A DNA stretch of 64,000 nt, from positions 2,567,595 to 2,631,594 of the forward strand of contig JAWPMO010000001.1 in assembly GCA_033344875.1 (NCBI GenBank), read 5' to 3'. The stretch comes from Ilumatobacteraceae bacterium (GTDB taxonomy: Bacteria; Actinomycetota; Acidimicrobiia; Acidimicrobiales; Ilumatobacteraceae). The notes under the pieces are model-generated. The model did no database searches. It saw only the letters and a program-made list of their open reading frames with translations, and was not told where the DNA came from. The translations under genes were made by a program, and so were the position numbers. Positions 1 through 64,000 of the stretch are shown one piece after another (position 1 is the stretch's first letter; each line of letters begins with the position of its first letter).

Positions 1-48
1 ACTCGGTCGGCCCCGCAGCACGATCTCGTAGGTGGTGGGTTCTGCCAT
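1..48 (-). CDS. 5' end of an unidentified gene, cut by the window edge
   Basis: An ATG on the minus strand at 48 opens a frame that stays open to the window edge and begins MAEPTTYEIVLRGR. Only 16 codons are visible, so no family can be assigned. It is divergent from the LuxR-type regulator at 152, and the 100 bp between them would hold both promoters. Confidence 0.4.
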   Translation of the reverse strand, partial: MAEPTTYEIVLRGRPS

Positions 49-151
49 GACTCCATGCTGCAGTCCGCTGGTACCAGGCGGCCTCCTACGATCCGTGATC
101 TCACCCGGGTGAGATCGGTGGACGGTCAGGAGCTGCGTTCGCCCGCGATCT

Positions 152-2383
152 ATGGTCGAAGCCATGGCCGGGCACGGAGACAGCGGATTGGCAGCGACGA
201 AGCTCGTGCCACCGACGCTGCCCGACCGGCTGGTTCAGCGGTCACGTCTGAACGATCGACTCGATGCCGGTCTGGCCGGCCGAGCCCGGTTGGTTCTGGC
301 CAGCGCCCCGGCCGGATCCGGCAAGTCGACGCTCCTCGCGTCGTGGCTGGCGGGGCGCCCCGAGCACTCCGCCTGGTTGCAGGTCGAGGACGGCGACTCG
401 GATCCGGCCCGGTACTGGACCTACCTGATCGCCTCCATCGCCGAAGCCGTTCCAGCGGTGGCCCGCTCGCTCGAGCAGCTCGTCAACGGTTCGGACAGCA
501 ACGAGCAGATGCTCGTCACGGCCATGGTCAACCAGTTCGCCGATCTCGCCGAACCGTTGATCGTCGTGGTCGACGACTACCACCTGATCGACCATCCGTC
601 GGTGCATCGCGGCATGGAGCGCCTGATCGGGCTCTGCCCGCCGACCGTCACGATCGTCGTGTCGACCCGGGTCGATCCGCCGTTTCGGCTCGGGCGACTT
701 CGAGTCAGGAAACAGTTGACCGAGATCCGGGGCGACGACTTCCGATTCGAGGCAACCGAAGCCTCTGGTCTCCTCCTCGACCACGAGGGACGGTTCCTCG
801 ACGAAGGCACCGTCGAACGACTGTGTCGCCGCACCGAGGGGTGGGCCGCGGGCCTCGTGCTCGCCGGGTTGTCGCTGCACCACTCGGCCGACCCCGAACA
901 ATTCGTCGACTCGTTCCACGGGGACGATCAGTTCGTCGTCGACTACATGACCGACGAATTCCTCGCCGGGGAGGGCGAAGAACAACGGCGACGCCTGCTC
1001 GAGACCTCCGTGCTGGAGCAGTTCAACGGCCCGCTCGTCGACGCCGTCACCGAGAGCACCGGTGGCGCACAATGGTTGGCCGAAACGGCACGGGTCAACC
1101 AACTCCTGATCGGGCTCGACCGCACCGGCTCCTGGTTCCGCTATCACCACTTGTTGCGCGATCTGCTGCGGTTGGAGGCACACCAGGCCCTGGCGCCCGA
1201 GCATCTGAACGAGCTCCATCGACGAGCCGCAGCGTGGTTCGAGCGTGAAGGCGACCCGCTGCGCGCGATCGGGCACCGGCTTGCGGCGGGCGACGACCAG
1301 GCAGCGGTCCGGCTGATGTACGTGCTCGGGCCACAGCTGATCTCCGACGGCCAGATCGAGACGCTCCGCGGTCTGCTGGAACGGATCGGCGAGCCGGCGA
1401 CGACCGACCCGGCGTGCGCGCTGACGTGGGGCTGGTGCGACTACATCGGCGGTCGCTACGCCCGAGCCCACGAGTGGGTCGAGACCACCCACCGCCTCGC
1501 ATCACCCGGCTTCGACCTGGTCATCACCGCGCCGCTCCGCATGAACCTCGCGCTCGCGCACGGCGACGTCGGCGCCGCCCTGGACCTCGCCCGCGAGATG
1601 CACGCAACCGATCAGTTCGCGACCCACGGCCCGGAGCTCGCAACGACGGCCGGTGGCGTCTTCATGTGGGCCGGCCGAACCGCGGAGGCACGCGAAGTGC
1701 TCGAGATCGCCGTCGAACGGTCCGCAGCCGCCGACGTCCGAGCAACCCATGTGCTGAGCCGGATCTATCAGGCGCTCAACGACTTCGACGACAGCGGAGA
1801 CACCTCGGGAGCCGAACGGGCGCTCGACACTGCCGAGGAGTTGGCGATGAGCTCCTACTACCGGATCGCCCCGGCGTACGCGATCCGAGGACGCGGCACC
1901 GCCGACCCTGCGTCAGCTCGCGCCGATGCCGTGAAGGCGGTCGATCTGGCGCGGCGGATTCCCGGCGACCTCGCGTTGGCGTACACCCTCACCATCTGTG
2001 GCGACACGCTCATCGATGCAGGTGACGACTCCGGGCGAGCGCTGCTGGCCGAGGCCCGGTCGGTCATCGATCGGTGCCCCGATCCGGGCATTGCCGGCCG
2101 TTTCTTGGCGCGCATCGAATCGCGACACGGTGTCGACGGCCGGAGTCGATCGCGAAGCGGGAACGCGGTCCGAGACACCGACGTCGTGATCGAGCAGCTG
2201 ACCGAACGAGAGACCGCCGTGCTCCGATACCTCCCGACCAAGATGTCGCAACGCGACATCGCGTCCGAGCTGTTCGTGTCGCCCAATACGGTGAAGACCC
2301 ACTGCGCTGCCATCTACCGCAAACTCGGCGTCGGCGACCGCAAAGCCGCAGTCCAGACCGCCAGAGACCTCGGCATCCTCTGA
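152..2383 (+). CDS. MalT-like (LAL) LuxR-family transcriptional regulator
   Basis: A 743-residue regulator. The N-terminal part is a STAND/NB-ARC-type ATPase with a P-loop APAGSGKST at about residues 52-60 and a Walker-B-like run IVVVDDYH. A long helical, TPR-like middle follows. The C-terminal 65 residues are a LuxR helix-turn-helix (LTERETAVLRYL, then SPNTVKTHCAAIYRKL). This is the layout and size of MalT/LAL activators, which oligomerise on an inducer plus ATP and activate sigma70 promoters. The inducer is unknown. ATG at 152 gives the longest start; ATG at 164 is also possible. It ends 22 bp before the convergent WYL gene and has no operon partner. Confidence 0.9.
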   Translation: MVEAMAGHGDSGLAATKLVPPTLPDRLVQRSRLNDRLDAGLAGRARLVLASAPAGSGKSTLLASWLAGRPEHSAWLQVEDGDSDPARYWTYLIASIAEAVPAVARSLEQLVNGSDSNEQMLVTAMVNQFADLAEPLIVVVDDYHLIDHPSVHRGMERLIGLCPPTVTIVVSTRVDPPFRLGRLRVRKQLTEIRGDDFRFEATEASGLLLDHEGRFLDEGTVERLCRRTEGWAAGLVLAGLSLHHSADPEQFVDSFHGDDQFVVDYMTDEFLAGEGEEQRRRLLETSVLEQFNGPLVDAVTESTGGAQWLAETARVNQLLIGLDRTGSWFRYHHLLRDLLRLEAHQALAPEHLNELHRRAAAWFEREGDPLRAIGHRLAAGDDQAAVRLMYVLGPQLISDGQIETLRGLLERIGEPATTDPACALTWGWCDYIGGRYARAHEWVETTHRLASPGFDLVITAPLRMNLALAHGDVGAALDLAREMHATDQFATHGPELATTAGGVFMWAGRTAEAREVLEIAVERSAAADVRATHVLSRIYQALNDFDDSGDTSGAERALDTAEELAMSSYYRIAPAYAIRGRGTADPASARADAVKAVDLARRIPGDLALAYTLTICGDTLIDAGDDSGRALLAEARSVIDRCPDPGIAGRFLARIESRHGVDGRSRSRSGNAVRDTDVVIEQLTERETAVLRYLPTKMSQRDIASELFVSPNTVKTHCAAIYRKLGVGDRKAAVQTARDLGIL

Positions 2384-2404
2384 CGTCAGGTCCGCACACC
2401 CGCT

Positions 2405-3385
2405 TCAGAGGCCGGGTGGCGTTGCATGGCCCGCAAGTCGCCGGATGAGCAGCGTCACGGCGTCGGCGACAGCGGCCGGCTCGATTGCGGCAACGGGAGC
2501 ATTGAGCGCGACGCGGACGATCGACAAGGTGAGGTGATCGACCTCCTCTCCGTTGATGCGGATCACGCACGCGTCTGCTGCGGTTTCGACGACGTGGTGG
2601 TCGACCATGGACAGCATCGGTTCGATCTCGGCATAGGCAGCATCGACGACGACCACCGCCTCGACGTTGCGGGGTATGGACGCGATCGATGCGGTGAGGA
2701 AGGCTCCGGCGTCGCCGCCCGGGATCTCGCGGGCGGTGAAGCGGCCGCCGGCCGGCTTGGTGGCGCTCAGCCGGTCGACTCGAAAGGTCCGCCAATCGTT
2801 CCGGCGAAGGTCGAACGCGACGAGATACCAGCGACGCTCGGCGGTGACGAGTTGGTGCGGTTCGACGAGGCGCTGGCTGCGGTCGCCATCACGCCGTCGG
2901 TAGTCGAAGCGGACTTCCTCGCGGTCGCGGCACGCAACGGCGAGGATGCTGAGTGCGTCGGGGTCGACGTCGTCGTCGGGGCCGGACCAGCGGAGTTCGA
3001 CGACGCTGTTGTGCAGTGCCGAGACTCGGCGCCTCAGTCGGTCGGGAAGGAGTTGCTCGATCTTCGCCAAGGCGCGCAGCGAGGTGTCTTCGATGCCGCC
3101 GACGGCCGCGCTCGCGGCAGAGCGCAGCCCGAGCGCGACCGCGACGGCTTCGTCGTCATCGAGGACGAGCGGTGGCAGATGCGCGCCGACGGCAAGTCGG
3201 TATCCCCCGTCGGTCCCGGTCGTTGCGTCGACGGGATAGCCGAGGGTGCGGAGCCTGTCCACATCGCGCCGCACCGTGCGTTCCGTGACGTCAAGGCGTT
3301 CGGCGAGTTCTGCGGCCCGCCACAACCGATGCGTCTGCAGCAGGGACAGCAGGTGCAGCGCTCGGCCGGTCGGATCGTTCGTCAC
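2405..3385 (-). CDS. YafY-type WYL-domain transcriptional regulator
   Basis: A 326-residue protein. The N-terminal winged helix includes RAAELAERLDVTERTVRRDV, followed by a linker and a WYL domain carrying the RRWYLVAFDLRRNDWRTFR signature around residue 200, then the usual C-terminal extension. WYL proteins are DNA-binding regulators whose WYL fold senses nucleic acid or small ligands. The open frame runs further upstream without family similarity, so GTG at 3385 (VTNDPTGRALHLL) is taken as the start because it begins just before the HTH. It is divergent from the epoxide hydrolase at 3485 with about 100 bp between, a common arrangement for such regulators and their target. Confidence 0.88.
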   Translation of the reverse strand: MTNDPTGRALHLLSLLQTHRLWRAAELAERLDVTERTVRRDVDRLRTLGYPVDATTGTDGGYRLAVGAHLPPLVLDDDEAVAVALGLRSAASAAVGGIEDTSLRALAKIEQLLPDRLRRRVSALHNSVVELRWSGPDDDVDPDALSILAVACRDREEVRFDYRRRDGDRSQRLVEPHQLVTAERRWYLVAFDLRRNDWRTFRVDRLSATKPAGGRFTAREIPGGDAGAFLTASIASIPRNVEAVVVVDAAYAEIEPMLSMVDHHVVETAADACVIRINGEEVDHLTLSIVRVALNAPVAAIEPAAVADAVTLLIRRLAGHATPPGL

Positions 3386-3484
3386 CGTCTCAGATTGCCA
3401 CGCGTTGCGGACAGATCCTGTCCGGAAGGGTTCGTACGGTGGCCTCGTATCAACAACACCCATCCTCGAGAAACGAGAATCACC

Positions 3485-4426
3485 ATGTTCAACCCATCCG
3501 ACTTCCCCGAACCCACGATCATCCCGGTCAACGGAGTGGAACTCGAAGTCTTCGAAGCGGGCCGTGACAACACCACGCCCATCGTGCTCTGTCACGGCTG
3601 GCCGGAGCATGCGTTCTCGTGGCGCCACCAGATGCCCGCCCTTGCCGCCGCGGGCTATCACGTGATCGTCCCCAACCAGCGGGGCTACGGCAACTCGTCC
3701 CGGCCGGTCGACGTCACCGACTACGACATCGCACACTTGACGGGTGACCTCGTCGCGCTGCTCGATCACTTCGGATACGACAACGCCACGTTCGTCGGTC
3801 ACGACTGGGGCGCGAACGTCGTCTGGGGAATGGCGCTGTTGCACCCGGACCGGGTCGAGGCAGTCGTCAATCTGGCCCTGCCCTACCAGGAGCGCGGCGA
3901 GCAGCCCTGGATCGAGATGATGGAACAGGTCTTCGGCGGCGACTTCTACTTCGTCCACTTCAACCGGCAGCCAGGCGTTGCCGACGCCGTGCTGGATGAC
4001 AACGCCTTCCGGTTCCTTCGCAACATGTACCGGAAGAACCTGCCGCCCGTCGCGCCGGAGCCGGGCATGATGATGATCAACATCGCACGGGCCGAAGCCC
4101 CACTGGGAGAGCCGATCATGAGCGAGAGCGAACTCGCCGTGTTCGTGTCCGCGTTCGAGGGTTCAGGGTTCACCGGCAGCATCAACTGGTACCGGAACCT
4201 GGACCGCAACTGGCACTTGTTGGCAGATGTGGATCCGATCGTCCACGCGCCGGCACTCATGATCCGCGGCGAGCGAGACGCGATCCCGAAGTTCGAACGA
4301 CTGTCGGAGTTCGTACCCAATGTCGAAGAGGTCAGCCTCGATTGCGGTCACTGGATCCAGCAAGAACTGCCGGATGAGTCCACGCAGGTGATCTTGAACT
4401 GGCTGGCGCAGCGGGCGGAAGCCTAA
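3485..4426 (+). CDS. alpha/beta hydrolase, epoxide-hydrolase type
   Basis: A 313-residue alpha/beta hydrolase. It has the oxyanion motif HGWP (37-40), the nucleophile elbow GHDWGA with Asp107, and a C-terminal DCGHWIQQE supplying the catalytic His. An Asp nucleophile rather than Ser fits epoxide hydrolases and haloalkane dehalogenases, and HGWP favours epoxide hydrolase. It likely opens an epoxide by an ester intermediate in the cytoplasm; the natural substrate is unknown. The frame is open upstream, but ATG 3485 fits the family start. It is divergent from the WYL regulator, which probably controls it. Confidence 0.85.
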   Translation: MFNPSDFPEPTIIPVNGVELEVFEAGRDNTTPIVLCHGWPEHAFSWRHQMPALAAAGYHVIVPNQRGYGNSSRPVDVTDYDIAHLTGDLVALLDHFGYDNATFVGHDWGANVVWGMALLHPDRVEAVVNLALPYQERGEQPWIEMMEQVFGGDFYFVHFNRQPGVADAVLDDNAFRFLRNMYRKNLPPVAPEPGMMMINIARAEAPLGEPIMSESELAVFVSAFEGSGFTGSINWYRNLDRNWHLLADVDPIVHAPALMIRGERDAIPKFERLSEFVPNVEEVSLDCGHWIQQELPDESTQVILNWLAQRAEA

Positions 4427-4657
4427 TGGGGATCGATCGTCCGAAGCCGTGTGATCGGTCAGGATGGTTCCGAGCCGCCGGTCGGTCAGCACTTTTGGAG
4501 CCAGAGCCTCGAGCTCTACGCCTAGATCGTGCGCCGGTCGGTTGGTGAGGTCGACTCGTGATGGCTGGTGGGATGACGTGCTGCGAGCACTGAACCATTA
4601 GGGAGCTGCTGGTCGCCTCGGGCTCGAACGATAACCGATTGAACAAGGAGGTGACCG
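4427..4657 (+). other. non-coding 5' flank of the IS110 element (possible bridge-RNA region)
   Basis: A 231-bp gap before the IS110 transposase with no credible gene. In IS110-group elements the non-coding end next to the recombinase gene encodes the bridge RNA, so this is the place to expect it. No terminal inverted repeats are visible, as is usual for IS110. A ribosome-binding site (aaggaggtgacc) lies directly before the transposase ATG. Confidence 0.35.
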
Positions 4658-5875
4658 ATGAGGCAGGTGTTCGTCGGCCTGGACTGGGCTGAGGACCATC
4701 ACGACGTGTTCGTCGAGGACGACAACGGCCAACGGCTCGGCGGCGGCCGGCTGCCCGAAGGTGTGGAGGGTGTCGCCCGGTTCCACGAGTTGGTGGCCGG
4801 TCGCGTCGACGACCCGGCCGATGTGATCGTCGCGACCGAAACCGACAGGGGGTTGTTCATCGGCGCCCTGGTGGCTGCCGGGTACACGGTGCTGGCGGTG
4901 AATCCGATGTCGACGTCGCGCTATCGCGAACGGCACTCGACGTCGGGCGCCAAGTCCGACCCCGGTGACGCCAAGGTGCTCGCCGACCTGGCCCGCACCG
5001 ACGCTCACAATCACCGGCCGGTGGCCGGCGACAGCGAACTGGCCGAAGCCGTCAAAGTGCTCGCCCGGGCGCATCAGACGATGATCTGGAGCCGGCAACG
5101 CCACACCAACCAGCTGCGTTCCACGTTGCGCGAGTTCTACCCGGCAGCTCTGGAAGCATTCGATGAACTGGCCGGACGCGATGCTCTCGCGGTGTTGACG
5201 ATCGCGCCGACCCCGATGACCGGCAAGCTGCTGTCACGCTCGAAGATCGCCGCTGCTTTGCGTCGCGGTGGTCGGCAACGGCGCATCGACGAACGCAGCG
5301 TCGAGATCCAGACCGCGCTCCGCACTGAGCAGCTCGAAGCACCCGCTCTGGTCACTGACGCGATGGGCGCCAGCGTTGCCGCTCTCGTGGCGGTGATCGT
5401 CGAGATGCAGATCCAGGTCGACCGCCTCGAGGCCGAGCTGGCCGACCGTTTTGAACAACACCCGGACGCCAAGGTCATCCGTTCCCTGCCAGGATTGGGG
5501 ATGACGCTCGGCGCCCGGGTGCTCGCCGAGTTCGGGGACGACCCGAACCGCTATGCAGACGCCAAGTCTCGCAAGAACTACTCCGGCATGTCACCCATCA
5601 CCCGCGCCTCGGGCAAACATCACGTCGTGCTCGCCCGCTACGCCCGCAACCGGCGCCTCGCCGACGCTTGCTACCAGTGGGCCTTCGCAACACTCACCGC
5701 CAGCCCCGGAGCCCGCTTGTTCTACGACGCCCGCCGAGCCGCCGGCGACACCCACCACCGAGCACTACGCGCCCTCGCCAACCGCCTCGTCGGCATTCTC
5801 CACGGCTGCCTCCGCCACCACACCATCTACGACGAACACACCGCCTGGGCCCACCGGCTCAACCTCGCCGCTTGA
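4658..5875 (+). CDS. IS110-family transposase
   Basis: A 405-residue DEDD recombinase. The N-terminal RuvC-like domain starts MRQVFVGLDWAEDHHDVFV, contains ATETDRG, and has the SDPGDAKVLADLART segment. The C-terminal Tnp_20 domain contains RSLPGLGMTLGARVLAEFGD and the NYSGMSPITRASGKHH run with its Ser. Length and domain order are complete, so the element may be active. A perfect Shine-Dalgarno is seven bases before the ATG. It is a different subtype from the second IS110 gene at 31049-32200. Confidence 0.93.
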   Translation: MRQVFVGLDWAEDHHDVFVEDDNGQRLGGGRLPEGVEGVARFHELVAGRVDDPADVIVATETDRGLFIGALVAAGYTVLAVNPMSTSRYRERHSTSGAKSDPGDAKVLADLARTDAHNHRPVAGDSELAEAVKVLARAHQTMIWSRQRHTNQLRSTLREFYPAALEAFDELAGRDALAVLTIAPTPMTGKLLSRSKIAAALRRGGRQRRIDERSVEIQTALRTEQLEAPALVTDAMGASVAALVAVIVEMQIQVDRLEAELADRFEQHPDAKVIRSLPGLGMTLGARVLAEFGDDPNRYADAKSRKNYSGMSPITRASGKHHVVLARYARNRRLADACYQWAFATLTASPGARLFYDARRAAGDTHHRALRALANRLVGILHGCLRHHTIYDEHTAWAHRLNLAA

Positions 5876-5896
5876 CACCTACCGCCCGTGGGATGT

Positions 5897-6379
5897 CTAG
5901 GGGTGCTCCTCTCGGACGGCATCGACTGCGTGGAGCAGCATCAGGAGTTGGGCGTGGGCCGTCTCGGCGTGAGCACCGAGCGTGTCCTCGGTATTCGTGA
6001 GGATCGGCGCAAAGAGGTCGCCGGCGTGTTGGTGAGCGGCGCGCCCGGCGGCGGTGAGTTGGACTCGGTAGGAGCGCCCGTCCTCGGCGTTCGGGATGCG
6101 GGAGATGTGGCCGCGCCGTTCGAAACGCTTCACATAGCTCGACACGGTCGTCGGCGCCGCTGCCATCCATTGGGCGAGTTCCGAGGGTGTCAGCCCACCA
6201 CCTGACGCCAGCACGGAGTACACCGCGAACTCGTCAGCGTCGAGCCCGGACTCCTCGATGGCGACGTCGATGAGTCGGTGAACGGATCGGGAAACCAGCC
6301 AGGCATCGAACAAGACATTGGTCGGCCCACGGCTGTTTCGACGCCCGACCGAGTGACCGTTCCCGTTGGCCTGGTTCAT
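5897..6379 (-). CDS. MarR-family transcriptional regulator
   Basis: A 160-residue winged-helix protein. The core GLTPSELAQWMAAAPTTVSSYVKRFERRGHISRI is the MarR HTH, followed by the wing NAEDGRSYRVQLTAAG. It overlaps the upstream membrane-protein gene by 4 bp (6376-6379), so the two form an operon. The palindrome at 7054-7072 upstream of that operon is a plausible autoregulatory site. The ligand is unknown. Confidence 0.88.
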   Translation of the reverse strand: MNQANGNGHSVGRRNSRGPTNVLFDAWLVSRSVHRLIDVAIEESGLDADEFAVYSVLASGGGLTPSELAQWMAAAPTTVSSYVKRFERRGHISRIPNAEDGRSYRVQLTAAGRAAHQHAGDLFAPILTNTEDTLGAHAETAHAQLLMLLHAVDAVREEHP

Positions 6380-7026
6380 CGTGCCGAGCCTATGGCGCCG
6401 AGTTCGTCAGCCAGTTCGGATGCGACAGGGGCTTCAGCGGTGGCTCCCGGCAGCCGAGACCGGATCGCCTGAACGACGATCGCTACGACGGCGGCGACGA
6501 GCACCAAGACTGCAGCCCACGAGGTCGAGGTCTTGACCGCCGAGGCGACACCGAGGACGTGGCTGGTGGCGATCGGGTCCGGGTAGCTGGTCAGCGCCAA
6601 CCAGGCGAGCGCGTTCTCGAGGTAGTCGAATGCGGCACCCGCGAGCGGAAGCGCGACGAGCCAGAGAGCTCGCCCGGGTCGCGACGAGAGACGTCTGATG
6701 GCGAGGCTCAGTGAGGACGCCAGGAAGATGCCCACGATGGCGGGATAGAAGATGTCGGCCAGTTGCATGTTCCGATAGGCGTCGCGCCCGTCGGATCCGC
6801 AGCCGTCGAGAAACTCGGTGACTCCTTCAGCGGTGGTGAAGAACCGCATGTCAGGCGGGGCCTGACGGCACGCAGCCTCGACCTCGAAGACGGAGATTGG
6901 CGCCGACGATGCGAAGAACATCCACGCGAACGGAACAAGAATCAATGCGCTTGCAATCCACAGCTTCAATGACGCAAGGCGGGTCAGAAGCAGGGTGGAC
7001 TTCGTGAGCGGTGTGGTGGGTGACAT
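6376..7026 (-). CDS. integral membrane protein of unknown function
   Basis: A 216-residue protein with four likely membrane segments: about 22-42 (LWIASALILVPFAWMFF), 90-110, 124-142 and 170-192. A Cys-containing extracytoplasmic loop between the first two includes EVEAACRQAPPDM and DGCGSDG. I do not recognise a named family. It is the first gene of a two-gene operon with the MarR regulator, so its expression is probably derepressed by that regulator's ligand. Confidence 0.75.
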   Translation of the reverse strand: MSPTTPLTKSTLLLTRLASLKLWIASALILVPFAWMFFASSAPISVFEVEAACRQAPPDMRFFTTAEGVTEFLDGCGSDGRDAYRNMQLADIFYPAIVGIFLASSLSLAIRRLSSRPGRALWLVALPLAGAAFDYLENALAWLALTSYPDPIATSHVLGVASAVKTSTSWAAVLVLVAAVVAIVVQAIRSRLPGATAEAPVASELADELGAIGSAR

Positions 7027-7053
7027 AGCGGAAACTCCCTAGTTGATACGATT

Positions 7054-7072
7054 TCGCATTACTTTAGTGCGA
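7054..7072. promoter_or_regulatory. imperfect palindrome, candidate MarR operator
   Basis: tcgcattactttagtgcga has TCGCA/TGCGA outer arms and lies 28-46 bp upstream of the membrane-protein/MarR operon start. The position and dyad symmetry suit a MarR-type operator. Binding by this particular MarR is inference. Confidence 0.4.
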
Positions 7073-7221
7073 TCTGGTACTACTTGTCCAGCCTGCTCCT
7101 CCTGTGAACGCGATGGGTGCCCGTCGCGTTGTACCGGTGGTGTCCGAGCGCGGTTCGGACAGCACACGCAATTCCGGCCGGGGCTTCGTTCCGCCACCGC
7201 GGGTCCTGGGCAGGCCGTCCG

Positions 7222-7676
7222 TCAGCCCTCGTTGTCGACGTCGAGTCCGGGAACCATCGCCATTACCGTGTCCTCGACGATCGGGCCCCAGCGCAGTCCG
7301 TCGCTGGTCGACGCCCAGAACGCTGTCCTGCCCGACTCGGGGTGGTGGAACACGAGCGCTTCGAAGCCGAAGATCGATCCGCCGTGGCCGATCAGGCTGT
7401 CGTCCTCGTCCCACGGCTCGATGCCGAGGCCGTACTCCTCGTTGGCGATCATCTCGACAACGAGCTCGTCGGGGATGATGTCGCCCGCGACCAGGGCGGT
7501 GAAGAGACGGTGCAGATCGTCGCCGCTGCTCACCATCGAGCCCGCCGTCCACGCTGCGGTGGCGATCGAGGTGTAGTCGAAAGTCGATCAGCTCGGTCGG
7601 CTCTCCCGCGAGCCCGCTGAACGCTGCGACCGCCGCGGGCCCGTCCTCGACTCCGTCCAGGTAGGTGGTCGGCATC
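7222..7676 (-). pseudogene. remnant of a beta-lactamase-family serine hydrolase
   Basis: Two minus-strand frames read as one degraded C-terminal part of a serine hydrolase (class C beta-lactamase/PBP-like). The upstream frame gives TTYLDGVEDGPAAVAAFSGL down to ELIDF. The downstream frame continues DYTSIATAAWTAGSM and VSSGDDLHRLFTALVAG and ends with the GHGGSIFGFEALV segment typical of this family's KTG-like region. A one-base shift near 7580 joins them. The N-terminal half with the SxxK nucleophile is missing, so the gene is dead. It lies immediately downstream of the large BTAD-kinase gene. Confidence 0.7.
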
Positions 7677-7710
7677 GCCGACCGCCTACCGGCGATTCAG
7701 TGCGGTGCGT

Positions 7711-10700
7711 TCACTGGCAGCGGTCGACGACGCTGCCACCACCGGGCACGAGTCGATCCCATTCGGCCTGGGTCATCGGTCGGCCGGCGACCTCGCAGGC
7801 CCGCTCGATCCAATGCTGCGGATCGAGCGGGACGGCGATCAGCCGTCCCGATGTCTGCACCCAGAGCTCGCCGGTCTGCTCGTCGATCCACGACAGCTTG
7901 CCGCCGACCGATCCGGTGCCGTTCCACACGAGTCCGGCGGAAGCGTCTCGCTCCACGTCCCAGATGCGCACCGAGCCGTTCGCGTCGATGAGTGCGAGGA
8001 GCCGACCGTCGTCAGCGAAGGTCGCGTTGGTGAAGTTGCCGTCGATGGGCAGGCGCTCTTGTCCATCGGTCTCGAGATCGATCAGCACGACGCCGGCTGG
8101 CTCGGCTCCTCCGCCTTCCGTCGGCACCGCGATGATCGAACTGCTCGGGTCGGGGTTGATGGAGAGGCCGTCGCCGATGCCGGTCGCGACCTCGTGGACG
8201 AGCTCACCCGCCGGGTCGTACGAGCGCAGTGTGCCGTCGTCGGTGAGCACGACGAGGCCGCCGTCGGTCGTCGGCTCGGCGACGTAATTCTCGGTGAGCG
8301 TGTCGACGGTGAACGTGGTGCGCAGGTTCCCCCGGTCGAGCGCGTTCATCCGGATCTGGCTGGCACCGTCGGCGAGTGTGTCGAAGGTGGCGACGAAGCC
8401 GAACACCACTCTCCCGCCGTCGATCTCGCTGCGGCGTGGCAGGCGTTCGACGATCTCGCCGTCGGCGAAGCGCACGATCTCGTTCCCGGCGCCGATCGCC
8501 CACATCCCGTCCGCCTCCGGGATCACGACCGCTGCCTCGAAGGCCGTGCCGTCGGCTCGGGTGATCGGCTCGTTCGTCCGCTCGCCGGTCGTGAGATCGA
8601 TCCGCTGTGGCGTGCCGCCAGGTGGCGTGACCGCAGCGACGACCCCTCCTGCGTATCCGAGGTTGGCCGCCCCGGAAACCGCCCACGACCGCTCGACGAG
8701 CGCGTTCCCGCTCAGGTCGATGACCTGGCTCACTCCGCGGTCGTCGGTGATGATCGTGATGCGTCCGTCGTCGCGGATTCGGGCGCCGGCGACGCCGCGC
8801 AGCTCGACGGGGTCGCCCACGCGACCCGTCCGTCGGTCGAACACGCCGACCTCGCCGGGCAACACGATCGTGATCAGGCCGTCAGGCTGGATGCGCATCG
8901 CAAGGGGTTGCGCGTCGATGACTGCGTCGAGGCGGGCCACGGTCTCCCCGGTCTCGATGTCGAACGTCGTCATCGATCCGCCCTGCTCGATCGTCACGAT
9001 CTGTCCGGCGTTCTCGTCGACGTCGAACGAATCGACCGGGAGCGGCGTCGCCAGCTCCTGGGCGAGCCGGCCGGTCGACGCGTCGTACAGCAGCGTTCGA
9101 CCGACACCACCGTCGGATTCGGCGAGGGCGACGGGGAGCACCACCAGATCGCCGGAGCCACTGAGGCCCGGGTCCAGCGGAAAGACACCCGATTCGATCT
9201 CGATCGTTGCGAGCGCCTCGCCGGTCAGGTCGTCGAGCACACGCATCTGGACGCTCCCGTCGGGACGGTCGACGCCCATGAGGATCGTGCCGGAGGCGTT
9301 GTGTCCGAGCTCGATGATGAAGGACACGTCTGGTTGTGGGATCCCCTCCGACCAGGGCCCGTCGTAGGTTGCGGTCCAGATCATGCCTTGGTCCCGGGAG
9401 AACGCCAGCTTCCGATCGAGTTCTCGCGACCCCATCCAGATCGGACAACCATCGGTCGGCGGCGGTCCGACGTTGTCGATCTCACCTGTCAGCCGGTCGC
9501 GGATGACGAACTCACCATTGCGGATCGCCGTGTCGAACCGGCCGTCGTTCTGAGCGATCGCGACGCCTGCGCAGGTCGAGTCGTCTCCCCACGGGGGGAG
9601 GCCGAGGCTCGACAGCACGTTCGGGAGGGCGCTCGATCCGAGCGCGTTGAGCACCGCCTGCTCCGTCTCCGGGCCCGATGATCTCCCGTTCGCCTCGAGC
9701 GCCAGGAGGAGACCGAGCCGGGGGTCCTCGGCGGCGACCGACGCCGACCGACTGACCAGCGTCGCCAGATCGGCCCGCGCGGTCGCAGCGCGCGCTGCCT
9801 CTGCCTCCGACTCCGCATCGGCTGCGGCAGCCGTGGCGGCTGCAGCTTCGTCGTCGGCACGGCGTTGGGCGACCAGTGCGACGCCACCGGCGACGAGTGC
9901 GACGACGAGCGCACATGCGACCGCCACCACGAGGCGGCGGAGTCGCCGCACCCGCCCGGCCTCGTCCTGACGCTCGGCCTCGGCCGCAACCCGAGACGCC
10001 TCGACGAAGTCCCGATCGACCGGTCGCAGCCGATCACCCGCCGTCGCCACGAGCCCGAGCGCCGACTCGAGCCGACCGCCGCGAGCGAGATCCGACTCGT
10101 CCTGGCCGCCGCCGTCCCACGTCGTCGCGGCCCGATGCAGCTCGTCGACCGAACGCAGCAGCGCCGCATCCTCGTGCAACCAGTCGACCAGTCGCGGCCA
10201 TTCGCGCAGCAGCGCTTCGTGGGCGACCTCGACGGTCGGTTCTCGTGTGGCCACGTCGCGATCGAACGTCACCAGCCGCGCGGCGCCGAGTTGATCGAGC
10301 ACCCACGCCGTCGCGACCTCGCCACCCAGATCGGCGACCGGGACGCGCCGTCGGAGATCCGCCGACGACGCAGCCGGGTCGGCCAGTGCGCCGAACACTC
10401 GACGCAGCGCGACCCGCTGATCAGCGTCGGCGCTCGCGTAGATGGCCTCGGCCCGCGACGCCAGCGCGCCGCTCAACCCGCCGACCTCGTCGTACGCAGC
10501 GATCGTCAGCATGGCGCCGTCGCGCCGGTCGAACAGCTCACTCAGCGCGTACTGCAGGAGCGGGAGCGGTGACGGCTGCCCGGACGCCTCGGCTGCGATC
10601 CGGGCGACGAGCCCGGGCTCGAACGCGACGCCCTGGCGACGGGCCGGCTCGACGATCGCCCGTTCGAGCTCGTCGGGTGCCAGCGGGGTCACATCGACCG

Positions 10701-12894
10701 CGGTCTCCTTCAACACGCGGGCGAACGTCGGGTGTGCCAGCGGACGGTCGTAGTAGTCGGCCCGCAACGTCGCCACCAGTCGCAACGGTGACGTCGGTTC
10801 GGCGACCGCTTCGGCCAGCGCGTCGAGGAAGTGGTCGGCGTCGGCAGCCGTCGCTCCCGTGAACACCTCCTCGAGCTGATCGATCACCAGGACCACGCGA
10901 TCACGGTCGTTCGGCAAGCACCGGCGGACACTGCGAAGGATCCCTCGGCTGCCGTCACGAAGCTGGTCGAGCAGCGTCGGCGGCGGGTTCACCGCCACCC
11001 GGAGCAGTGCTGCCTCGAGCGCTTCGAACGGATCGGTGCCCGGCATCATGGTCGTCGAGTACCAGTCGTCGGAACCGTCGATGCGACCGACTCGGAGCGC
11101 CGGCACGAGGCCCGCCCGGACGACCGACGACTTGCCCGAACCGGACGGCCCCACGACGACGACCGACCGGGATCGGATCGTGTCGCCCGCCAGCCGATCG
11201 AGGAGCTCGCTCACCAGCCGCTCCCGGCCGAAGAACCGCCCGGCGTCGCCGTCGTCGAACGCCTGCAGGCCGACGTACGGATTGGCCACGGCACCGACGA
11301 TCGGTGCGCCGCTGCCCGACGGCTCAGCGGCCGCCGGTTCGAGTGCGTCCAGGAACTCGGCGATGCTCTCGATGCGGTCGGCCGGATCTTTCGCGGTCGC
11401 CCGGAGGACGGCCTCGGAGACCGCCGTGGGCACGTCGCTGCGGAGCTCGGCGAGCGACGGATACGGCTCGTTCAACTGACGCTCGACGAGATCGCGCGCC
11501 GACATCGCCGCGAACGGCAGCGACCCGGTCAGGCACTCGAACAGCACCACGCCGAGACTGAACACGTCGGCCTGCGGGCCCAGCTGCTCGCGTCGGATCT
11601 GCTCGGGCGCCGAGTAGGCGGGCGAACCCGGCGAGAGCGCCGCCTCCGGCCCGGCCGATTCGGCCGCCTCCAGCGCGATCCCGAAGTCACCGAGGAAGGT
11701 GTGGCCTGCGTCGTCGAACAGGATGTTGCCGGTCTTCACGTCACGATGGATCACCCCGTGGGCGTGTGCCGCCGACAGCGCGCCACCGATCTGATGTGCC
11801 AACGACAACGTCTCCGCGACCGACAGTGGCCCGTCGTCGAGCCGGCGTTCGAGCGTGCCGCCGGGCAACCAGCGCATCACCAGGTAGGCCGAGTCGGGGT
11901 CGCGCCAGAAGTCGATCAGCGGCACGATGTGCGGGTGCTCGATGCGGGCGACGAGGTGCGCCTCGGCCTCGAAGCGCCGGATGAAGTCGGGCTGCGAAGC
12001 GAGCTCGGCGCGGATCTGTTTGATCGCCACCTCACGGCCGACCGACGGCTGGATGGCGCGCCAGACGACGGCAAACGCTCCGACCCCGGCCTCCTCGATC
12101 AGCCGGTAACCGCGCAGCGGGCGGCCCTCTGGCGCAGCTTCGAGCGACGGGTCACCGGTGAGCAGCGACTGCTCCAGTTCGACGACCGCGGGCGACGGAT
12201 CGAGTCCGGTCGTGTCCGCCACGGTCCGGCGATGGTTCTCCAGGACACGCAACGCTTCGGGGGTTCGGCCACTGCGGTGGAGGGCGAGCGCGTACTGCCG
12301 GGCGGCCCGGTCGCGGAGGCCGTGTTCGTTGGTGAACGCCGCCAGCTCACCGGTGATCTGGGTGTGTTGACCGAGGGCGAGCGCCGTCTCCCACCGCTCC
12401 TCCAGCATCTCGAGTCGGTCGAGTTCGAGCTGTTCGATCTGGGCTCGCGCCGCGTCGACGTCGTCCAGTTCCCGGAACGGTCGGCCCCGCCAGAGACCCA
12501 ATGCCTCGTCCAGGAGTTCTCGCGCCTGCGCCGGATCGTCGTGATCTCGGGCGGCCTTGGCAGCCGCCCGCAGGTTCATGAACCGGAGGTGCTCGACCGC
12601 ATCGTCGGGTGCTCGGAGGCGGTAGCCCGACGGGACGGTCTCGATCCACTCCTGCGCCTCGTTCGGCAGCGCACCTCGGAGGCGCGATACGTAGGTGCGC
12701 AGCGCTGGTGCCGTCGCGGCTGGACGCTCGTCGTCGCTCCACAGGTGTTCGGCCAGCCAGTCGATCTCGACGACCGAGCCCGCTCGCAACGCGAGGAGCG
12801 CCAACAGCTGCTGTTGCCGGGGGCCTCCGATGCTGATGGGTTCACCGTCGACGGCCAGGCCCATGCCGCCGAACACGCGGATCGACGGCGCCAT
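7711..12894 (-). CDS. BTAD - Ser/Thr kinase - STAND ATPase - WD40-like signalling protein
   Basis: A giant regulator of about 1,727 residues. In order: an OmpR-like winged helix (residues 5-95) and a BTAD/TPR module (to about 250) as in SARP activators; a Hanks-type kinase (about 260-530) with Lys292 in VAIK, HRD at 383-385 and DFG at 403-405; a STAND-type ATPase opening with NPYVGLQAFDD and GRERLVSELL and carrying a P-loop VVGPSGSGKSS and Walker-B VVLVIDQLEE; a membrane helix near 1000 (VVAVACALVVALVAGGVALVA); and a long C-terminal beta-propeller-like region. The kinase glycine loop reads GVGAFA, lacking the last Gly. It probably couples a sensed signal to DNA binding. ATG 12894 is preferred; ATG 12927 is possible. 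It stands alone. Confidence 0.88.
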   Translation of the reverse strand: MAPSIRVFGGMGLAVDGEPISIGGPRQQQLLALLALRAGSVVEIDWLAEHLWSDDERPAATAPALRTYVSRLRGALPNEAQEWIETVPSGYRLRAPDDAVEHLRFMNLRAAAKAARDHDDPAQARELLDEALGLWRGRPFRELDDVDAARAQIEQLELDRLEMLEERWETALALGQHTQITGELAAFTNEHGLRDRAARQYALALHRSGRTPEALRVLENHRRTVADTTGLDPSPAVVELEQSLLTGDPSLEAAPEGRPLRGYRLIEEAGVGAFAVVWRAIQPSVGREVAIKQIRAELASQPDFIRRFEAEAHLVARIEHPHIVPLIDFWRDPDSAYLVMRWLPGGTLERRLDDGPLSVAETLSLAHQIGGALSAAHAHGVIHRDVKTGNILFDDAGHTFLGDFGIALEAAESAGPEAALSPGSPAYSAPEQIRREQLGPQADVFSLGVVLFECLTGSLPFAAMSARDLVERQLNEPYPSLAELRSDVPTAVSEAVLRATAKDPADRIESIAEFLDALEPAAAEPSGSGAPIVGAVANPYVGLQAFDDGDAGRFFGRERLVSELLDRLAGDTIRSRSVVVVGPSGSGKSSVVRAGLVPALRVGRIDGSDDWYSTTMMPGTDPFEALEAALLRVAVNPPPTLLDQLRDGSRGILRSVRRCLPNDRDRVVLVIDQLEEVFTGATAADADHFLDALAEAVAEPTSPLRLVATLRADYYDRPLAHPTFARVLKETAVDVTPLAPDELERAIVEPARRQGVAFEPGLVARIAAEASGQPSPLPLLQYALSELFDRRDGAMLTIAAYDEVGGLSGALASRAEAIYASADADQRVALRRVFGALADPAASSADLRRRVPVADLGGEVATAWVLDQLGAARLVTFDRDVATREPTVEVAHEALLREWPRLVDWLHEDAALLRSVDELHRAATTWDGGGQDESDLARGGRLESALGLVATAGDRLRPVDRDFVEASRVAAEAERQDEAGRVRRLRRLVVAVACALVVALVAGGVALVAQRRADDEAAAATAAAADAESEAEAARAATARADLATLVSRSASVAAEDPRLGLLLALEANGRSSGPETEQAVLNALGSSALPNVLSSLGLPPWGDDSTCAGVAIAQNDGRFDTAIRNGEFVIRDRLTGEIDNVGPPPTDGCPIWMGSRELDRKLAFSRDQGMIWTATYDGPWSEGIPQPDVSFIIELGHNASGTILMGVDRPDGSVQMRVLDDLTGEALATIEIESGVFPLDPGLSGSGDLVVLPVALAESDGGVGRTLLYDASTGRLAQELATPLPVDSFDVDENAGQIVTIEQGGSMTTFDIETGETVARLDAVIDAQPLAMRIQPDGLITIVLPGEVGVFDRRTGRVGDPVELRGVAGARIRDDGRITIITDDRGVSQVIDLSGNALVERSWAVSGAANLGYAGGVVAAVTPPGGTPQRIDLTTGERTNEPITRADGTAFEAAVVIPEADGMWAIGAGNEIVRFADGEIVERLPRRSEIDGGRVVFGFVATFDTLADGASQIRMNALDRGNLRTTFTVDTLTENYVAEPTTDGGLVVLTDDGTLRSYDPAGELVHEVATGIGDGLSINPDPSSSIIAVPTEGGGAEPAGVVLIDLETDGQERLPIDGNFTNATFADDGRLLALIDANGSVRIWDVERDASAGLVWNGTGSVGGKLSWIDEQTGELWVQTSGRLIAVPLDPQHWIERACEVAGRPMTQAEWDRLVPGGGSVVDRCQ

Positions 12895-13127
12895 CGTGTC
12901 GTGCTCGCCCGGTGCCACTCTGGTCATGCCCCCATCGTCTGCGGGCGACCTTACAGCGACATCACAAGACCGAAATCCCCACGTTCAGGGGTTTCGCGCC
13001 CCGACATCGCGCCGACGCCCGGTCGTCGGTGCCGCCCACGGTGATGGTGTCATCTGGTTGTGATGTCGATTCTTCATCGTGAACTCCGTGCTCGACCAAC
13101 CGAGCACTCGAGACACGAGGAGTCACC

Positions 13128-13571
13128 ATGACCGCATTCACACGCCAGACCAACACCACGATCGGCCGGCGAGCAGCCGTCGGGGTGGCCGCCGCGCTCG
13201 GCGTCATCGGTCTCGGCGCTGCACCGGCAGCCGCCGACGCACCCGTCGAGTTCAGCGTCACCGAGACCTTCACCGACGTGAACCCCTGCACGGGCGCCGA
13301 GCACGACGTCACGCTGGAGCTCGACATCCGCGAGCACGTGCACGGTGACCGAGTCGTCGTCCATCTCTCCCGCACCGGCACCACCAGCGACGGGTACGTG
13401 ATGAGGAACGGTCAGGAGAACTTCGTCTTCAACGGCAACGTCGCCCGAGCCGCCTTCCACGACACGTGGCGCGACGACAACGGGTCGATGTTCAAGGCCC
13501 AGGGGTACTTCGTGGAGAAGATCGACGGCATCGTCGTCGAAGGCTTCCGCCTCCGCTGCATCACTCCCTGA
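13128..13571 (+). CDS. small secreted protein of unknown function
   Basis: A 147-residue protein with a signal peptide (RR at 19-20, hydrophobic AAVGVAAALGVIGLGAAPA, cleavage near AAADA-PV). The mature part is about 110 residues, predicted beta-rich, with only two cysteines (NPCTG and LRCITP) that could form a disulfide across the domain. No family recognised. Start ATG 13128 is preceded by cacgaggagtcacc, a good ribosome-binding site. Confidence 0.75.
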   Translation: MTAFTRQTNTTIGRRAAVGVAAALGVIGLGAAPAAADAPVEFSVTETFTDVNPCTGAEHDVTLELDIREHVHGDRVVVHLSRTGTTSDGYVMRNGQENFVFNGNVARAAFHDTWRDDNGSMFKAQGYFVEKIDGIVVEGFRLRCITP

Positions 13572-13589
13572 GCGAACCGGTGCACGACA

Positions 13590-13624
13590 CCGGCTGCGGC
13601 ACCGTTCTTCGGGGCCGCAGCCGG
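13590..13624. terminator. bidirectional hairpin terminator
   Basis: Arms ccggctgcggc and gccgcagccgg form a perfect 11-bp stem with a 13-base loop, placed between the two convergent genes ending at 13571 (+) and 13678 (-). There is no long U-tract, so termination strength is uncertain. Confidence 0.6.
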
Positions 13625-13677
13625 CTCGCGTGCACGGGCCGACCGTTTCGGCCACACGGGTGGGCAGACCCGACGAG

Positions 13678-14022
13678 TCAGAAGTATGCGGCGGCGACCA
13701 CGACGCCGTCGACGAGATCGACGTTGACGCGGTCGTCTCGCAGATCCAACGTGATGGCGTCACACTCGCCGTCGCGACCCACGACGCGCATGGTGAGACC
13801 CTCGGAGTTCGCGAGTTCTTGCGCCTCCGCTTCGTCGAGGCCCACGTAGTCGGGAGCGGGATCGCCTTGTTCAGCGGTGAGGCACGGCGCCGCGCCATCG
13901 ACGGGGTCGCTGACATCCGACGACACGCCGGGCGCCGGCGAGTCGTCGTCCGATCCACATGCACTCGGCACCAGCAGCACCGAAGCGGACGTCATCGCGA
14001 TCAATGTCGTGCGGTATTTCAT
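13678..14022 (-). CDS. small lipoprotein with a peptidase-inhibitor-I78-like domain
   Basis: A 114-residue protein. The N-terminus MKYRTTLIAMTSASVLLVPSAC is a lipoprotein signal with Cys22 as the lipidated residue. The mature domain has YVGLDEAEAQELANSEGL, then RVVGRDGECDAITLDLRDD and RVNVDLVDGVV, a pattern like the I78 protease-inhibitor family. The usual C-terminal Cys is replaced; Cys residues occur instead at PCLTAE and GECDA. A role as a surface protease inhibitor is inference. ATG 14022 is chosen because the lipobox follows at the right distance. Confidence 0.7.
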   Translation of the reverse strand: MKYRTTLIAMTSASVLLVPSACGSDDDSPAPGVSSDVSDPVDGAAPCLTAEQGDPAPDYVGLDEAEAQELANSEGLTMRVVGRDGECDAITLDLRDDRVNVDLVDGVVVAAAYF

Positions 14023-14275
14023 CAGAAAGCCTTTCGGTTCGAATCGGGTCCGGCCCACCAAATGCTTCTTCCCAACGTCCAAGGGTCGGATACGTGCCAG
14101 TTCGATCGCGCCCCAGGACCACTGCGGCTCGGGCCGCCGAGCTCGATGGTCAACGGCATGAGTTCGATCGCGAGCGTGTCGATACATCCGATTGCGTTAT
14201 GCAAGCAGTCGAACTACTCTGCCGGTGACCGGTTACGAAACACCAGCGGGTCAGCGACTTCCCGAGGAGAACACG

Positions 14276-14926
14276 ATGCAGCAACGGATCAGGGTTCAGA
14301 ACTTCACCGTGTCGGCCGACGGGTACGGCACGGGTGAGGGTCAATCGCTCGAGCGTCCGTTCGGCCATGCCGATCCGACGGAGTTGATGGCGTGGGGCCT
14401 TGCGACTGCGAGTTGGCCTGGCCGGACCGGCGCGGCCGGTTCGAGGGGGCTCGACGACTACTTCACGCGCGACTTCGCCCATGGGATCGGCGCCGAGATC
14501 ATGGGCCGCAACAAGTTCGGCCCCCAACGCGGCCCGTGGTCCGACGACGACTGGCGCGGTTGGTGGGGCGACACGCCCCCATTCCACACACCGGTGTTCG
14601 TACTGACCCACCACGAACGGCCATCGTTCACGCTCGCCGACACCACGTTCCACTTCCTCGACGCCACCCCACACCAGGCGGCGGAGCGGGCCCGTGCCGC
14701 AGCCGGCGGGCTCGATGTCCGACTCGGCGGCGGTCCGACCACGATCCGTTCGTTCCTCGACGCCGACGTCGTCGACGAGATGCACGTCGTCGTCGCACCG
14801 ATCACCCTCGGCGCCGGGGTCCGCTTCTGGGACGACCCGACCGAGTTCGACGACCGTTTCCACCATGACACCATCCCCGGCCCGAGCGGCGTGACCCACC
14901 ACATCCTCTGGCGTAGCGACACCTGA
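14276..14926 (+). CDS. dihydrofolate reductase / RibD C-terminal-domain family protein
   Basis: A 216-residue protein of the RibD-C/DHFR-like superfamily. Features are VQNFTVSADGYGTG near the N-terminus, IMGRNKFGP, PVFVLTHHERPSF, GGGPTTIRSFLDADVVDEM and HVVVAPITLGAGVRFWDD. Members are NADPH-dependent reductases; many are uncharacterised and used as stand-alone flavin or pterin-like reductases. The Shine-Dalgarno gaggag sits 6 bases before ATG 14276. It is probably monocistronic and divergent from the lipoprotein gene. Confidence 0.85.
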   Translation: MQQRIRVQNFTVSADGYGTGEGQSLERPFGHADPTELMAWGLATASWPGRTGAAGSRGLDDYFTRDFAHGIGAEIMGRNKFGPQRGPWSDDDWRGWWGDTPPFHTPVFVLTHHERPSFTLADTTFHFLDATPHQAAERARAAAGGLDVRLGGGPTTIRSFLDADVVDEMHVVVAPITLGAGVRFWDDPTEFDDRFHHDTIPGPSGVTHHILWRSDT

Positions 14927-15046
14927 ACAGACCAGCGCGGCTGTGCTGATCCGAGCGATGTTCTCGGAGACCTCGGCGTGACGGCCGTCGCGTCGGCCGT
15001 CCAGCACCCCACCGACCTGGATCCACCCTTCACCGCGGGACGGAGG

Positions 15047-15745
15047 TCACCCCTGGTTGCGCTCGACGGTGATCGGAAGCGTGATCGGAAGGCGGACCGT
15101 GAACGCCGACCCTCGATCGATCGCCGTGTCGACGGCAACGGTGCCACCGTGGGCATCGACGATCGCAGCGACGACGGACAGGCCCAGGCCCGAACTGCGA
15201 ACGCTGGACGTCCGGGACTCCTCGGCCCGGTAGAAGCGGTCGAAGACATGAGCGGCGACATCGTCGGCCATGCCGGGTCCTTCGTCGGTGACCGTGACGG
15301 TGACATGGGTGTCGTCGCAGACGACGCCGATGTCGATCGGAGAACCGGCGGCGTGGACTCGAGCGTTCGTGACGAGGTTGGCGAACACCTGCTGCAGCGC
15401 GTCGCGGTCGCCGACGACCTCCGGTCGCCCATCACGGACTTCGTCGAGCGGCGCTGCCAGGGCGATGTATCGACCGTCCGCCAGTTGTCCGACGGTGACT
15501 CGATGGTTCGGCCCTCCATCGGTGCCGTCGACCGTGAACGTGTTGCCGACGCGATCGATGATTCGGCTGGAAGTGAGATCGGGTCGCGGGAGCGGGTCGT
15601 CGACGGGACCGGCGAGAATCTCGAGTTCGACGGCGCCGAGCTCGTCGATGATGAACGTGGCCAGCGAATTGGTGCGGATCTCGATCGCGTCACCGGCCGC
15701 GCCGACGTCGTCGACACGTTCATCGCCGAGCTGCGCGACACCCAT
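15047..15745 (-). pseudogene. remnant of a sensor histidine kinase lacking its phosphoacceptor domain
   Basis: The C-terminal part is a clear HATPase_c domain: ALQQVFANLVTNARVHA (N box), TVTDEGPGMADD (G1), FDRFYRAEE (F box) and SSGLGLSVVAAIVDAHGG (G2). Directly before it lies what reads as the extracytoplasmic sensor part (TNSLATFIIDELGAVELE and following). The second membrane helix, HAMP and HisKA with its His are absent, and the N-terminal helix is missing too. The frame remains open across the junction, so the loss looks like an internal in-frame deletion plus 5' truncation. No response regulator is adjacent. Confidence 0.65.
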
Positions 15746-15843
15746 CGGCGGCGCCCGCGGCTCCAGCGGGAGTTCGACCGGGCACGACTGCCCTGAGCAA
15801 CGATGCCGAGCAGCCGCTACTCGGGCTCGGGTACGATGTCGAC

Positions 15844-16092
15844 GTGGCCAAGACCGCTGATGACCTGCGCACCGAGGTGCTCGCACTCCCCGCCCAGGAA
15901 CGAGCGCGGATCGCTACAGAACTGCTGGCGAGTCTCGACAGTGAGGCCGTCGACGAGACCGAGGTCGACGAGCTGTGGACGGCAGAGACGCAGCGACGCG
16001 CCGCGATGCTCGACACCGGCGACGCACGAACCCTCGCCTGGGGAGAGATCGAGCAGCGCTTCGCCGAACGCCGCGCTCAGCGCGGCGCGTGA
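15844..16092 (+). CDS. addiction-module antitoxin (ParD/RelB-like helper)
   Basis: An 82-residue protein (GTG start) matching the short 'addiction module component' family: LRTEVLALPAQERARIATELLASLD, then ELWTAETQRRAAMLDTGDARTLAWGEI. Such proteins neutralise RelE/ParE toxins encoded directly downstream. The stop overlaps the toxin's GTG start by 4 bp (gtga at 16089-16092), which gives translational coupling. The pair probably autoregulates its own promoter. Confidence 0.85.
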   Translation: MAKTADDLRTEVLALPAQERARIATELLASLDSEAVDETEVDELWTAETQRRAAMLDTGDARTLAWGEIEQRFAERRAQRGA

Positions 16093-16409
16093 GCCTTCGT
16101 ATCGAGTACCACGAGCTCGTCGACACCGACCTCGAGCACGCCTGGACCTGGTACGAGGACCAGGAGGACGGCCTCGGCGACCGATTCGTCGACGCGATCC
16201 ACGTAACCGTGGTGCGAGCCTCCCGATGGCCGAACACAGGCGTTCCAGTCCTTCGAGACGACCGTGACGAGATCGTCGAGCGCAAGCTCCCCGTTCACGG
16301 CTTCCCGTACGCCGTGCGCTACCGGATCCTCGATGACGACCGGCTGATCGTCATGGCGGTCCTCCACCAACACCGACACCCAGGCTTCGGAACCGACCGT
16401 CAGCCCTGA
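16089..16409 (+). CDS. ParE/RelE-superfamily toxin
   Basis: A 106-residue toxin starting VSLRIEYHELVDTDLEHAWTWY. Family landmarks include the helix DLEHAWTWYEDQEDGLGDRF, ERKLPVHGFPYAVRYRI and the C-terminal strand LIVMAVLHQHRHPG. ParE homologues poison gyrase, while RelE homologues cleave mRNA at the ribosome; the sequence alone does not decide. It is translationally coupled to the antitoxin. Its position just left of the integrase remnant suggests it belongs to old mobile-element cargo. Confidence 0.87.
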   Translation: MSLRIEYHELVDTDLEHAWTWYEDQEDGLGDRFVDAIHVTVVRASRWPNTGVPVLRDDRDEIVERKLPVHGFPYAVRYRILDDDRLIVMAVLHQHRHPGFGTDRQP

Positions 16410-16463
16410 GTTCGGCCGCAGCAACGTGGCATCGGAGGACTCCGTTGGACACTGAGCTTCGAG

Positions 16464-17227
16464 TTGGTGTCGAAGTCGTCAACGCTGTCGGGGATGAGCT
16501 ACATCGTGCAACGCAAGGACGCTTCAGCACTCGACCGCGCCGCGGAACGCAAACTTGTCGACACCAACGTTGCTCGCCTCACCCGCCGACGGCGACGCCC
16601 GGCCGCGAGTAGCGCCGCGCGCACCTGGACCGCAGGCGAACTCAGCCGCTTCCTGGCCGCTGCCCGTGAACAACGCCTCTACCCGGCGCTGCACCTCGCC
16701 GCCCACACCGGAAGCGACGCGGCGAGATCATCGGTCTCAGGTGGTCCGACCTCAACGTCGCCCACGCCCGACTCTCGATCTCACGCACTCTTCAGAACGT
16801 AGGCGGCCGCCCCGTCGAGTTCGGCGTCAAGACCCGCACCAGCCGCCGCACCGTCGAACCCGACCAGACCACCCTCCAGCTGCTGTTGCGATGGCGACGA
16901 CGGCTCGAACGCGACCGACTACCGGCAGGCGCGGATGACTGGGTGTTCTGCAACTCCAGCGGCCGATTCCTCAACCCCGAATCAGTCAGCCAACTGTTCG
17001 AACGAATCGTCCGCCGCAGCGACCTACCGCGAGTCCGGTTCCACGACCTGCGCCACACACACGCCTCGCTACTCATCGCCGACGGCGCCCCGATCAAGGT
17101 CGTGTCAGAACGCCTCGGCCACGCCCACCCGTCGTTCACGATGCACACCTACCAACACCTGCTCCCGGGCATGAGCTCCGCCGCCGCCGAACGATTCGCC
17201 ACCCTCATCGCCGACAGCGGCCGGTAG
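16464..17227 (+). pseudogene. frameshifted tyrosine-recombinase (integrase) gene
   Basis: The C-terminal catalytic domain is recognisable across two frames. The first frame carries RTWTAGELSRFLAAAREQRL and LAAHTG. A shift near 16714 moves to a frame with KRRGEIIGLRWSDL (catalytic Arg), FHDLRHTHASLLIA, RLGHAHPSFTMHTYQHLLPG (His, Tyr) and the stop at 17227. The SAM-like DNA-binding domain is almost entirely absent. It resembles the intact integrase at 42462-43613, and it too sits with its 3' end facing a tRNA-fMet fragment. It is best read as the dead integrase of an older element to the left. Confidence 0.8.
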
Positions 17228-17292
17228 ATGTCTACCGGCCATCACGACGCGAAACTCCTGGTCAACGACTCGACTCCAACAGAGCCGGTAGA
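17221..17292. repeat. three CCGGTAGA repeats at the 3' end of the dead integrase
   Basis: An 8-bp inverted pair with a 2-bp spacer (17221-17228 and 17231-17238) and a third direct copy (17285-17292) lie 74-145 bp from the tRNA fragment at 17366. The first copy overlaps the integrase stop codon. Position and copy arrangement parallel the element-specific repeats at 32647 and 47456, so these are candidate arm-type integrase sites of the leftmost, oldest element. Confidence 0.55.
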
Positions 17293-17329
17293 CATCGCCG
17301 GTGACGCCCACCCGAACCAGCAAACGCAG

Positions 17330-17360
17330 AAGGCCCGGAACCTCAACGGCTCCGGGCCTT
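17330..17360 (-). terminator. hairpin downstream of tRNA fragment 1
   Basis: aaggcccgga and tccgggcctt form a perfect 10-bp stem with an 11-base loop, five bases beyond the CCA end of the tRNA fragment at 17366-17411. In the ancestral arrangement it would have terminated tRNA-fMet transcription. Confidence 0.65.
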
Positions 17361-17365
17361 CCAGT

Positions 17366-17411
17366 TGGTGGCGGGGGCAGGATTTGAATCTGCGACCTTC
17401 GGGTTTATGAG
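17366..17411 (-). repeat. tRNA-fMet 3' fragment 1 (old attachment site)
   Basis: This is a copy of the tRNA-fMet 3' half (CCA end, T arm, anticodon loop) with one substitution in the T arm (gaatct for gaacct) and one inserted T before the anticodon. It lacks the 5' half and cannot be a tRNA. It marks the left edge of element A and the right edge of an older element whose integrase is the pseudogene at 16464-17227. The mutations suggest it is the oldest of the three copies. Confidence 0.8.
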
Positions 17412-17532
17412 AACCGAGCCCGTCGTCTGCTCTGGTGAGCGCGAGGCTGCGTTCGTCCAGCTCGGACGCCCCGTGCGTCTCCAACCCAAGCTCCCTCATC
17501 GGCTCTGGTCCGCAGCGGTCGGTGGCCGTCGC

Positions 17533-17552
17533 GTTGTACGAGTGTTGTACGA
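17533..17552 (+). repeat. tandem GTTGTACGA repeats near the left end of element A
   Basis: Two direct copies (17533-17541 and 17544-17552) spaced 11 bp apart. The same GTTGTAC core recurs as an inverted pair at 32647-32671 near the other end. The surrounding 429-bp gap (17228-17656) otherwise holds only the terminator, the tRNA fragment and the CCGGTAGA repeats. They are candidate arm-type recombinase sites. Confidence 0.5.
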
Positions 17553-17656
17553 ACCCACGCCAGCGGGCCGGAATCGCGAATGGCCAGATCGCGGCCGGTG
17601 CGAGCCCCCGCGCTGGGCATGGCCGAACGCCCGCCCGATGATGTGCAGCGGTCCGA

Positions 17657-19036
17657 TCACATCTCTTCAGGCAAGCTCCCTTCGGTGATCAGGTCGTTGT
17701 GGACAGCAGGCACGCGAATGATGAAGGTCGAGCCGCAACCGACGACTGACTCGACATCGAGAGAGCCGCCGTGCGCTTCGACGAGCGACTTCGCGATGGC
17801 GAGGCCGAGCCCGCTTCCCCCATGCGTGGGGCTGCTTGCGCCATCGACCCGGTAGAAGCGGTCGAACACGCGCCCGAGGTGGTCGGCAGGGATGCCCGGG
17901 CCCCGGTCGGCAACCCGGATGACGACTGCCTCGCCGTCGGTCTCGGCGCCGAGTGACAACGCAGCGGACGCCGGCGTGTGGGTGAGCGCGTTGGTGACGA
18001 GGATCGACACTGCCTGGAGCAAGCGGTCCGGATCGGCAGAGACTTCGACGGGCGCAGGGATGTCGACGGTGATCGGGCGGGCAGGCTGCACGACTCGGGC
18101 GTCGGTGGCGACGTCGTCGAGGAGCTGGCCGACGTCCACGATTCCCGGCTCGATGGGAACTTCGCCTTCGTCCAGGTTGGCGAGGAGGAGCAGGTGTTCG
18201 ACGATTCTGGACATGCGCGTGGCCTCGGCCCGGATGCGACGCATGGCGTCGTCGACCGCCTCGTCTGACGTCAGCAGGCCCTGGCGGTGCAGGTCGGCGT
18301 AGCCCATGAGGGTCGTGAGCGGCGTGCGCAGCTCGTGGGAAGCGTCGGCGACGAAGGCGCGGAGTCGATCCTCGGTGTCGGCGGTGGTGTCGAGCATGAG
18401 GTTCATGGCCGAGCCGAGCGTGGCTGCTTCGGTGTTGCCCGAGCTCTCCGGGACGCGCTCGTCACGGCGGCCCGCCGTGATGGCGCGGGCGACCTCGGTG
18501 GCGGCGCGAATTGGTCGAATCCCGAGCCGGTTCACCCACGATCCGAGAACGACGGCGAAGGCGCCGATCGCTGCGATTGACACGAGTCCGGACACGCGGA
18601 GGCTGCGGATCGCATCGTCGATCGGCCCGGTGGACTGACCGATGACGAGGGCCACACCATCGAAATCCTGGACGATCACGCGCATGTCGCTGGCGCTGTC
18701 GGAGGTTCCGATGGTGACCGGTACGTCGCGCGGAGCGCGTCGGACGTCGTCGAGGTCGGGAACGAGACCGGGTGTCGAGGCAGGCGCTGCGACCGTGATC
18801 AAGCCGCCGTTGGCCACGGCACCGACGTAGAGCTCACCGGTGTCGCTGACCGGGTCGAGCTCGGGACGTGTCGGGAAGGCGGGGAAGCGCGAGACCTGGT
18901 CTGCGACCAGTGTCAGCTGGGTGTCGAGCTGATCGAACAGGACCTGCTCCTGTCGTCGTTCCACGCCGAAGAACGCGACGATGACCACGAGCAGGCAGGC
19001 ACCACCGGCGACGAGCAGTCGGGTCCGGAGGGTCAC
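17657..19036 (-). CDS. sensor histidine kinase
   Basis: A 459-residue membrane kinase. TM1 is at 7-24, an extracytoplasmic sensor domain at about 30-145, TM2 at 149-168, HAMP at 169-222, HisKA with FVADASHELRTPLTTLMGY (His234), then HATPase_c with N box SILVTNALTHTP, VADRGPGIPADH, FDRFYRVDG and GGSGLGLAIAKSLVEAHGG. It overlaps the upstream response regulator by 4 bp (19033-19036), so the two are one operon. It is divergent from the exporter operon starting at 19889, whose expression it probably controls. The signal is unknown. Confidence 0.95.
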   Translation of the reverse strand: MTLRTRLLVAGGACLLVVIVAFFGVERRQEQVLFDQLDTQLTLVADQVSRFPAFPTRPELDPVSDTGELYVGAVANGGLITVAAPASTPGLVPDLDDVRRAPRDVPVTIGTSDSASDMRVIVQDFDGVALVIGQSTGPIDDAIRSLRVSGLVSIAAIGAFAVVLGSWVNRLGIRPIRAATEVARAITAGRRDERVPESSGNTEAATLGSAMNLMLDTTADTEDRLRAFVADASHELRTPLTTLMGYADLHRQGLLTSDEAVDDAMRRIRAEATRMSRIVEHLLLLANLDEGEVPIEPGIVDVGQLLDDVATDARVVQPARPITVDIPAPVEVSADPDRLLQAVSILVTNALTHTPASAALSLGAETDGEAVVIRVADRGPGIPADHLGRVFDRFYRVDGASSPTHGGSGLGLAIAKSLVEAHGGSLDVESVVGCGSTFIIRVPAVHNDLITEGSLPEEM

Positions 19037-19713
19037 CTTGGTTCCTTGATCGAGTAGCCGACGCCTCGCACCGTGTGGATCAACGTCGTCTCGCCGATGT
19101 CGACCTTGCGGCGGAGTCCGGAGATGAACGTCTCGACGATGGCCGACTCACCGTCGAAGTCGTACTCCCACACATGGTCGAGGATCTGAGCGCGGCTGAC
19201 GACGCGGCCGAGATTGGCCAACAGCAGACGCAGCAGCTTGAACTCCGTCGGTGTGAGGTGCACGGGGTCACCGGCGACGCGCACCTCGTGGGCATCCTCG
19301 TCGAGGACCACGTCCCCGGCCCGCAGCTCCCGCTTCTCGAGTTTGCCGGCTCGCCGCAGCGCAACATGCACTCGGGCCACGAGCTCCTCCAACGCGAACG
19401 GCTTGGTGATGTAGTCGTCGCCACCACTGGTCAGGCCCCGGACTCGATCCTCGGTGGCGCCACGGGCCGTGAGGAACAGCACCGAACCCGACCACCCGTC
19501 GGCGCGGAGACGGCGCAGGATCTCGAACCCGTCGATGTCGGGCAAGTTGATGTCGAGCACGACCACATCGACGGGTTCGGTTCGTACGTGCTGGAGCGCG
19601 TTGGTGCCGTTGTCGACGGCGGCGACGTCCAGGTTCTGCACCGACAACGCCGAGCCGACCAGAAAGCGAATGTTCTCCTCGTCGTCGACGACGAGGACCT
19701 TCGGGCGGTCCAT
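19033..19713 (-). CDS. OmpR/PhoB-family response regulator
   Basis: A 226-residue protein. The receiver domain has acidic residues at 10-11 (VVDDEEN), phosphoacceptor Asp54 in VVLDINLPDIDG and Lys104 in YITKPF. A winged-helix DNA-binding domain follows: LTPTEFKLLRLLLANLGRVV, then ILDHVWEYDF and VETFISGLRRKVD. It is phosphorylated by the overlapping kinase gene. The open frame extends far upstream, but MDRPKVLVVDD at 19713 is the family start. The 175 bp to the divergent lipoprotein gene probably contains its binding site. Confidence 0.95.
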   Translation of the reverse strand: MDRPKVLVVDDEENIRFLVGSALSVQNLDVAAVDNGTNALQHVRTEPVDVVVLDINLPDIDGFEILRRLRADGWSGSVLFLTARGATEDRVRGLTSGGDDYITKPFALEELVARVHVALRRAGKLEKRELRAGDVVLDEDAHEVRVAGDPVHLTPTEFKLLRLLLANLGRVVSRAQILDHVWEYDFDGESAIVETFISGLRRKVDIGETTLIHTVRGVGYSIKEPR

Positions 19714-19888
19714 CCAGAGAGCATCGCATCTGATCCGGGCGATCGCCTGCGTGGAACCTTGAGGTTTCCTGAGGGCGCTGCGGGGATCGCCAGCAAACTC
19801 GAAGGGTTCGCCAACGTGATCTTCGGGGTCGAGATCGATGCTGGGGCTCCCCGGTGCACCCGGCACCGGCCAACTCAGAGGAGCAGGG

Positions 19889-20596
19889 ATGCGAACCATC
19901 ACCCCGCGACGCATGTCGGCGACAATCGCCGCCGTCGCAGCGATCGCACTCGCCGGATGCGGCGGATCGGACAGCGACAGCGCGGCGGACGGCGCCGAAC
20001 CGGTCGCCGACACCGGCGAGCTCGTCATCGACGAGAGCGCCGCCGGTGCCACAGCACCCGCCGAGACGCCGGTGGCCGAGCCCGCAGGCGACGCCGACGG
20101 TTCGCCCGACGGACCCGCCGACGACGGTACGGCAGCAACGGGCGAGTCGACGGACGAGGAGAAGGCACTCGCATTCGCCGAGTGCATGCGCGATGAAGGC
20201 GTCGACTGGCCGGATCCGAGCACGAGTGCGGACGGCAGCGTCGACCTGCTCGGGGGACAGACCTTGGCCCAGGTGGCCGGATCGTCGCCCGAAGCGACCC
20301 AGGCCGCGGCCGATGTGTGCACACCGCTGATCGAAGGTGCCAGCTTCCTGCCGGGCGGCGGTTCCGGCACGTTCGACGCCGAGACTCAGGACGCGTTCGT
20401 CGAGTTCGCCGAGTGCTTGCGTGACGAGGGCCTCGAAGTGAGCGATCCCGACTTCTCGAGCGGCGGGAACCCCCTGGTTGGTCTGTTCGGTCCCGGCTTC
20501 GACCCGAACGACCTGGACAACGCCGCGGCGATCGACGCTTGCAGCGGCATCTTCGCCGGCACGCCGATCGGCGATGCGGCCGGAACAGGGAGCTGA
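19889..20596 (+). CDS. acidic lipoprotein of unknown function
   Basis: A 235-residue lipoprotein. The signal sequence ends in the lipobox IALAGC, followed by a long Asp/Ala/Glu-rich linker. Two related cysteine segments follow: ALAFAECMRDEGVDWPDP and FVEFAECLRDEGLEVSDP, each with a later partner Cys (DVCTPLIEG, DACSGIF). This is an internal duplication of a 'FAeCmRdnGv' module common in actinobacterial exporter operons. It is the first gene of the MacAB-like operon, six bases before the adaptor gene. It probably works outside the membrane with the adaptor. Start ATG 19889 has gaggagcaggg upstream. Confidence 0.8.
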   Translation: MRTITPRRMSATIAAVAAIALAGCGGSDSDSAADGAEPVADTGELVIDESAAGATAPAETPVAEPAGDADGSPDGPADDGTAATGESTDEEKALAFAECMRDEGVDWPDPSTSADGSVDLLGGQTLAQVAGSSPEATQAAADVCTPLIEGASFLPGGGSGTFDAETQDAFVEFAECLRDEGLEVSDPDFSSGGNPLVGLFGPGFDPNDLDNAAAIDACSGIFAGTPIGDAAGTGS

Positions 20597-20601
20597 CCAC
20601 G

Positions 20602-22287
20602 ATGCCGATCATCATCGACCCCCACCACGACGGTGCGACGCTCGACGACGCACGCCCTGCCACCGAGCCGATCGAGTCCCCATCGGCTCCGGGCGGCAAC
20701 GGTGCGGCCGTGACACCGTCGACCACGGTCGAGCCGGCGCCACGCGCCGGCCGACGCCGCTGGCCCTACGTCGCAGCTGGCATCGGACTCGTCGCGGCCG
20801 GTGCCGCGGCCATCGTCAGCCGGAGCGACGACACCACCACGGAATCGGTCGACGACACCTCCGTGGAGGTGCGGACCGTCTCGGCCGAGGTGCGCGACCT
20901 CGTCGAGTACACGAATCTCGACGGCCGCATGGTCTACGCCGACACGACCGTCGTCACCTCCCCCGCCGACGGCGTCGTGACCGGCGTGATCATCGCCGGT
21001 GAGATCGTCGCACGCGGCACCGAGGTGTACGAGGTCAACGGCACGCCCGTCGTCGCCTTCGTCGGCGACACCCCGATGTACCGGCCGCTCGCCGAAGAGG
21101 CCACCGGTGACGACGTCGAGATGGTCGAGGCCAACCTGGCAGCACTCGGCTACCACACGCTCGACGACGACGAGGGAGACCCCACCGACACCGGCTTCGT
21201 CGTGGACGGGGTGTGGGACGACGCCACGACCGACGCCGTGATCCGCTGGCAGGAAGACCTCGATGTTCCCGCCACCGGCGAGATCGCGACGACGGATGTC
21301 GTGGTGATCGACGGCACCGCCGCAGTCACGGACGTGATGGTCGAGGTCGGCGACCGCGTTTCGGCCAACTCACCCATCGTCGAGCTCAACGTCCAGTCCA
21401 CGATCGGGACCCGGCACGTCGAGCACTTCGGCGAGATCGATGTCCTCGTCTCCAACGGCGACACGATCGAGAACGGCGACGTGTTCTACACGGTCGACGG
21501 CACCCCGATCACGGCGATCGTGGCGCCCGACGGCATCAATCGCGAGCTCCGCGACGGCGTCGACGACGGCGAGGACGTCCTGGCGCTCGAGCAGATGCTG
21601 GTGTCCCTCGGCTACGACGCCGATGGCGATCTCGACGTGGACGACGAGTTCGACGACGCCACCACACGAGCCGTCACCGACTGGCAGGCGGATCTCCAGA
21701 ACCTCGACGAGGACCTGGACGCGGACGGCCGCGTCGACCCGAGCGACCTCTACGTCATCGACGATGGCGAAGTGGTCGGCGCGCTCGCCGCAACCGACGG
21801 AGCGGTCCTCGCTTCGGGGTCCGAGCTGTGGTCCACGGAGCGAGCCGGATCCACTCGGAAGATCGAGACGGCGATCGCCGTCTCGGACCAGGACCGGATG
21901 GCGATCGGCGACACCGTCGACGTCGAGTTCCCCGACGGCGAGGTCGTCCAAGGCACCGTGACCGAGATCGCCACGTCCTCCACCGTCGACCCGATGGACC
22001 CGGATGCCGAAGCGATGCTCGCCGTCGAGTTGTCGATCGACACGGTGCCCGAGTCGGCGAGCGATCTCAACGAACTCGACGTCGAGGTGAAGCTGGTCGA
22101 CGAATTGTCCGCCGGCGCCACCGTCGTCCCGGTCAGCGCGCTGGTCGCACGCGGCGACGGCACGTTCGAGGTGGAGGCTCTGACGACGACCGGCACCACG
22201 TTCGTCCCGGTCGACCCCGGGATGTTCAGCGACGGCGTGGTAGCGGTCGAGGGGATCGCTCCCGGCACACAGGTGGTGGTCCCATGA
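20602..22287 (+). CDS. HlyD/MacA-like adaptor with two peptidoglycan-binding domains
   Basis: A 561-residue periplasm-facing adaptor. A cytoplasmic N-tail of about 55 residues leads to one TM (RRWPYVAAGIGLVAAGAAAIV). A lipoyl/barrel-sandwich half (VTSPADGVVTGVIIAGEIVA) comes next. Two peptidoglycan-binding repeats are inserted: one around 150-215 (LAALGYHT, TTDAVIRWQEDL) and one around 315-395 (LVSLGYDADGD, TTRAVTDWQADL). The C-terminus carries the membrane-proximal beta-barrel. It likely links the MacB-type permease to the cell wall in this outer-membrane-less lineage. Its stop overlaps the ATPase start (atga at 22284). Confidence 0.85.
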   Translation: MPIIIDPHHDGATLDDARPATEPIESPSAPGGNGAAVTPSTTVEPAPRAGRRRWPYVAAGIGLVAAGAAAIVSRSDDTTTESVDDTSVEVRTVSAEVRDLVEYTNLDGRMVYADTTVVTSPADGVVTGVIIAGEIVARGTEVYEVNGTPVVAFVGDTPMYRPLAEEATGDDVEMVEANLAALGYHTLDDDEGDPTDTGFVVDGVWDDATTDAVIRWQEDLDVPATGEIATTDVVVIDGTAAVTDVMVEVGDRVSANSPIVELNVQSTIGTRHVEHFGEIDVLVSNGDTIENGDVFYTVDGTPITAIVAPDGINRELRDGVDDGEDVLALEQMLVSLGYDADGDLDVDDEFDDATTRAVTDWQADLQNLDEDLDADGRVDPSDLYVIDDGEVVGALAATDGAVLASGSELWSTERAGSTRKIETAIAVSDQDRMAIGDTVDVEFPDGEVVQGTVTEIATSSTVDPMDPDAEAMLAVELSIDTVPESASDLNELDVEVKLVDELSAGATVVPVSALVARGDGTFEVEALTTTGTTFVPVDPGMFSDGVVAVEGIAPGTQVVVP

Positions 22288-23081
22288 TCCGCTCCATCGC
22301 CAGGTTCCCCGACGCCTCATCGGCCGTGGCCCTCGATTCGAGGCACAGCTCGGGCGGTCGGCCACCGACCGCTCGGTCGGCGCTCGAGCTCCAGAACGTC
22401 GTGAAGGAATACCCGGGCCATCCACCCGTGCGGGCGCTCGACGACGTGTCGGTGCGGGTCGACCACGGCGAACTCGTCGCCGTGGTCGGCCCCTCCGGCA
22501 GCGGCAAGTCGACCCTCCTGAACGTCATGGGCACGCTGGACCGCCCGACGCACGGAGTCGTCAGCATCGACGGCACCGACACCGCAACGCTCAGCGATCG
22601 GCGCGTCGCCGGCGTCCGCGCTCGACGCATCGGCTTCGTGTTCCAGCAGTTCTTCCTGTTGCCCGGGATGTCCGCAATCGACAACGTCGCCAACGGGCTG
22701 CTGTACAGCGGCGTCCCGCAGCGCGAGCGCCGTGAGCGCTCGGTGGTTGCGCTGGAGCGGGTCGGGCTCGGTCATCGGCTCGACCATCCGCCGAACCACA
22801 TGTCGGGCGGTGAGCGCCAACGAGTCGCCGTGGCTCGAGCTCTCGTCCACGAGCCGGCCTTCGTGCTCGCCGACGAGCCGACCGGCAACCTGGATTCGAA
22901 GTCGACCGGCGCGGTGATGGATCTGATCGGTGCGTTGCACGCCGAGGGGACAACGATCGTGGTCATCACCCACGACACCTCGATCGCGGCGTCACTCCCT
23001 CGTCAGGTCTCGGTGTTCGACGGGCGCATCTCATCCGACTCCGCCCTGGACGGAACCCACCGGAACGGGGACCGATCATGA
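22284..23081 (+). CDS. MacB/LolD-type ABC transporter ATPase
   Basis: A 265-residue ATPase. Walker A is GPSGSGKSTLL, the Q-loop FVFQQFFLLPGM, the signature MSGGERQRVAVARAL, Walker B FVLADEPTGNLDS and the H-loop VVITHD. The sequence is of the LolD/MacB subgroup that pairs with FtsX-like permeases. An extra N-terminal 30 residues precede the domain. It overlaps both the adaptor (4 bp) and the permease (4 bp), so it is translated as one coupled unit. Confidence 0.93.
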   Translation: MIRSIARFPDASSAVALDSRHSSGGRPPTARSALELQNVVKEYPGHPPVRALDDVSVRVDHGELVAVVGPSGSGKSTLLNVMGTLDRPTHGVVSIDGTDTATLSDRRVAGVRARRIGFVFQQFFLLPGMSAIDNVANGLLYSGVPQRERRERSVVALERVGLGHRLDHPPNHMSGGERQRVAVARALVHEPAFVLADEPTGNLDSKSTGAVMDLIGALHAEGTTIVVITHDTSIAASLPRQVSVFDGRISSDSALDGTHRNGDRS

Positions 23082-24304
23082 GCGCCAGACGCCCCGATCG
23101 CTCCACACGGCGCCCCGCAGTCGACGCGAGCACCCTCCGTCCGCTCGATGTGGTGCGCGTCGGAGCGTCCGGCCCCCGAGCGCGCACCACCCGAACTGCT
23201 CTGTCCGCACTCGGCGTGTCGATCGGCATCGCCGCGATGGTGGGCGTGCTCGGCCTGAGCGAATCGTCCAAGTCCGCCCTGCTGGATGAGATCTCCGCGC
23301 TCGGCACGAACCTGCTCACGGTCGAGCCCGGCACCGGTTTCGGTGGCGGCGACGGGCAACTCCCCGAATCGGCCGTCGGCAGCATCGAACGACTCGACGG
23401 AGTGGAGACCGCGTCGGCGGTGTACCCGGTCGACGCGGACGTGCTGAAGAACGAGTTCGTGGGCACCGGGGAGACCGGTGGCCTGTCCGTGATCGCAGCG
23501 GACGACGACCTGCTCGACACGCTCAACGGAGAGGTGGCTACCGGGACGTGGCACACGGACGCGACGTCGGCGTATCCGAGCGTCGTGCTCGGATCGGTGG
23601 CGGCGGAACGGCTCGGCATCGACTCCCTCGACACACCGACCTACGTGTACCTCGGGGAGGAATACGTCCAGGTGATCGGCATCCTGGAGGAGTTCCCGCT
23701 CTCGGCCGACCTGGATCGATCGGTCATGATGGGCCTGACGGCAGCTGTGGATTACCACGACGCCGAGCCCGCTGCCTCGTCGATCTACGCCCGCGTCGAC
23801 GACGGTTCGATCGACGAGGTCCGCGACCTCATCCCGGCGACCGCCGACCCGGAGAGCCCCGAGGAGGTCTCGGTCAGCCGACCGTCCGACGCCTTGGAGG
23901 CGCAGGCCGCCGCCGACGACACGCTGACCACCCTGTTCCTCGGGCTCGGGGCCGTCGCCCTGCTCGTCGGCGGCATCGGGATCGCCAACGTGATGGTCAT
24001 CGCGGTGATCGAACGTCGGGGCGAGATCGGGTTGCGACGAGCGCTGGGCGCGACGCGAGCCCACATCCGCCGGCAGTTCCTGACCGAGGCGGTCATCTTG
24101 TCCGTCCTCGGTGGTGTCACCGGCGTCGGGCTCGGTGTGGCAGCCACGTACGTGTACGCCACGACACAGGGCTGGCGCGTGGTCATCCCGACCTGGGTCG
24201 CCGCTGCCGGTCTCGCCTCGGCGATCGTGATCGGAGCCGTCGCCGGGTTGTATCCGGCGACGAGAGCTGCGCGGCTCGCCCCGACCGAGGCGTTGCGAGC
24301 ATGA
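23078..24304 (+). CDS. MacB/FtsX-type ABC transporter permease
   Basis: A 408-residue permease. A first TM near residues 40-60 (TALSALGVSIGIAAMVGVLGL) is followed by a large MacB_PCD extracytoplasmic domain of about 200 residues. Three C-terminal TMs form the FtsX domain (LFLGLGAVALLVGGIGIANV, ERRGEIGLRRALGATRAHI, then AGLASAIVIGAVAGLYPA). It acts with the preceding ATPase and adaptor, probably to move a lipid, peptide or drug across the membrane using mechanotransmission. The substrate is unknown. It overlaps the next gene by 4 bp. Confidence 0.93.
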   Translation: MSARRPDRSTRRPAVDASTLRPLDVVRVGASGPRARTTRTALSALGVSIGIAAMVGVLGLSESSKSALLDEISALGTNLLTVEPGTGFGGGDGQLPESAVGSIERLDGVETASAVYPVDADVLKNEFVGTGETGGLSVIAADDDLLDTLNGEVATGTWHTDATSAYPSVVLGSVAAERLGIDSLDTPTYVYLGEEYVQVIGILEEFPLSADLDRSVMMGLTAAVDYHDAEPAASSIYARVDDGSIDEVRDLIPATADPESPEEVSVSRPSDALEAQAAADDTLTTLFLGLGAVALLVGGIGIANVMVIAVIERRGEIGLRRALGATRAHIRRQFLTEAVILSVLGGVTGVGLGVAATYVYATTQGWRVVIPTWVAAAGLASAIVIGAVAGLYPATRAARLAPTEALRA

Positions 24305-24828
24305 GCGACGCATCGACGGATGCCAGCCCGGTGGGCGAGACCACAGCGACCGAAGCACTGGCGAGCGAAGCGACCCGCGAGCTCGCCACCGCCTTCGGCT
24401 CGGCGCTCGCCGCCGGTGACCCAAAACAACTCGCACCGCTGCTGGCAAACCACGTGGCCTGCCGGACGCCCGGCCGACACGCAGCCGCAGGCGTGCACCA
24501 CGGACGAGACCGAGTGATGGACGCACTCGTGTCGCCCGCCGACGAACGCGTCCGCGACATCTGCACCGAAGTCACCGAGATCGTCGTGGACGCACGCCGT
24601 GCATTCGTCGTGCTTCGCACGACCGGACGACTCGACGACGGGATGGTCACCGTGCCGATCGACGTGGAGGTGGCCTTGCACCTGCAAACCGACGGTGAAC
24701 GGATCCTCGCGATCACCGAGTACAACGACGACCAGCACGCGCTCGACCGCGTCCTCGGCGGCGCACCCTCGGAGGCGCCCGAGCGGACCGGTCGGTGGCG
24801 TCACTGGTGGCGGCGCACCACGAGGTGA
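24301..24828 (+). CDS. SnoaL/NTF2-like fold protein
   Basis: A 175-residue soluble protein. The segment LATAFGSALAAGDPKQLAPLLANHVACRTPG and the following strands (VTEIVVDARRAFVVLRTTGRLDDG, VALHLQTDGERILAITEYND) fit a SnoaL-like cone. Its role is unknown. It is translationally coupled to the permease gene. The last 15 residues are Arg/Trp-rich (RWRHWWRRTTR), which could contact membrane lipid. Confidence 0.7.
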   Translation: MSDASTDASPVGETTATEALASEATRELATAFGSALAAGDPKQLAPLLANHVACRTPGRHAAAGVHHGRDRVMDALVSPADERVRDICTEVTEIVVDARRAFVVLRTTGRLDDGMVTVPIDVEVALHLQTDGERILAITEYNDDQHALDRVLGGAPSEAPERTGRWRHWWRRTTR

Positions 24829-24833
24829 CCCCG

Positions 24834-26090
24834 ATGCGGATCCCGACAGCGTGCCGAGCGGTCGTCGCGGTGCTCGCGACACTCACCGCACTCGGGGCCG
24901 CGGCCACCGACGACGGGTCAGCGAGCGCGTCGTCGGTCACCGAGTGCCATGCGCGTCGGGTCAGCGACGACCTGCTCGAGGTTGCGTTCGACGAGGGCAT
25001 CGGCACGGTCGACACCGTCATCGTCGGCGCCGACTACCAACGAGCGTTCACCCTCGATGATGGTCGCGTGTTGTGGGTCTTCCAGGACGCCTACATCGAA
25101 CAGAACGGCTCGAGGGCACTGGTGCACAACGCCGGCGCCATGCAGGACGGCGCTTGCTTCGACGTCATCGTCGGCGAAGACGGAACGCCGACATCGCTCG
25201 TCGCCGCGGACTCGACCACCGCCTGGCAACGATGGTACTGGCCGCTCGACGGATACCAACGCGACGCCGACACCTTCGTCCTCTTCGTCGCCGAGATGAA
25301 AGAACTCGGCGGTTCCTACCTGTCGAACGCGACCCCGGTCGCGACCCACACCGTCGAGATCGACCTCAACACCGGTCACGCCGGACCACTCGAGCGCGCA
25401 CCCGACTCGACCGACGCCCTCTACGGCTTCGAGATCACCGCGGACGACGAGCACCGCTACCTGTACGCCCAGTGCCATCGCCAATTCGGGTTCGGGTGGC
25501 TCGGTCACGACGAGTGTGCCGAGGAGGTGACCGTCGCCCGCCAGCCGCTCGACCAGCCGTCCGCCCCGCTCGACTACTGGGACGGAGCGGGCTGGACACG
25601 AAACAGCCGGAACGCAGCGAACATCGCACCCACCACACTGCCGGACGGAGCGCCTCGCGGCGCGAACCCGATGCAGATCCAACGCGATGACGATCGATGG
25701 ATCGCCGTGACCAAGGTGAGCGACTGGTGGGGCGACAGCGTCGTGTTCGACGTCGCGCCGTTGCCCGAGGGCCCGTGGACCACCACGGCGGTCGCCCCGG
25801 TCGTCCCCGACGGTGACCACGGCTACAGCACGATCGAGGACGGCTCGTCGATCGCTTCGTACTTCGTGTCGTTCGTGCCGAGCGACGACGTCGGGCACAC
25901 GTTGGCGATCAGCAACAACCGATGGGACGGCCAGTTCTCCGAGTGGTACCGCCCCCGATTCCAGACCGTCCCGGACGCACTCTGGAACGAGAGCCCGCCA
26001 GTGGCCCTCGCTCACGACGGTCGGTGGTGGTTGCCAGAGCAGACCGCCGCTGCGCTCGCACGAAGAATCTCACGATCCGGCGCAGGCTGA
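24834..26090 (+). CDS. secreted beta-propeller-like protein (DUF4185/DUF5005-like)
   Basis: A 418-residue exported protein with a signal peptide (MRIPTACRAVVAVLATLTALGAA). The mature part has repeated Trp-rich strands such as VLWVFQDAYIEQ, RWYWPLDGYQRD, TLAISNNRWDGQFSEWY and a WIAVTKVSDWWGD segment. This resembles five-bladed-propeller DUF4185/DUF5005 proteins seen beside glycan-active enzymes. Three Cys pairs are possible (ECHAR, GACFD, AQCHR, DECAE). It lies 5 bp after the SnoaL gene and is probably the last gene of the exporter operon. Confidence 0.65.
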   Translation: MRIPTACRAVVAVLATLTALGAAATDDGSASASSVTECHARRVSDDLLEVAFDEGIGTVDTVIVGADYQRAFTLDDGRVLWVFQDAYIEQNGSRALVHNAGAMQDGACFDVIVGEDGTPTSLVAADSTTAWQRWYWPLDGYQRDADTFVLFVAEMKELGGSYLSNATPVATHTVEIDLNTGHAGPLERAPDSTDALYGFEITADDEHRYLYAQCHRQFGFGWLGHDECAEEVTVARQPLDQPSAPLDYWDGAGWTRNSRNAANIAPTTLPDGAPRGANPMQIQRDDDRWIAVTKVSDWWGDSVVFDVAPLPEGPWTTTAVAPVVPDGDHGYSTIEDGSSIASYFVSFVPSDDVGHTLAISNNRWDGQFSEWYRPRFQTVPDALWNESPPVALAHDGRWWLPEQTAAALARRISRSGAG

Positions 26091-26205
26091 CGGAAGCCGC
26101 CGCCTGGCAGTCGCTGGCATGCCCGCACCGACGACCGTGAGATCCTCAGCAAACCCGCAGCATTTGCCGAAGCGGTCTTCGGGGTGTCGACCGATACTCG
26201 AGTCC

Positions 26206-27123
26206 ATGCCGCACCAATCCGCTGTGAATGCGATCTCTGTCTCGGGCCTGACCAAGCAGTTCGGCTCGTTGACCGCCGTCGACGACCTCACCGTCGACAT
26301 CCCCACCGGCGGCGTCGTCGGATTGCTCGGACCGAACGGCTCCGGCAAGTCCACGACGATCCGCATGCTCCTCGGCCTCATCACACCCACCTCGGGGACC
26401 GCGACGGTCCTGGGGCACCCGATCAGCGACCCTGCCGCTTTCCTGCCGCGCGTCGGCGCGCTCATCGAGTCGCCCACCATGTACCCGAAACTGTCGGCGG
26501 AACGGAACCTGCGCAGCCTTGCCCGCCTCGCCGGCGTCAGCGACGGGCGCGTCGCCGAGGTCCTCGACATCGTCGGGCTCACCGGCCGGGAGCGGGACCC
26601 GTTCGGCGACTACAGCCTCGGCATGAAGCAGCGCCTCGGGATCGCCGCCGCGCTGCTGCGCGACCCGGAGCTGTTGGTCCTCGACGAGCCGACCAACGGC
26701 CTCGACCCGGCCGGGATCGTGGAGATCCGAGACCTGCTGGTCGGTCTCGGCCGGCAGGGCCGCACCGTGGTGGTCTCCAGCCACCTGCTGGCGGAGATCC
26801 AGGCCGCGTGCGATCGGCTGGTGATCATCCAGCGTGGGCGTCTCGTGTTCGAAGGTCCGATGCGTGAGCTCCTCGACCACACCACCGACGCGATCCACCT
26901 CGAACCCGAGCATCCCGGTGAACGGGACCACCTCGCCGAGATCCTGACGGCCGTCGACGTCCAGTCGAGTCCCGACGGCGCGGGGCTCGTCGTCGACGGC
27001 TCCCACGAACCGGCGTCGCTCAACCGCCTCGCCGCCGACGCCGGGATCGTCCTCCAAGAGCTCCACCGCGAGCGCGAAGACCTCGAAGACGTCTTTCTCC
27101 GACTCACCGCATCCGCATCCTGA
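26206..27123 (+). CDS. ABC-2-type exporter ATPase
   Basis: A 305-residue ATPase of the drug/lipid exporter (DrrA/CcmA-like) group. Walker A is GPNGSGKSTTIRMLLGL, the Q-loop area is VGALIESPTMYPKL, the signature YSLGMKQRLGIAAALL, Walker B LLVLDEPTNGLDP and the switch His VVSSHLLAEI. A C-terminal DUF4162-like tail follows. It precedes its permease by 32 bp. The start ATG 26206 (MPHQSAVNAISV) is close to the family start. Confidence 0.92.
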   Translation: MPHQSAVNAISVSGLTKQFGSLTAVDDLTVDIPTGGVVGLLGPNGSGKSTTIRMLLGLITPTSGTATVLGHPISDPAAFLPRVGALIESPTMYPKLSAERNLRSLARLAGVSDGRVAEVLDIVGLTGRERDPFGDYSLGMKQRLGIAAALLRDPELLVLDEPTNGLDPAGIVEIRDLLVGLGRQGRTVVVSSHLLAEIQAACDRLVIIQRGRLVFEGPMRELLDHTTDAIHLEPEHPGERDHLAEILTAVDVQSSPDGAGLVVDGSHEPASLNRLAADAGIVLQELHREREDLEDVFLRLTASAS

Positions 27124-27155
27124 CCTCGCAACCACTCCCAAAGAAACGGATTCTC

Positions 27156-27941
27156 ATGCTCACCTCGTTCCGGTCCGAACTCCTCCGCTTCGGTTCCACC
27201 ACCCGCGTCGGCGTGATCGCGATGTCTGCGCTCGTTGCGCTCGTCACCGTCTTCGCGTTCACCGGTGTCGACCCGGCACCGGAGGGCGGGCGCCAGGCGC
27301 CCGGGGGCCAGGTCGCCGATGCCGCTTCAGTGTTGGCCGAAGCCGACGGGGTGCTCGGTGGCCTGATCCTCGCCTCCTCGATGGTCGGAGTCATCGCGCT
27401 CGCGCTCTGTGCGCTGTCCGTGGCGCGCGATTTCGAGCTCGGGACGATCCGGGTCCTCCTCGTCGTCCAACCGGCCCGGATCCGGTTCCTGGCCGGGAAG
27501 CTCGCCGCGCTGGCGGTCGTGATCGTCGCTGCGGTCACCGCCGCAGCCGTCGTCGGCGGGGTCATCGGTCTGGCACTGTCGGGCAGCGCCGACATCGACA
27601 CCTCCGCCTGGTCCGCGTCGGCCACGCTCTCCGCCTACGCCAACCTGACCATCGGCGCACTCATCTGGGGACTGTTCGGTGCGGCGTTCGCCGTGGTCGC
27701 TCGCAGCGCGTCGACGGCGATCACCGCCGGCGTCGCCTACTTCCTGGTCGGCGAGAACCTGCTGCGCCTGGTCTGGGAGAACGCCGGGGATTGGCTACCT
27801 GCCGGCCTGCTCGACACGTTCACGTCCGGAGGCTCCGCCGACGTCACCTACCTCGCCGCCGCCGCACTCCTCGCGATCTACGCCGCCGCGGCGACCACGA
27901 CATTGACCGTCGTCTTCGCCCGGCGAGACATCACCGACTGA
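27156..27941 (+). CDS. ABC-2-type exporter permease
   Basis: A 261-residue permease with six likely membrane segments (about 18-38, 65-88, 103-125, 141-165, 175-195, 228-250). It contains the SVARDFELGTIRVLLVVQPARIRFLAGKL coupling region typical of ABC-2 permeases (only part of it is conserved). It pairs with the ATPase just upstream. The substrate is unknown. A GGTTCTCATG-type start lies 32 bp after the ATPase stop. Confidence 0.88.
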   Translation: MLTSFRSELLRFGSTTRVGVIAMSALVALVTVFAFTGVDPAPEGGRQAPGGQVADAASVLAEADGVLGGLILASSMVGVIALALCALSVARDFELGTIRVLLVVQPARIRFLAGKLAALAVVIVAAVTAAAVVGGVIGLALSGSADIDTSAWSASATLSAYANLTIGALIWGLFGAAFAVVARSASTAITAGVAYFLVGENLLRLVWENAGDWLPAGLLDTFTSGGSADVTYLAAAALLAIYAAAATTTLTVVFARRDITD

Positions 27942-27990
27942 CCGCACCGACCGAGCACGCCTCCACCGACCCCGCAGAATGGAGCTCCTG

Positions 27991-29880
27991 ATGATCAACT
28001 TCCGCCACCACCGGACCGCCCGCTCCCCACGGTGGGCGGTCGGCGCCGCCCCGCTGGCAGTGGCCATCACCCTGCTGCTGGCTGCGTGCGCAGGCAGCTC
28101 TTCCGACACCGATGCGACGGACTCGAGCCCCGCCACCACCGACGCGCCCCAGGCCACCGAGCCGCCTGAACCGGTCGAGGCGAGCACCTCGTCGCCGGTC
28201 GTCAGCGAGCCCGAGCCGGGCGAGGCGGAATCCGTCGAGGGTGTGGCGTGTGACTCCGATCCGGTCGTGATGACGACCGCAGGCGGAATCGACTACGTCC
28301 GTACCCCGGACTCCTGCTTCGCCGATCTTCCCGACTGGCCGTACGAGGCGCAGTACCTGGAGATCGACGGGCTCCGCCAGGGCTATGTCGACGAGGGGCC
28401 AGCCGACGGCGAGGTCGTGCTGCTGCTGCACGGCCAGCCGTCGTGGTCGTACCTGTACCGCGACATGATCCCGGTGCTCGCCGACGCCGGCTACCGCGTG
28501 ATCGCCATGGACCATCTCGGCATGGGCCGCTCCGACAAGCCAATCGATATCGAGGCGTACAGCTACCTCGGCCACAACGACCGGCTCGAGGCGTTCATCG
28601 ACGAACTGGCGTTGCGCGACATCAACGTGTTCGTGCAGGACTGGGGCAGTCTCATCGGGCTCAACGTGGCCGGCACCAACCCCGAGTTGTTCGCGACGAT
28701 TGCGGTGGGCGACGGCACCCTGGTGCCGGTTCCTGCCGGTGTCGAGCTGTTCCCACCGGTCGAGGACCCGGACGAAGTGGCCGACATCGAATCGCCATTC
28801 GCCGCCGTCCCGGCCCAACAGGTCCCCTTCTACGACGGCTGCGAACTGCTGCTCGGGCCCGACGAGGGCTACTTCGGCGACTGGATGGCCTACGCCATGA
28901 CGGCCGAGTCGTTCGAGGCTTCCGAAGTGGTCGAGGCCATGACCTGGTACGACGTCACCCCGGTCGAGGAGGCGGCCTACGACGCACCCTTCCCGAGCCG
29001 GGAGTACATGGCCGGACCACGGTCCTTCCCGTCGCTCGCCAACCAACTGGGTGGGAACACGGCCGAGGGGTGGGCAGGGCTCACCACCTATGAGAACCCC
29101 TTCCTCACACTGTGGGCCTCCAACGACCCGGGCCAGCTCGGCTCGTGCGAAGCACAGCAGCGGCTGATCGACAACGTCCCGGGCGCCGCAGGCCAGCCCC
29201 ACGACCGCCTCGCCGAGGCCAGTCACTTCCTCCAGGACGACCAGGGCACCGAACTCGCCACGCGCCTCGTCGACTGGTACGCCACACTCGACCCAACCGG
29301 TGGCGAGACCGCCACCGGCGACGAGACCGCAGCCGGCGATGAGCGCGTTGGGTTCGAGCTCCTCGAGCGCATGGACGACGGCACGCTTCGTGCGTGGGTC
29401 TCGGCGAATCCGATGACCCTCGAGCAGTTCGAGGCCATCGAGCTCCGTGCGGGCTGGATCAAGAACCAGCCCCGGGAGTCATCGGTCGACGGCGGCGTGT
29501 TCGACGCCTCGCCCGGTGCCGACGAGGTCGTGTACGAGGAGCACTTCGGGTTCCGCTGGTTCCACTCCGCGACCGTCGTCGAGGTCGGCGTGCCGGTCGA
29601 CGACGAGGGTCTGCTGGCGGGCTCGCTCGTCGAGAAGGTCCACCAGATCAGCTACGAGCCGGGCAGCACCGTGATCGCGCTGGTCTCCCCCGACGGCGAG
29701 ACCTACGTGCGGATCGGACGCGACGCCGGGCGAGCGACCGACGAGGCGACGCTGCCGACCGGATGGGAGATCACCGAGATCGACGTGCCCGACGGCTACA
29801 CCACGACGCTCCCCGTGCCGACCCTCGTCATCCGAACCGACAACCGAGACTCCTACCAGGGCCCGGTGAGCGGATTGTGA
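27991..29880 (+). CDS. lipoprotein with haloalkane-dehalogenase-like domain and C-terminal extension
   Basis: A 629-residue secreted lipoprotein. The signal ends in LLLAAC (Cys33), followed by a Thr/Ser/Glu-rich linker. The alpha/beta-hydrolase domain (about 115-445) has HGQPSWSYLYRDMIP at 147-161, nucleophile elbow VQDWGSLIG with Asp217 followed by Trp, and catalytic His in EASHFLQDD. HGxPxWSYLYR and the Asp-Trp elbow match dehalogenases of the DhlA type. About 170 extra residues follow, a domain I do not recognise. Dehalogenases are usually cytoplasmic, so an anchored one is odd. Start ATG 27991 has ggag seven bases upstream; 27979 is possible. Its stop overlaps the next gene (gtga). Confidence 0.75.
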   Translation: MINFRHHRTARSPRWAVGAAPLAVAITLLLAACAGSSSDTDATDSSPATTDAPQATEPPEPVEASTSSPVVSEPEPGEAESVEGVACDSDPVVMTTAGGIDYVRTPDSCFADLPDWPYEAQYLEIDGLRQGYVDEGPADGEVVLLLHGQPSWSYLYRDMIPVLADAGYRVIAMDHLGMGRSDKPIDIEAYSYLGHNDRLEAFIDELALRDINVFVQDWGSLIGLNVAGTNPELFATIAVGDGTLVPVPAGVELFPPVEDPDEVADIESPFAAVPAQQVPFYDGCELLLGPDEGYFGDWMAYAMTAESFEASEVVEAMTWYDVTPVEEAAYDAPFPSREYMAGPRSFPSLANQLGGNTAEGWAGLTTYENPFLTLWASNDPGQLGSCEAQQRLIDNVPGAAGQPHDRLAEASHFLQDDQGTELATRLVDWYATLDPTGGETATGDETAAGDERVGFELLERMDDGTLRAWVSANPMTLEQFEAIELRAGWIKNQPRESSVDGGVFDASPGADEVVYEEHFGFRWFHSATVVEVGVPVDDEGLLAGSLVEKVHQISYEPGSTVIALVSPDGETYVRIGRDAGRATDEATLPTGWEITEIDVPDGYTTTLPVPTLVIRTDNRDSYQGPVSGL

Positions 29881-30899
29881 GGTGGTGGATCCCGCTGGTC
29901 GTCGGCGTGCTGGCGGCATCCTGCGGCGATGCCTCAGATACCACCGCCGACGACGTCGCCGTTCAGGAGGGGCCGGACGCGACAGCCGACGGTGTCGCCG
30001 ATGTGGACCCGCCACCCTCGACGACCGAGTCCGCGGAGACCACCACGTCCACCACCGCGACACCGGCAACCACGGCGACACCGGCGACCATCACCTCCAC
30101 GACTGCGGGCGCAGCAGCGAACGAGCCGAGCTTCGGACAGCTCGATGCCGCCCTCCTGCCGGAGCTGCTCCAGTCGGGATACGACGGTCCGTTCTTCATG
30201 ATCAACCTGATCGAGTTCCGAGACCAGGCCATCTACGCCGACGGACGCGAAACCGACCTCACCGGCGAGGAGGCCAACAACATCTACGGACAGACCGGCG
30301 TCCGGGTGCTCATCGAAGGCGGCATGCGACCGGCCCTGCAGGGACGAGTGGTCACCGACCCGGCGGCCCCGGCCACCCCCACCTGGGACCAGGTGGCCAT
30401 CGCGCGCTACCCGAGCTACCAGGAGTTCCTCGCAATGACCCAGAACCCGGCCTTCCAGGAAGGCGTCGAGCACAAGGATGCAGGCGTCGCAGCCACCATC
30501 GTCATGCCGTCGCTCCGACTCGGCGACGCCCCGGTGGGCGCCGAACTCCCGGCGGCGGACGCCCCGGTGGCGTTGTTCGAGCTCTTCTCCTACGACGGGA
30601 CGGGCACTGCGGACCGACCCGAGCCGCTGACCGATTACCTCGACGGCCTCGCCACATCGGCGACCGCCGCCGGGGGTATCGCCCTCGGCTCCTACGACGT
30701 GCAGGGCACGATGATCGGCGACGGCCGGGAGTGGGACGAGGCCCACCTCTGGTGGTTCGCCGACCAGGCCGATCTCGACGCGCTCCTGACCGACCCTGAC
30801 CTCGGCGACCTTGCCGCCGACCGCGACGACGCCCTCACCGATCACTACCGGCTCGTCCTCGACGGTGTGCAGGTCGAACCCCTCGGACGGGAACCCTGA
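29877..30899 (+). CDS. lipoprotein with duplicated DUF1330-like dimeric alpha/beta-barrel domains
   Basis: A 340-residue lipoprotein (GTG start) with lipobox VLAASC and a long Thr-rich linker. The mature region has two ferredoxin-like halves: FFMINLIEFRDQAIYADG with YPSYQEFLAMTQNPAFQEGVEH, and VALFELFSYDG with WWFADQADLDALLTDPDL. The first half matches the DUF1330/EthD type. Surface location and catalytic role are inferred only. It is translationally coupled to the dehalogenase-like lipoprotein and probably acts with it. Confidence 0.7.
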   Translation: MRWWIPLVVGVLAASCGDASDTTADDVAVQEGPDATADGVADVDPPPSTTESAETTTSTTATPATTATPATITSTTAGAAANEPSFGQLDAALLPELLQSGYDGPFFMINLIEFRDQAIYADGRETDLTGEEANNIYGQTGVRVLIEGGMRPALQGRVVTDPAAPATPTWDQVAIARYPSYQEFLAMTQNPAFQEGVEHKDAGVAATIVMPSLRLGDAPVGAELPAADAPVALFELFSYDGTGTADRPEPLTDYLDGLATSATAAGGIALGSYDVQGTMIGDGREWDEAHLWWFADQADLDALLTDPDLGDLAADRDDALTDHYRLVLDGVQVEPLGREP

Positions 30900-31048
30900 C
30901 GGAAGCGGATAGAGAGGCTCCTCTCTGTCAAGAGGTGGGTTCGGGGTGGGCATATGAGGACGTCTGTTGGCGTGTGCCGTCCGCGTGATCAGCTCGCACC
31001 TCGAGGCTGATTCTTCGTTGCGGCCACACCCCGAACCCGACGCCGAGG

Positions 31049-32200
31049 TTAGACCGGGGTCGGTCGTGGTTGCATCGGCTTGCCGTTCATCCGCAGTGTC
31101 GCTGGTGACCGATACGACGGTTCACCTTGTCGTGTCGATGGCCGGCGTGGCCAGGTGTCGTCTTGGGTTTGGTCGTGTTGTCGGTCGACTTGGAGTTGGC
31201 GCCACACGGCGTCGGTCACACGTCGTTTCAGACAGCGGAGTGCTTCGAGGCGGCTCTTGCCTTCGGCGATCTTGCGGCGGTAGTAGTCGCGGCCGGGGGT
31301 GTCGAATCTGATCTGGGTGACCGCAGCCATGTGGATGGCTCGGTTGAGTTGACGGTTCCCGGAACGTGACAGTCGATGCCGGTTCACATCACCGGATGAC
31401 ACTGCGATGGGGGCGGTCCCGCAGTAGCTCGCGAAGTGATCACGGGTGGCGAAACGGGAGACGTCTTCGACCTCACCGAGAATCAACGCAGCGTTGATCG
31501 GCCCGACCCCATACACCCGCGTCAACGTGGTGCCCGACGCCTTCACGGTGGCGTTGATGCGCTTGGTGATCTCATCGATCTTCAGATCCAGCCGGGCGAT
31601 GTCGTCGATCAACTCCATCGCGAGCTCAACCCGCATCTGATCGGCGACGTTGTCGACCTCAAGTGCTGTGAGCAGGTCAAACGCATGCTCAGCTGATAGC
31701 GACAGTCGCGCCCCACCCGAGATCAGTTCGCGCAAGAACCTGTGCAGCCGGCACACCGCGGAGGTGCGTGACCGCACGAGTTCGGTGCGTCGATCCGACA
31801 ACAGTTTCAACGCCACGTTCGGACCGTCAGGCTGCACCCGACGCAGATGCTTGGAGTGGATCGCAGCACGAGCGATCGCGACCGCGTCGGTGTGATCGGT
31901 CTTGGTGCCGTGCCCGGTCGAATACACCCTCACCCGAGTCGACAACTTCGCCGGCACATCGATCACCGTCTCACCCGCGGCGACAAGCCGTTGGGCGATG
32001 TTGCGGCCCATCCCATTCGCACCCTCGACCGCCCAGACCCGCTTCGGGAACTCGGCCACCGCCGCGAACATCGCGGCCAGGCCGTCGTCGTCATGGACAA
32101 ATCGGCGTCTCGTTAACAACGTCTCGTCGCGTTCCAACACGACGATCGTGTTCGACACCTTGTGCGGATCGAGACCGATCACGACTTCGTTCAACATCAC
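31049..32200 (-). CDS. IS110-family transposase (second subtype)
   Basis: A 383-residue DEDD recombinase. The RuvC-like N-terminal domain has VVIGLDPHKVSNTIVVLERD, WAVEGANGMGRNIAQRL and KTDHTDAVAIARAAI. The Tnp_20 C-terminal domain has VYGVGPINAALILGEVEDV and YCGTAPIAVSSGDVNRHRLSRSG. It looks complete. It lies at the right edge of element A, where an integrase would be expected. The ends of the element cannot be set from sequence because IS110 leaves no long target duplication. Confidence 0.92.
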   Translation of the reverse strand: MMLNEVVIGLDPHKVSNTIVVLERDETLLTRRRFVHDDDGLAAMFAAVAEFPKRVWAVEGANGMGRNIAQRLVAAGETVIDVPAKLSTRVRVYSTGHGTKTDHTDAVAIARAAIHSKHLRRVQPDGPNVALKLLSDRRTELVRSRTSAVCRLHRFLRELISGGARLSLSAEHAFDLLTALEVDNVADQMRVELAMELIDDIARLDLKIDEITKRINATVKASGTTLTRVYGVGPINAALILGEVEDVSRFATRDHFASYCGTAPIAVSSGDVNRHRLSRSGNRQLNRAIHMAAVTQIRFDTPGRDYYRRKIAEGKSRLEALRCLKRRVTDAVWRQLQVDRQHDQTQDDTWPRRPSTRQGEPSYRSPATLRMNGKPMQPRPTPV

Positions 32201-32646
32201 AGATTCCCTTCTCTCGTTGCAGGTTGTGCGACGGAGCAGGGCAACGCCTCTTTGAGCTGTGCAGACCTCTCTTCAGCCACGACCCCGTCTCGAGGTTCAG
32301 GCCGCAAGCCGAAAGCAGAGCCACGCCGCGCTACAACGCGTCGGGCAGCCGGAATACCGAGCGAACCATCCAGAACCCCGACCCAAAGGCTGGCCGAGCC
32401 CCCGGATCACCGTCAACTATGACAAGAGGCGCCTGTCCTGACGCCGGCTCGTCGAGCTTCGACCAGAGCGTTCGTTGCGACGATCGAGGCACCTCCCACC
32501 CGCGGGTTCGTGACCCGAAGGTCACCGTGTGGCGGGGGCAATATGTCGCTCCCCTCAGCAGCCGTCGACGCGAACCACCAGGTAGACGGTGTCAATCGCA
32601 CCGAGGGCTCGCCTGGATCGGCTGCGATTCGCGTGGCGTCCGAGCG
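32201..32646. other. non-coding stretch beside the IS110 gene
   Basis: About 450 bp with no convincing gene on either strand. The part adjoining the transposase start (roughly 32201-32400) is where an IS110-group bridge RNA would be encoded. The rest shows no recognisable integrase remnant. Confidence 0.4.
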
Positions 32647-32671
32647 CTGTACAACAGCTCGTGTTGTACAG
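32647..32671. repeat. inverted GTTGTAC pair near the right end of element A
   Basis: ctgtacaaca and tgttgtacag form a perfect 10-bp inverted repeat with a 5-base spacer, 70 bp from the tRNA fragment at 32741. The same core occurs as a direct pair at 17533-17552 just inside the other end. They are candidate arm-type sites specific to element A. Confidence 0.55.
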
Positions 32672-32686
32672 ACGCACGAAAACGGC

Positions 32687-32726
32687 AAGAGGCCCTCGCC
32701 GAGATTCGACTCGGAAAGGGCCTCTG
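32687..32726 (-). terminator. hairpin downstream of tRNA fragment 2
   Basis: agaggccct and agggcctct pair perfectly (9 bp), with an inner ccgag/ctcgg stem, 15 bases beyond the CCA end of the fragment at 32741-32787. Its sequence differs from the hairpins at 17330 and 47507, so each element brought its own. Confidence 0.65.
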
Positions 32727-32740
32727 ACCTGGTATTACGT

Positions 32741-32787
32741 TGGTGGCGGGGGCAGGATTTGAACCTGCGACCTTCGGGTTATGAGCC
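32741..32787 (-). repeat. tRNA-fMet 3' fragment 2 (attachment site between elements A and B)
   Basis: An exact 47-bp copy of 47545-47591, running from the CCA end through the T arm to the anticodon loop of tRNA-fMet. The 5' half is missing, so it is not a functional tRNA. It is the left attachment site of element B and the right one of element A. Exact identity implies recent formation or ongoing recombination. Confidence 0.9.
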
Positions 32788-32902
32788 GTGGAAAGGCCAT
32801 ATCGACTGGTGTCGATTCGTGTCATTTTGTGCCATCTAGCTGGTGTTTCGCGAGACCGACGTGTCAGCTGGTGTTCGTTGATAGCAGCGTCAGCCGGGCC
32901 GT

Positions 32903-32924
32903 CCGTTAGAAGATCCGTTAGAAG
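32903..32924 (+). repeat. tandem CCGTTAGAAG repeats near the left end of element B
   Basis: Two direct copies (32903-32912 and 32915-32924), 12 bp apart start to start, about 115 bp inside the left att. The same 24-bp block (gtccgttagaag plus atccgttagaag) recurs exactly at 47465-47488 at the right end. They are candidate arm-type integrase sites. Confidence 0.65.
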
Positions 32925-32997
32925 AATCGGCGCTTGGGCCGCCCTGCTATCAGGCGGTCACAGATCACAAAGGGAACAATCGTTTCATAATTGAGCG

Positions 32998-33642
32998 ATG
33001 CCGACTATGGTGTCGATCATGGACTTCGTTCATCCCGTGCAGGCGGTGATCCCGGGCGCTCAAGGCAGAGTGCTCGCCGTACTCGCCGAGGCGACGGCCG
33101 AGTTCAACCTCCGCACTCTGGCGCGCGTCGCTGGTATCAGCGTCGCCCAGGCATCCCGGGTGATGCCAGGACTCGTGGAGTTGGGCCTCGTCGCGCGACG
33201 CGAGGTTCCGCCGTCATCGCAGTTTCGACTGATCCGTGAGAATGTGGCCGCGCAGGCAATCGTCCAGCTCGCAAGGTCGAGAGACAGGGCGCTGACTCAG
33301 ATCGCTGATTCAGCGACCGCGCTCGCGCCATCGCCGGTCAGCGTCATCGTGTTCGGATCGTTCGCGCGTGGTGAGGCTGACGAGCAAAGTGACCTCGATG
33401 TCATCGTCGTTAGACCTGACGAGATCGCCGACGACGACGATGCCTGGGCGGCAGCGATCGAGCAATGGCGCAACGAAGCTCGCGCGATCACCGGCAACGA
33501 GGTCGAGGTCCTGGAGATCGCTCGCGACCAGATGCCGGCCAGACTCGAGAGTGGATCGACCCTGTGGCGCGACGTGGTTCGCGACGGCGTCGTCATCCAC
33601 GGCCTCGCGCTCGATGAACTGAATCCGGTGGCTCGTGTCTAA
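32998..33642 (+). CDS. MNT-type nucleotidyltransferase antitoxin with N-terminal HTH
   Basis: A protein of about 214 residues (ATG 32998; 33007 and 33019 are alternatives). The first 75 residues form a winged helix (FNLRTLARVAGISVAQASRV, LVELGLVARREV). The second half is a minimal nucleotidyltransferase with the signature GSFARGEADEQSDLDVIVV, i.e. GSx10DxD. In known MNT-HEPN systems such a protein AMPylates and silences the HEPN RNase. The added HTH suggests it also represses its own promoter. It overlaps the HEPN gene by 8 bp. Confidence 0.87.
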   Translation: MPTMVSIMDFVHPVQAVIPGAQGRVLAVLAEATAEFNLRTLARVAGISVAQASRVMPGLVELGLVARREVPPSSQFRLIRENVAAQAIVQLARSRDRALTQIADSATALAPSPVSVIVFGSFARGEADEQSDLDVIVVRPDEIADDDDAWAAAIEQWRNEARAITGNEVEVLEIARDQMPARLESGSTLWRDVVRDGVVIHGLALDELNPVARV

Positions 33643-34039
33643 GCCGCTTCGAACCAAGCCGGTCGCGGCCGCACAGGTTCGGGCGTACGCCGGCAAGGCC
33701 GAGGAGTACGCCGACGCTGCCGCGAGCGAGATCGAGGCGGGTCGCTACATCGCTGCGACCAGCCTGGCCATCCACGCAGGGATCAACTCCGCCGATGCCG
33801 TGTGTGGTGCTCGACTCGGCAGACGGGCCGCCGGCGACGATCACAGTCAGGTACTCGCGTTGCTTCGGGAGGCCGGCCCCGACGGAGCGAGAGTCGAGAA
33901 GGAGCTTCGACGGTTGCTGCCATTGAAGACGAAGGCCGAGTACGAGCCTGATGATGTCGCCCCTGGCGTCGCCAAACAAGCGGTCGAACGCGCACAACGA
34001 TGTGTGGCTGTCGCCCGATCGGTCGCAGCCAGTGCCTAG
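33635..34039 (+). CDS. HEPN-domain toxin
   Basis: A 134-residue all-helical protein (GTG start). It has the HEPN core YADAAASEIEAGRYIAATSLAIHAGINSADAVC (only partly conserved) and the catalytic RX4-6H motif in RRAAGDDH. HEPN toxins cleave RNA. The partner nucleotidyltransferase overlaps its 5' end, so this is a complete MNT-HEPN toxin-antitoxin pair, a common phage-defence and element-stabilising module. Confidence 0.87.
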   Translation: MSKPLRTKPVAAAQVRAYAGKAEEYADAAASEIEAGRYIAATSLAIHAGINSADAVCGARLGRRAAGDDHSQVLALLREAGPDGARVEKELRRLLPLKTKAEYEPDDVAPGVAKQAVERAQRCVAVARSVAASA

Positions 34040-34062
34040 TGAGCGTCAAGCTTCGTTCGGGG

Positions 34063-34080
34063 TGTCCTGAACCGGCACGT
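34063..34080 (+). repeat. cargo-boundary repeat, copy 1
   Basis: tgtcctgaaccggcacgt, 24 bp after the HEPN stop. It shares the core TGTCC-(C/T)-(A/T)-GAA-(CG)-CCGG with copies at 36708, 37964 and 38905, all on the same strand and all just after a cargo gene. Confidence 0.5.
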
Positions 34081-34303
34081 AGGTGACACAGGTAGCTCCA
34101 ACATGGCTGTTTGCGTCTCATCAGGATCCGTACTGGCCGCCACGGGGATGAACGGCTGGCCAGCATTTGCCGGGTGAGCCTCACCGAGTCCCAGCGGCCC
34201 ACAGGTCACCGGACGGATCGCCAGCGAAACACCGAAACACGCCGCAAGTCCGATCGCCTAATCTATGTCGCTGGGTGCACGAAGCGCGACGAGGTGGCAC
34301 AGA

Positions 34304-35146
34304 ATGCCGGCGAATTCAGAAGCTCAACCGACAGAGGGTGATTCGACGGACGGCGACTTCTTCACGCGCTTTCGTGAGAAGAGTGAGTCGTTCATGCGCC
34401 GTGGTACATCCCGGCAATCCGATGTGGTGCCGTTCTCAACGTCAACCTGGCTTCGCATTGCCCGATTTACCGCAGTCGCAGCTGCGACGAATTCTCCGGG
34501 ACCGATGATCGTTGTTGGTTTCGATGTCCTGCAGTCGTTGGCGGGGATTGAGGATGAGCAGGCCAGGCTTCTGGCGTCGATCGAAGAACAGGTCGAGATT
34601 CTCCGAACTGGTCCGTTCTTGGTTGGGCGCGACCTAGTCGAAGAGGCCGCTCGAAGCGAAGATCCCCAGCGTCAGAAGGAGTTGCTCGTGGACGCGCTGG
34701 AGCAACTCAGGCTCGCTCGGCGGCACACGAAAAGCGTCGCAGAACAAGGCGTCGTCGAGGCCCAACTCGGGTACGTTCAGTTCCTTCTCGACAATCGGTC
34801 GGAGGCGCGGTATTGGTGGACCGAAGCGCACAAGCACCTCAGCTCTGAAGTGGAGCGACTGATCGAGGAGGCCAGTGATATCAAGGTCTTCAAGTCAAGG
34901 CGCTCGGCGACAGCGGTTGTGTACTTCTACCCGGCCGGAATCTTTGTTATCGCCAAGAAGATTCGAAAGGTACAACGCGCGGAGCGCGCACGGCTCGCCC
35001 TGGCCGAACTCCAACCCGTGCTCACAGGGCTTTCCCAGTCGCTTCTAGCGGCCGATGGTGAGAGCCTAGGTTCGTACGAGATCACACAGGGTATTGCCCA
35101 CTGGGAACTTCGGAAGGTCTATCCGGCCCTTCCCGCGCCATCGTGA
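34304..35146 (+). CDS. unknown protein, element B cargo
   Basis: A 280-residue protein (ATG 34304, MPANSEAQPTEGD). No family recognised. It begins with a charged segment (FFTRFREKSESFMRRG), then a small Ala-rich hydrophobic stretch (RFTAVAAATNSPGPMIVVGFDV), long acidic helices (EDEQARLLASIEEQVEIL, QKELLVDALEQLRLARR) and a hydrophobic segment TAVVYFYPAGIFVIAKK flanked by basic residues that could be one membrane helix. It is followed after 219 bp by another unknown membrane-anchored protein. The two form one cargo module between boundary repeats. Confidence 0.6.
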   Translation: MPANSEAQPTEGDSTDGDFFTRFREKSESFMRRGTSRQSDVVPFSTSTWLRIARFTAVAAATNSPGPMIVVGFDVLQSLAGIEDEQARLLASIEEQVEILRTGPFLVGRDLVEEAARSEDPQRQKELLVDALEQLRLARRHTKSVAEQGVVEAQLGYVQFLLDNRSEARYWWTEAHKHLSSEVERLIEEASDIKVFKSRRSATAVVYFYPAGIFVIAKKIRKVQRAERARLALAELQPVLTGLSQSLLAADGESLGSYEITQGIAHWELRKVYPALPAPS

Positions 35147-35365
35147 TACCGGTCGTCTGGTCCGAAGTTGCACGAACCAGGCGACCGTGGTCAGCACCTG
35201 CGGTTGGCGCTCAAGCAGCGCCAGATCCTCGAGGAGGAGTCCCCCAGCTGGCGCTGCGAGCGGACATCTTGGGCGCTGCCCTCGTACTGTCTCCTAGCGC
35301 CGGCTTTGCCGCCGACCGCCTTCGGACCGCCTTCGGACCACCTCCGACATAGCAATAATGGCGAC

Positions 35366-36697
35366 GTGTCCACCGTCGTAGTGATACTGCTCGCGCTGCT
35401 CGTCGTGACGGTTGTCTTCGTCGCCGTCGTCCTGGCCCGAACTGGCCGGCCGGTCACGGACGCTGTCGGGCAACCGCCCGGCCCCGTCGGCGGCGCTGGA
35501 GCGGTCGTCGAGGAGGTGCCAGAGGTCGAACCCGTCGGCGTGATCGCCTTGACGACAGACCGTCCGAACGAGGTCTACCTCTTCGGGTCGGCCGCCGAAC
35601 TCGAAGAATTCGGACCCAGCCTTGCTACTGCACCGCGCCAGCTCGCTCGCTACGCGACCGGTTTGCGAGTCGGGCTCGATGCAGCAGAGTCTTTCGCCGA
35701 GCTCTCTGGTCGGCTGGTGCTCGTGGACAATAAGACGGCTGCAGCCCTCCGCGCCGGGCGAATGATGAAGAGCAAGTCGGGCGAGGTTTTGGCCAAAGTG
35801 CTCCGGGAGGACGGCAAGATCTCAAGCGTGACGAGGTTGAAGGACATCGGCAGCCTTGCCACCACCGCAGCCTCGCTGACCAACGTGCTTTCCGCGATGG
35901 CGATGCAGGCGCAGCTCGACAGAATCGAGCGCCAACTCACCAAGATCTCCGACGGCATCGACAGAGCGAACCGTGAGCTGCTCCTTCAGTGGCATGCCGA
36001 GGCCCTCGGTGCGCAGGACGTTCTGCGTGAGGTCTACACCACGGCGACTCGCGCCGGTGAGCTCACACCCGCAAACTGGTCGCAAATCGCCACCATCGGT
36101 CACGTCGCGCGCAAGCAACTCCGCGGTGACCGCCGCCGCCTGGTAGATGCTGTCACCGAATTGGAACGAGCGGTCGCGGCCAAGAACGTTAAGACGAGGC
36201 TCAACGACATTGAATCCAGGGTGTACGCAGTGACCAGCGCTCACGCCGCGCTCAGCGAGTCGACCCGAACGTGGGCCCAGTTCTCGGCACTGCGGCTTTG
36301 GCACTTCACGGTCACCGACGACAAGACACTCGAGGCATATCGCGACGAGCTGCACACCTTCATCGAGTCATCTCGCAACGAGATCGAGCCGCTACGGGAG
36401 CGCGCGTCGGCAGCGTGCAGCCAACTTGGTGAGCACCGCTGGACCGCCAAGGTCCGGCACCCTCGCGTCGTGCGGCGTCTTCCCGGGGCGACGGACGAAG
36501 GACTGGCAATCCTGGATCGCGTCAACTGGCAACCTCTCGAACTCCAACAGCCGTCCATCGAGATCGCGATCGCCCCGACGCCGGTGGCCGCGGCCAGCGT
36601 GGTGGTCGAGAACGCCGAAGGGTCGCCGTCGAGACTTCGGACGACGTCGAGTAGCAAGATGTGTGGACCGGTGGACCCTCGACGCTCAGGCCGCTAG
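35366..36697 (+). CDS. membrane-anchored coiled-coil protein of unknown function, element B cargo
   Basis: A 443-residue protein. GTG 35366 is chosen because a signal-anchor (STVVVILLALLVVTVVFVAVVLA) follows at once; the open frame starts earlier at 35168 with low-quality sequence. Next come a Pro/Val-rich linker, a globular region (LTTDRPNEVYLFGSAAELEEF) and helical segments with coiled-coil character (MAMQAQLDRIERQLTKISDGI, AVTELERAVAAKNVKTRLNDI). The N-out or N-in orientation is uncertain. No family recognised. It is the last gene of its cargo module; a boundary repeat begins 11 bp after the stop. Confidence 0.62.
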   Translation: MSTVVVILLALLVVTVVFVAVVLARTGRPVTDAVGQPPGPVGGAGAVVEEVPEVEPVGVIALTTDRPNEVYLFGSAAELEEFGPSLATAPRQLARYATGLRVGLDAAESFAELSGRLVLVDNKTAAALRAGRMMKSKSGEVLAKVLREDGKISSVTRLKDIGSLATTAASLTNVLSAMAMQAQLDRIERQLTKISDGIDRANRELLLQWHAEALGAQDVLREVYTTATRAGELTPANWSQIATIGHVARKQLRGDRRRLVDAVTELERAVAAKNVKTRLNDIESRVYAVTSAHAALSESTRTWAQFSALRLWHFTVTDDKTLEAYRDELHTFIESSRNEIEPLRERASAACSQLGEHRWTAKVRHPRVVRRLPGATDEGLAILDRVNWQPLELQQPSIEIAIAPTPVAAASVVVENAEGSPSRLRTTSSSKMCGPVDPRRSGR

Positions 36698-36707
36698 TCG
36701 GTGCCGG

Positions 36708-36723
36708 CTGTCCCAGAACGCCG
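36708..36723 (+). repeat. cargo-boundary repeat, copy 2
   Basis: tgtcccagaacgccgg, identical over all 16 bp to copy 3 at 37964-37979. It starts 11 bp after the stop of the preceding gene. Confidence 0.6.
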
Positions 36724-36832
36724 GCTCATGGCGTTCACCGCTCAGAGCACCTGCCGCGACGTGATTCGAGCCGACCAGTGAGCGCTCGGCTGCGTCTCCG
36801 CGCGAGTGAGTCCGGCGGGCCACAATAGGCGT

Positions 36833-37837
36833 GTGCCTCGCGACGACTTCTCTGCAGGCGTGAAGGAGCAGCTCGCCAAGCGAGTGGGCTACCGGTGTTC
36901 AGCACCATTCTGTCGTGCGCCGACGGTAGGACCGTCTGACTCGCGTCGAACCGGAACCTCAAACGTGGGTGTCGCTGCCCACATCACCGGTGCGGCGGAG
37001 GGGTCGGCGCGGTGGAACGCCACGCTCACCAGGCCGCAGCGGCGGTCGCTCGACAACGGGATCTGGCTCTGCCAGACGCACGGCAAATTGGTGGACGACG
37101 ACGAGGTGCGATTCTGCAAGGAGTTGCTGCACGCTTGGCGCGGCAGGGCTGAGGATCTGGCGCGAATGCAGCTGGGAGCGCCGACATTCGGCAATCACGG
37201 TCTACTCATACACAGCCGGGCGCTCTCAGACCCAGCTGCACTCCATAGTGAGATTGATGAGTTCCTGTTGGACGTCGGAGCTAGGGAGGTATGGGGCGTG
37301 GATCTGACGGACTCGGTCCGTCTCGCACTCTTCGAGGTCGCTCAGAATGACCTTGAGCACGGCGGAGCTACCGGACTTAGCTTCTCATCGACCGAGGGCG
37401 CAGTGACAGTTCGATCAAACGCTCCACCGTTCGGAGTCCAAGATCTCATCACCAGCGCCGTTGGACGCGGCGGGCGCGCCGCTGTCGAGGCTCTGCTTCG
37501 CGTGGCCGAGGGCCTCGTGGACCTTGTGTACCGCCACGACGGCAGCTCGGAGTGGTCTGTGATCACGGTTGACGGCTTCGACGGAGACCGGCCGTGCTGT
37601 ATCTCGATGGATCGGAATTGGACTGCGGACGCTCTCGACGAGCTCGAGCTCGCTATTGCGGGCTGTGAACAGATTCACGTGTATGCCCCTCGGTTATTCG
37701 CATTCAGCGACGCGCGTCGGGTCGCGGCGCCCCTCGAACCCTTGTTGGACGGACGCCAAGTTGTTGTGCACGGGATTCGAGACAGTGGGCTTCGCGACTG
37801 GGTATCGACCATATGGCCCGATGCCTACTTTCGCTGA
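36833..37837 (+). CDS. HNH-nuclease-like protein with a GHKL-ATPase-like C-terminal half
   Basis: A 334-residue protein (GTG 36833; 36806 possible). The N-terminal 110 residues match a cysteine-rich HNH module: GYRCSAPFC at 19-27, VAAHITGAAEGS at 47-58, NGIWLCQTHGKLVDDD at 75-90. The second half contains LALFEVAQNDLEHGGATGLSFS, where Glu168/Asn172/His176 look like the N box of GHKL ATPases, then VRSNAPPFG and GRGGRAAVEALL where the glycine-rich lid would be. The GHKL assignment is tentative. A nuclease tied to an ATP-binding sensor fits phage defence. It stands alone between two boundary repeats. Confidence 0.65.
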   Translation: MPRDDFSAGVKEQLAKRVGYRCSAPFCRAPTVGPSDSRRTGTSNVGVAAHITGAAEGSARWNATLTRPQRRSLDNGIWLCQTHGKLVDDDEVRFCKELLHAWRGRAEDLARMQLGAPTFGNHGLLIHSRALSDPAALHSEIDEFLLDVGAREVWGVDLTDSVRLALFEVAQNDLEHGGATGLSFSSTEGAVTVRSNAPPFGVQDLITSAVGRGGRAAVEALLRVAEGLVDLVYRHDGSSEWSVITVDGFDGDRPCCISMDRNWTADALDELELAIAGCEQIHVYAPRLFAFSDARRVAAPLEPLLDGRQVVVHGIRDSGLRDWVSTIWPDAYFR

Positions 37838-37963
37838 CTGCTGCGCAGCCGACGCGCGCCGAACTGCCCTTCAGCGCCCTGCCCCTAGTGACTTCAGAGA
37901 CGCCCACGGAGTGCACTGTGGAGAGTCGCGCATCGGGAAGTACGGTCCCGGGCGAATGAGCAC

Positions 37964-37979
37964 TGTCCCAGAACGCCGG
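37964..37979 (+). repeat. cargo-boundary repeat, copy 3
   Basis: tgtcccagaacgccgg, identical to copy 2. It lies in the 324-bp gap (37838-38161) between the HNH-type gene and the SHOCT gene. The rest of the gap shows no gene. Confidence 0.6.
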
Positions 37980-38161
37980 TCCTGGCACGTGGCGCCCGAC
38001 GACCCGTGCTAGACGATGGAGATGCTCCGACGGAGATCTGCACGCGGCTCGGATAGAGGACAGGGCTCCGAGCCGCCACCACACGGAGTGTGTTGGTTCG
38101 AACCGCACAGGCGTCCACCAGCCAAACAGGACCATTCCGGGGTTAGCTAGTATTCTGGGCC

Positions 38162-38674
38162 ATGGAAGTCAAAGGACATGGTGGCTCGATTGTCGTGTTC
38201 GACGGGCGCTCCGTCTTGATCAAACGCAAGGGTGCGCTAAGCCGAATGACCGTCGGCAAGGGTGAGAAGCAGATCCCGCTTAGCTCTGTCACTGCGGTCC
38301 AGTGGAAGCCCGCCGGACGTGCGGTGAATGGCTACATCCAGTTCACGATTGCTGGTGGCAACGAGTCCCGCAGCTCATTTGGCACACAGACCTTCGACGC
38401 AGCAGGCGATGAGAACTCGGTGCTCTTCACACGGAAGCAGATGCTCGAGTTCGAGAAGCTGCGCGCAGCGATCGAGGCTGCACGAGACCAACCCACGCCC
38501 GAGACATCGCGCCCGGCGGCTCCCCCTCCACTTCGCATCCCCGATCCGCCCGCCGCCCCGCCTGCCCCGACGGTCGCTGAGCGAATGGCCCAACTAACGC
38601 AACTGCGGGATCAGGGCTTGGTAACACCTGAGGAGTTCGAGGCGAAACGAGCCGCAATCATTGAGTCTCTCTGA
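38162..38674 (+). CDS. DUF4429 / SHOCT-domain protein
   Basis: A 170-residue protein. The N-terminal 105 residues are a PH-like DUF4429 domain (VVFDGRSVLIKRKGAL, IPLSSVTAVQWKPAG, GYIQFTIAGG). After a Pro-rich linker the C-terminus is a SHOCT helix pair (LTQLRDQGLVTPEEFEAKRAAI). Such proteins are small cytoplasmic or membrane-associated binding modules of unknown role, common in phage and integrative elements of actinobacteria. It has its own upstream gap and is followed by a boundary repeat. Confidence 0.85.
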   Translation: MEVKGHGGSIVVFDGRSVLIKRKGALSRMTVGKGEKQIPLSSVTAVQWKPAGRAVNGYIQFTIAGGNESRSSFGTQTFDAAGDENSVLFTRKQMLEFEKLRAAIEAARDQPTPETSRPAAPPPLRIPDPPAAPPAPTVAERMAQLTQLRDQGLVTPEEFEAKRAAIIESL

Positions 38675-38904
38675 GATACCGCACCTGCAACCGGCAGAGC
38701 CGGGTCGGACTCGCAAGCCAACAGCCGTTCCTTGTTCTCAGCCGAGGACTCTCGCACCACGGCCTCCTCTGACGGCGGATGCGAGCAGGACAGCACCCGG
38801 GGCCTCGCCCGAATATGAGGTCGTCACGGAGGGGTCTTTCTGATGACTGGTACGGATCGAGGCTCGGTGGGGCAGGCAATTCGGTCGGCTAGCCGCTGTA
38901 CCGC

Positions 38905-38921
38905 TGTCCCTGAAGTGCCGG
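38905..38921 (+). repeat. cargo-boundary repeat, copy 4
   Basis: tgtccctgaagtgccgg, a variant with one inserted base and two changes relative to copies 2 and 3. It lies in the 323-bp gap (38675-38997) between the SHOCT gene and the convergent relaxase stop. The rest of the gap holds no recognisable gene. Confidence 0.45.
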
Positions 38922-38997
38922 CCTGTGACAGGGCAACTTGTCTAACTCGCCGCGAGCACGTCGGCGACGACGACTGAACGGGTGACGGAGTCGTCAG

Positions 38998-41766
38998 CTA
39001 CCTGCCCGGTAGTGGGATGTCGGGCGGCCGCGGTCCATCCGCTGTCTGCCTCATTCGGGACCACTGGTCGAGGATCCTCCGCGATGCGGCGAAACGGTCT
39101 GGTAGCTCCGGTTCTGCCGGCACGGACGGATCGGCGTCTTCGCCTGGTCGCTCCCCCGAGGGCGGCGCCTCGGAAATCTGGGGTTGGAGTCCTAGCGCAG
39201 GTTCATCGCCGAAACCATGAGTGCTTGCATCTCCGCTCAGTTCGGCTTGGCGGGCGAGGGCGGGGCGGTCGATCCAGTCGGTTGCGATCGATTGGGTGAT
39301 GACGTCGAGGGCGGTGATTTCGCCGCTCGTCGCGACGAAGGCTTCGTTCGACTTTCTGCCTCTCGTCATGGGGACGTACAGATTCCTCACGTCGGTCGGG
39401 CTGTCGAGGTACAGGATGCCGGCGTCGACGGTTCGGCCTTGGGCACCTGCGCCAGTTCGCGCGTAGGCGAGATCGACGTGTTCGGTCACGTACTCGTACG
39501 GCAGGCGGGCGGTTCCGTTTCGTCCCTCCACGGTGATCGAGCGATCGCGGTGGACTGCGACAACCGTCCACTCGGCGCGGTTGCGGACCATCTCGCCTCG
39601 GTCTGTGAGTAGACGTCGATCGTTCTGTCGAGTCGCCACCTCGTCACCGACGAAGATCGCGTTCGTCCCGACGCTGACGCCGCGACTTGTCGCGTCGATC
39701 TCGCGGGCGAGGATTCGGCGGCGTTGGCAGAGTTGGTTGAGGTGGTCGACGATCTCGTTGGTCGGCGTCATCAGTAGCGGGGTCTGGCCGGCTTGGCGTT
39801 CGTCCCACCAGCGGTCGACGGCCATCTGTCGCATCCGTTGCGGTGAGCCGCCGTGGAGTCGCCCGTGCTTGTCGTACAGGTCGGCGACGTCGACGTCTGA
39901 TCGGCGCAGCCGCAGGCTTGCGTCGCGTTCCCATTCGTTGTCGAATCGGTGGACTCGTTCGAGTTCGACGGCGCCGCACGATTCGATCAGCAGCTCGAAC
40001 ATGCCGCCTCGACCGACCGCCGAGAATTGCAACGGGTCGCCGACCAACGCAACGCGCCAGTGGCGACGGTCCGCCAGTCGGGCCAGCTCGTCGAGCTTGG
40101 GTGTGGGAACCATGCCGGCCTCGTCGACGATCAACGTCGTTCCTGCTGGTAGGTCGTAGCGGTGATCGGGTGGCCGGTCGAGTCGATGCTCGATCAAAAG
40201 CTTGTCGATCGTGTCGGCCGCGACTCCGGTCTCGTGTTCGAGTACCTCGGCGGCCACCGCCGAAGGAGCGATCCCGAACACCGGACGACCCGCTCGCCTC
40301 AATGCCGAAACCGCTGGCCGCAGCGCCGTTGTCTTGCCGGTGCCGGCCGGGCCGACGATCAACACGAGATCGTCGCGTCCGGCGACCCGACCGGCGGCCT
40401 CGGCCTGCGCCACATTGAGGTCGATGTCGGACTCGTCGACGAGACCGACCCGGCCGATGTCATTGTTAGATCGCGTCGCGGCCCAGGCGAGCAGGTCGTG
40501 CTCTTGGTCGAGGATCGCTTGGGTCGTGAAGGCGCGGTCGACGGCTGACTCGCTGACCGGGCGACCGTCCTTGCGAAGCAACGAGCCCGGAGCGACAGGC
40601 TTCGAGATATCAACACATCGGGTGTCGACGATCTGCACCGCGACCCTGTCCAGATCACTCACGAGCTGGCCGGCCGGGACCGCGAGATCCGTCGGCAGCG
40701 CAGCCGTCAACTCGCGATGAACCTCGGTCGGCCGCCAGCTCGACTGTCGGTCGGTGAGCGCGGCGATCGAGAGCTCACAGACGTCGCGAACCTCCTCCGG
40801 GTCCAGTCGCGATCGTCCATTCAGTTGGTCGATGGCGCCGTCGACGATGTCGTCGGGCGAGTAGCCGAGTTCGCACGCCGAAGCGAACCACTCGTCGTGG
40901 AGCGACTCCGCATCGATAGCAACACCCTTGCCCGGGCGGCTGTCGAGTACCGCTTCGCGTTCGAGCTTCCACCGTTCCCGAGGCGTCGGGTCGCGGTCCA
41001 TGTTCGCGACGAAACGTTCGAGCTTCTCGTCGGTCCGCTGACGAATGCTCGCCGTCCGGCTCGAGAACTGCTCGAGGACAATGTCGTTCATGTCGCCGAT
41101 CTCGGCGATGCCGTTCTCCGGGCCGTGCCAACGCACGCCGAGCCTGGCCGTGAGTTCCGATCGAAGTGCGGCGTGGTACAGCGCCGACAGCGTCCGTTGA
41201 TCGCGCTTGATCAGACGAGCGTCGAGCGCGAGCCATCGCCCGTCGGGTGACTTCACTCGATTCGGGATCACGACGTGTGTGTGGAGCTGTGGGTCGAGCG
41301 CTCGGCTCGTGTGCTGCCGGAACGCAGCGACCACGATCCCCTCGGCATCGACGACCGCCACCTCGCCACCGATCCGGTAGCGGGTGTGCGCGTGGCTTTC
41401 GATCCACCCGGCGAGCGCGGCGACGGAGCTGTCGTGCGCGTCGATCGCCTCGTAGCGAACCCGATCGTCACCGAGTGCGAACAGCACGGACACCGACTTC
41501 GGCGCCGAGCACGTCACGTCGAACCCGCGCACCGAGCTGTCGCCGTAGCTGCGCCCAAGATCTCGGCCCGGATCGTTCGGGTCGAGACCGGCCATCAGAT
41601 CGAGGAACGCCTCGTCGCCGACCTCACCGCGCAGCCCGAGCATCGACGCGCCACGCCCGAGCCACACTCCACTCGGCTCGCTGGAGTCGAGGTAGTAGTT
41701 CGGAAGTCGGTCGACGTAGTAGCCGCCCGCGTCAATCCCCTTGAGCGTCGTCACTCGCACCGTCAT
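38998..41766 (-). CDS. MobF-family conjugative relaxase-helicase (TrwC/TraI-like)
   Basis: A 922-residue relaxase. The N-terminal TrwC domain has the catalytic tyrosine pair in GIDAGGYYVDRLPNYYLD, FDVTCSAPKSVSVLFALG and the metal-binding PQLHTHVVIPNRV. The middle-to-C-terminal half is a RecD2-like helicase with P-loop LIVGPAGTGKTTAL, LIVDEAGMVPT and RHWRVALVGDPLQFSAVGRGG. It nicks at the element's oriT and unwinds the transferred strand. ATG 41766 (MTVRVTTLKG) is chosen as it begins the domain. No coupling protein or type IV secretion genes accompany it, so it relies on a helper element. Confidence 0.93.
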   Translation of the reverse strand: MTVRVTTLKGIDAGGYYVDRLPNYYLDSSEPSGVWLGRGASMLGLRGEVGDEAFLDLMAGLDPNDPGRDLGRSYGDSSVRGFDVTCSAPKSVSVLFALGDDRVRYEAIDAHDSSVAALAGWIESHAHTRYRIGGEVAVVDAEGIVVAAFRQHTSRALDPQLHTHVVIPNRVKSPDGRWLALDARLIKRDQRTLSALYHAALRSELTARLGVRWHGPENGIAEIGDMNDIVLEQFSSRTASIRQRTDEKLERFVANMDRDPTPRERWKLEREAVLDSRPGKGVAIDAESLHDEWFASACELGYSPDDIVDGAIDQLNGRSRLDPEEVRDVCELSIAALTDRQSSWRPTEVHRELTAALPTDLAVPAGQLVSDLDRVAVQIVDTRCVDISKPVAPGSLLRKDGRPVSESAVDRAFTTQAILDQEHDLLAWAATRSNNDIGRVGLVDESDIDLNVAQAEAAGRVAGRDDLVLIVGPAGTGKTTALRPAVSALRRAGRPVFGIAPSAVAAEVLEHETGVAADTIDKLLIEHRLDRPPDHRYDLPAGTTLIVDEAGMVPTPKLDELARLADRRHWRVALVGDPLQFSAVGRGGMFELLIESCGAVELERVHRFDNEWERDASLRLRRSDVDVADLYDKHGRLHGGSPQRMRQMAVDRWWDERQAGQTPLLMTPTNEIVDHLNQLCQRRRILAREIDATSRGVSVGTNAIFVGDEVATRQNDRRLLTDRGEMVRNRAEWTVVAVHRDRSITVEGRNGTARLPYEYVTEHVDLAYARTGAGAQGRTVDAGILYLDSPTDVRNLYVPMTRGRKSNEAFVATSGEITALDVITQSIATDWIDRPALARQAELSGDASTHGFGDEPALGLQPQISEAPPSGERPGEDADPSVPAEPELPDRFAASRRILDQWSRMRQTADGPRPPDIPLPGR

Positions 41767-41857
41767 CGCGACCGCCTCCGGCTCAGATCGACTGTGCACT
41801 CGTCTGTACTGGTTGGGCAGTTCGGGTTCGACGTTGGGTGATTGTGCATGGGTGCTC

Positions 41858-42193
41858 CTACTCGAAGAGGGGAAGAACGTTCTGCGGTCGCGGCGTGCGG
41901 CGCGCAGTGGTCGCTCGCTCGGCGAGGACCGGCGGTCGGAGAGGCCGTGGCGTCTCGTTCGTCGGCGCGGCGGTCGGGATCGGCCACGTGATCGGGCCGC
42001 CGAGCTTCAGCTCGAGGAGGACACGAGGGACTCGCATCAACTTGCCGAAGCGTTCGCACGGCAGATCGCCGTCGCCGGCGGCGAGGTACTGACGCGCCAG
42101 CCGATAGGCGACGGTGCGCCCGATCCGGAGCACAGCCGCGGCTTCCTCGACGGTGAGGAAGTCGGGTGGTGCCGGGAGTGGCTCGTGGTGCAT
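41858..42193 (-). CDS. HTH protein, putative excisionase (AlpA/Xis-like)
   Basis: A 111-residue protein. Residues 12-55 form a MerR-like helix-turn-helix of the excisionase type: FLTVEEAAAVLRIGRTVAYRLARQY, then FGKLMRVPRVLLE. The rest is a Pro/Arg-rich tail. It lies divergent from the integrase (268 bp apart) and just upstream of the relaxase, as excisionases do in actinobacterial integrative elements. It would steer the integrase to excision and may regulate the divergent promoters. Confidence 0.8.
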   Translation of the reverse strand: MHHEPLPAPPDFLTVEEAAAVLRIGRTVAYRLARQYLAAGDGDLPCERFGKLMRVPRVLLELKLGGPITWPIPTAAPTNETPRPLRPPVLAERATTARRTPRPQNVLPLFE

Positions 42194-42461
42194 GCAGCTG
42201 TCTCGCTCGTGATGACGAGCCCGCGAATTGAGCGCGTCATCTCACTGAAAGCACCGCCCTCGGGCTCGCCGTTACGGAAATTCGACGCGGTTGACAGCAG
42301 GCGTATGCTCGCTGCATGCCGCTGGCGATCTCGCCCGCGAGCGCTCGGTTCGTCGTCGGTCGAGATGACCGCCGGAGCGCTTCGGCTCGCTGTCAGCCGA
42401 TGACAGCCCGGAGGGTGCACGACGTGACAGCAACCGTCACCAAGCGACAGGAGCCGAGCCG

Positions 42462-43613
42462 ATGAGGGGTCACATCGCGAAGAAGGGCAACCGCTACTAC
42501 GCCGTTGTGTACGAGGGGTTCGACCCGACGAACGGCAAGGAACGACACCGCTGGTACGCCGCCGGCGAGACTCGCAAGGGCGCCGAGAAGGTGTTGAACG
42601 AGATCGTCAAGCGGATGCACGACGGCGACTACCGATCGCCGGAACGCGTCACCCTCGGCGACTACCTCGCCGAACGATGGTTGCCGACGAAGAAGGCACA
42701 ACTCCGGCCGTCGACGTTCGCGTCGTACCGCAACAACGTCGACATCCACATCAACCCGCGGATCGGCCACATCCTCCTGCAGAAGCTCCAACCCGAAGAT
42801 CTCGACACCTTCTACGCCCAACTGCTCTTCGACGGGCGACGCAACGGCAAGGGCGGCGGCCTCGCGCCGAAGACCGTGCGGATCATCCACGGCATCATCC
42901 GCAAGGCGCTCGCCGACGCCCACCGCAAGGGCACGGTCACCCGCAACGTCGCCGACCTGGCTGACCCCCCGAAGGTGCGAGTCGGTGGATCCCGAGAGAT
43001 GACGATCTGGTCAGCCGACGAGCTGCGCGAGTTCCTCGCCGGCATCGAGGGCACCGAGTGGTTCGTGCCGATCTATCTATCCGCCAACACCGGCATGCGA
43101 CGCGGCGAGGTGCTCGGTCTGCCGTGGCGCAACGTCGACCTCGACGCTGCTCGCCTCGTCGTTGACCAGCAGATCCTGTCGGTCGAGTACGGCACGAGCG
43201 TCGCCGACGTGAAGACGATGAACAGTCGCCGCACGATCGACCTGGACCGGCGGACGGTCGCCGTGCTGCGATCGTGGTGCCGTCAGCAACTCGAGCAGCA
43301 GATGAGCACCGGCCGCCGCGACGAGGACGGTTTCGTGTTCACGCGCCCCGACGGCGAGCCGATCCACCCCGACTTCTTCTCGCAGTCGTGGAAACGGCTG
43401 GTACGCGAGAGCGGCGTACGGCGAATCCGCCTCCACGACCTCCGCCACACCCACGCCTCGATCCTGTTGAAGGCCAACGTCCCCGTGAAAGTCGTCAGCG
43501 AACGCCTCGGCCACAGCAGCCCAGCGTTCACGATGACCGTCTACCAACACGTCCTCCCCGGCATGCAAGCCGACGCCGCAGCCGCCTTCGGCAATGCGGT
43601 GTTTGGCGACTAG
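42462..43613 (+). CDS. tyrosine-recombinase integrase of element B
   Basis: A 383-residue phage-type integrase. An N-terminal Arm-binding region (HIAKKGNRYYAVVYEG) and a SAM-like core-binding domain (TLGDYLAERWLP) precede the catalytic domain with Arg213 (NTGMRRGEVLGL), Lys251, His326-x-x-Arg329 (HDLRHTHAS), His351 (GHSSPAF) and nucleophile Tyr361 (YQHVLPGM). All catalytic residues are present. It is predicted to recombine the 47-bp tRNA-fMet 3' end. The TAG stop lies inside the IS481 target duplication, yet the original frame and stop are preserved. caggag serves as ribosome-binding site. Confidence 0.95.
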   Translation: MRGHIAKKGNRYYAVVYEGFDPTNGKERHRWYAAGETRKGAEKVLNEIVKRMHDGDYRSPERVTLGDYLAERWLPTKKAQLRPSTFASYRNNVDIHINPRIGHILLQKLQPEDLDTFYAQLLFDGRRNGKGGGLAPKTVRIIHGIIRKALADAHRKGTVTRNVADLADPPKVRVGGSREMTIWSADELREFLAGIEGTEWFVPIYLSANTGMRRGEVLGLPWRNVDLDAARLVVDQQILSVEYGTSVADVKTMNSRRTIDLDRRTVAVLRSWCRQQLEQQMSTGRRDEDGFVFTRPDGEPIHPDFFSQSWKRLVRESGVRRIRLHDLRHTHASILLKANVPVKVVSERLGHSSPAFTMTVYQHVLPGMQADAAAAFGNAVFGD

Positions 43614-43614
43614 C
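43609..43614. repeat. IS481 target duplication, left copy (ACTAGC)
   Basis: Six bases directly before the IS end; the right copy is 44703-44708. It fits the NCTAGN target preference known for IS481. It contains the TAG stop of the integrase (43611-43613, plus strand) and the TAG stop of the transposase (43612-43610, minus strand). Confidence 0.9.
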
Positions 43615-44584
43615 TGTGCATGACGGGGACGTTGTCCTTGAGCGTGTCGATTGGTGTTGACCATCCGAGTGCGCCGTGTGCTCGGTGGTGATTGTAGAAG
43701 TGCACGAAGTGGTCGTACTCGACTGAGCGTTCGTCGTCGCTGTGCCAGTCGCGGATGTAGGCCCATTCCTCGAGCAGGATTCGGTGAAAGCGTTCGATCT
43801 TGCCGTTGGTCTGGGGTCGGAACGGTCGTGTCCGTTTCGGGGTGATCCCGGCAGCGAGCAGCGTGTCTCGCCACAGGTGACTCTTGTAGCAGGACCCGTT
43901 GTCGGTCAGCACTCGTTCGACGGTGATGCCGTGAGCGTTGAACCAGGTGTTCGCTCGGTGCCAGAAGGCGACGGCGGTGACGGCTTGTTCGTTGGCGTGG
44001 ATCTCGGAGTAGACGAGGCGGGTGCGGTCATCGAGCGCCGAGTGCAGGAACCTGTAACCGGTAGTTGACCGTTTCGCCGTGGGGGCGTTGCCTTTGCCGT
44101 GGATTCGCCAACCGCCACCGTCGGGGATGCCAGCGAGTTTCTTGACGTCGACGTGGACCAGCTCACCGGGCCGATCGCGCTGATAGCGCACGACCGAGTC
44201 CTTGGTGGCACGATCACCGGAGTCGAGCCGGCCAAGACCCTCGGCGATGAGGATCTTCTGCACCGTGGAACTGGCCCGACCAACCTCGAACCCGATGTGG
44301 GCAGCACCCCACCGATGCTGTTGACGCAGCTCGATGATCCGCCGCCGACAATCATCAGGTGTTGCGCTCGGAGAACGGTGCGGCCGCGACGAACGATCCA
44401 ACAAACCCGACGACCCTTCGGCGACGAACCGGTCCCGCCACTTCCGAACTGTCTTCGCGTCGACCTGGAACCGTTCCGCAGTGGCTTCGATCGTCCAGCC
44501 CCGATCGATCACACAGGCAATCATCTTGCGGCGACCGAGCGGTGTCAGTGACGCGTTCGGGTGTTGGGTTCTAGCGTGTCCCAT
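43610..44584 (-). CDS. IS481-family transposase
   Basis: A 324-residue DDE transposase. The HTH region is GRRKMIACVIDRGWTIEATAERF with VDAKTVRKWRDRF; a second wing follows (SPSATPDDCRRRII). The catalytic acids are in VHVDVKKLAGI (D), VLTDNGSCYKS (D) and TNGKIERFHRILLEEWAY (E). ATG 44584 with ggag upstream is preferred over the longer start at 44623. The stop codon TAG is supplied by the CTAG of the duplicated target, as known for IS481. It looks intact. Confidence 0.95.
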   Translation of the reverse strand: MGHARTQHPNASLTPLGRRKMIACVIDRGWTIEATAERFQVDAKTVRKWRDRFVAEGSSGLLDRSSRPHRSPSATPDDCRRRIIELRQQHRWGAAHIGFEVGRASSTVQKILIAEGLGRLDSGDRATKDSVVRYQRDRPGELVHVDVKKLAGIPDGGGWRIHGKGNAPTAKRSTTGYRFLHSALDDRTRLVYSEIHANEQAVTAVAFWHRANTWFNAHGITVERVLTDNGSCYKSHLWRDTLLAAGITPKRTRPFRPQTNGKIERFHRILLEEWAYIRDWHSDDERSVEYDHFVHFYNHHRAHGALGWSTPIDTLKDNVPVMHS

Positions 44585-44702
44585 CGAGCTCTCCTTGCGA
44601 GTGGTGTGCGTTGTCGAAGACACACAGCCTCGCTCGGAGGGCTCACCTATTCAGCGGACCAACAATCCCATCCCGCCAGGGACAACGTTCCCGGTCATCA
44701 CA
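43615..44702. mobile_element. complete IS481-family insertion sequence
   Basis: A 1,088-bp element with imperfect terminal inverted repeats: left tgtgcatgacggggacgttg, right end (reverse-complemented) tgtgatgaccgggaacgttg. The 6-bp target duplication is perfect, so it is a clean insertion. It sits between the stop codons of the integrase and the beta-family gene, which before insertion were adjacent and convergent. Confidence 0.92.
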
Positions 44703-44708
44703 ACTAGC

Positions 44709-45779
44709 TCACGCCGCCGGGCTGAGCTCCTCAGCGACGGAAGTGAAGTGATGGATGAAGCCCGCGCGCCGGTACTGCGTCGGATTGCCGCCCCGTCCCG
44801 CTCGGGCGCGCTCCGCAAGAAAGCCGCATCCTTCGCAGTGGTTCGCGCCACGCCACACATCCAACTCGACGAGTTCCGCTGACAGCCTCGCGTAGTCGTC
44901 AGACGCTGCCTTCTTTCGACTGAACCCTCGCTTGACCAACCACGTAGTGGTGTCGGTGTATCGCAGATTGGCCGACCCTGGGTAGGGCGTTTCATCTTGG
45001 TCGCCTGCCATGAGGATTCCGTAGTCGCCGAATCTCACTTGGTCGCTGCCACTGCGACCGGCGTCGACCTGGAGCCAAACCATCCGCTCGGCACGAGGGA
45101 ATACAGCAAGATCGTTGTAGCCCATCACCTTCGATAGCTCGGCAGGAAATGAGCCAGCGACAAGCGAGACCGAGTGCCAGGACGTCAACGGGGCAAGGCG
45201 CTCAATGCATCCAAGTGCGGTGCTCGACGTCATGAACGTGCTGTTGGCGTCAACATGCTGGAGGTCCAGGACCAGGTCGACAGAGGACTTGGGAAGATCC
45301 AACTCTCGAAGCAGGACCGCAGCACCATCGTTGCCAGCGAACAGGTCCTGGTCTCGTAGGCGTATGGCCGCCCTTCCGCCAAAATGGCGAACCCACCTGG
45401 CCGCAGCCTGGCGGTATTCAGCGCTGCGCTGCCTGCTCGTGACCACGACAACGCGCAATCCGGCGTCTGCGCACCGCTGCATCGCATAGTCGAGCGGATG
45501 AGTTCTTAAATCGAAGACCCGAGGGTCCAGCTGCCGACCATCGATCATCACTTCCTCATCGGAACCCCAACAACCGAGAATGCCGTCTGCCGGATCCGTC
45601 AGACGTTTGGTGAGTATCGACTCCGGCGTCCACGTCGGTCGGGCGTTGTCGGGCCGACGTGGATTCCTTAGGTCCACGAGGGGCAGCATCAGAGTACGGC
45701 ACTGAGCGGGCAGGCTAGCCAGGGCGTGAAGTTCCGCCTGCTTGTCCCCGATGATCGGTATGTACTTTAGATCCGACAC
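44709..45779 (-). CDS. beta-family protein (T4 beta-protein-like), partner of the kinase
   Basis: A 356-residue protein. The opening VSDLKYIPIIGDKQAELHAL and TLMLPLVDLRNPRRP match the beta-family proteins named after phage T4, followed by VVVVTSRQRS, SVDLVLDLQHVD and SVSLVAGSFPAEL in a TIM-barrel-like alternation. A C-terminal CEGC pair could bind zinc. GTG 45779 is preferred to GTG 45785 because agagg then has proper spacing. It follows the kinase by 10 bp, so the two are one operon. Function in bacteria is unknown, though homologues are often found in defence islands. Confidence 0.75.
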   Translation of the reverse strand: MSDLKYIPIIGDKQAELHALASLPAQCRTLMLPLVDLRNPRRPDNARPTWTPESILTKRLTDPADGILGCWGSDEEVMIDGRQLDPRVFDLRTHPLDYAMQRCADAGLRVVVVTSRQRSAEYRQAAARWVRHFGGRAAIRLRDQDLFAGNDGAAVLLRELDLPKSSVDLVLDLQHVDANSTFMTSSTALGCIERLAPLTSWHSVSLVAGSFPAELSKVMGYNDLAVFPRAERMVWLQVDAGRSGSDQVRFGDYGILMAGDQDETPYPGSANLRYTDTTTWLVKRGFSRKKAASDDYARLSAELVELDVWRGANHCEGCGFLAERARAGRGGNPTQYRRAGFIHHFTSVAEELSPAA

Positions 45780-45789
45780 GTTCACCTCT

Positions 45790-47343
45790 TTAGCTATTCA
45801 GCTTCTCGCGACCTTCGGCAGCCACAAGCCTCATCTTGAGCACTGCGTCGCGCACAACGGGGTGAAGACTCTTGGCGGCGAACTCGCTGATTGTGGCATC
45901 CACGGCTCGAGCGCTGCATCCACGGACAGCGTCCGCTGCGGCTGCCGCCTGGTCGGGTTCTCTAATGCGCTGCAGAACCTCGACCGCGACGCTATTTACG
46001 TGCCATCGGTTGTGTGCGTAGCCCATCTCTACAAGCGCTCCGACCGAGGTACCGAGAATTCCTGCATCATTGGTGACCAGTACAACGCGATCGAAGAAGT
46101 TGGCGACTTGGTCACAGAAGCCGAAAGGGAGCTGTGCGTCCCGGATATAGGCGCCGTATCGATCGACTACCCGCACCAAGCCCTCTCTGTCCATGTTCCA
46201 CAATTGCTCAAGAGCTCCGTGCGACATTGTGGCGATGGCTCCGCGCAAAGCAGCGACCACCTCGCGCCCATCATCGACGCTCACGAGGTCCACAAGTTCC
46301 GCTAGTGCAGATGGGGCAGGCACCTCAAGGGCAAGCGCTTCTTCAAGACCGGCTGCGCGATCCTCCGGCGAGAGCCACTTGCCGGGCGAGGACACTGCTC
46401 TTTCGACAGCGACCACGAACTCATCGACGGACGCGTACCGATCTTCTATTCGCTGACGCGTCGCCTTTGCGATCACATGCCTGAATAGGCCATCGGGTGG
46501 GTCGACTTCGATTGGGACCTCTCCTGTGACCAGATTCTGCAGCAGCTTGCCCAGGCTGTAGATATCGGCCGGAGCAGTGGCGCACTTCGCACCGCGCCAT
46601 GACTCAGGGGCGGCGAAGAAGTAGGTGCCGACGCCCTGAAGCGTCGATGTGAGGGCGGTCGACTTTCTCTCGGCCTCTCGCGCTAGACCAAAGTCTGAGA
46701 TCGCCCACGTGTCAGTTCCGACTCTGAGCACGTTCGCAGGCTTCAGGTCGCGGTGGAAGATGCCGCGGTCGTGCGCGTATTTGACGCCAGCACAGACTTG
46801 ACGTAGCACGTGGACGATCCGTTCGTCGTTCCCGACGAACCGATCGGTCTCCTCGTCCAAGCTTCCCTGTGCTAACGGCATGGCGTACCACAGCCGACCA
46901 AGTTCATCCTCTCCGTCGTCCAAGATCGACACGACGTTGGGATGAGAACAGTCAGCGATAAGCCTGAGTTCCCTCATGAATCGACGGCGGACCTCCACGT
47001 CCTCGAGCTCCCGGAGAAGCTTGATCGCGACAACCCCATGGGGTTCCGCCTCCTGGCGCTTCAGGTCGACGGCCCGGTAGACGTCCGCGAATCCGCCGTC
47101 GCCGATTGGCTCTTTGTCCAGCAGGTACCGGTCGGAAAAAAGCTGCCGTCGGGTTGCGGGCCTACCGGCGCTTCGCCTCAGCCCCGACCCGCTCCACAAT
47201 GCGACCTGATCAAGGTCCCAGATCGCGCCGGCCGCGATCTCGCCGACCGGATCAGGAAACCCTGGTTGGTCTCGAACCTGCGAAAGGCGCTGTCGAGAGA
47301 TCCCGAGTTCTAGAGCAACCTCGGTGGCTCCGCCTAGGCGCAT
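45790..47343 (-). CDS. HTH - Ser/Thr protein kinase fusion
   Basis: A 517-residue protein. Residues 5-50 form a DNA-binding HTH (TEVALELGISRQRLSQVRDQ, AIWDLDQVALW). A Hanks kinase spans about 72-340: GDGGFADVYRA (81-91), Lys108 in VAIKLL, HRDLKPANVL (197-206), DFGLARE (217-223) and FAAPESW. The C-terminal 170 residues are helical without a known domain. All catalytic residues are present. ATG 47343 has ggagg eight bases upstream; a TTG at 47358 is less likely. Two TTGAC-N5-GTCAA dyads upstream suggest autoregulation by its HTH. It is the first gene of a two-gene operon with the beta-family gene. Confidence 0.88.
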   Translation of the reverse strand: MRLGGATEVALELGISRQRLSQVRDQPGFPDPVGEIAAGAIWDLDQVALWSGSGLRRSAGRPATRRQLFSDRYLLDKEPIGDGGFADVYRAVDLKRQEAEPHGVVAIKLLRELEDVEVRRRFMRELRLIADCSHPNVVSILDDGEDELGRLWYAMPLAQGSLDEETDRFVGNDERIVHVLRQVCAGVKYAHDRGIFHRDLKPANVLRVGTDTWAISDFGLAREAERKSTALTSTLQGVGTYFFAAPESWRGAKCATAPADIYSLGKLLQNLVTGEVPIEVDPPDGLFRHVIAKATRQRIEDRYASVDEFVVAVERAVSSPGKWLSPEDRAAGLEEALALEVPAPSALAELVDLVSVDDGREVVAALRGAIATMSHGALEQLWNMDREGLVRVVDRYGAYIRDAQLPFGFCDQVANFFDRVVLVTNDAGILGTSVGALVEMGYAHNRWHVNSVAVEVLQRIREPDQAAAAADAVRGCSARAVDATISEFAAKSLHPVVRDAVLKMRLVAAEGREKLNS

Positions 47344-47362
47344 TCTAATCGCCTCCAAATCA

Positions 47363-47405
47363 TTGACATGACGTCAACATATTCGAAACGTTGACGAGGT
47401 GTCAA
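47363..47405. promoter_or_regulatory. two TTGAC-N5-GTCAA operator dyads
   Basis: Dyads at 47363-47377 and 47391-47405, 28 bp start to start, lie 20-62 bp upstream of the kinase start. The N5 spacers differ, so the shared arms are meaningful. They are best explained as operators for the kinase's own N-terminal HTH. Confidence 0.6.
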
Positions 47406-47455
47406 GGTTTTTATCGCCTAGAGCCTCCAGCAATCTTGGAGGGCAGCACACGGTT

Positions 47456-47488
47456 CTTCTAACGGTCCGTTAGAAGATCCGTTAGAAG
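47456..47488. repeat. CCGTTAGAAG repeats near the right end of element B
   Basis: One inverted copy (cttctaacgg, 47456-47465) and two direct copies (47467-47476, 47479-47488). The direct pair is identical over 24 bp to the pair at 32901-32924. They lie 57 bp from the tRNA and are candidate arm-type integrase sites. Confidence 0.65.
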
Positions 47489-47506
47489 TCTGGCTCCACA
47501 ACGAGG

Positions 47507-47542
47507 AAAGCCCTGGTGGATCTTGCGATCTACCAGGGCTTT
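47507..47542 (-). terminator. tRNA-fMet terminator hairpin
   Basis: aaagccctggt and accagggcttt form a perfect 11-bp stem three bases after the CCA end of the intact tRNA. Its sequence differs from the hairpins behind the two other fragments. Confidence 0.75.
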
Positions 47543-47544
47543 CA

Positions 47545-47621
<77 letters not shown>

Positions 47622-47634
47622 ATGGAGGTCTACA

Positions 47635-47663
47635 AATATACGCCCGTCGATCGCCGAACACAA
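47635..47663 (-). promoter_or_regulatory. tRNA-fMet promoter
   Basis: On the minus strand, TTGTGT (47663-47658), a 17-bp spacer and TATATT (47640-47635) place the start about 7 bases before the tRNA 5' end. It is a near-consensus sigma70-type promoter on the intact-gene side, so integration into the 3' end does not disturb expression. Confidence 0.7.
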
Positions 47664-47682
47664 CCGCCGACCACCCGGTCGT

Positions 47683-48492
47683 TCAGGCCGCCAGGCGGTA
47701 GCCGGACGAGGCGGTGTGGCCGCCCATGAACCCGTCCTCGTGGTACTGGCGCACGCCGGGGTCGCCCTCGGCAGCGCCGGCTGCCACGAGCAGTGGGACG
47801 AAGTGGTCTTCACGCGGATGACACTCCCGCGCGCTCGGCGCCGATGCCCAGTGGAGCAGCCGTTCGCTGCGCTCGGCACCGCTGTACTCGACCATCGTCT
47901 CGGTCAGCCAGTCGTCGAACCGGATCGACGGCTCGCTCGAACCCAGGCCGAACTTCGACAGGTCGTGAAAGGTCGGCAGACCGCTCCCGACGATCAGCAC
48001 GCCCTCGTCGCGCAGCGGGGCGAGAGCCCGGCCGGCCGCGAGATGGGCCGCCGGGTCGTAGCCGTGCTGCATCGACAGCTGGAACACTGGCACGTCGGCG
48101 TCGGGATACATCACGTACAGGGGCGCGAACACGCCGTGATCGAACCCGCGACGATCGTCACGAGCGACCGGCAGCCCGGCGGCCGCTAGGAGTTCGACCG
48201 TCCGCTCGGCGAGGTCGGGCGAGCCCGGTGCCGGATACTCGATGCGGTACGTGAAGTCGGGGAAGCCGCCGTAGTCGTACAGCATCGGCGGCTTCGCCGA
48301 GGTCTGCACGGTGAACGCCGACTCCTCCCAGTGCCCGCTGACGACGAGCACCGCCCTGGGCGTCTCACCCACCTCGGACGGGATCGCCCGCAGCGACCGT
48401 TCGAGCGGCGCCCAGTCGACGGGCATCAGATCCTTGATCCACGGCCATGGGCCGCCGCCGTGGGAGATCGCGTAGACGGGAAGTCGAGACAT
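47683..48492 (-). CDS. DODA-type extradiol aromatic ring-opening dioxygenase (LigB/YgiD family)
   Basis: A 269-residue protein. The N-terminal PVYAISHGGGPWPW and VLVVSGHWEES carry metal-binding His residues, and RGFDHGVFAPLYVMYPDADVPV and LIVGSGLPTFHDL complete the LigB fold. Family members are metal-dependent DOPA or catechol dioxygenases, or bacterial YgiD. It follows the DoxX gene by 12 bp in one operon, divergent from a MarR gene. That context fits detoxification of catechols or quinones; the substrate is not known. Confidence 0.9.
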   Translation of the reverse strand: MSRLPVYAISHGGGPWPWIKDLMPVDWAPLERSLRAIPSEVGETPRAVLVVSGHWEESAFTVQTSAKPPMLYDYGGFPDFTYRIEYPAPGSPDLAERTVELLAAAGLPVARDDRRGFDHGVFAPLYVMYPDADVPVFQLSMQHGYDPAAHLAAGRALAPLRDEGVLIVGSGLPTFHDLSKFGLGSSEPSIRFDDWLTETMVEYSGAERSERLLHWASAPSARECHPREDHFVPLLVAAGAAEGDPGVRQYHEDGFMGGHTASSGYRLAA

Positions 48493-48504
48493 CCGACGAC
48501 CCGA

Positions 48505-48879
48505 TCAGAACGACTCGGGGCCGAAGCGCCCGATGGCGACGACGACGGCGAGCACGCCGAGCACGATCGACGGCACGGTCTCGGCGAGCGTGTCGCCGCG
48601 CCGCACGTGCACGACGGCGGCGACGGCCATCACGACGGCCAGGCCGGCGGCGGCGATCGGCACGAGCACCGGGGCGATGTCGACCAGTGCCGGGAGCACG
48701 ACCCCGATACCACCGAGGACCTCGACCGCCCCGATGCCCTTGAGTTGGGCGTCGGAGAAGTCGGCGGCCCACGCCATCTTGGCGGCGAGCTGCTCACGCG
48801 GGGTGGTGAGCTTCATCAGGCCGGCAGCGATGAACGCGAAGGCCAGGACGGCGGCGATGATCCAGAGGACGATGTTCAT
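48505..48879 (-). CDS. DoxX-family membrane protein
   Basis: A 124-residue protein with four TM segments (MNIVLWIIAAVLAFAFIAAGLM, then WAADFSDAQLKGIGAVEVLGGIGVVLP, PVLVPIAAAGLAVVMAVAAVV, SIVLGVLAVVVAIGRFG). DoxX-like proteins associate with quinone or thiol stress systems, such as the B. subtilis CatD. ATG 48879 (MNIVLW) follows aggaaccc in the proper place. It is the first gene of the operon read from the MarR-operated promoter. Confidence 0.87.
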   Translation of the reverse strand: MNIVLWIIAAVLAFAFIAAGLMKLTTPREQLAAKMAWAADFSDAQLKGIGAVEVLGGIGVVLPALVDIAPVLVPIAAAGLAVVMAVAAVVHVRRGDTLAETVPSIVLGVLAVVVAIGRFGPESF

Positions 48880-48932
48880 GAGGGGTTCCTTTCGAACAGT
48901 CCGATGCCGTCGACGTGACGTGCACCGCTGTT

Positions 48933-48978
48933 GACTTGAGTGTTCAAGTCGGAAGACTATGACTTGAAAGTTCAACTC
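48933..48978. promoter_or_regulatory. two operator palindromes in the MarR/DoxX divergent promoter
   Basis: Box 1 gacttgagtgttcaagtc (48933-48950) has perfect 7-bp arms with a 4-bp spacer. Box 2 gacttgaaagttcaactc (48961-48978) has one mismatch. They are 28 bp apart start to start and lie between divergent genes, a classic autoregulated MarR arrangement. Confidence 0.75.
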
Positions 48979-48995
48979 ACAACTAGGCTGGCGTC

Positions 48996-49547
48996 GTGAT
49001 CGACGACACGACGAGCAATCTTCCGGACCATCTCGACGACACGCCCTGGCTCAGCCCCGACGAGCTGCGGGCGTGGATCACGCTCGCCGCATTCCTCGAG
49101 TCGGTGCCCACCTCGGTCGAGGCCCAGCTCAAACGCGACGCCGGCATGAACCGGTTCGAGTACTCGATCCTGGCGATGCTGTCCGAGGAGCCCGGCCACA
49201 CCCTGGCGATGAGCGATCTCGCCCAGGTCGCCTTCGGGTCGTTGTCGCGACTGTCGCACGCGGTGTCCCGGCTGGAGCAGCGCGGCCTGGTGACCCGATG
49301 CGCCGGCGCGGCCGGGCGCCGCCACAACGTGGTGAGGCTCACCGACGACGGACTGGCCGCCCTCGAATCGGCCGCGCCCCGTCACGCCGCCGAGGTCCGT
49401 CGCCTGGTGATCGACCCGCTCGACGACGCCGAACTCGCCATGTTGCCCCGGCTGCTGTCGAAGATGATCGCCGCCGCCGCCCCCGACCGCGCCGACGAAC
49501 TCCGCACCCTGATCGAGAACGTCGTCGACCGCAATCACCCGACCTGA
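48996..49547 (+). CDS. MarR-family transcriptional regulator
   Basis: A 183-residue regulator (GTG start). The HTH is AMSDLAQVAFGSLSRLSHAVSRLEQRGLV and the wing GAAGRRHNVVRLTDDG. It is divergent from the DoxX-DODA operon, with two palindromes in between, so it probably represses both and is released by a phenolic or electrophilic ligand. The ligand is inferred from the neighbouring genes. Confidence 0.92.
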   Translation: MIDDTTSNLPDHLDDTPWLSPDELRAWITLAAFLESVPTSVEAQLKRDAGMNRFEYSILAMLSEEPGHTLAMSDLAQVAFGSLSRLSHAVSRLEQRGLVTRCAGAAGRRHNVVRLTDDGLAALESAAPRHAAEVRRLVIDPLDDAELAMLPRLLSKMIAAAAPDRADELRTLIENVVDRNHPT

Positions 49548-49584
49548 CCAGCGCCGGGCCTGACCGGTCGGCGACGCGGGACCG

Positions 49585-50370
49585 TCAGGCGTTGATCTCG
49601 TCGCGCTGGGCCATCAGCGATTCGAGCGGGGTCAGGTCGAAGGGGCTGCCGACCATCACGATCACGTGGGTCGCACCGACCTCGACGTAGCGGCCGATGT
49701 CGGCCACGTCGTCCGGGCCGATGGCGACCGTCCGCTCGATCTCGGCCGGGTCGCGCCCCTCGCGCTCGCACCATTCGTCGAGCACCGCGGACTTGTGGGC
49801 GAAGTTCTCGGGCGGCCCGAACGTGTTCCACGCGTTGGCGTACTTGGCCACCAGCCGCAGCGTCACCTTCTCGCCGCCACCACCGATCAGCAGCGGCAGG
49901 TCGCCGACGGGCGCCGGGTTCAGCGCGGCGAGGCGGCCCTTCATCCGCGGCAGGTCGTCACCGAGCTGACGCAACCGGCCGGGAGCGGTGCCGAACTCGT
50001 AGCCGTACTCGTCGTAGTCGCGCTCGAACCAGCCGGCACCGACGCCGAGGTACATGCGCCCACCGCTGACGTGATCGAGCGTGCGGGCCATGTCGGCCAG
50101 CAGCTCGGGGTTGCGGTAGTTGTTGCCGCTCACGAGCATGCCGAGTTTGGCGCGGCTCGTGTCGGCCGCCATCACCGACAGCAGCGTCCACCCCTCGAAG
50201 TGTTCGGCGTCGGGTTCGCCGTACAGCGGGAAGAAGTGGTCCCACGTCCAGATCGAATCGGCACCCATCTCGTCGACCGCGCGCCACACCCGACGCAGCT
50301 CGTCGACCGTCGTCGCCTGCGGATGGAGTTGGATGCCGACCTGCACCGGGCGGTTCGTGTTCGCGCTCAT
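49585..50370 (-). CDS. LLM-class F420-dependent oxidoreductase
   Basis: A 261-residue luciferase-like TIM-barrel protein. Landmarks are VGIQLHPQATTVDEL, DSIWTWDHFFPLYGEPD, KLGMLVSGNNYRNPELLADMA, GGRMYLGVGAGWFERDYDEYG and LPLLIGGGGEKVTLRLVAKYA. These match the F420-dependent subfamily that is expanded in actinobacteria. It transfers hydride between F420 and an unknown substrate. It appears monocistronic. The stop at 49585 is 37 bp from the convergent MarR stop. Confidence 0.92.
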   Translation of the reverse strand: MSANTNRPVQVGIQLHPQATTVDELRRVWRAVDEMGADSIWTWDHFFPLYGEPDAEHFEGWTLLSVMAADTSRAKLGMLVSGNNYRNPELLADMARTLDHVSGGRMYLGVGAGWFERDYDEYGYEFGTAPGRLRQLGDDLPRMKGRLAALNPAPVGDLPLLIGGGGEKVTLRLVAKYANAWNTFGPPENFAHKSAVLDEWCEREGRDPAEIERTVAIGPDDVADIGRYVEVGATHVIVMVGSPFDLTPLESLMAQRDEINA

Positions 50371-50454
50371 GTTTGAGCACGGTACCGGCGAGGAACCACC
50401 CTCCAGTTCCCCATGGCGAGCGCGCCGAACGATCCGATGTTCGGCCCGACGATC

Positions 50455-50480
50455 GATGCATGTGACCGATGCATGTGACC
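50455..50480 (+). repeat. 13-bp perfect tandem repeat
   Basis: gatgcatgtgacc occurs twice in tandem (50455-50467, 50468-50480), 58 bp upstream of the MarR-MFS operon. A third partial unit (gatgt) follows. It may be a regulator binding site or simple slippage. Confidence 0.6.
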
Positions 50481-50510
50481 GATGTCTCGCAGGGATAGAT
50501 GCGTAGCCAT

Positions 50511-50523
50511 GGAAATCATTTCC
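50511..50523. promoter_or_regulatory. palindrome upstream of the MarR-MFS operon
   Basis: ggaaatcatttcc has perfect 5-bp arms and a 3-bp centre, 15 bp before the MarR GTG start. It is a likely autoregulatory operator of that MarR. Confidence 0.5.
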
Positions 50524-50537
50524 TAAGCTAACGACCT

Positions 50538-51032
50538 GTGACCACCACTTCGCCCGACCGCTCCACCACCGCCGGACCCCCCGCGGCGGTGCTGGAGCGA
50601 GACGTCGACCTGGGGTCGGTCGACGACATCGACCGACTGCGACTCGTCATCCTCCGACTCACCCGACGGATCCGCACACACGCCAGCACCGGCATCACGC
50701 CGTCGCAGATGGCCGTGCTCGCCACGATCATCCGTCACGAACGGGCGACCGTCGGCCAGATCGCCGAGATCGAGCACGTCCAGCCCCCATCGGTCAGCAA
50801 GATCGTCGCCACGCTGGAGAAGATCGGATACGTCGAGCGCAGCGTCGACCCCGACGACCGTCGGTGCGCTCCGCTCGTCGCCACACCCGCCGGTCTCGCC
50901 TACGCCGACTCGGTCCGCGCCGCCGGACGCACCTGGCTCGCCGACCAGCTCGGCGGACTCGATGTCATCGATGTCGCAGCCATCGAGCAGGCACTCCCCG
51001 CGCTCGAACGTCTGCTCGGGGCCCGTTCGTGA
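50538..51032 (+). CDS. MarR-family transcriptional regulator
   Basis: A 164-residue regulator (GTG start). The HTH is ATVGQIAEIEHVQPPSVSKIV and the wing DPDDRRCAPLVATPAGL. The stop overlaps the MFS transporter start by 4 bp, so it is co-expressed with and probably represses the transporter. A palindrome and tandem repeat upstream are candidate binding sites. Confidence 0.92.
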   Translation: MTTTSPDRSTTAGPPAAVLERDVDLGSVDDIDRLRLVILRLTRRIRTHASTGITPSQMAVLATIIRHERATVGQIAEIEHVQPPSVSKIVATLEKIGYVERSVDPDDRRCAPLVATPAGLAYADSVRAAGRTWLADQLGGLDVIDVAAIEQALPALERLLGARS

Positions 51033-52294
51033 ACGCCCGCGTCGAAGCGCTCGGACGCCGCACCTTCGCCTCGCTCCGATTTCGTAACTACCGGCTGTAC
51101 TTCTTCAGCCAGATCATCTCGTTCAGTGGCACCTGGATGCAGTCGATCGCACTCAGCTGGCTCGTCCTCGAACTCACCGGCAGCGGCACCGCACTCGGCA
51201 CCGTGCTCGCCATGCAGTTCCTGCCGACGCTCCTGCTCGCGCCGATCGGCGGGGTACTCGCCGACCGCTTCGAGAAGCGCCGACTGATCATCGGCACCCA
51301 GACCGCCGCCGGCCTCCTCGCGCTGGCGCTCGGCGCGATCACGCTCACGGACGTTGTCGAACTCTGGATGGTCTATGCGCTCGCCGCCGGGTTCGGCATG
51401 GTCACCGCACTCGACAACCCGAGCCGTCAGACCTTCGTGATGGAGATGGTCGGCCCCGAAGACGTCAGCAACGCGATCACGCTCAACAGCGTCGTCGTCA
51501 ACGCCGCCCGCGTGGTCGGTCCGGCGGTCGCCGGAGTCGTCATCGCCACGGCGGGCGTCGGCGAGTGCTTCGTGTTCAACGGTGCCAGCTACGCCGCCGT
51601 CGTCATCGCCATGCTGCTGATCCGCTCCGACCAACTCCACCCCTCGCAGCGCACCAAGCGAGCACCCCGCCAGGTGCGCGACGGCTTCCGCTACGTGTGG
51701 TCGGAACCGACCCTGCGCACCACGATCGTCATGCTCATCCTGATCGGCACGCTGACCTTCGAGTTCTCGATCACGTTGCCGATGCTGGCCGAGTTCACGT
51801 TCGGCGCCGGGCCGACCGGGCTCGCGATCATGACGTCCGCGATGGGCGCCGGCGCCGTGATCGGCGGGCTCGCCGTGGCCGCCGCCGGCCCACCCACGCC
51901 ACAACGGCTGATCGCCGTCGCCGCCTCGTTCGGCCTGGCCGTCGCCACGATCGCGGTGATGCCGGTCATCGAGCTCGTGTACGTCACACTCCCGCTCGTC
52001 GGTGTCACCAGCGTCAGCATGATCGCCTGGTCCAACGCCACGCTGCAGCTCCACTCCGACCCGCAGATGCGGGGCCGCGTCATGGCGCTGTTCTCGATGG
52101 CGCTGATGGGCTCGACCCCGATCGGCGGGCCGATCGTCGGGTGGGTCGGCGACCACGCCAACCCGCGGGTCGCGCTGCTGCTCGGTGCCGCCAGCGCGAT
52201 CAGTGCGGCCGGGTTCGGCTACATCAGCCTGATCCGAGCCGGTCGCATCGCCACACCGGAGCCACTCAGCTCCGTACTCGAACCCGCCCGTTGA
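51029..52294 (+). CDS. MFS transporter (EntS/MFS_3-like exporter)
   Basis: A 421-residue transporter (GTG 51029, coupled to the MarR stop). About 11-12 TM helices are visible. The opening FRNYRLYFFSQIISFSGTWMQSIALSWL and the loop GGVLADRFEKRRLII are typical of the MFS_3/EntS group, which exports siderophores or drugs. The co-transcribed MarR points to a drug or phenolic efflux pump. Substrate unknown. It ends directly against the convergent LysR gene (stop 52294, next stop 52295). Confidence 0.9.
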   Translation: MNARVEALGRRTFASLRFRNYRLYFFSQIISFSGTWMQSIALSWLVLELTGSGTALGTVLAMQFLPTLLLAPIGGVLADRFEKRRLIIGTQTAAGLLALALGAITLTDVVELWMVYALAAGFGMVTALDNPSRQTFVMEMVGPEDVSNAITLNSVVVNAARVVGPAVAGVVIATAGVGECFVFNGASYAAVVIAMLLIRSDQLHPSQRTKRAPRQVRDGFRYVWSEPTLRTTIVMLILIGTLTFEFSITLPMLAEFTFGAGPTGLAIMTSAMGAGAVIGGLAVAAAGPPTPQRLIAVAASFGLAVATIAVMPVIELVYVTLPLVGVTSVSMIAWSNATLQLHSDPQMRGRVMALFSMALMGSTPIGGPIVGWVGDHANPRVALLLGAASAISAAGFGYISLIRAGRIATPEPLSSVLEPAR

Positions 52295-53236
52295 TCAGCT
52301 CCCCACCCGCACCGACACGACGTCGCGGATCGACTCGGCGAGCACCTCGCCGACCTGGACGGCGATCTCGATGAACTGTGCCGCAGCAGGGGCGAGTGTT
52401 CGTTCGGAGCGCCACGCGACCGTGATCCGACGATCCGGGATCACGGGCGTCAGCGGATGGATCGACAGCCGCGGATCTTCCGTCTCGACGCACAGCAGCG
52501 GCAGGACGGCCACGCCCATGCCGGCTCGGACCATCGCCGCCACCGTGCCGTTGTCGTTGGAGCGGAACACGTACGACGGCACCAGCCCGGCCGCCCGCAG
52601 CCCGGCTTCGTTGTACAACTGACACGAGTTCTCGTGCTGGCCGATCATGGGTTCGAGGGCCAGGTCCGCTATCGCGACCGGGCCGGGCGGGAACTGCCCC
52701 GGTCGTGAGATCAGCACGAACGGGTCGGTGATGACGTGGGACGTCTCGACGTCGACACCGCCGTCGCCGACCATGAAGGTCACGTCGAGCTCACCCGACT
52801 CGACCCGGCCCTCGAGATCCTGGTCGTGGTCGCTCTCGAACACCGACAGTTCGAGGTCGGGGTAGCGCTCGCGCAAGCGTCCGACCACCAGCGGCAGGAT
52901 CGTGGCCGAGGCGCTCTGGAACGTGCCGATCGAGAGGGTCCCGACCTCACCGCTGCGGAACCGAGCGAGTTCGTCGCTCATCACGTCGAGCTGGGTCAGG
53001 ATCCGACGGCCACGTTCGAGCAGTTCGCGGCCGAGCGGCGTCAGCTCGACGGGCCGCGGCCCGCCGGGACGGTCGAACACCGCAGCGCCGAGCACCCGCT
53101 CGAGTGCGGCGATCTGCTGACTGATCGCGGACTGGGTGTAGCCGAGCTGCTCGGCCGCCCGGCCGAACGTGCCGGTCGTCGCCACCGCGTCGAGGGCCTC
53201 GAGGTGCCGGATCTCGACGTCGCGGAGGGATACCAT
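52295..53236 (-). CDS. LysR-family transcriptional regulator
   Basis: A 313-residue regulator. The N-terminal winged helix is LEALDAVATTGTFGRAAEQLGYTQSAISQQIAALERVLG, followed by the periplasmic-binding-like effector domain (GTLSIGTFQSASATILPLVV to the C-terminus). ATG 53236 is preferred over 53242 because a strong palindrome (53239-53257) overlaps the longer start. The target gene is not obvious; the nearest divergent genes are the two small ORFs at 53313. Binding is expected at its own promoter. Confidence 0.9.
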   Translation of the reverse strand: MVSLRDVEIRHLEALDAVATTGTFGRAAEQLGYTQSAISQQIAALERVLGAAVFDRPGGPRPVELTPLGRELLERGRRILTQLDVMSDELARFRSGEVGTLSIGTFQSASATILPLVVGRLRERYPDLELSVFESDHDQDLEGRVESGELDVTFMVGDGGVDVETSHVITDPFVLISRPGQFPPGPVAIADLALEPMIGQHENSCQLYNEAGLRAAGLVPSYVFRSNDNGTVAAMVRAGMGVAVLPLLCVETEDPRLSIHPLTPVIPDRRITVAWRSERTLAPAAAQFIEIAVQVGEVLAESIRDVVSVRVGS

Positions 53237-53238
53237 AA

Positions 53239-53257
53239 TCATCAGACTAACTGATGA
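53239..53257. promoter_or_regulatory. LysR-type palindrome at the regulator's start
   Basis: tcatcagactaactgatga has perfect 7-bp arms around a 5-bp centre, directly before the LysR gene start. A nearby gatgaccatc extends the dyad-rich stretch. It is a good candidate for autoregulation. Confidence 0.55.
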
Positions 53258-53312
53258 CCATCAGTAGAGATCATCGCTAGCGCTGGTTCTCCTGTGTACG
53301 TACGTTGGCATC

Positions 53313-53582
53313 ATGATCCTCCCCCTCGACCCCCACTCGATCGCCGACCTCGACCGGATCGGCTCGATCATCGGTGAGCACGGCATCGACGCCGTGCCGA
53401 GCGACCTGCTGCGCAATCTCGCCCATGACGCGAAGGACGCCGGCGTCCGTCCCGTCGCCGTCTCGGTCCTCGTCGACCCGACCGACCCGATCGTCGCTCG
53501 CGAGCGGGCGTTCGCCGTCGTCGCCTGCGGTCTGATCGGCGCCCGCTCTCGCCGGCCGACTCCCCCCGAGGCATCGGCATGA
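53313..53582 (+). CDS. small protein of unknown function
   Basis: An 89-residue protein (ILPLDPHSIADLDRIGSIIG and DLLRNLAHDAKDAGVRPVA segments). It looks like a soluble helical protein with no recognised family. The stop overlaps the next gene's ATG by 4 bp. Position and coupling support that it is real. Confidence 0.5.
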   Translation: MILPLDPHSIADLDRIGSIIGEHGIDAVPSDLLRNLAHDAKDAGVRPVAVSVLVDPTDPIVARERAFAVVACGLIGARSRRPTPPEASA

Positions 53583-53812
53583 TCCCCACCCACGACGCAT
53601 CCCGACTCGCCACCGAACGCGCCCGCGCGTACCAGGACCGCGCCGCACACCGACGACTCGTTCGCCAGCTCCGTCTGACGACCGACCGCAGGTCGCCACC
53701 CGCCACGTGGTCGGTGACGACCGCTCGAATCCGTGCGGCGCTCGTGCCGCGGCGTCGTCCGACGATCCGCACATCCGAGCCGGAGCTCGACTACTGCTGC
53801 TGCTCCGCCTGA
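53579..53812 (+). CDS. small basic protein of unknown function
   Basis: A 77-residue Arg-rich protein (ATERARAYQDRAAHRRLVRQL), ending CCCSA with three adjacent Cys. It is coupled to the preceding small gene. Its 3' end overlaps the convergent cyclase gene by 22 bp. No family recognised; it could be a metal- or nucleic-acid-binding peptide. Confidence 0.45.
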   Translation: MIPTHDASRLATERARAYQDRAAHRRLVRQLRLTTDRRSPPATWSVTTARIRAALVPRRRPTIRTSEPELDYCCCSA

Positions 53813-54957
53813 GGCCGGGCGGCCTCGTCGCCGGCCCGGTCACGTCGCGGCCCGGCCTGCATCGACCACACCGCGACCGGCTCGTCGAAGCCCTTGACCA
53901 TGCGGCGGCCGGCCGGTTCGAACTCGCACCCGACGGCGGCCTCGACGAGCCCGTCGGTGACGAGCAACTCCAGCGGCACCGCCTCGTCGACGAGACGTGA
54001 CGCGAGGTTCACGACCGAGCCGTAATAGTCGCCGCTGCGGAGCACGACGTTGCCGTACGCCATGCCACCACGGGGAGCGACGCCGACGTACTCACCGTTG
54101 AACGCATCCATCAGTGCGATCGCCGCGCGACATGCCGCCACCGGATCCGTGGCCACGAACATCACCTCGTCACCGATCAGCTTGACGACGCGGGCACCGG
54201 CACTCGTGGCGACATCGTGGGCCTCGCCTTCGAAACGGCCCATGAACGCCGACAACTCACGGGCACCCATGTGACGCGACAACGCCGTGAACCCGACCAG
54301 GTCGACGAAGCCGACGGCGTATCGATACTGGAACCGTTCGGTCATGTCGATCGAGGTTCGGCGCGTGCGCTCGACCGCCTGCAGCATCTGGCGCCGCAGG
54401 ATCGGGTCGAGCCGCTCGGTCAATCCGTCGAGCAGACCGACGGCGTCGTGGACGGCGTGCGCGAGATCGATCTCCTTCGCACCGCTCAGCAGATGCGGTG
54501 ACTCGATGTCGGCGAGGAACAACGAGACCGACGCCTCGCCGATCCGCGCCAGCGACGACGCGATGACCCGCACCAACCCCTTCGCCTCGTCGGCGCTGAA
54601 CGTGGAGGCGAGCACGGCAACCGACGCCAGCGACTCGATCTCGGCCTCCGTGAACCCGATCTCACCCTCGGGCGCTCCCTCGATCGGGACGAATCCGAAC
54701 GCGCGGGCGTATGCGTCGAACTCCTCCGGCGTGAGGTTCGAACGCTCGATCGCCTCGGCACGGCTCAGCCGCTCCCCCGGCACCATCCGCCGATCGCCGG
54801 CCATCGCCCCGAGGGCATCGGTCGCCAACGCGTGCTGCATCTCGGGGATCGTGAACCCCTGCTCGACCAGCCAGTCGAGCAGCTCGATCCGACCGGCTTC
54901 GGCATCGACATCGGGGTCGAAGAGGCCGGCCCGCTGGTAATCGTCGGCGGTCGGCAT
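53791..54957 (-). CDS. class III adenylate/guanylate cyclase with Rv1264-like N-terminal regulatory domain
   Basis: A 388-residue protein. The N-terminal 175 residues resemble the pH-sensing regulatory domain of Rv1264 (ELLDWLVEQGFTIPEMQHALAT and LTPEEFDAYARAFGFVP). The C-terminal catalytic domain begins YAVGFVDLVGFTALSRHMG (metal-binding Asp), then VKLIGDEVMFVATDP and GNVVLRSGDYYGSVVNLASRL. It makes cAMP or cGMP; the transition-state residues follow the RSGDYYGSVVNLA segment. ATG 54957 (MPTADDYQRA) begins the domain. The C-terminus is Gln-rich. Confidence 0.9.
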   Translation of the reverse strand: MPTADDYQRAGLFDPDVDAEAGRIELLDWLVEQGFTIPEMQHALATDALGAMAGDRRMVPGERLSRAEAIERSNLTPEEFDAYARAFGFVPIEGAPEGEIGFTEAEIESLASVAVLASTFSADEAKGLVRVIASSLARIGEASVSLFLADIESPHLLSGAKEIDLAHAVHDAVGLLDGLTERLDPILRRQMLQAVERTRRTSIDMTERFQYRYAVGFVDLVGFTALSRHMGARELSAFMGRFEGEAHDVATSAGARVVKLIGDEVMFVATDPVAACRAAIALMDAFNGEYVGVAPRGGMAYGNVVLRSGDYYGSVVNLASRLVDEAVPLELLVTDGLVEAAVGCEFEPAGRRMVKGFDEPVAVWSMQAGPRRDRAGDEAARPQAEQQQ

Positions 54958-54971
54958 GGGCGAAGCGTAGG

Positions 54972-55430
54972 TCAATCCGGATGGGTGGGCCGTGTGCCGT
55001 ACAGACCGCGCCCGATCATGCTCATCACCACCACATCGTCCTGGTTGATCATCTCGCTGCGGAACTTCACGGTGCCACGATTCGGCTTGGTGGCCGATGG
55101 CACTGCCTCGAGCACCGTGAGTCGTCCCCGTAGCGTGTCGCCGGGTCGAACCGGCGCGAGCCAGCGGAGTTCTTCCATCCCCGACGATCCCTGGCTGCTC
55201 GAATCGAGGATCATGCCGTCGCACAGCAGCCGCATGTACATCGCACACGTGTGCCAACCGCTCGCGATCAGCCCACCGAACGGCGACGTCACGGCAGCGT
55301 CGGGATCGACGTGGAACAGCTGCGGGTCGTACCGCTCGGCGAACTCGATGATGTCGGGCTGGGTCACCTCGACCTCGCCGAGTTCGATCACTTCCCCGAT
55401 CACGAAATCCTCGAAATACTTGGTCACCAC
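54972..55430 (-). CDS. MaoC-family (R)-specific hydratase
   Basis: A 152-residue hot-dog-fold protein (GTG 55430 or 55427, VVTKYFEDFVIGEVIELG). The conserved catalytic run is DPQLFHVDPDAAVTSPFGGLIASGWHTCAMYMRL, with the hydratase Asp/His pair (YDPQ and GWHT). It hydrates enoyl-CoA substrates. It shares the promoter region with the divergent AEC transporter at 55494. The stop is 15 bp before the cyclase start, so the two may be co-transcribed. Confidence 0.88.
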   Translation of the reverse strand: MVTKYFEDFVIGEVIELGEVEVTQPDIIEFAERYDPQLFHVDPDAAVTSPFGGLIASGWHTCAMYMRLLCDGMILDSSSQGSSGMEELRWLAPVRPGDTLRGRLTVLEAVPSATKPNRGTVKFRSEMINQDDVVVMSMIGRGLYGTRPTHPD

Positions 55431-55493
55431 GCTGATGTACCACGTGACGGCCGGGGCGGTCGGGTCGAAGGACGGAACGCTACGGTGCGGCGA

Positions 55494-56384
55494 GTGAGCG
55501 GACTGCCCGGGATCTTCGTCGACATCCTCGGCCCCGTGCTCGTGCTCGTGCTCATCGGTGTCAGCGCCGGAAAGTGGCTGGAACTCCAGCCCGAACCGCT
55601 GGCGAAGCTCTCGTTCTGGGTGCTCGGCCCCGCCTTCATGTTCGACGCGCTCGCCGACGCCGGCCTGCCGTCGAACGTGCTGATCGAGGTCGCCGCGGCA
55701 TCGCTGCTGGCGCTCGTCGCGTCGGGGCTGTTCGCCCTGCTCGTGTCGGCACGCCTGACTCGCGATCGCCGAGCGGCGGTGTTGACCACCACGATCTACG
55801 GCAACACCGGCAACTTCGGTCTCGCGATCGTCTCGTTCACGTTCGGCGACGAGTCGATCCCGTTCGCGGCGGTCGCACTCGTCGTGGTCAACACCCTCGG
55901 GGTCATCGTCGGCATCGCCTCGAGGAAGGGCGGGTGGGCGGGCGTCGGCACCGCGTTCACCCGGCCGATGACCCTCGTCATCGTCCCCGCACTGCTCGCC
56001 AACGGATACGACGCGGAACTGCCGGCGATCGTCGACCGCCCGATCGGACTGATCGCCGGAGCGCTGATCCCGATCATGTTGATCACCCTCGGGATCCAGT
56101 TGCAGCAGATGGGCATGCCGACGTTCGGTGCCGACGTCGGCCGGTCGCTGGTCGGCAAACTCGTGGTGCAACCGCTCGTCGCCATCCCCGTCGTCGCCGC
56201 GATCGGCCTGTCGGACGTGGCCGGTGGCGCCGTGATCCTGCAGGCGGCGATGCCGGCGGCGGTGTTCACCACCGTGCTGGCGCTGGAGCACCGAACCCGC
56301 TCCGACGAGACCGCCACGATCGTGATGGTCGGCACCCTCGCGTCGCTCATGACCCTCCCCTGGTTCATCCTCTACGTCACCTGA
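55494..56384 (+). CDS. AEC-family transporter
   Basis: A 296-residue membrane transporter. It has about ten TM segments in two five-helix halves; the AEC signature is in GNTGNFGLAIVSFTFG and the paired GALIPIMLITLGIQLQQMG. AEC carriers export auxin in plants and malate or malonate in bacteria. GTG 55494 is preferred (GTG 55485 possible). Its stop is 32 bp from the convergent dehydrogenase gene. Substrate unknown. Confidence 0.88.
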   Translation: MSGLPGIFVDILGPVLVLVLIGVSAGKWLELQPEPLAKLSFWVLGPAFMFDALADAGLPSNVLIEVAAASLLALVASGLFALLVSARLTRDRRAAVLTTTIYGNTGNFGLAIVSFTFGDESIPFAAVALVVVNTLGVIVGIASRKGGWAGVGTAFTRPMTLVIVPALLANGYDAELPAIVDRPIGLIAGALIPIMLITLGIQLQQMGMPTFGADVGRSLVGKLVVQPLVAIPVVAAIGLSDVAGGAVILQAAMPAAVFTTVLALEHRTRSDETATIVMVGTLASLMTLPWFILYVT

Positions 56385-56416
56385 CCGGGAGGCGACGAGA
56401 GCCGACCTAGCCACCG

Positions 56417-57382
56417 TCAGCGGGCGGGCACCACCTCGCCGCCGCGCTCCTCCGGTTCGTCGTCGACCAACTCGGCGGGGAACCCCGGGGCCGTCACCGA
56501 CAGCCCCGTCGCATCCTCCAGGCGGCGGACGATGTCGTCCGACCACGACCCACCCCCGTAGCGGTCGGCCCCGTCACGGAAGATGTCGATCAGCATCGGG
56601 TTGAGTTCGAGCGGCACCCGCGTGGCGTCGGCGATCTCCTGGAAGAGACCGATGTCCTTGAGGACGAGGTCCATCGTGAACCCGATGTCGCGCGAACCGT
56701 TCAGGATCAGCTGGCTCTCGGTCTCGTGCACGAACGAGTTGCCGCTGGAGATCGTGATCGCCTTGAACGTGGTGTTCAGGTCGATGCCGGCAGCGGCCAT
56801 CGTCGTGAGCGCCTCCGTGATCGCCACCAGGTGGGCGGTCGCGAGGTAGTTCGTCATCACCTTGAGTGTCGACGCCGAACCGATCCCGCCCGTGTGCAGC
56901 ACGCGTCGGCCGAGCACGGTCAGGAGCGGCAGCACACGTTCGAACGTCGGCCGGTCGCACCCGGCGAAGATCGAGATGTTGCCGGTGTCGGCCCGATGGC
57001 AGCCGCCCGACACCGGGCAGTCGACGGCCGATCCGCCCGCCTCGGCCACGCGCCCGGCCAACCGCTCGATCTCGGCCGCGTCGGTCGTCGACATCTCCAT
57101 CCACACCGTCCCGGGTCGGAGTCCGGCGAGTACACCATCGGGCGCTTCCATCACCCACGCCGAAGCGGCCGGCGACGGCAGGCACGTGATGACGACGTCG
57201 ACAGCGGCGGCGAGGTCACGAGGCGTCTCGGCCCATGCCGCTCCACCGTCGACGAATGCCGTCGCAGCGTCGCGATCGAGGTCGCGAACCGTGAGCTCCA
57301 CACCGTTGCGGAGCAGGGAGCCGGCCAACTTGCCGCCGACGTTGCCGAGGCCGATGAAGCCGACGGTCGGGAGCTCGCTCAC
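56417..57382 (-). CDS. 3-hydroxyisobutyrate/6-phosphogluconate-family dehydrogenase
   Basis: A 321-residue beta-hydroxyacid dehydrogenase. The Rossmann motif is VGFIGLGNVGGKLAGSLL, the substrate-binding signature DCPVSGGCHRADTGN, and the catalytic Lys lies in STLKVMTNYL with the usual C-terminal helical domain. It oxidises a beta-hydroxy acid with NAD(P). GTG 57382 overlaps the stop of the HD-domain gene by 4 bp. It is the third gene of the operon after the dioxygenase and the HD oxygenase, and could act on their product. Confidence 0.92.
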   Translation of the reverse strand: MSELPTVGFIGLGNVGGKLAGSLLRNGVELTVRDLDRDAATAFVDGGAAWAETPRDLAAAVDVVITCLPSPAASAWVMEAPDGVLAGLRPGTVWMEMSTTDAAEIERLAGRVAEAGGSAVDCPVSGGCHRADTGNISIFAGCDRPTFERVLPLLTVLGRRVLHTGGIGSASTLKVMTNYLATAHLVAITEALTTMAAAGIDLNTTFKAITISSGNSFVHETESQLILNGSRDIGFTMDLVLKDIGLFQEIADATRVPLELNPMLIDIFRDGADRYGGGSWSDDIVRRLEDATGLSVTAPGFPAELVDDEPEERGGEVVPAR

Positions 57383-58020
57383 GGGACCAACCGCTCGTTG
57401 CCGACGGCGATCACGTCGTCGGCCCAGGCCGAACGTGCGAAGACCTCGTGCACGTCGTCGGCGAACGACGCCAGGTCGTGGATCGGAAAGTCGGGGTCGA
57501 ACGAGTTCTGGTCCCAGTCGGCGCAGAACCCGGCGCACAGACCGGCCCATCGATGGTCGGCGAACCGGTCGCGGGCGTGGCGGTCGCCGCCGAGGTGGTG
57601 TGCGTAGTAGTAGCCCTGGAACACGCCGTGGTGCTGCACGACCCAGTGCACCTCGGCGCGCACGTACGGCTGGATGATCGACGCAGCGAACTCGCTGTGG
57701 TTGTCGGGGGCGAGGTCGTCACCGATGTCGTGCAGGAGTGCGGCGACGACCCAGTCGACGTCGGCGCCGTCGAGTCGGGCCCGCGTGGCCGACTGCAGCG
57801 AGTGTTCGAGTCGGGTGATCCGGTAGCCGCCCATCGAACCACTCAACCGATCGAGCGCGACGAACAACCGGTCGACCAACCCGCTCGCATGAGCCCGTTC
57901 GTAGCGGTCGAGCAACGCGTAGTCGGCGGCGGTGCCGTGTTCCATCGACCGGAACGAGACGATGCCCTCTGGGGCGTCGACAGGGTGGGGTTCGTTGTCC
58001 TGCTGGAGCGGCTCGGTCAT
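57379..58020 (-). CDS. HD-domain oxygenase of the PhnZ/TmpB type
   Basis: A 213-residue HD protein. The LEHSLQSATRA motif (His73) precedes ALLHDIGDDLAP (His97, Asp98), VVQHHGVFQGYYYAHHLGG (His130) and DQNSFDPDF. LEHSLQ just before the HD pair is the mark of mixed-valent diiron PhnZ/TmpB oxygenases. At the positions of the PhnZ gating residues Tyr24 and Glu27 this protein has Met63 and Tyr66. It overlaps both the upstream dioxygenase (58017-58020) and the downstream dehydrogenase, so it is translationally coupled to both. Confidence 0.82.
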   Translation of the reverse strand: MTEPLQQDNEPHPVDAPEGIVSFRSMEHGTAADYALLDRYERAHASGLVDRLFVALDRLSGSMGGYRITRLEHSLQSATRARLDGADVDWVVAALLHDIGDDLAPDNHSEFAASIIQPYVRAEVHWVVQHHGVFQGYYYAHHLGGDRHARDRFADHRWAGLCAGFCADWDQNSFDPDFPIHDLASFADDVHEVFARSAWADDVIAVGNERLVP

Positions 58021-59207
58021 GTCGCGAGCATCGCACGCCGCCGGACGGCGAGGCGATACATCGTGTCGGGTCCGTCGTGTTCGATGTAGCAGCCTTGCAG
58101 GTGCCGACGACCGCGGCTCGGGTCGAACGCCGTCCGCCCGTGGAGCGCCCGATGGTTGTCCATGAACATCACGTCGCCGGGCTCGAGCCGGAACGTGACC
58201 TGGTGCGCCGGGTCGTTCGTCCACGCGGTGAGCCAGCGACGCCCCGCATAGAAGTCGGACAGGTCGTGACCGGATCGCACGACCGGCTCGTCGAGTTTGG
58301 TGTTCATGCGGATCTGCCGGTACCGGCCCTGACGGTCGTACTCCAGGATGCGACCCCGGTTCACCACGGTGTCGCTCCCCATGTCGTAGCGCCACTCGAC
58401 CTCGGTCTCGACGAGCGCCGCGTGCCACGCCGGATGCGCCGCGCGGAGCGCCATCGCCGCGGCGAGGCCGTCGACCAGCGTCGAGTCGCCGCCCGGTGCC
58501 TCGTTGACGATGCAGTGCAGCATCTGGATCCCCGGCACCGGTCGACGGTAGGGCTCGTCGCTGTGCGCCGGCAGTTGGACCGCCGTGTACGCGAGGTCGG
58601 TCGGTGAGGGCTTGGCCTCGACGTCGAAGACCCAGCCGAAGTTGTGACCGACGATGTACCCCAGCCGTTCGGCGATGCGAGCCACCGTGCCGACCTCGGC
58701 CGGTGTGCCACGGAACACGACATACCCGTGCCGGAAGAACAGCGAGAGGAACTCGACGATCGCTGCGGGGTCCGCGGCGTCGGCGTCGAACGTGATGCTG
58801 CTCCAGTCGACATACGGGAACACGGCGAGCGGCCGTGTCCACGGTTCGGCCGCCGGTGGCACCTCCGGATCGGCGCGCCAACCGATCGCTCGCTCGACGG
58901 CTGCGAGATCGAGGTGCGCGAGATGTCCGTCGGTGAACGCGACGTGGAGGCCACCGTCGTGGATGTCGGCCGCGACGACACCGAGGTCGGGATCGATGTC
59001 GGTCGGGGTGAACAGACGCTGGCGGCTCGTCGGCTCGATCTGCCCCGCTTCGGTCGACCGGCTGCGGAGCCAGACGGGATGCAGCTCGACGGCCTTGGCG
59101 CCACGCTGGAGGACGATGCCGCCGTCGCCCACGTCGACTCGTACGGCAGCCCCACGTTCGATGATGGTCACCCCTGCAGTGTGAGCCCTTCGAACCCTGT
59201 TGAACAT
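58017..59207 (-). CDS. TauD/TfdA-family 2-oxoglutarate dioxygenase (BBOX/TmpA-like)
   Basis: A 396-residue dioxygenase. The N-terminal DUF971-like domain (IIERGAAVRVDVGDGGIVLQ) and the C-terminal double-stranded beta-helix are as in gamma-butyrobetaine hydroxylase and TmpA. Fe ligands are His-x-Asp in LPAHSDEPYRRPV and the distal His in FMDNHRALHGRTAF, followed by the 2OG-binding Arg. It is probably the first enzyme of a hydroxylate-then-cleave pair with the HD protein. ATG 59207 is chosen; 59231 and a GTG at 59171 remain possible. It is divergent from the LysR gene at 59257. Confidence 0.85.
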   Translation of the reverse strand: MFNRVRRAHTAGVTIIERGAAVRVDVGDGGIVLQRGAKAVELHPVWLRSRSTEAGQIEPTSRQRLFTPTDIDPDLGVVAADIHDGGLHVAFTDGHLAHLDLAAVERAIGWRADPEVPPAAEPWTRPLAVFPYVDWSSITFDADAADPAAIVEFLSLFFRHGYVVFRGTPAEVGTVARIAERLGYIVGHNFGWVFDVEAKPSPTDLAYTAVQLPAHSDEPYRRPVPGIQMLHCIVNEAPGGDSTLVDGLAAAMALRAAHPAWHAALVETEVEWRYDMGSDTVVNRGRILEYDRQGRYRQIRMNTKLDEPVVRSGHDLSDFYAGRRWLTAWTNDPAHQVTFRLEPGDVMFMDNHRALHGRTAFDPSRGRRHLQGCYIEHDGPDTMYRLAVRRRAMLAT

Positions 59208-59256
59208 TGGCGTTCTCGGTTGGGTCGGCATACCCTCGGAGCATGGTGAGGTTCAC

Positions 59257-60168
59257 GTGCGAGCACTGATCCGCCGGGTCGATCGATTGCAGAGCCTGGC
59301 CGTGTTCGAGGCTGCGGCCCGGCTCGGCAGTTTCACCGCGGCCGGGGGCGAGCTCGGCATGAGCCAACCGGCCGTGACCCGGCAGATCCGCGCGCTCGAG
59401 CGCCGACTCGGCATCGACCTGTTCGTCAGAACGGCGAATCGCAGCGAGTTGACCGACGCCGGCCGCCGACTGCGCGACCATGTGATCACCGGGTTCGACG
59501 TGATCGAGGCGGGTCTGGTCGAACTCGCGGAGCTGGCGGCGCTCGACGATCATGCGGCCACGTTCGTGCTCGCCGCCCACCCCGGCATCGCACAGGCGTG
59601 GGTGGTCCCCCGCCTCGACGAGATCAACGACGTGCTCGGCGACGTCGACCTCCGTCTCTGGTTGTTCGACCGCGACGCGGAACTCGCCGACGGCACGTTC
59701 GACGCGGCGATCCGGGTCGGCGACGGCACGTTCCCGGGCCAGGATGCCCAGCTCCTGTTCCCCGAGGTCGTCGTACCCGTCGCCGCCCCGGCGGTCGCGC
59801 GTGCCCACGGCCTCACCGCGGAGAGCACCGCGGCCGACGTCTACCGGGCACCATTCGTCCACATGGACGACGGCGATCGGCCGTGGATGACGTGGGCGGG
59901 ATGGCTCGACGCGTTCGGGATGACGCTCACGCGTGCGCCGGGCCGGGTGCTGTTCCACAACTACCCGATGGTGCTCCAGCGGGCGCTGCTCGGGCACGGC
60001 GTCGCACTCGGATGGCGACCGCTGATCGACGAGTACGTCGACGGTGGCGCGCTCGAGGTCGTCGGACCCGAAGTTCGCTCCGACCGCGGCTACTACGTGA
60101 CGTGGCCGTCAGGACGACCGACACCAGCGGTCGCAGCGCTCACCGACTGGCTCATCTCGGCCGCGTGA
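59257..60168 (+). CDS. LysR-family regulator (GcvA-like), likely controller of the dioxygenase operon
   Basis: A 303-residue regulator (GTG 59257 with ggtgagg upstream). The HTH is LAVFEAAARLGSFTAAGGELGMSQPAVTRQIRALERRLG, and the effector domain runs from ATFVLAAHPGIAQAWVVPRLDEIND to the C-terminus. This GcvA-like subgroup commonly regulates a divergent operon. Only 50 bp separates it from the dioxygenase gene, and TTCAACAGGGTTCGAA there suits a LysR binding site. The inducer is unknown. Confidence 0.9.
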   Translation: MRALIRRVDRLQSLAVFEAAARLGSFTAAGGELGMSQPAVTRQIRALERRLGIDLFVRTANRSELTDAGRRLRDHVITGFDVIEAGLVELAELAALDDHAATFVLAAHPGIAQAWVVPRLDEINDVLGDVDLRLWLFDRDAELADGTFDAAIRVGDGTFPGQDAQLLFPEVVVPVAAPAVARAHGLTAESTAADVYRAPFVHMDDGDRPWMTWAGWLDAFGMTLTRAPGRVLFHNYPMVLQRALLGHGVALGWRPLIDEYVDGGALEVVGPEVRSDRGYYVTWPSGRPTPAVAALTDWLISAA

Positions 60169-60182
60169 CCCCGGATCGCGGA

Positions 60183-61070
60183 TCAGCGCTCGGCACCGAC
60201 CCCGGCCCGGGCGGCGTTGGTCGTGATCGCGTCGGCGATCTCGCGCAGCCGGGTGTGCGGAAGGTCGTGACCCATGTCGTTGAACAGCAGGAGTCGCGAA
60301 CCCGGGATCGCTTCGGCGGTGGCGATGCCGCCCGACGGTTTCACCAGGGAGTCGAGCAGGCCGTGGATCACGAGCGTCGGAACGTCGATCCGTCGAAGCG
60401 CCTCGGTGCGATCGGGGCTGGCGAGGATCGCCGCGAAGTTCCGAGCGGTCCCGTGCGGGCGCCAACTCCGTTCGAGGTCGGCCTGGAACAACTCCCGGAA
60501 CTTCTGTTCGTCGAACGTCGGCCCGGAGATGTCGCGGAACAGCTCGACGCCCTGATCGACCGCTGTCTCCGGGGTCGGTTCGGGGCGGCGCAGACCACGG
60601 AGGACCACCTTGGCCTTCGGTCGGCCCACCTTGGGGTTCCCGGTCGTCGACATGATCGACGTGAGGCTGCTCACCCGGCGCGGATGATCGATGGCCATCT
60701 GCTGCGCGATCATCCCGCCCATCGACATCCCGACAACGTGGGCTCGGTCGATGTCGAGCGCCTCGAGCAGGCCTGCCGCGTCGGCCGCCATGTCGCCCAG
60801 GAGGTAGGCGGCGTCGAGCGGCCGCTTGAAGACGAGGGTCTTCGCGAGCTGGCGCCGGGTCGGCGGTGCCTGATCGACGAGTTCGGTCGACAGCCCGGCG
60901 TCGCGGTTGTCGAACCAGATCACGCGGAAGCCGTTGTCGACGAGGAGCTGGATCAGATCGGGCGGCCAGTCGATCAACTGGCCACCGAGGCCCATCACGA
61001 GCAGCAGCGGCTCGCCGGCGCCCTGCTCCTCGTACTCGATCGTGATGCCGTTCGCCTGGACAGAAGCCAT
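60183..61070 (-). CDS. alpha/beta hydrolase
   Basis: A 295-residue hydrolase. The nucleophile elbow is VVGMSMGGMIAQQMA with the catalytic Ser, an early MGLGGQLIDWP supplies the oxyanion region, and FNDMGHDLPHTR the catalytic His. It resembles esterase/lipase-type members near Tap and dienelactone-type enzymes. Substrate unknown. ATG 61070 (MASVQANGITIEYEE) begins the fold; ATG 61094 is upstream. It is convergent with the LysR gene (14 bp gap). Confidence 0.88.
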   Translation of the reverse strand: MASVQANGITIEYEEQGAGEPLLLVMGLGGQLIDWPPDLIQLLVDNGFRVIWFDNRDAGLSTELVDQAPPTRRQLAKTLVFKRPLDAAYLLGDMAADAAGLLEALDIDRAHVVGMSMGGMIAQQMAIDHPRRVSSLTSIMSTTGNPKVGRPKAKVVLRGLRRPEPTPETAVDQGVELFRDISGPTFDEQKFRELFQADLERSWRPHGTARNFAAILASPDRTEALRRIDVPTLVIHGLLDSLVKPSGGIATAEAIPGSRLLLFNDMGHDLPHTRLREIADAITTNAARAGVGAER

Positions 61071-61114
61071 GTCCACCAGGCTACGGTCGGCCACCTCCGA
61101 TCTACGATGACGCG

Positions 61115-62140
61115 ATGACGTCGCTCCCCGTCCTCGACATCGGCCCCTTCCTCGCCGACGAGTCGACCGCCGCCGCGACCGCCTTCGTCCACGAGTTGCG
61201 CGAGACGCTGCACGGGCCCGGCTTCTGCTACCTGGTCGGCTACAAGATCGAGCCCGAGACCGAGGCCGCGGTGATGGACGTGGCCGGCACCTTCTTCGCG
61301 CAGCCCGAAGCGCAGCGCCTGGAGATCGTCAACACGAACACACCGCACTTCCGCGGATACACCCGGCTCGGGATGGAACACACCAACGGGACGAGCGACC
61401 GGCGCGACCAGATCGACATCGGGCCCGAGCACCGCCCGGTCGACCCGGGGCCCGACGGGCCGGTCTGGCTGCGCGTGCGCGGCCCGAACCAGTGGCCCGA
61501 CTCCGTGCCTGCCATGCGACCGACCGTGACGGGCTGGATGGCCGACATGGGCGCCGTCGGCACCGCCGTCCTGCGTGCGATCGCGCTCGGGCTCGGCCAG
61601 CCGGTCGACCACTTCGAGCCCGCGATGCAGCCGCACCCCGAGGTCCTCGTCAAGATCATCCGCTACCCCGCCCAGGAGGCGACCGGCGAGCCGACGTCCG
61701 ACCAGGGTGTCGGCCTGCACAACGACTCGGGGCTGCTGTCGTTCATCCTCCAGGACGACGTCGGTGGCCTCCAGGTGCAGATCGGTGACGAACTCGTCGA
61801 TGCCACACCGATGCCCGGTGCGCTCGTCCTCAACATCGGTGAGATGCTCCAGATCGCGACCGATGGCTATCTCCGCGCCACCAAGCACCGGGTCGTGAGC
61901 CCGCCGGCCGGTCGGCAGCGGATCTCCGTCGCCTACTTCCACAACCCGGCGATGGAGACGACGTTCGAGCAGATCCGACTCCCGCCGGAACTCGCCGCCG
62001 AGTCGCGGGGTGGTGCGAACGATCGACCCGACGACACGATCTTCTCGAACTACGGCGACAACTGGCTCAAGTTCCGGGTGCGCTCGCATCCCGACGTCGC
62101 GGCGATCCACCACCCCGACCTGGTCGGTCGGTTCGACTGA
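61115..62140 (+). CDS. isopenicillin-N-synthase-like 2-oxoglutarate/Fe(II) oxygenase
   Basis: A 341-residue non-haem iron oxygenase. The N-terminal DIOX_N region opens LPVLDIGPFLADE and includes HGPGFCYLVGY. The C-terminal jelly-roll has His-x-Asp in VGLHNDSGLLSFILQDD, the distal His in RATKHRVVSPP and the RxS motif RISVAYFHNP. It oxidises an unknown small molecule. It has its own promoter, divergent from the alpha/beta hydrolase. Confidence 0.92.
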   Translation: MTSLPVLDIGPFLADESTAAATAFVHELRETLHGPGFCYLVGYKIEPETEAAVMDVAGTFFAQPEAQRLEIVNTNTPHFRGYTRLGMEHTNGTSDRRDQIDIGPEHRPVDPGPDGPVWLRVRGPNQWPDSVPAMRPTVTGWMADMGAVGTAVLRAIALGLGQPVDHFEPAMQPHPEVLVKIIRYPAQEATGEPTSDQGVGLHNDSGLLSFILQDDVGGLQVQIGDELVDATPMPGALVLNIGEMLQIATDGYLRATKHRVVSPPAGRQRISVAYFHNPAMETTFEQIRLPPELAAESRGGANDRPDDTIFSNYGDNWLKFRVRSHPDVAAIHHPDLVGRFD

Positions 62141-62186
62141 CGCGTGACGGTCACCGCGCCGGCTTCCGGTACGGTGGCGAGTGCAT

Positions 62187-62762
62187 ATGGGACTGTTCAA
62201 GAAGCGAGTCACCGACCCCGACGAGATCGAACGGCTGAAGGCTCAGATCGCATCGATGAGCGCCCGCCTCCAGGCGTCCGACGAGGCGAAGGGCCAGCTC
62301 GAATCGACCGTGCACGGCATCGTGACCCGGCTCGACACGCCGGCTCCGCCACCGCCCGAGCCGCCGCCGAGCGTGCCGACGGTCGACCCGATCGAGGTCG
62401 ACAAACTCAATGCCAAGATCGAACGGTTGACCGTCCGACTCGACGAACAACCCGAGCCCACCGAACCTGCCGCGAGCGTCGACCCCGCCGAGATCGAGCA
62501 GCTCAGGGTCAGGATGCAGGAGATCGGCCAGCGGATCGACGCCGTCGATCAGCGCATCAGCTCGATCTCGACCGAGCTGGCGAACCAGATCACCGAACTG
62601 AGCGGCGACATCGAGGCGATGGGCGGCGACCAGCCGCCGACCGACGAGATCGTCGACGAACTCCGCGACGCCCAGACCCGGCTGGCCGGCGAGCAGGCTC
62701 GCTACCAGATCGCGTTCCGGCAAGACCTCGCCGAACTCGCGGATCGTCTCCGCCGGGCCTGA
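62187..62762 (+). CDS. coiled-coil protein of unknown function
   Basis: A 191-residue protein (ATG 62187, MGLFKKRVTDPDEI). A first coiled coil (ERLKAQIASMSARLQASDEAK) is followed by a Pro-rich linker (TPAPPPPEPPPSVPTVDP), then a second coiled coil (DKLNAKIERLTVRL) and a long C-terminal one (LRVRMQEIGQRIDAVDQRI). No transmembrane segment. It may tether cytoplasmic partners; role unknown. It is convergent with the UPF0182 gene (21 bp gap). Confidence 0.75.
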   Translation: MGLFKKRVTDPDEIERLKAQIASMSARLQASDEAKGQLESTVHGIVTRLDTPAPPPPEPPPSVPTVDPIEVDKLNAKIERLTVRLDEQPEPTEPAASVDPAEIEQLRVRMQEIGQRIDAVDQRISSISTELANQITELSGDIEAMGGDQPPTDEIVDELRDAQTRLAGEQARYQIAFRQDLAELADRLRRA

Positions 62763-62783
62763 TCCGGCGTCGGCCGGTCGGCG

Positions 62784-64000
62784 TCAACCCTCGTCGAGCG
62801 CCTCGGCGAGCTGGGCGATGAGTTCGCCGACCTCGTCGAGCCTGGCTTCGAAACCGGCGAGGTCGCCCTCACGAAGCAGGTCCTGCGCCTCCATGTAGAG
62901 CCGCTCGGCTTCGGCTGCGATCTCGGCCGGGCTGCCCGGCGCCGGCGGGTCGTCCGGCTCGTCACCGTCACCATCACCGCCGTCAGGGTCGTCGATCGGC
63001 GGCGGCACGTCGTCACCGGCATCGGACACCCGGTCACCGATCTCGGCATCGAAGCCGGGGAACAACCGCGCCAGCGCCGACTCCAGGTCGGTGTCGAGCA
63101 CGGCGCTGTTGTCGTGCGACACGATGACGAACCGGAACTCGGCGACGTCGGCGACGACGTAGACCGGCCGGACGTAGATCAGTCCGTCGGCGACGGGCAT
63201 CAGCTGGAGGTCACCGAACTTGACCTCGGTCCCGGTCTCCTGGCTCGCCTGGAGACTGAGTTCGGGGCTGATGTCCTGTTCTGACTCGGCCTGGTCGGCC
63301 ACGAGCAGCGGACCGTCGGGCAACGGCTCCTCGACGAGATACGTGATCAGGTCGCCGTAGGTCGCCGGGTCGCTCGACGCGGTCATGTACGCCTGCAGAC
63401 GCGTCCGGCTGTCGTCGGTGGAGAAGCGCACGAACGGGCGGATGATGACGAACTCCTCCTCGCCCGAGATCCCGTTGCGGAACTGCGTGTAGTACGGGAT
63501 GAACCGCTCGGTCGACGACTCGCTCGCGAACTCGGTCTGCTGGTCGAGCGGATCGACCGGCGAGTTGACCCGGGTGACACCCTCCTGACGATCGACCGAA
63601 GGGGCCTGGGCGACCGACCAGGCACCGATGCGCTGGAAGAAGTTGACGGGCTCGACCTGGTACTTGGAGTAGAGCTCGGTCTGCACCCGGAAGAGATCTT
63701 CGGGATACCGGAGGTGCTCGGCGAGATCGGACGGCATCTCGTCGAACGACGTGAAGAGGTCGGGGAACGCCGACTGCCAGGCCTTGAGGATCGGGTCGTC
63801 CTCGTCGACGACGTAGAAGGTGACGTCGCCGGTGTACGCGTCGACGACGGCCTTGACGCTGTTGCGGATGTAGTTGGAGCTGGTCGAGAGTCCGGTGCCG
63901 GTGCTCAGCTGCACGTTGCCGATCCGCTGGCCGTACGGGTAGCGCGACGTCGAGGTGTAGGCGTCGATGACCCACTGCACACCGCCGTCGACGACCACGG
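62784..64000 (-). CDS. UPF0182 / COG1615 membrane protein, C-terminal part
   Basis: The visible 405 residues are the extracytoplasmic C-terminal half of a UPF0182 protein, which normally begins with seven TM helices outside this window. Features are VQWVIDAYTSTSRYPYGQ, IRNSVKAVVDAYTGDVTFY, LAEHLRYPEDLFRVQ, IRPFVRF and a family-typical acidic tail (DDPDGGDGDGDEPDDPP) followed by a helical end (AERLYMEAQDLLREGDLA). The family is widespread in actinobacteria; its function is not established. The 5' end is cut by the window edge. Confidence 0.93.
   Translation of the reverse strand, partial: VVVDGGVQWVIDAYTSTSRYPYGQRIGNVQLSTGTGLSTSSNYIRNSVKAVVDAYTGDVTFYVVDEDDPILKAWQSAFPDLFTSFDEMPSDLAEHLRYPEDLFRVQTELYSKYQVEPVNFFQRIGAWSVAQAPSVDRQEGVTRVNSPVDPLDQQTEFASESSTERFIPYYTQFRNGISGEEEFVIIRPFVRFSTDDSRTRLQAYMTASSDPATYGDLITYLVEEPLPDGPLLVADQAESEQDISPELSLQASQETGTEVKFGDLQLMPVADGLIYVRPVYVVADVAEFRFVIVSHDNSAVLDTDLESALARLFPGFDAEIGDRVSDAGDDVPPPIDDPDGGDGDGDEPDDPPAPGSPAEIAAEAERLYMEAQDLLREGDLAGFEARLDEVGELIAQLAEALDEG

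What the first reader, a model, noticed from the sequence alone, without database searches (positions are those of the whole stretch)
44709..47405. HTH-kinase plus beta-family protein: candidate two-gene defence system
A protein with an N-terminal DNA-binding HTH fused to a complete Hanks kinase is followed after 10 bp by a T4-beta-like protein, at the edge of an integrative element next to the att site, where defence genes tend to gather. Two TTGAC-N5-GTCAA dyads in the promoter suggest that the kinase represses its own operon and is released on activation. I know of no described system with this pair.
Basis: partly seen in the sequence, partly recalled or inferred. Interest (0 to 1): 0.7.

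Follow-up and report, generated by a model that had tools for sequence, protein, structure and literature searches.

The report
DNA-binding kinase operon, probable phage defence
A bacterial mobile element carries a two-gene operon, a protein kinase with its own DNA-binding domain and a protein of a family required by one known anti-phage system; the kinase and its promoter sites are conserved elsewhere, but the pairing was seen only here.

Summary
On the minus strand an HTH-kinase (45790-47343) and a Beta-family protein (44709-45779) form an operon at the tRNA-Met end of a 14.8-kb integrative element, with two exact TTGAC-N5-GTCAA dyads in the promoter.

For: Beta is PF14350 and best matches PADLOC's PD-Lambda-2_C, a protein needed for defence in E. 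coli. Three other HTH-kinases (two further lineages, 43-45% identical) carry the same tandem operators (0 of 5000 shuffles each). Two of the three lie near known or candidate defence genes.

Against: the pair was not conserved. Beta was found by 0 of 18 kinase relatives, and this kinase type by 0 of 38 other Beta genes. Beta's neighbour was sce7726 in 7 of 8 loci outside one family. The "T4" link found no support.

The more interesting part is the kinase clade: AlpA-like HTH, Hanks kinase and an unnamed C-terminal helical domain (FxxCD...HNRWxV). Nine of 15 relatives without the HTH sit beside a phosphatase gene; no phosphatase was found by the 4 HTH-kinases. I propose that self-repression replaced phosphatase restraint. 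No function was tested.

The parts
45790..47343 (-). HTH-kinase, 517 aa from ATG (ORF 45790-47358 from TTG): AlpA-like HTH (about residues 5-50), Hanks Ser/Thr kinase (66-318), C-terminal helical domain (about 326-516) with FxxCD and HNRWxV
   Evidence: Pfam Pkinase 3e-36; HTH profile vs AlpA structure 8c3t E=5e-4; AlphaFold mean pLDDT 80, kinase domain aligns to PknB, Z 27.7, rmsd 2.0 over 232 residues; C-terminal F, C, D, H, N, R, V invariant in 13 aligned sequences, W in 12
44709..45779 (-). Beta-family protein, 356-358 aa
   Evidence: PF14350 7e-42; PADLOC PD-Lambda-2_C 5e-29; phrog_9159 7e-41
47391..47405 (.). distal operator dyad TTGAC-N5-GTCAA
   Evidence: aligned with relatives; by eye it contains a -35-like TTGACA
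47363..47377 (.). proximal operator dyad TTGAC-N5-GTCAA, beginning 34 nt before the kinase ATG
47545..47621 (-). tRNA-Met (CAT), integration site
47545..47591 (.). att repeat, right copy (47 bp)
32741..32787 (.). att repeat, left copy (47 bp)
47465..47488 (.). 24-bp repeat GTCCGTTAGAAGATCCGTTAGAAG, also at 32901-32924: probable integrase arm sites (inferred)
42462..43613 (+). tyrosine integrase of the element
   Evidence: Phage_integrase 4e-24; phrog_1 3e-72
43610..44707 (.). IS481-family element (transposase 43610-44623, -) between the 3' ends of integrase and Beta, with CTAG at both ends
   Evidence: 31-bp ends 74% complementary; junctions
38998..41799 (-). TrwC-like relaxase: the element may be mobilisable
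   Evidence: TrwC 6e-71

Best explanation
The locus is a defence operon carried as cargo by a 14.8-kb integrative element. The first protein is a DNA-binding kinase that restrains itself: its AlpA-like HTH, probably as a dimer, binds two tandem 15-bp dyads over its own promoter and keeps kinase and Beta low. On infection a phage cue, probably read by the C-terminal helical domain, switches the kinase on. Phosphorylation of itself loosens the HTH from the operator and raises operon output, and phosphorylation of cell proteins stops growth before the phage is made (abortive infection, as for Stk2 and KKP kinases). Beta is a co-expressed accessory, taking the place that PD-lambda-2C has beside a HigBA-like pair. 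Shown by sequence: the domains, intact catalytic residues, operon layout, conserved tandem operators, mobile setting, family assignments. Inferred: DNA binding, release by phosphorylation, the phage trigger, growth arrest, and Beta's dependence on the kinase.
For: Beta best matches PADLOC PD-Lambda-2_C; [quoted passage not shown] The HTH profile matches AlpA. All four HTH-kinases have two TTK-N9-CAA dyads 28-29 bp apart start to start; 0 of 5000 dinucleotide shuffles for each promoter. L046 and L050 are 95.8% identical, so this is three lineages; L051 fits only with TTT for TTG in its distal dyad. Genome-wide, TTGACN5GTCAA occurs six times, two of them here. Context: the L046 kinase lies about 0.5 kb before PDC-S54 (2e-131); the L051 kinase is followed by a UvrD-like helicase and lies about 3 kb after a type IIG restriction enzyme (7e-258). 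Nine of 15 relatives without the HTH have a PP2C or metallophosphatase neighbour, all nine over Pfam's cut-off, while the profiles made from these nine found none by the four HTH-kinases, so a different restraint is plausible. KKP shows a kinase as toxin and phosphatase as antitoxin (PMC11341870, abstract and passages).
Against: No functional test. The pair occurs once: 0 of 18 kinase relatives have Beta in the DNA held and 0 of 38 Beta loci have such a kinase. L050 lies after a Mg-chelatase-family gene beside integrase-like genes; its only PADLOC lead worth naming is a weak candidate about 6.5 kb on (PDC-M63A 1e-11). PADLOC matches of the kinase (PD-T4-6, mad6) cover mostly the kinase domain, which any Hanks kinase would match. 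AlpA proteins often regulate mobile elements rather than defence (recalled). The 30 Beta loci of one actinobacterial family had no sce7726, kinase or M78-repressor match within their flanks, so Beta may work alone.
Confidence: 0.5

Rival explanations
1. Two independent defence genes that happen to share a cargo slot and a promoter: a stand-alone self-repressing kinase (Stk2-like in action) and a stand-alone Beta protein.
For: The kinase type occurs without Beta in 18 of 18 relatives and Beta without the kinase in 38 of 38 other loci; the genes downstream of other HTH-kinases differ (PDC-S54, integrase-like genes, UvrD helicase).
Against: The 4-10 nt spacing with a Shine-Dalgarno inside the gap indicates co-transcription; PD-lambda-2C was studied as part of a three-gene system (PMC9519451, passages).
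Confidence: 0.3
2. The HTH-kinase is a regulator of the mobile element (an AlpA-type excision or transfer switch under phosphorylation control), and Beta is a phage-exclusion or helper gene.
For: The HTH resembles AlpA (weakly); the operators lie between the gene and the probable integrase arm sites at 47465-47488; the L050 kinase lies beside integrase-like genes and L046 beside what looks by eye like a remnant of the same transposon; KKP controls co-resident prophages as well as defence (PMC11341870, abstract).
Against: No tRNA gene was found in L046, L050 or L051; none of the three L051 neighbours scanned with Pfam is an integrase; the dyads sit at the kinase's own promoter in all four loci.
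Confidence: 0.12
3. A housekeeping or stress kinase without a defence role, carried along by chance.
For: Hanks kinases are common: 95 of 396 genomes of the phylum match the protein at E<=1e-30, nearly all through the kinase domain.
Against: The clade is rare and patchy (0 of 147 other genomes of the order for its C-terminal domain); the window element and L050 show integrase genes, and L046 and L051 lie near defence genes.
Confidence: 0.08

Closest known systems
PD-lambda-2 (Vassallo et al. 2022, PMC9519451)
   Same: Carries a protein of the same family as this Beta as third gene (PADLOC profile); two upstream partners, one with an HTH.
   Different: Partners there are a HigB-like toxin and a HigA-like HTH-peptidase; here a single HTH-kinase. 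No M78-type repressor next to it and no sce7726 ORF in the window.
Stk2 of staphylococci (Depardieu et al. 2016; recalled, and cited in PMC9519451 and PMC11341870)
   Same: Single-locus anti-phage Hanks kinase; the PADLOC Stk2 profile runs on into the C-terminal domain of L046 and L051.
   Different: In the window protein the match ends near residue 323; no Stk2 sequence was compared directly; HTH and self-operator are not part of Stk2 as far as I recall.
KKP kinase-kinase-phosphatase (Guo et al. 2024, PMC11341870)
   Same: Kinase as toxin in mobile elements; five relatives of our kinase are paired with PP2C.
   Different: KKP has two kinases and a PP2C antitoxin; here one kinase with a fused HTH and no phosphatase ORF found in the window by profiles of the relatives' phosphatases.
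RptR, repressor of a defence island (PMC12255303, abstract read)
   Same: Repression of a defence operon's promoter through repeated sites.
   Different: RptR is a separate small repressor binding a 6-bp palindrome; here the DNA-binding domain is fused to the presumed effector kinase.
PADLOC PD-T4-6 and mad6 kinases
   Same: Best PADLOC profile matches of the kinase domain.
   Different: The matches cover little beyond the kinase domain; a shared C-terminal domain was not shown.

Membership tests
Beta_protein, PF14350 | profile match over the gathering score | tested here: met
   144.5 bits against a cut-off of 27, profile 1-341 of 342
PD-lambda-2 | Beta-like component C | tested here: met
   PD-Lambda-2_C 5e-29
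PD-lambda-2 | HigB-like A and HigA-M78 B upstream | tested here: not met
   The upstream gene is an HTH-kinase; no match to the M78 repressor of L006 in the 4-kb stretch L001
Hanks-type Ser/Thr kinase | kinase fold with intact catalytic residues | tested here: met
AlpA-like HTH | sequence match to AlpA | tested here: inconclusive
   Profile of four vs 8c3t E=5e-4; Phage_AlpA only 0.0044 for L051, below Pfam's cut-off, and no AlpA match for the window or L046 HTH alone
Stk2 defence kinase | full-length similarity including C-terminal part | tested here: inconclusive
   PADLOC Stk2 profile to residue 462 in L046 and 456 in L051, but to residue 323 in the window protein
KKP module | PP2C followed by two kinases | tested here: not met
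   One kinase in the operon; no PP2C or metallophosphatase ORF in the window at E<=10 by profiles built from relatives' phosphatases
self-repressed operon | protein binds and represses its own promoter | not testable with these tools
   Only conserved tandem dyads shown
anti-phage system | protects cells from phage | not testable with these tools
   -

The most novel reading that the evidence does not exclude
A one-protein switch for immunity: a kinase that sits as repressor on its own promoter and, when a phage activates it, phosphorylates itself off the DNA, so that sensing, signal amplification and toxicity are one molecule, replacing the phosphatase antitoxin used by its relatives; and a Beta protein has been recruited from PD-lambda-2-like systems as its downstream partner, making the kinase-Beta pair a new two-gene system.
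Probability: 0.25. Interest if true: 0.7.

Novelty: new variant of a known kind. Interest (0 to 1): 0.45.

Why it matters
Kinase-based phage defence is known from few systems (Stk2, KKP, and a Ser/Thr kinase among those of Vassallo et al.), and how such toxic kinases are kept quiet is an open point. This clade suggests a testable answer: the kinase is its own repressor. It also places a Beta protein, needed for PD-lambda-2 in a way not known to me, beside a different kind of partner, which may help to learn what Beta does.

Tried and rejected
Conserved kinase-Beta pairing: looked for from the kinase side (18 related loci) and the Beta side (38 loci); not found. The 30 Beta loci of the family of G128 were 30 of 37 match rows (loci are capped at 30) and carry only about 1.5 kb of flank, so a distant kinase would be missed. 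Neighbours in the plasmid collection were judged by annotated names only.

Lost sce7726 partner under the IS: rejected, because with one CTAG taken as the insertion duplicate the stop codons of integrase and Beta would have been about one base apart, and no sce7726 ORF is in the window.

The 409-aa neighbour of the L046 kinase as a distant Beta: rejected (hhalign probability 0.1%); it is PDC-S54.

HTH-kinases in the family of G128: the full-length query was swamped by other kinases (0 of 249, uninformative); the C-terminal query gave 1 of 249, a partial match in a 437-aa frame, probably a member without the HTH (neighbours not examined).

Structure of Beta: two-sequence alignment, mean pLDDT 42. 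The alternating strand-helix pattern hints at a barrel but is too weak to use; the single BFVD match at E<=0.001 is an uncharacterised protein of Gordonia phage Powerball, a phage that also holds a Beta relative by tblastn. C-terminal kinase domain: no PDB sequence match at E<=1, and the fold comparison tested mainly residues 66-328, so its fold stays open.

Viral contigs: seven scans gave one wider kinase relative (L062), one tiny Beta fragment (L004, not pursued) and 25 near-identical E. coli Rac-type Betas, of which only L101 was used.

Empty site in a congener: left unclear; the tRNA copy and the right flank lie apart in G031.

Literature: PF14350 is named in 0 papers of the library. No listing showed a paper on this pair, but several listed only part of their hits (20 of 383, 20 of 54, 10 of 255) and the library is open-licence only, so 'not described' is weak.

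Full report
WHAT IS THERE. The two genes are real and lie as described. The kinase ORF (45790-47358, minus strand) has an intact Hanks kinase domain (Pkinase 3e-36); by comparison with its homologues it starts at the ATG at 47343. Beta (44709-45779 or 45785) matches PF14350 over nearly the whole profile. Stop and start are 4 or 10 nt apart with AGAGG between them, so one transcript is likely. Two dyads TTGAC-N5-GTCAA at 47363-47377 and 47391-47405 are the only ones in the window (expected 0.01) and two of six in the 4.97-Mb genome (control pattern: one).

SETTING. A 47-bp exact repeat at 32741-32787 and 47545-47591, the second inside tRNA-Met, bounds a 14.8-kb element with a tyrosine integrase and a TrwC-like relaxase and a lower G+C than the rest of the window (63.6 against 68.1%). 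A 24-bp repeat near both ends looks like integrase arm sites (inferred). The operon lies between integrase and att site. An IS481 element with CTAG at both ends sits exactly between the 3' ends of integrase and Beta, so no gene seems to have been lost there.

BETA. In PADLOC its best match is PD-Lambda-2_C (5e-29). In Vassallo et al. (PMC9519451, passages read) PD-lambda-2 is a HigB-like protein, a HigA-like HTH-peptidase and a third component related to a P4 phage antitoxin; the third is not needed to neutralise the toxin but is needed for defence. Of 38 Beta loci other than the window's (8 outside that family, 30 inside), none had a match to this kinase's profile. All 8 but one (L002) had an sce7726 gene convergent with and overlapping Beta; 0 of the 30 did; 2 of 38 had an M78-type repressor gene near by, one of them the query itself.

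THE KINASE CLADE. Three other kinases share the whole architecture at 43-45% identity: L046 (Streptomyces sp. CdTB01 plasmid), L050 (Streptomyces sp. MMG1533) and L051 (Serinibacter arcticus); L046 and L050 are 95.8% identical, so there are three lineages. The N-terminal HTH profile matches an AlpA structure (8c3t, 5e-4), though single HTHs match Pfam's AlpA weakly or not at all. The kinase domain aligns to M. tuberculosis PknB at Z 27.7, rmsd 2.0 over 232 residues. The C-terminal domain is predicted helical, and the ten-residue blocks from 411 to 510 all have a mean pLDDT of 88 or more. F407, C410, D411, H444, N445, R446 and V449 are invariant in the 13 sequences aligned, W447 in 12; Pfam gives that region of the window protein and of L050 no name.

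THE OPERATORS. All four promoters carry two dyads of the form TTK-N9-CAA, 28 or 29 bp apart start to start. In the window, L046 and L050 the proximal one begins 34 nt before the start codon; in L051 39 nt before it. No shuffle of 5000 gave such a pair for any of the four promoters. L051 fits only if its distal dyad may begin TTT. By eye, a -35-like TTGAC lies in the distal dyad and a -10-like sequence at the edge of the proximal one (alignment), which suits repression. This is the best evidence that the HTH acts on its own gene; binding is not shown.

NEIGHBOURS OF RELATIVES. The L046 kinase lies about 0.5 kb before a PDC-S54 candidate defence gene (2e-131), both between two pieces of a dpdA-like gene. 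L050 lies after an apparently truncated Mg-chelatase-family gene, beside integrase-like genes; a DUF6932 protein 6.5 kb on matches candidate family PDC-M63A weakly (1e-11), and four other L050 proteins gave no defence match better than 7e-4. L051 is followed by a UvrD-like helicase and lies 3 kb after a type IIG restriction enzyme-methyltransferase (7e-258), itself preceded by a helicase fragment resembling BREX and DISARM helicases. Fifteen wider relatives without the HTH were also read (L042, L047-L049, L052-L062): five have a PP2C gene next to them and four a metallophosphatase, all nine over Pfam's cut-off; six have neither by these profiles. None of the four HTH-kinase loci has a match to the phosphatase profiles, and none of the 18 relatives has Beta, in the DNA held.

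HOW IT MOST LIKELY WORKS. KKP (PMC11341870, abstract and passages) shows the principle: a toxic kinase held down by a phosphatase and freed by a phage protein. The phosphatase-linked relatives here may work that way. In the HTH clade no phosphatase was found and the kinase carries a putative repressor domain and tandem operators, so restraint by transcription is the simplest replacement, with release when the kinase phosphorylates itself. Beta would be an accessory or second effector. I give the defence role about 0.65, self-repression about 0.65, and real dependence of Beta and kinase on each other about 0.35; these are judgements.

VERDICT. Observation confirmed; interpretation partly supported. 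The pair is not a conserved system on present evidence. The self-repressing kinase clade is the part worth a specialist's time: a new variant of a known kind. PF14350 is named in no paper of the library, and no listing I saw showed this pair (some listing only part of their hits), in an open-licence library only.

Noticed in passing
L003, L005, L006, L007, L008, L009, L044: Beta is convergent with an sce7726-family gene, the 3' ends overlapping, in 7 of 8 loci outside one family; by annotation, Agrobacterium, Rhizobium and Sinorhizobium plasmids have XRE regulator, Beta and sce7726 together. This looks like a further gene of PD-lambda-2-like loci.
   Followed up: partly
L006:4336-4728; L050:14855-15361: DUF6932 proteins: the first gene of the PD-lambda-2-like operon on a Marinibacterium plasmid and a gene 6.5 kb from the L050 HTH-kinase.
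   Followed up: no
window 17366-17390: A third copy, one mismatch, of the first 25 bases of the att repeat lies 15.4 kb left of the left att repeat; a second or older element may lie in tandem.
   Followed up: no
window 36806-37837: N-terminal part resembles candidate defence proteins and PADLOC endonuclease effectors (PDC-M68A 1e-18); possibly another defence gene in the same element.
   Followed up: no
window 32998-33642: Weak match to candidate defence family PDC-M05A (1e-12), just inside the left att repeat.
   Followed up: no
L053, L054, L055, L060: In four loci the kinase relative is preceded by an overlapping or abutting calcineurin-like phosphatase gene, a second kind of kinase-phosphatase pair beside the PP2C kind.
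   Followed up: partly
genome G000 C1:2207393, 3782909, 4592086, 4851646: The four other TTGACN5GTCAA sites of the genome; possible further targets of the HTH, neighbours not read.
   Followed up: no
L046:6693-10878: A dpdA-like gene is split by an insert carrying the HTH-kinase, a PDC-S54 gene and, by eye, a transposon-protein remnant.
   Followed up: partly
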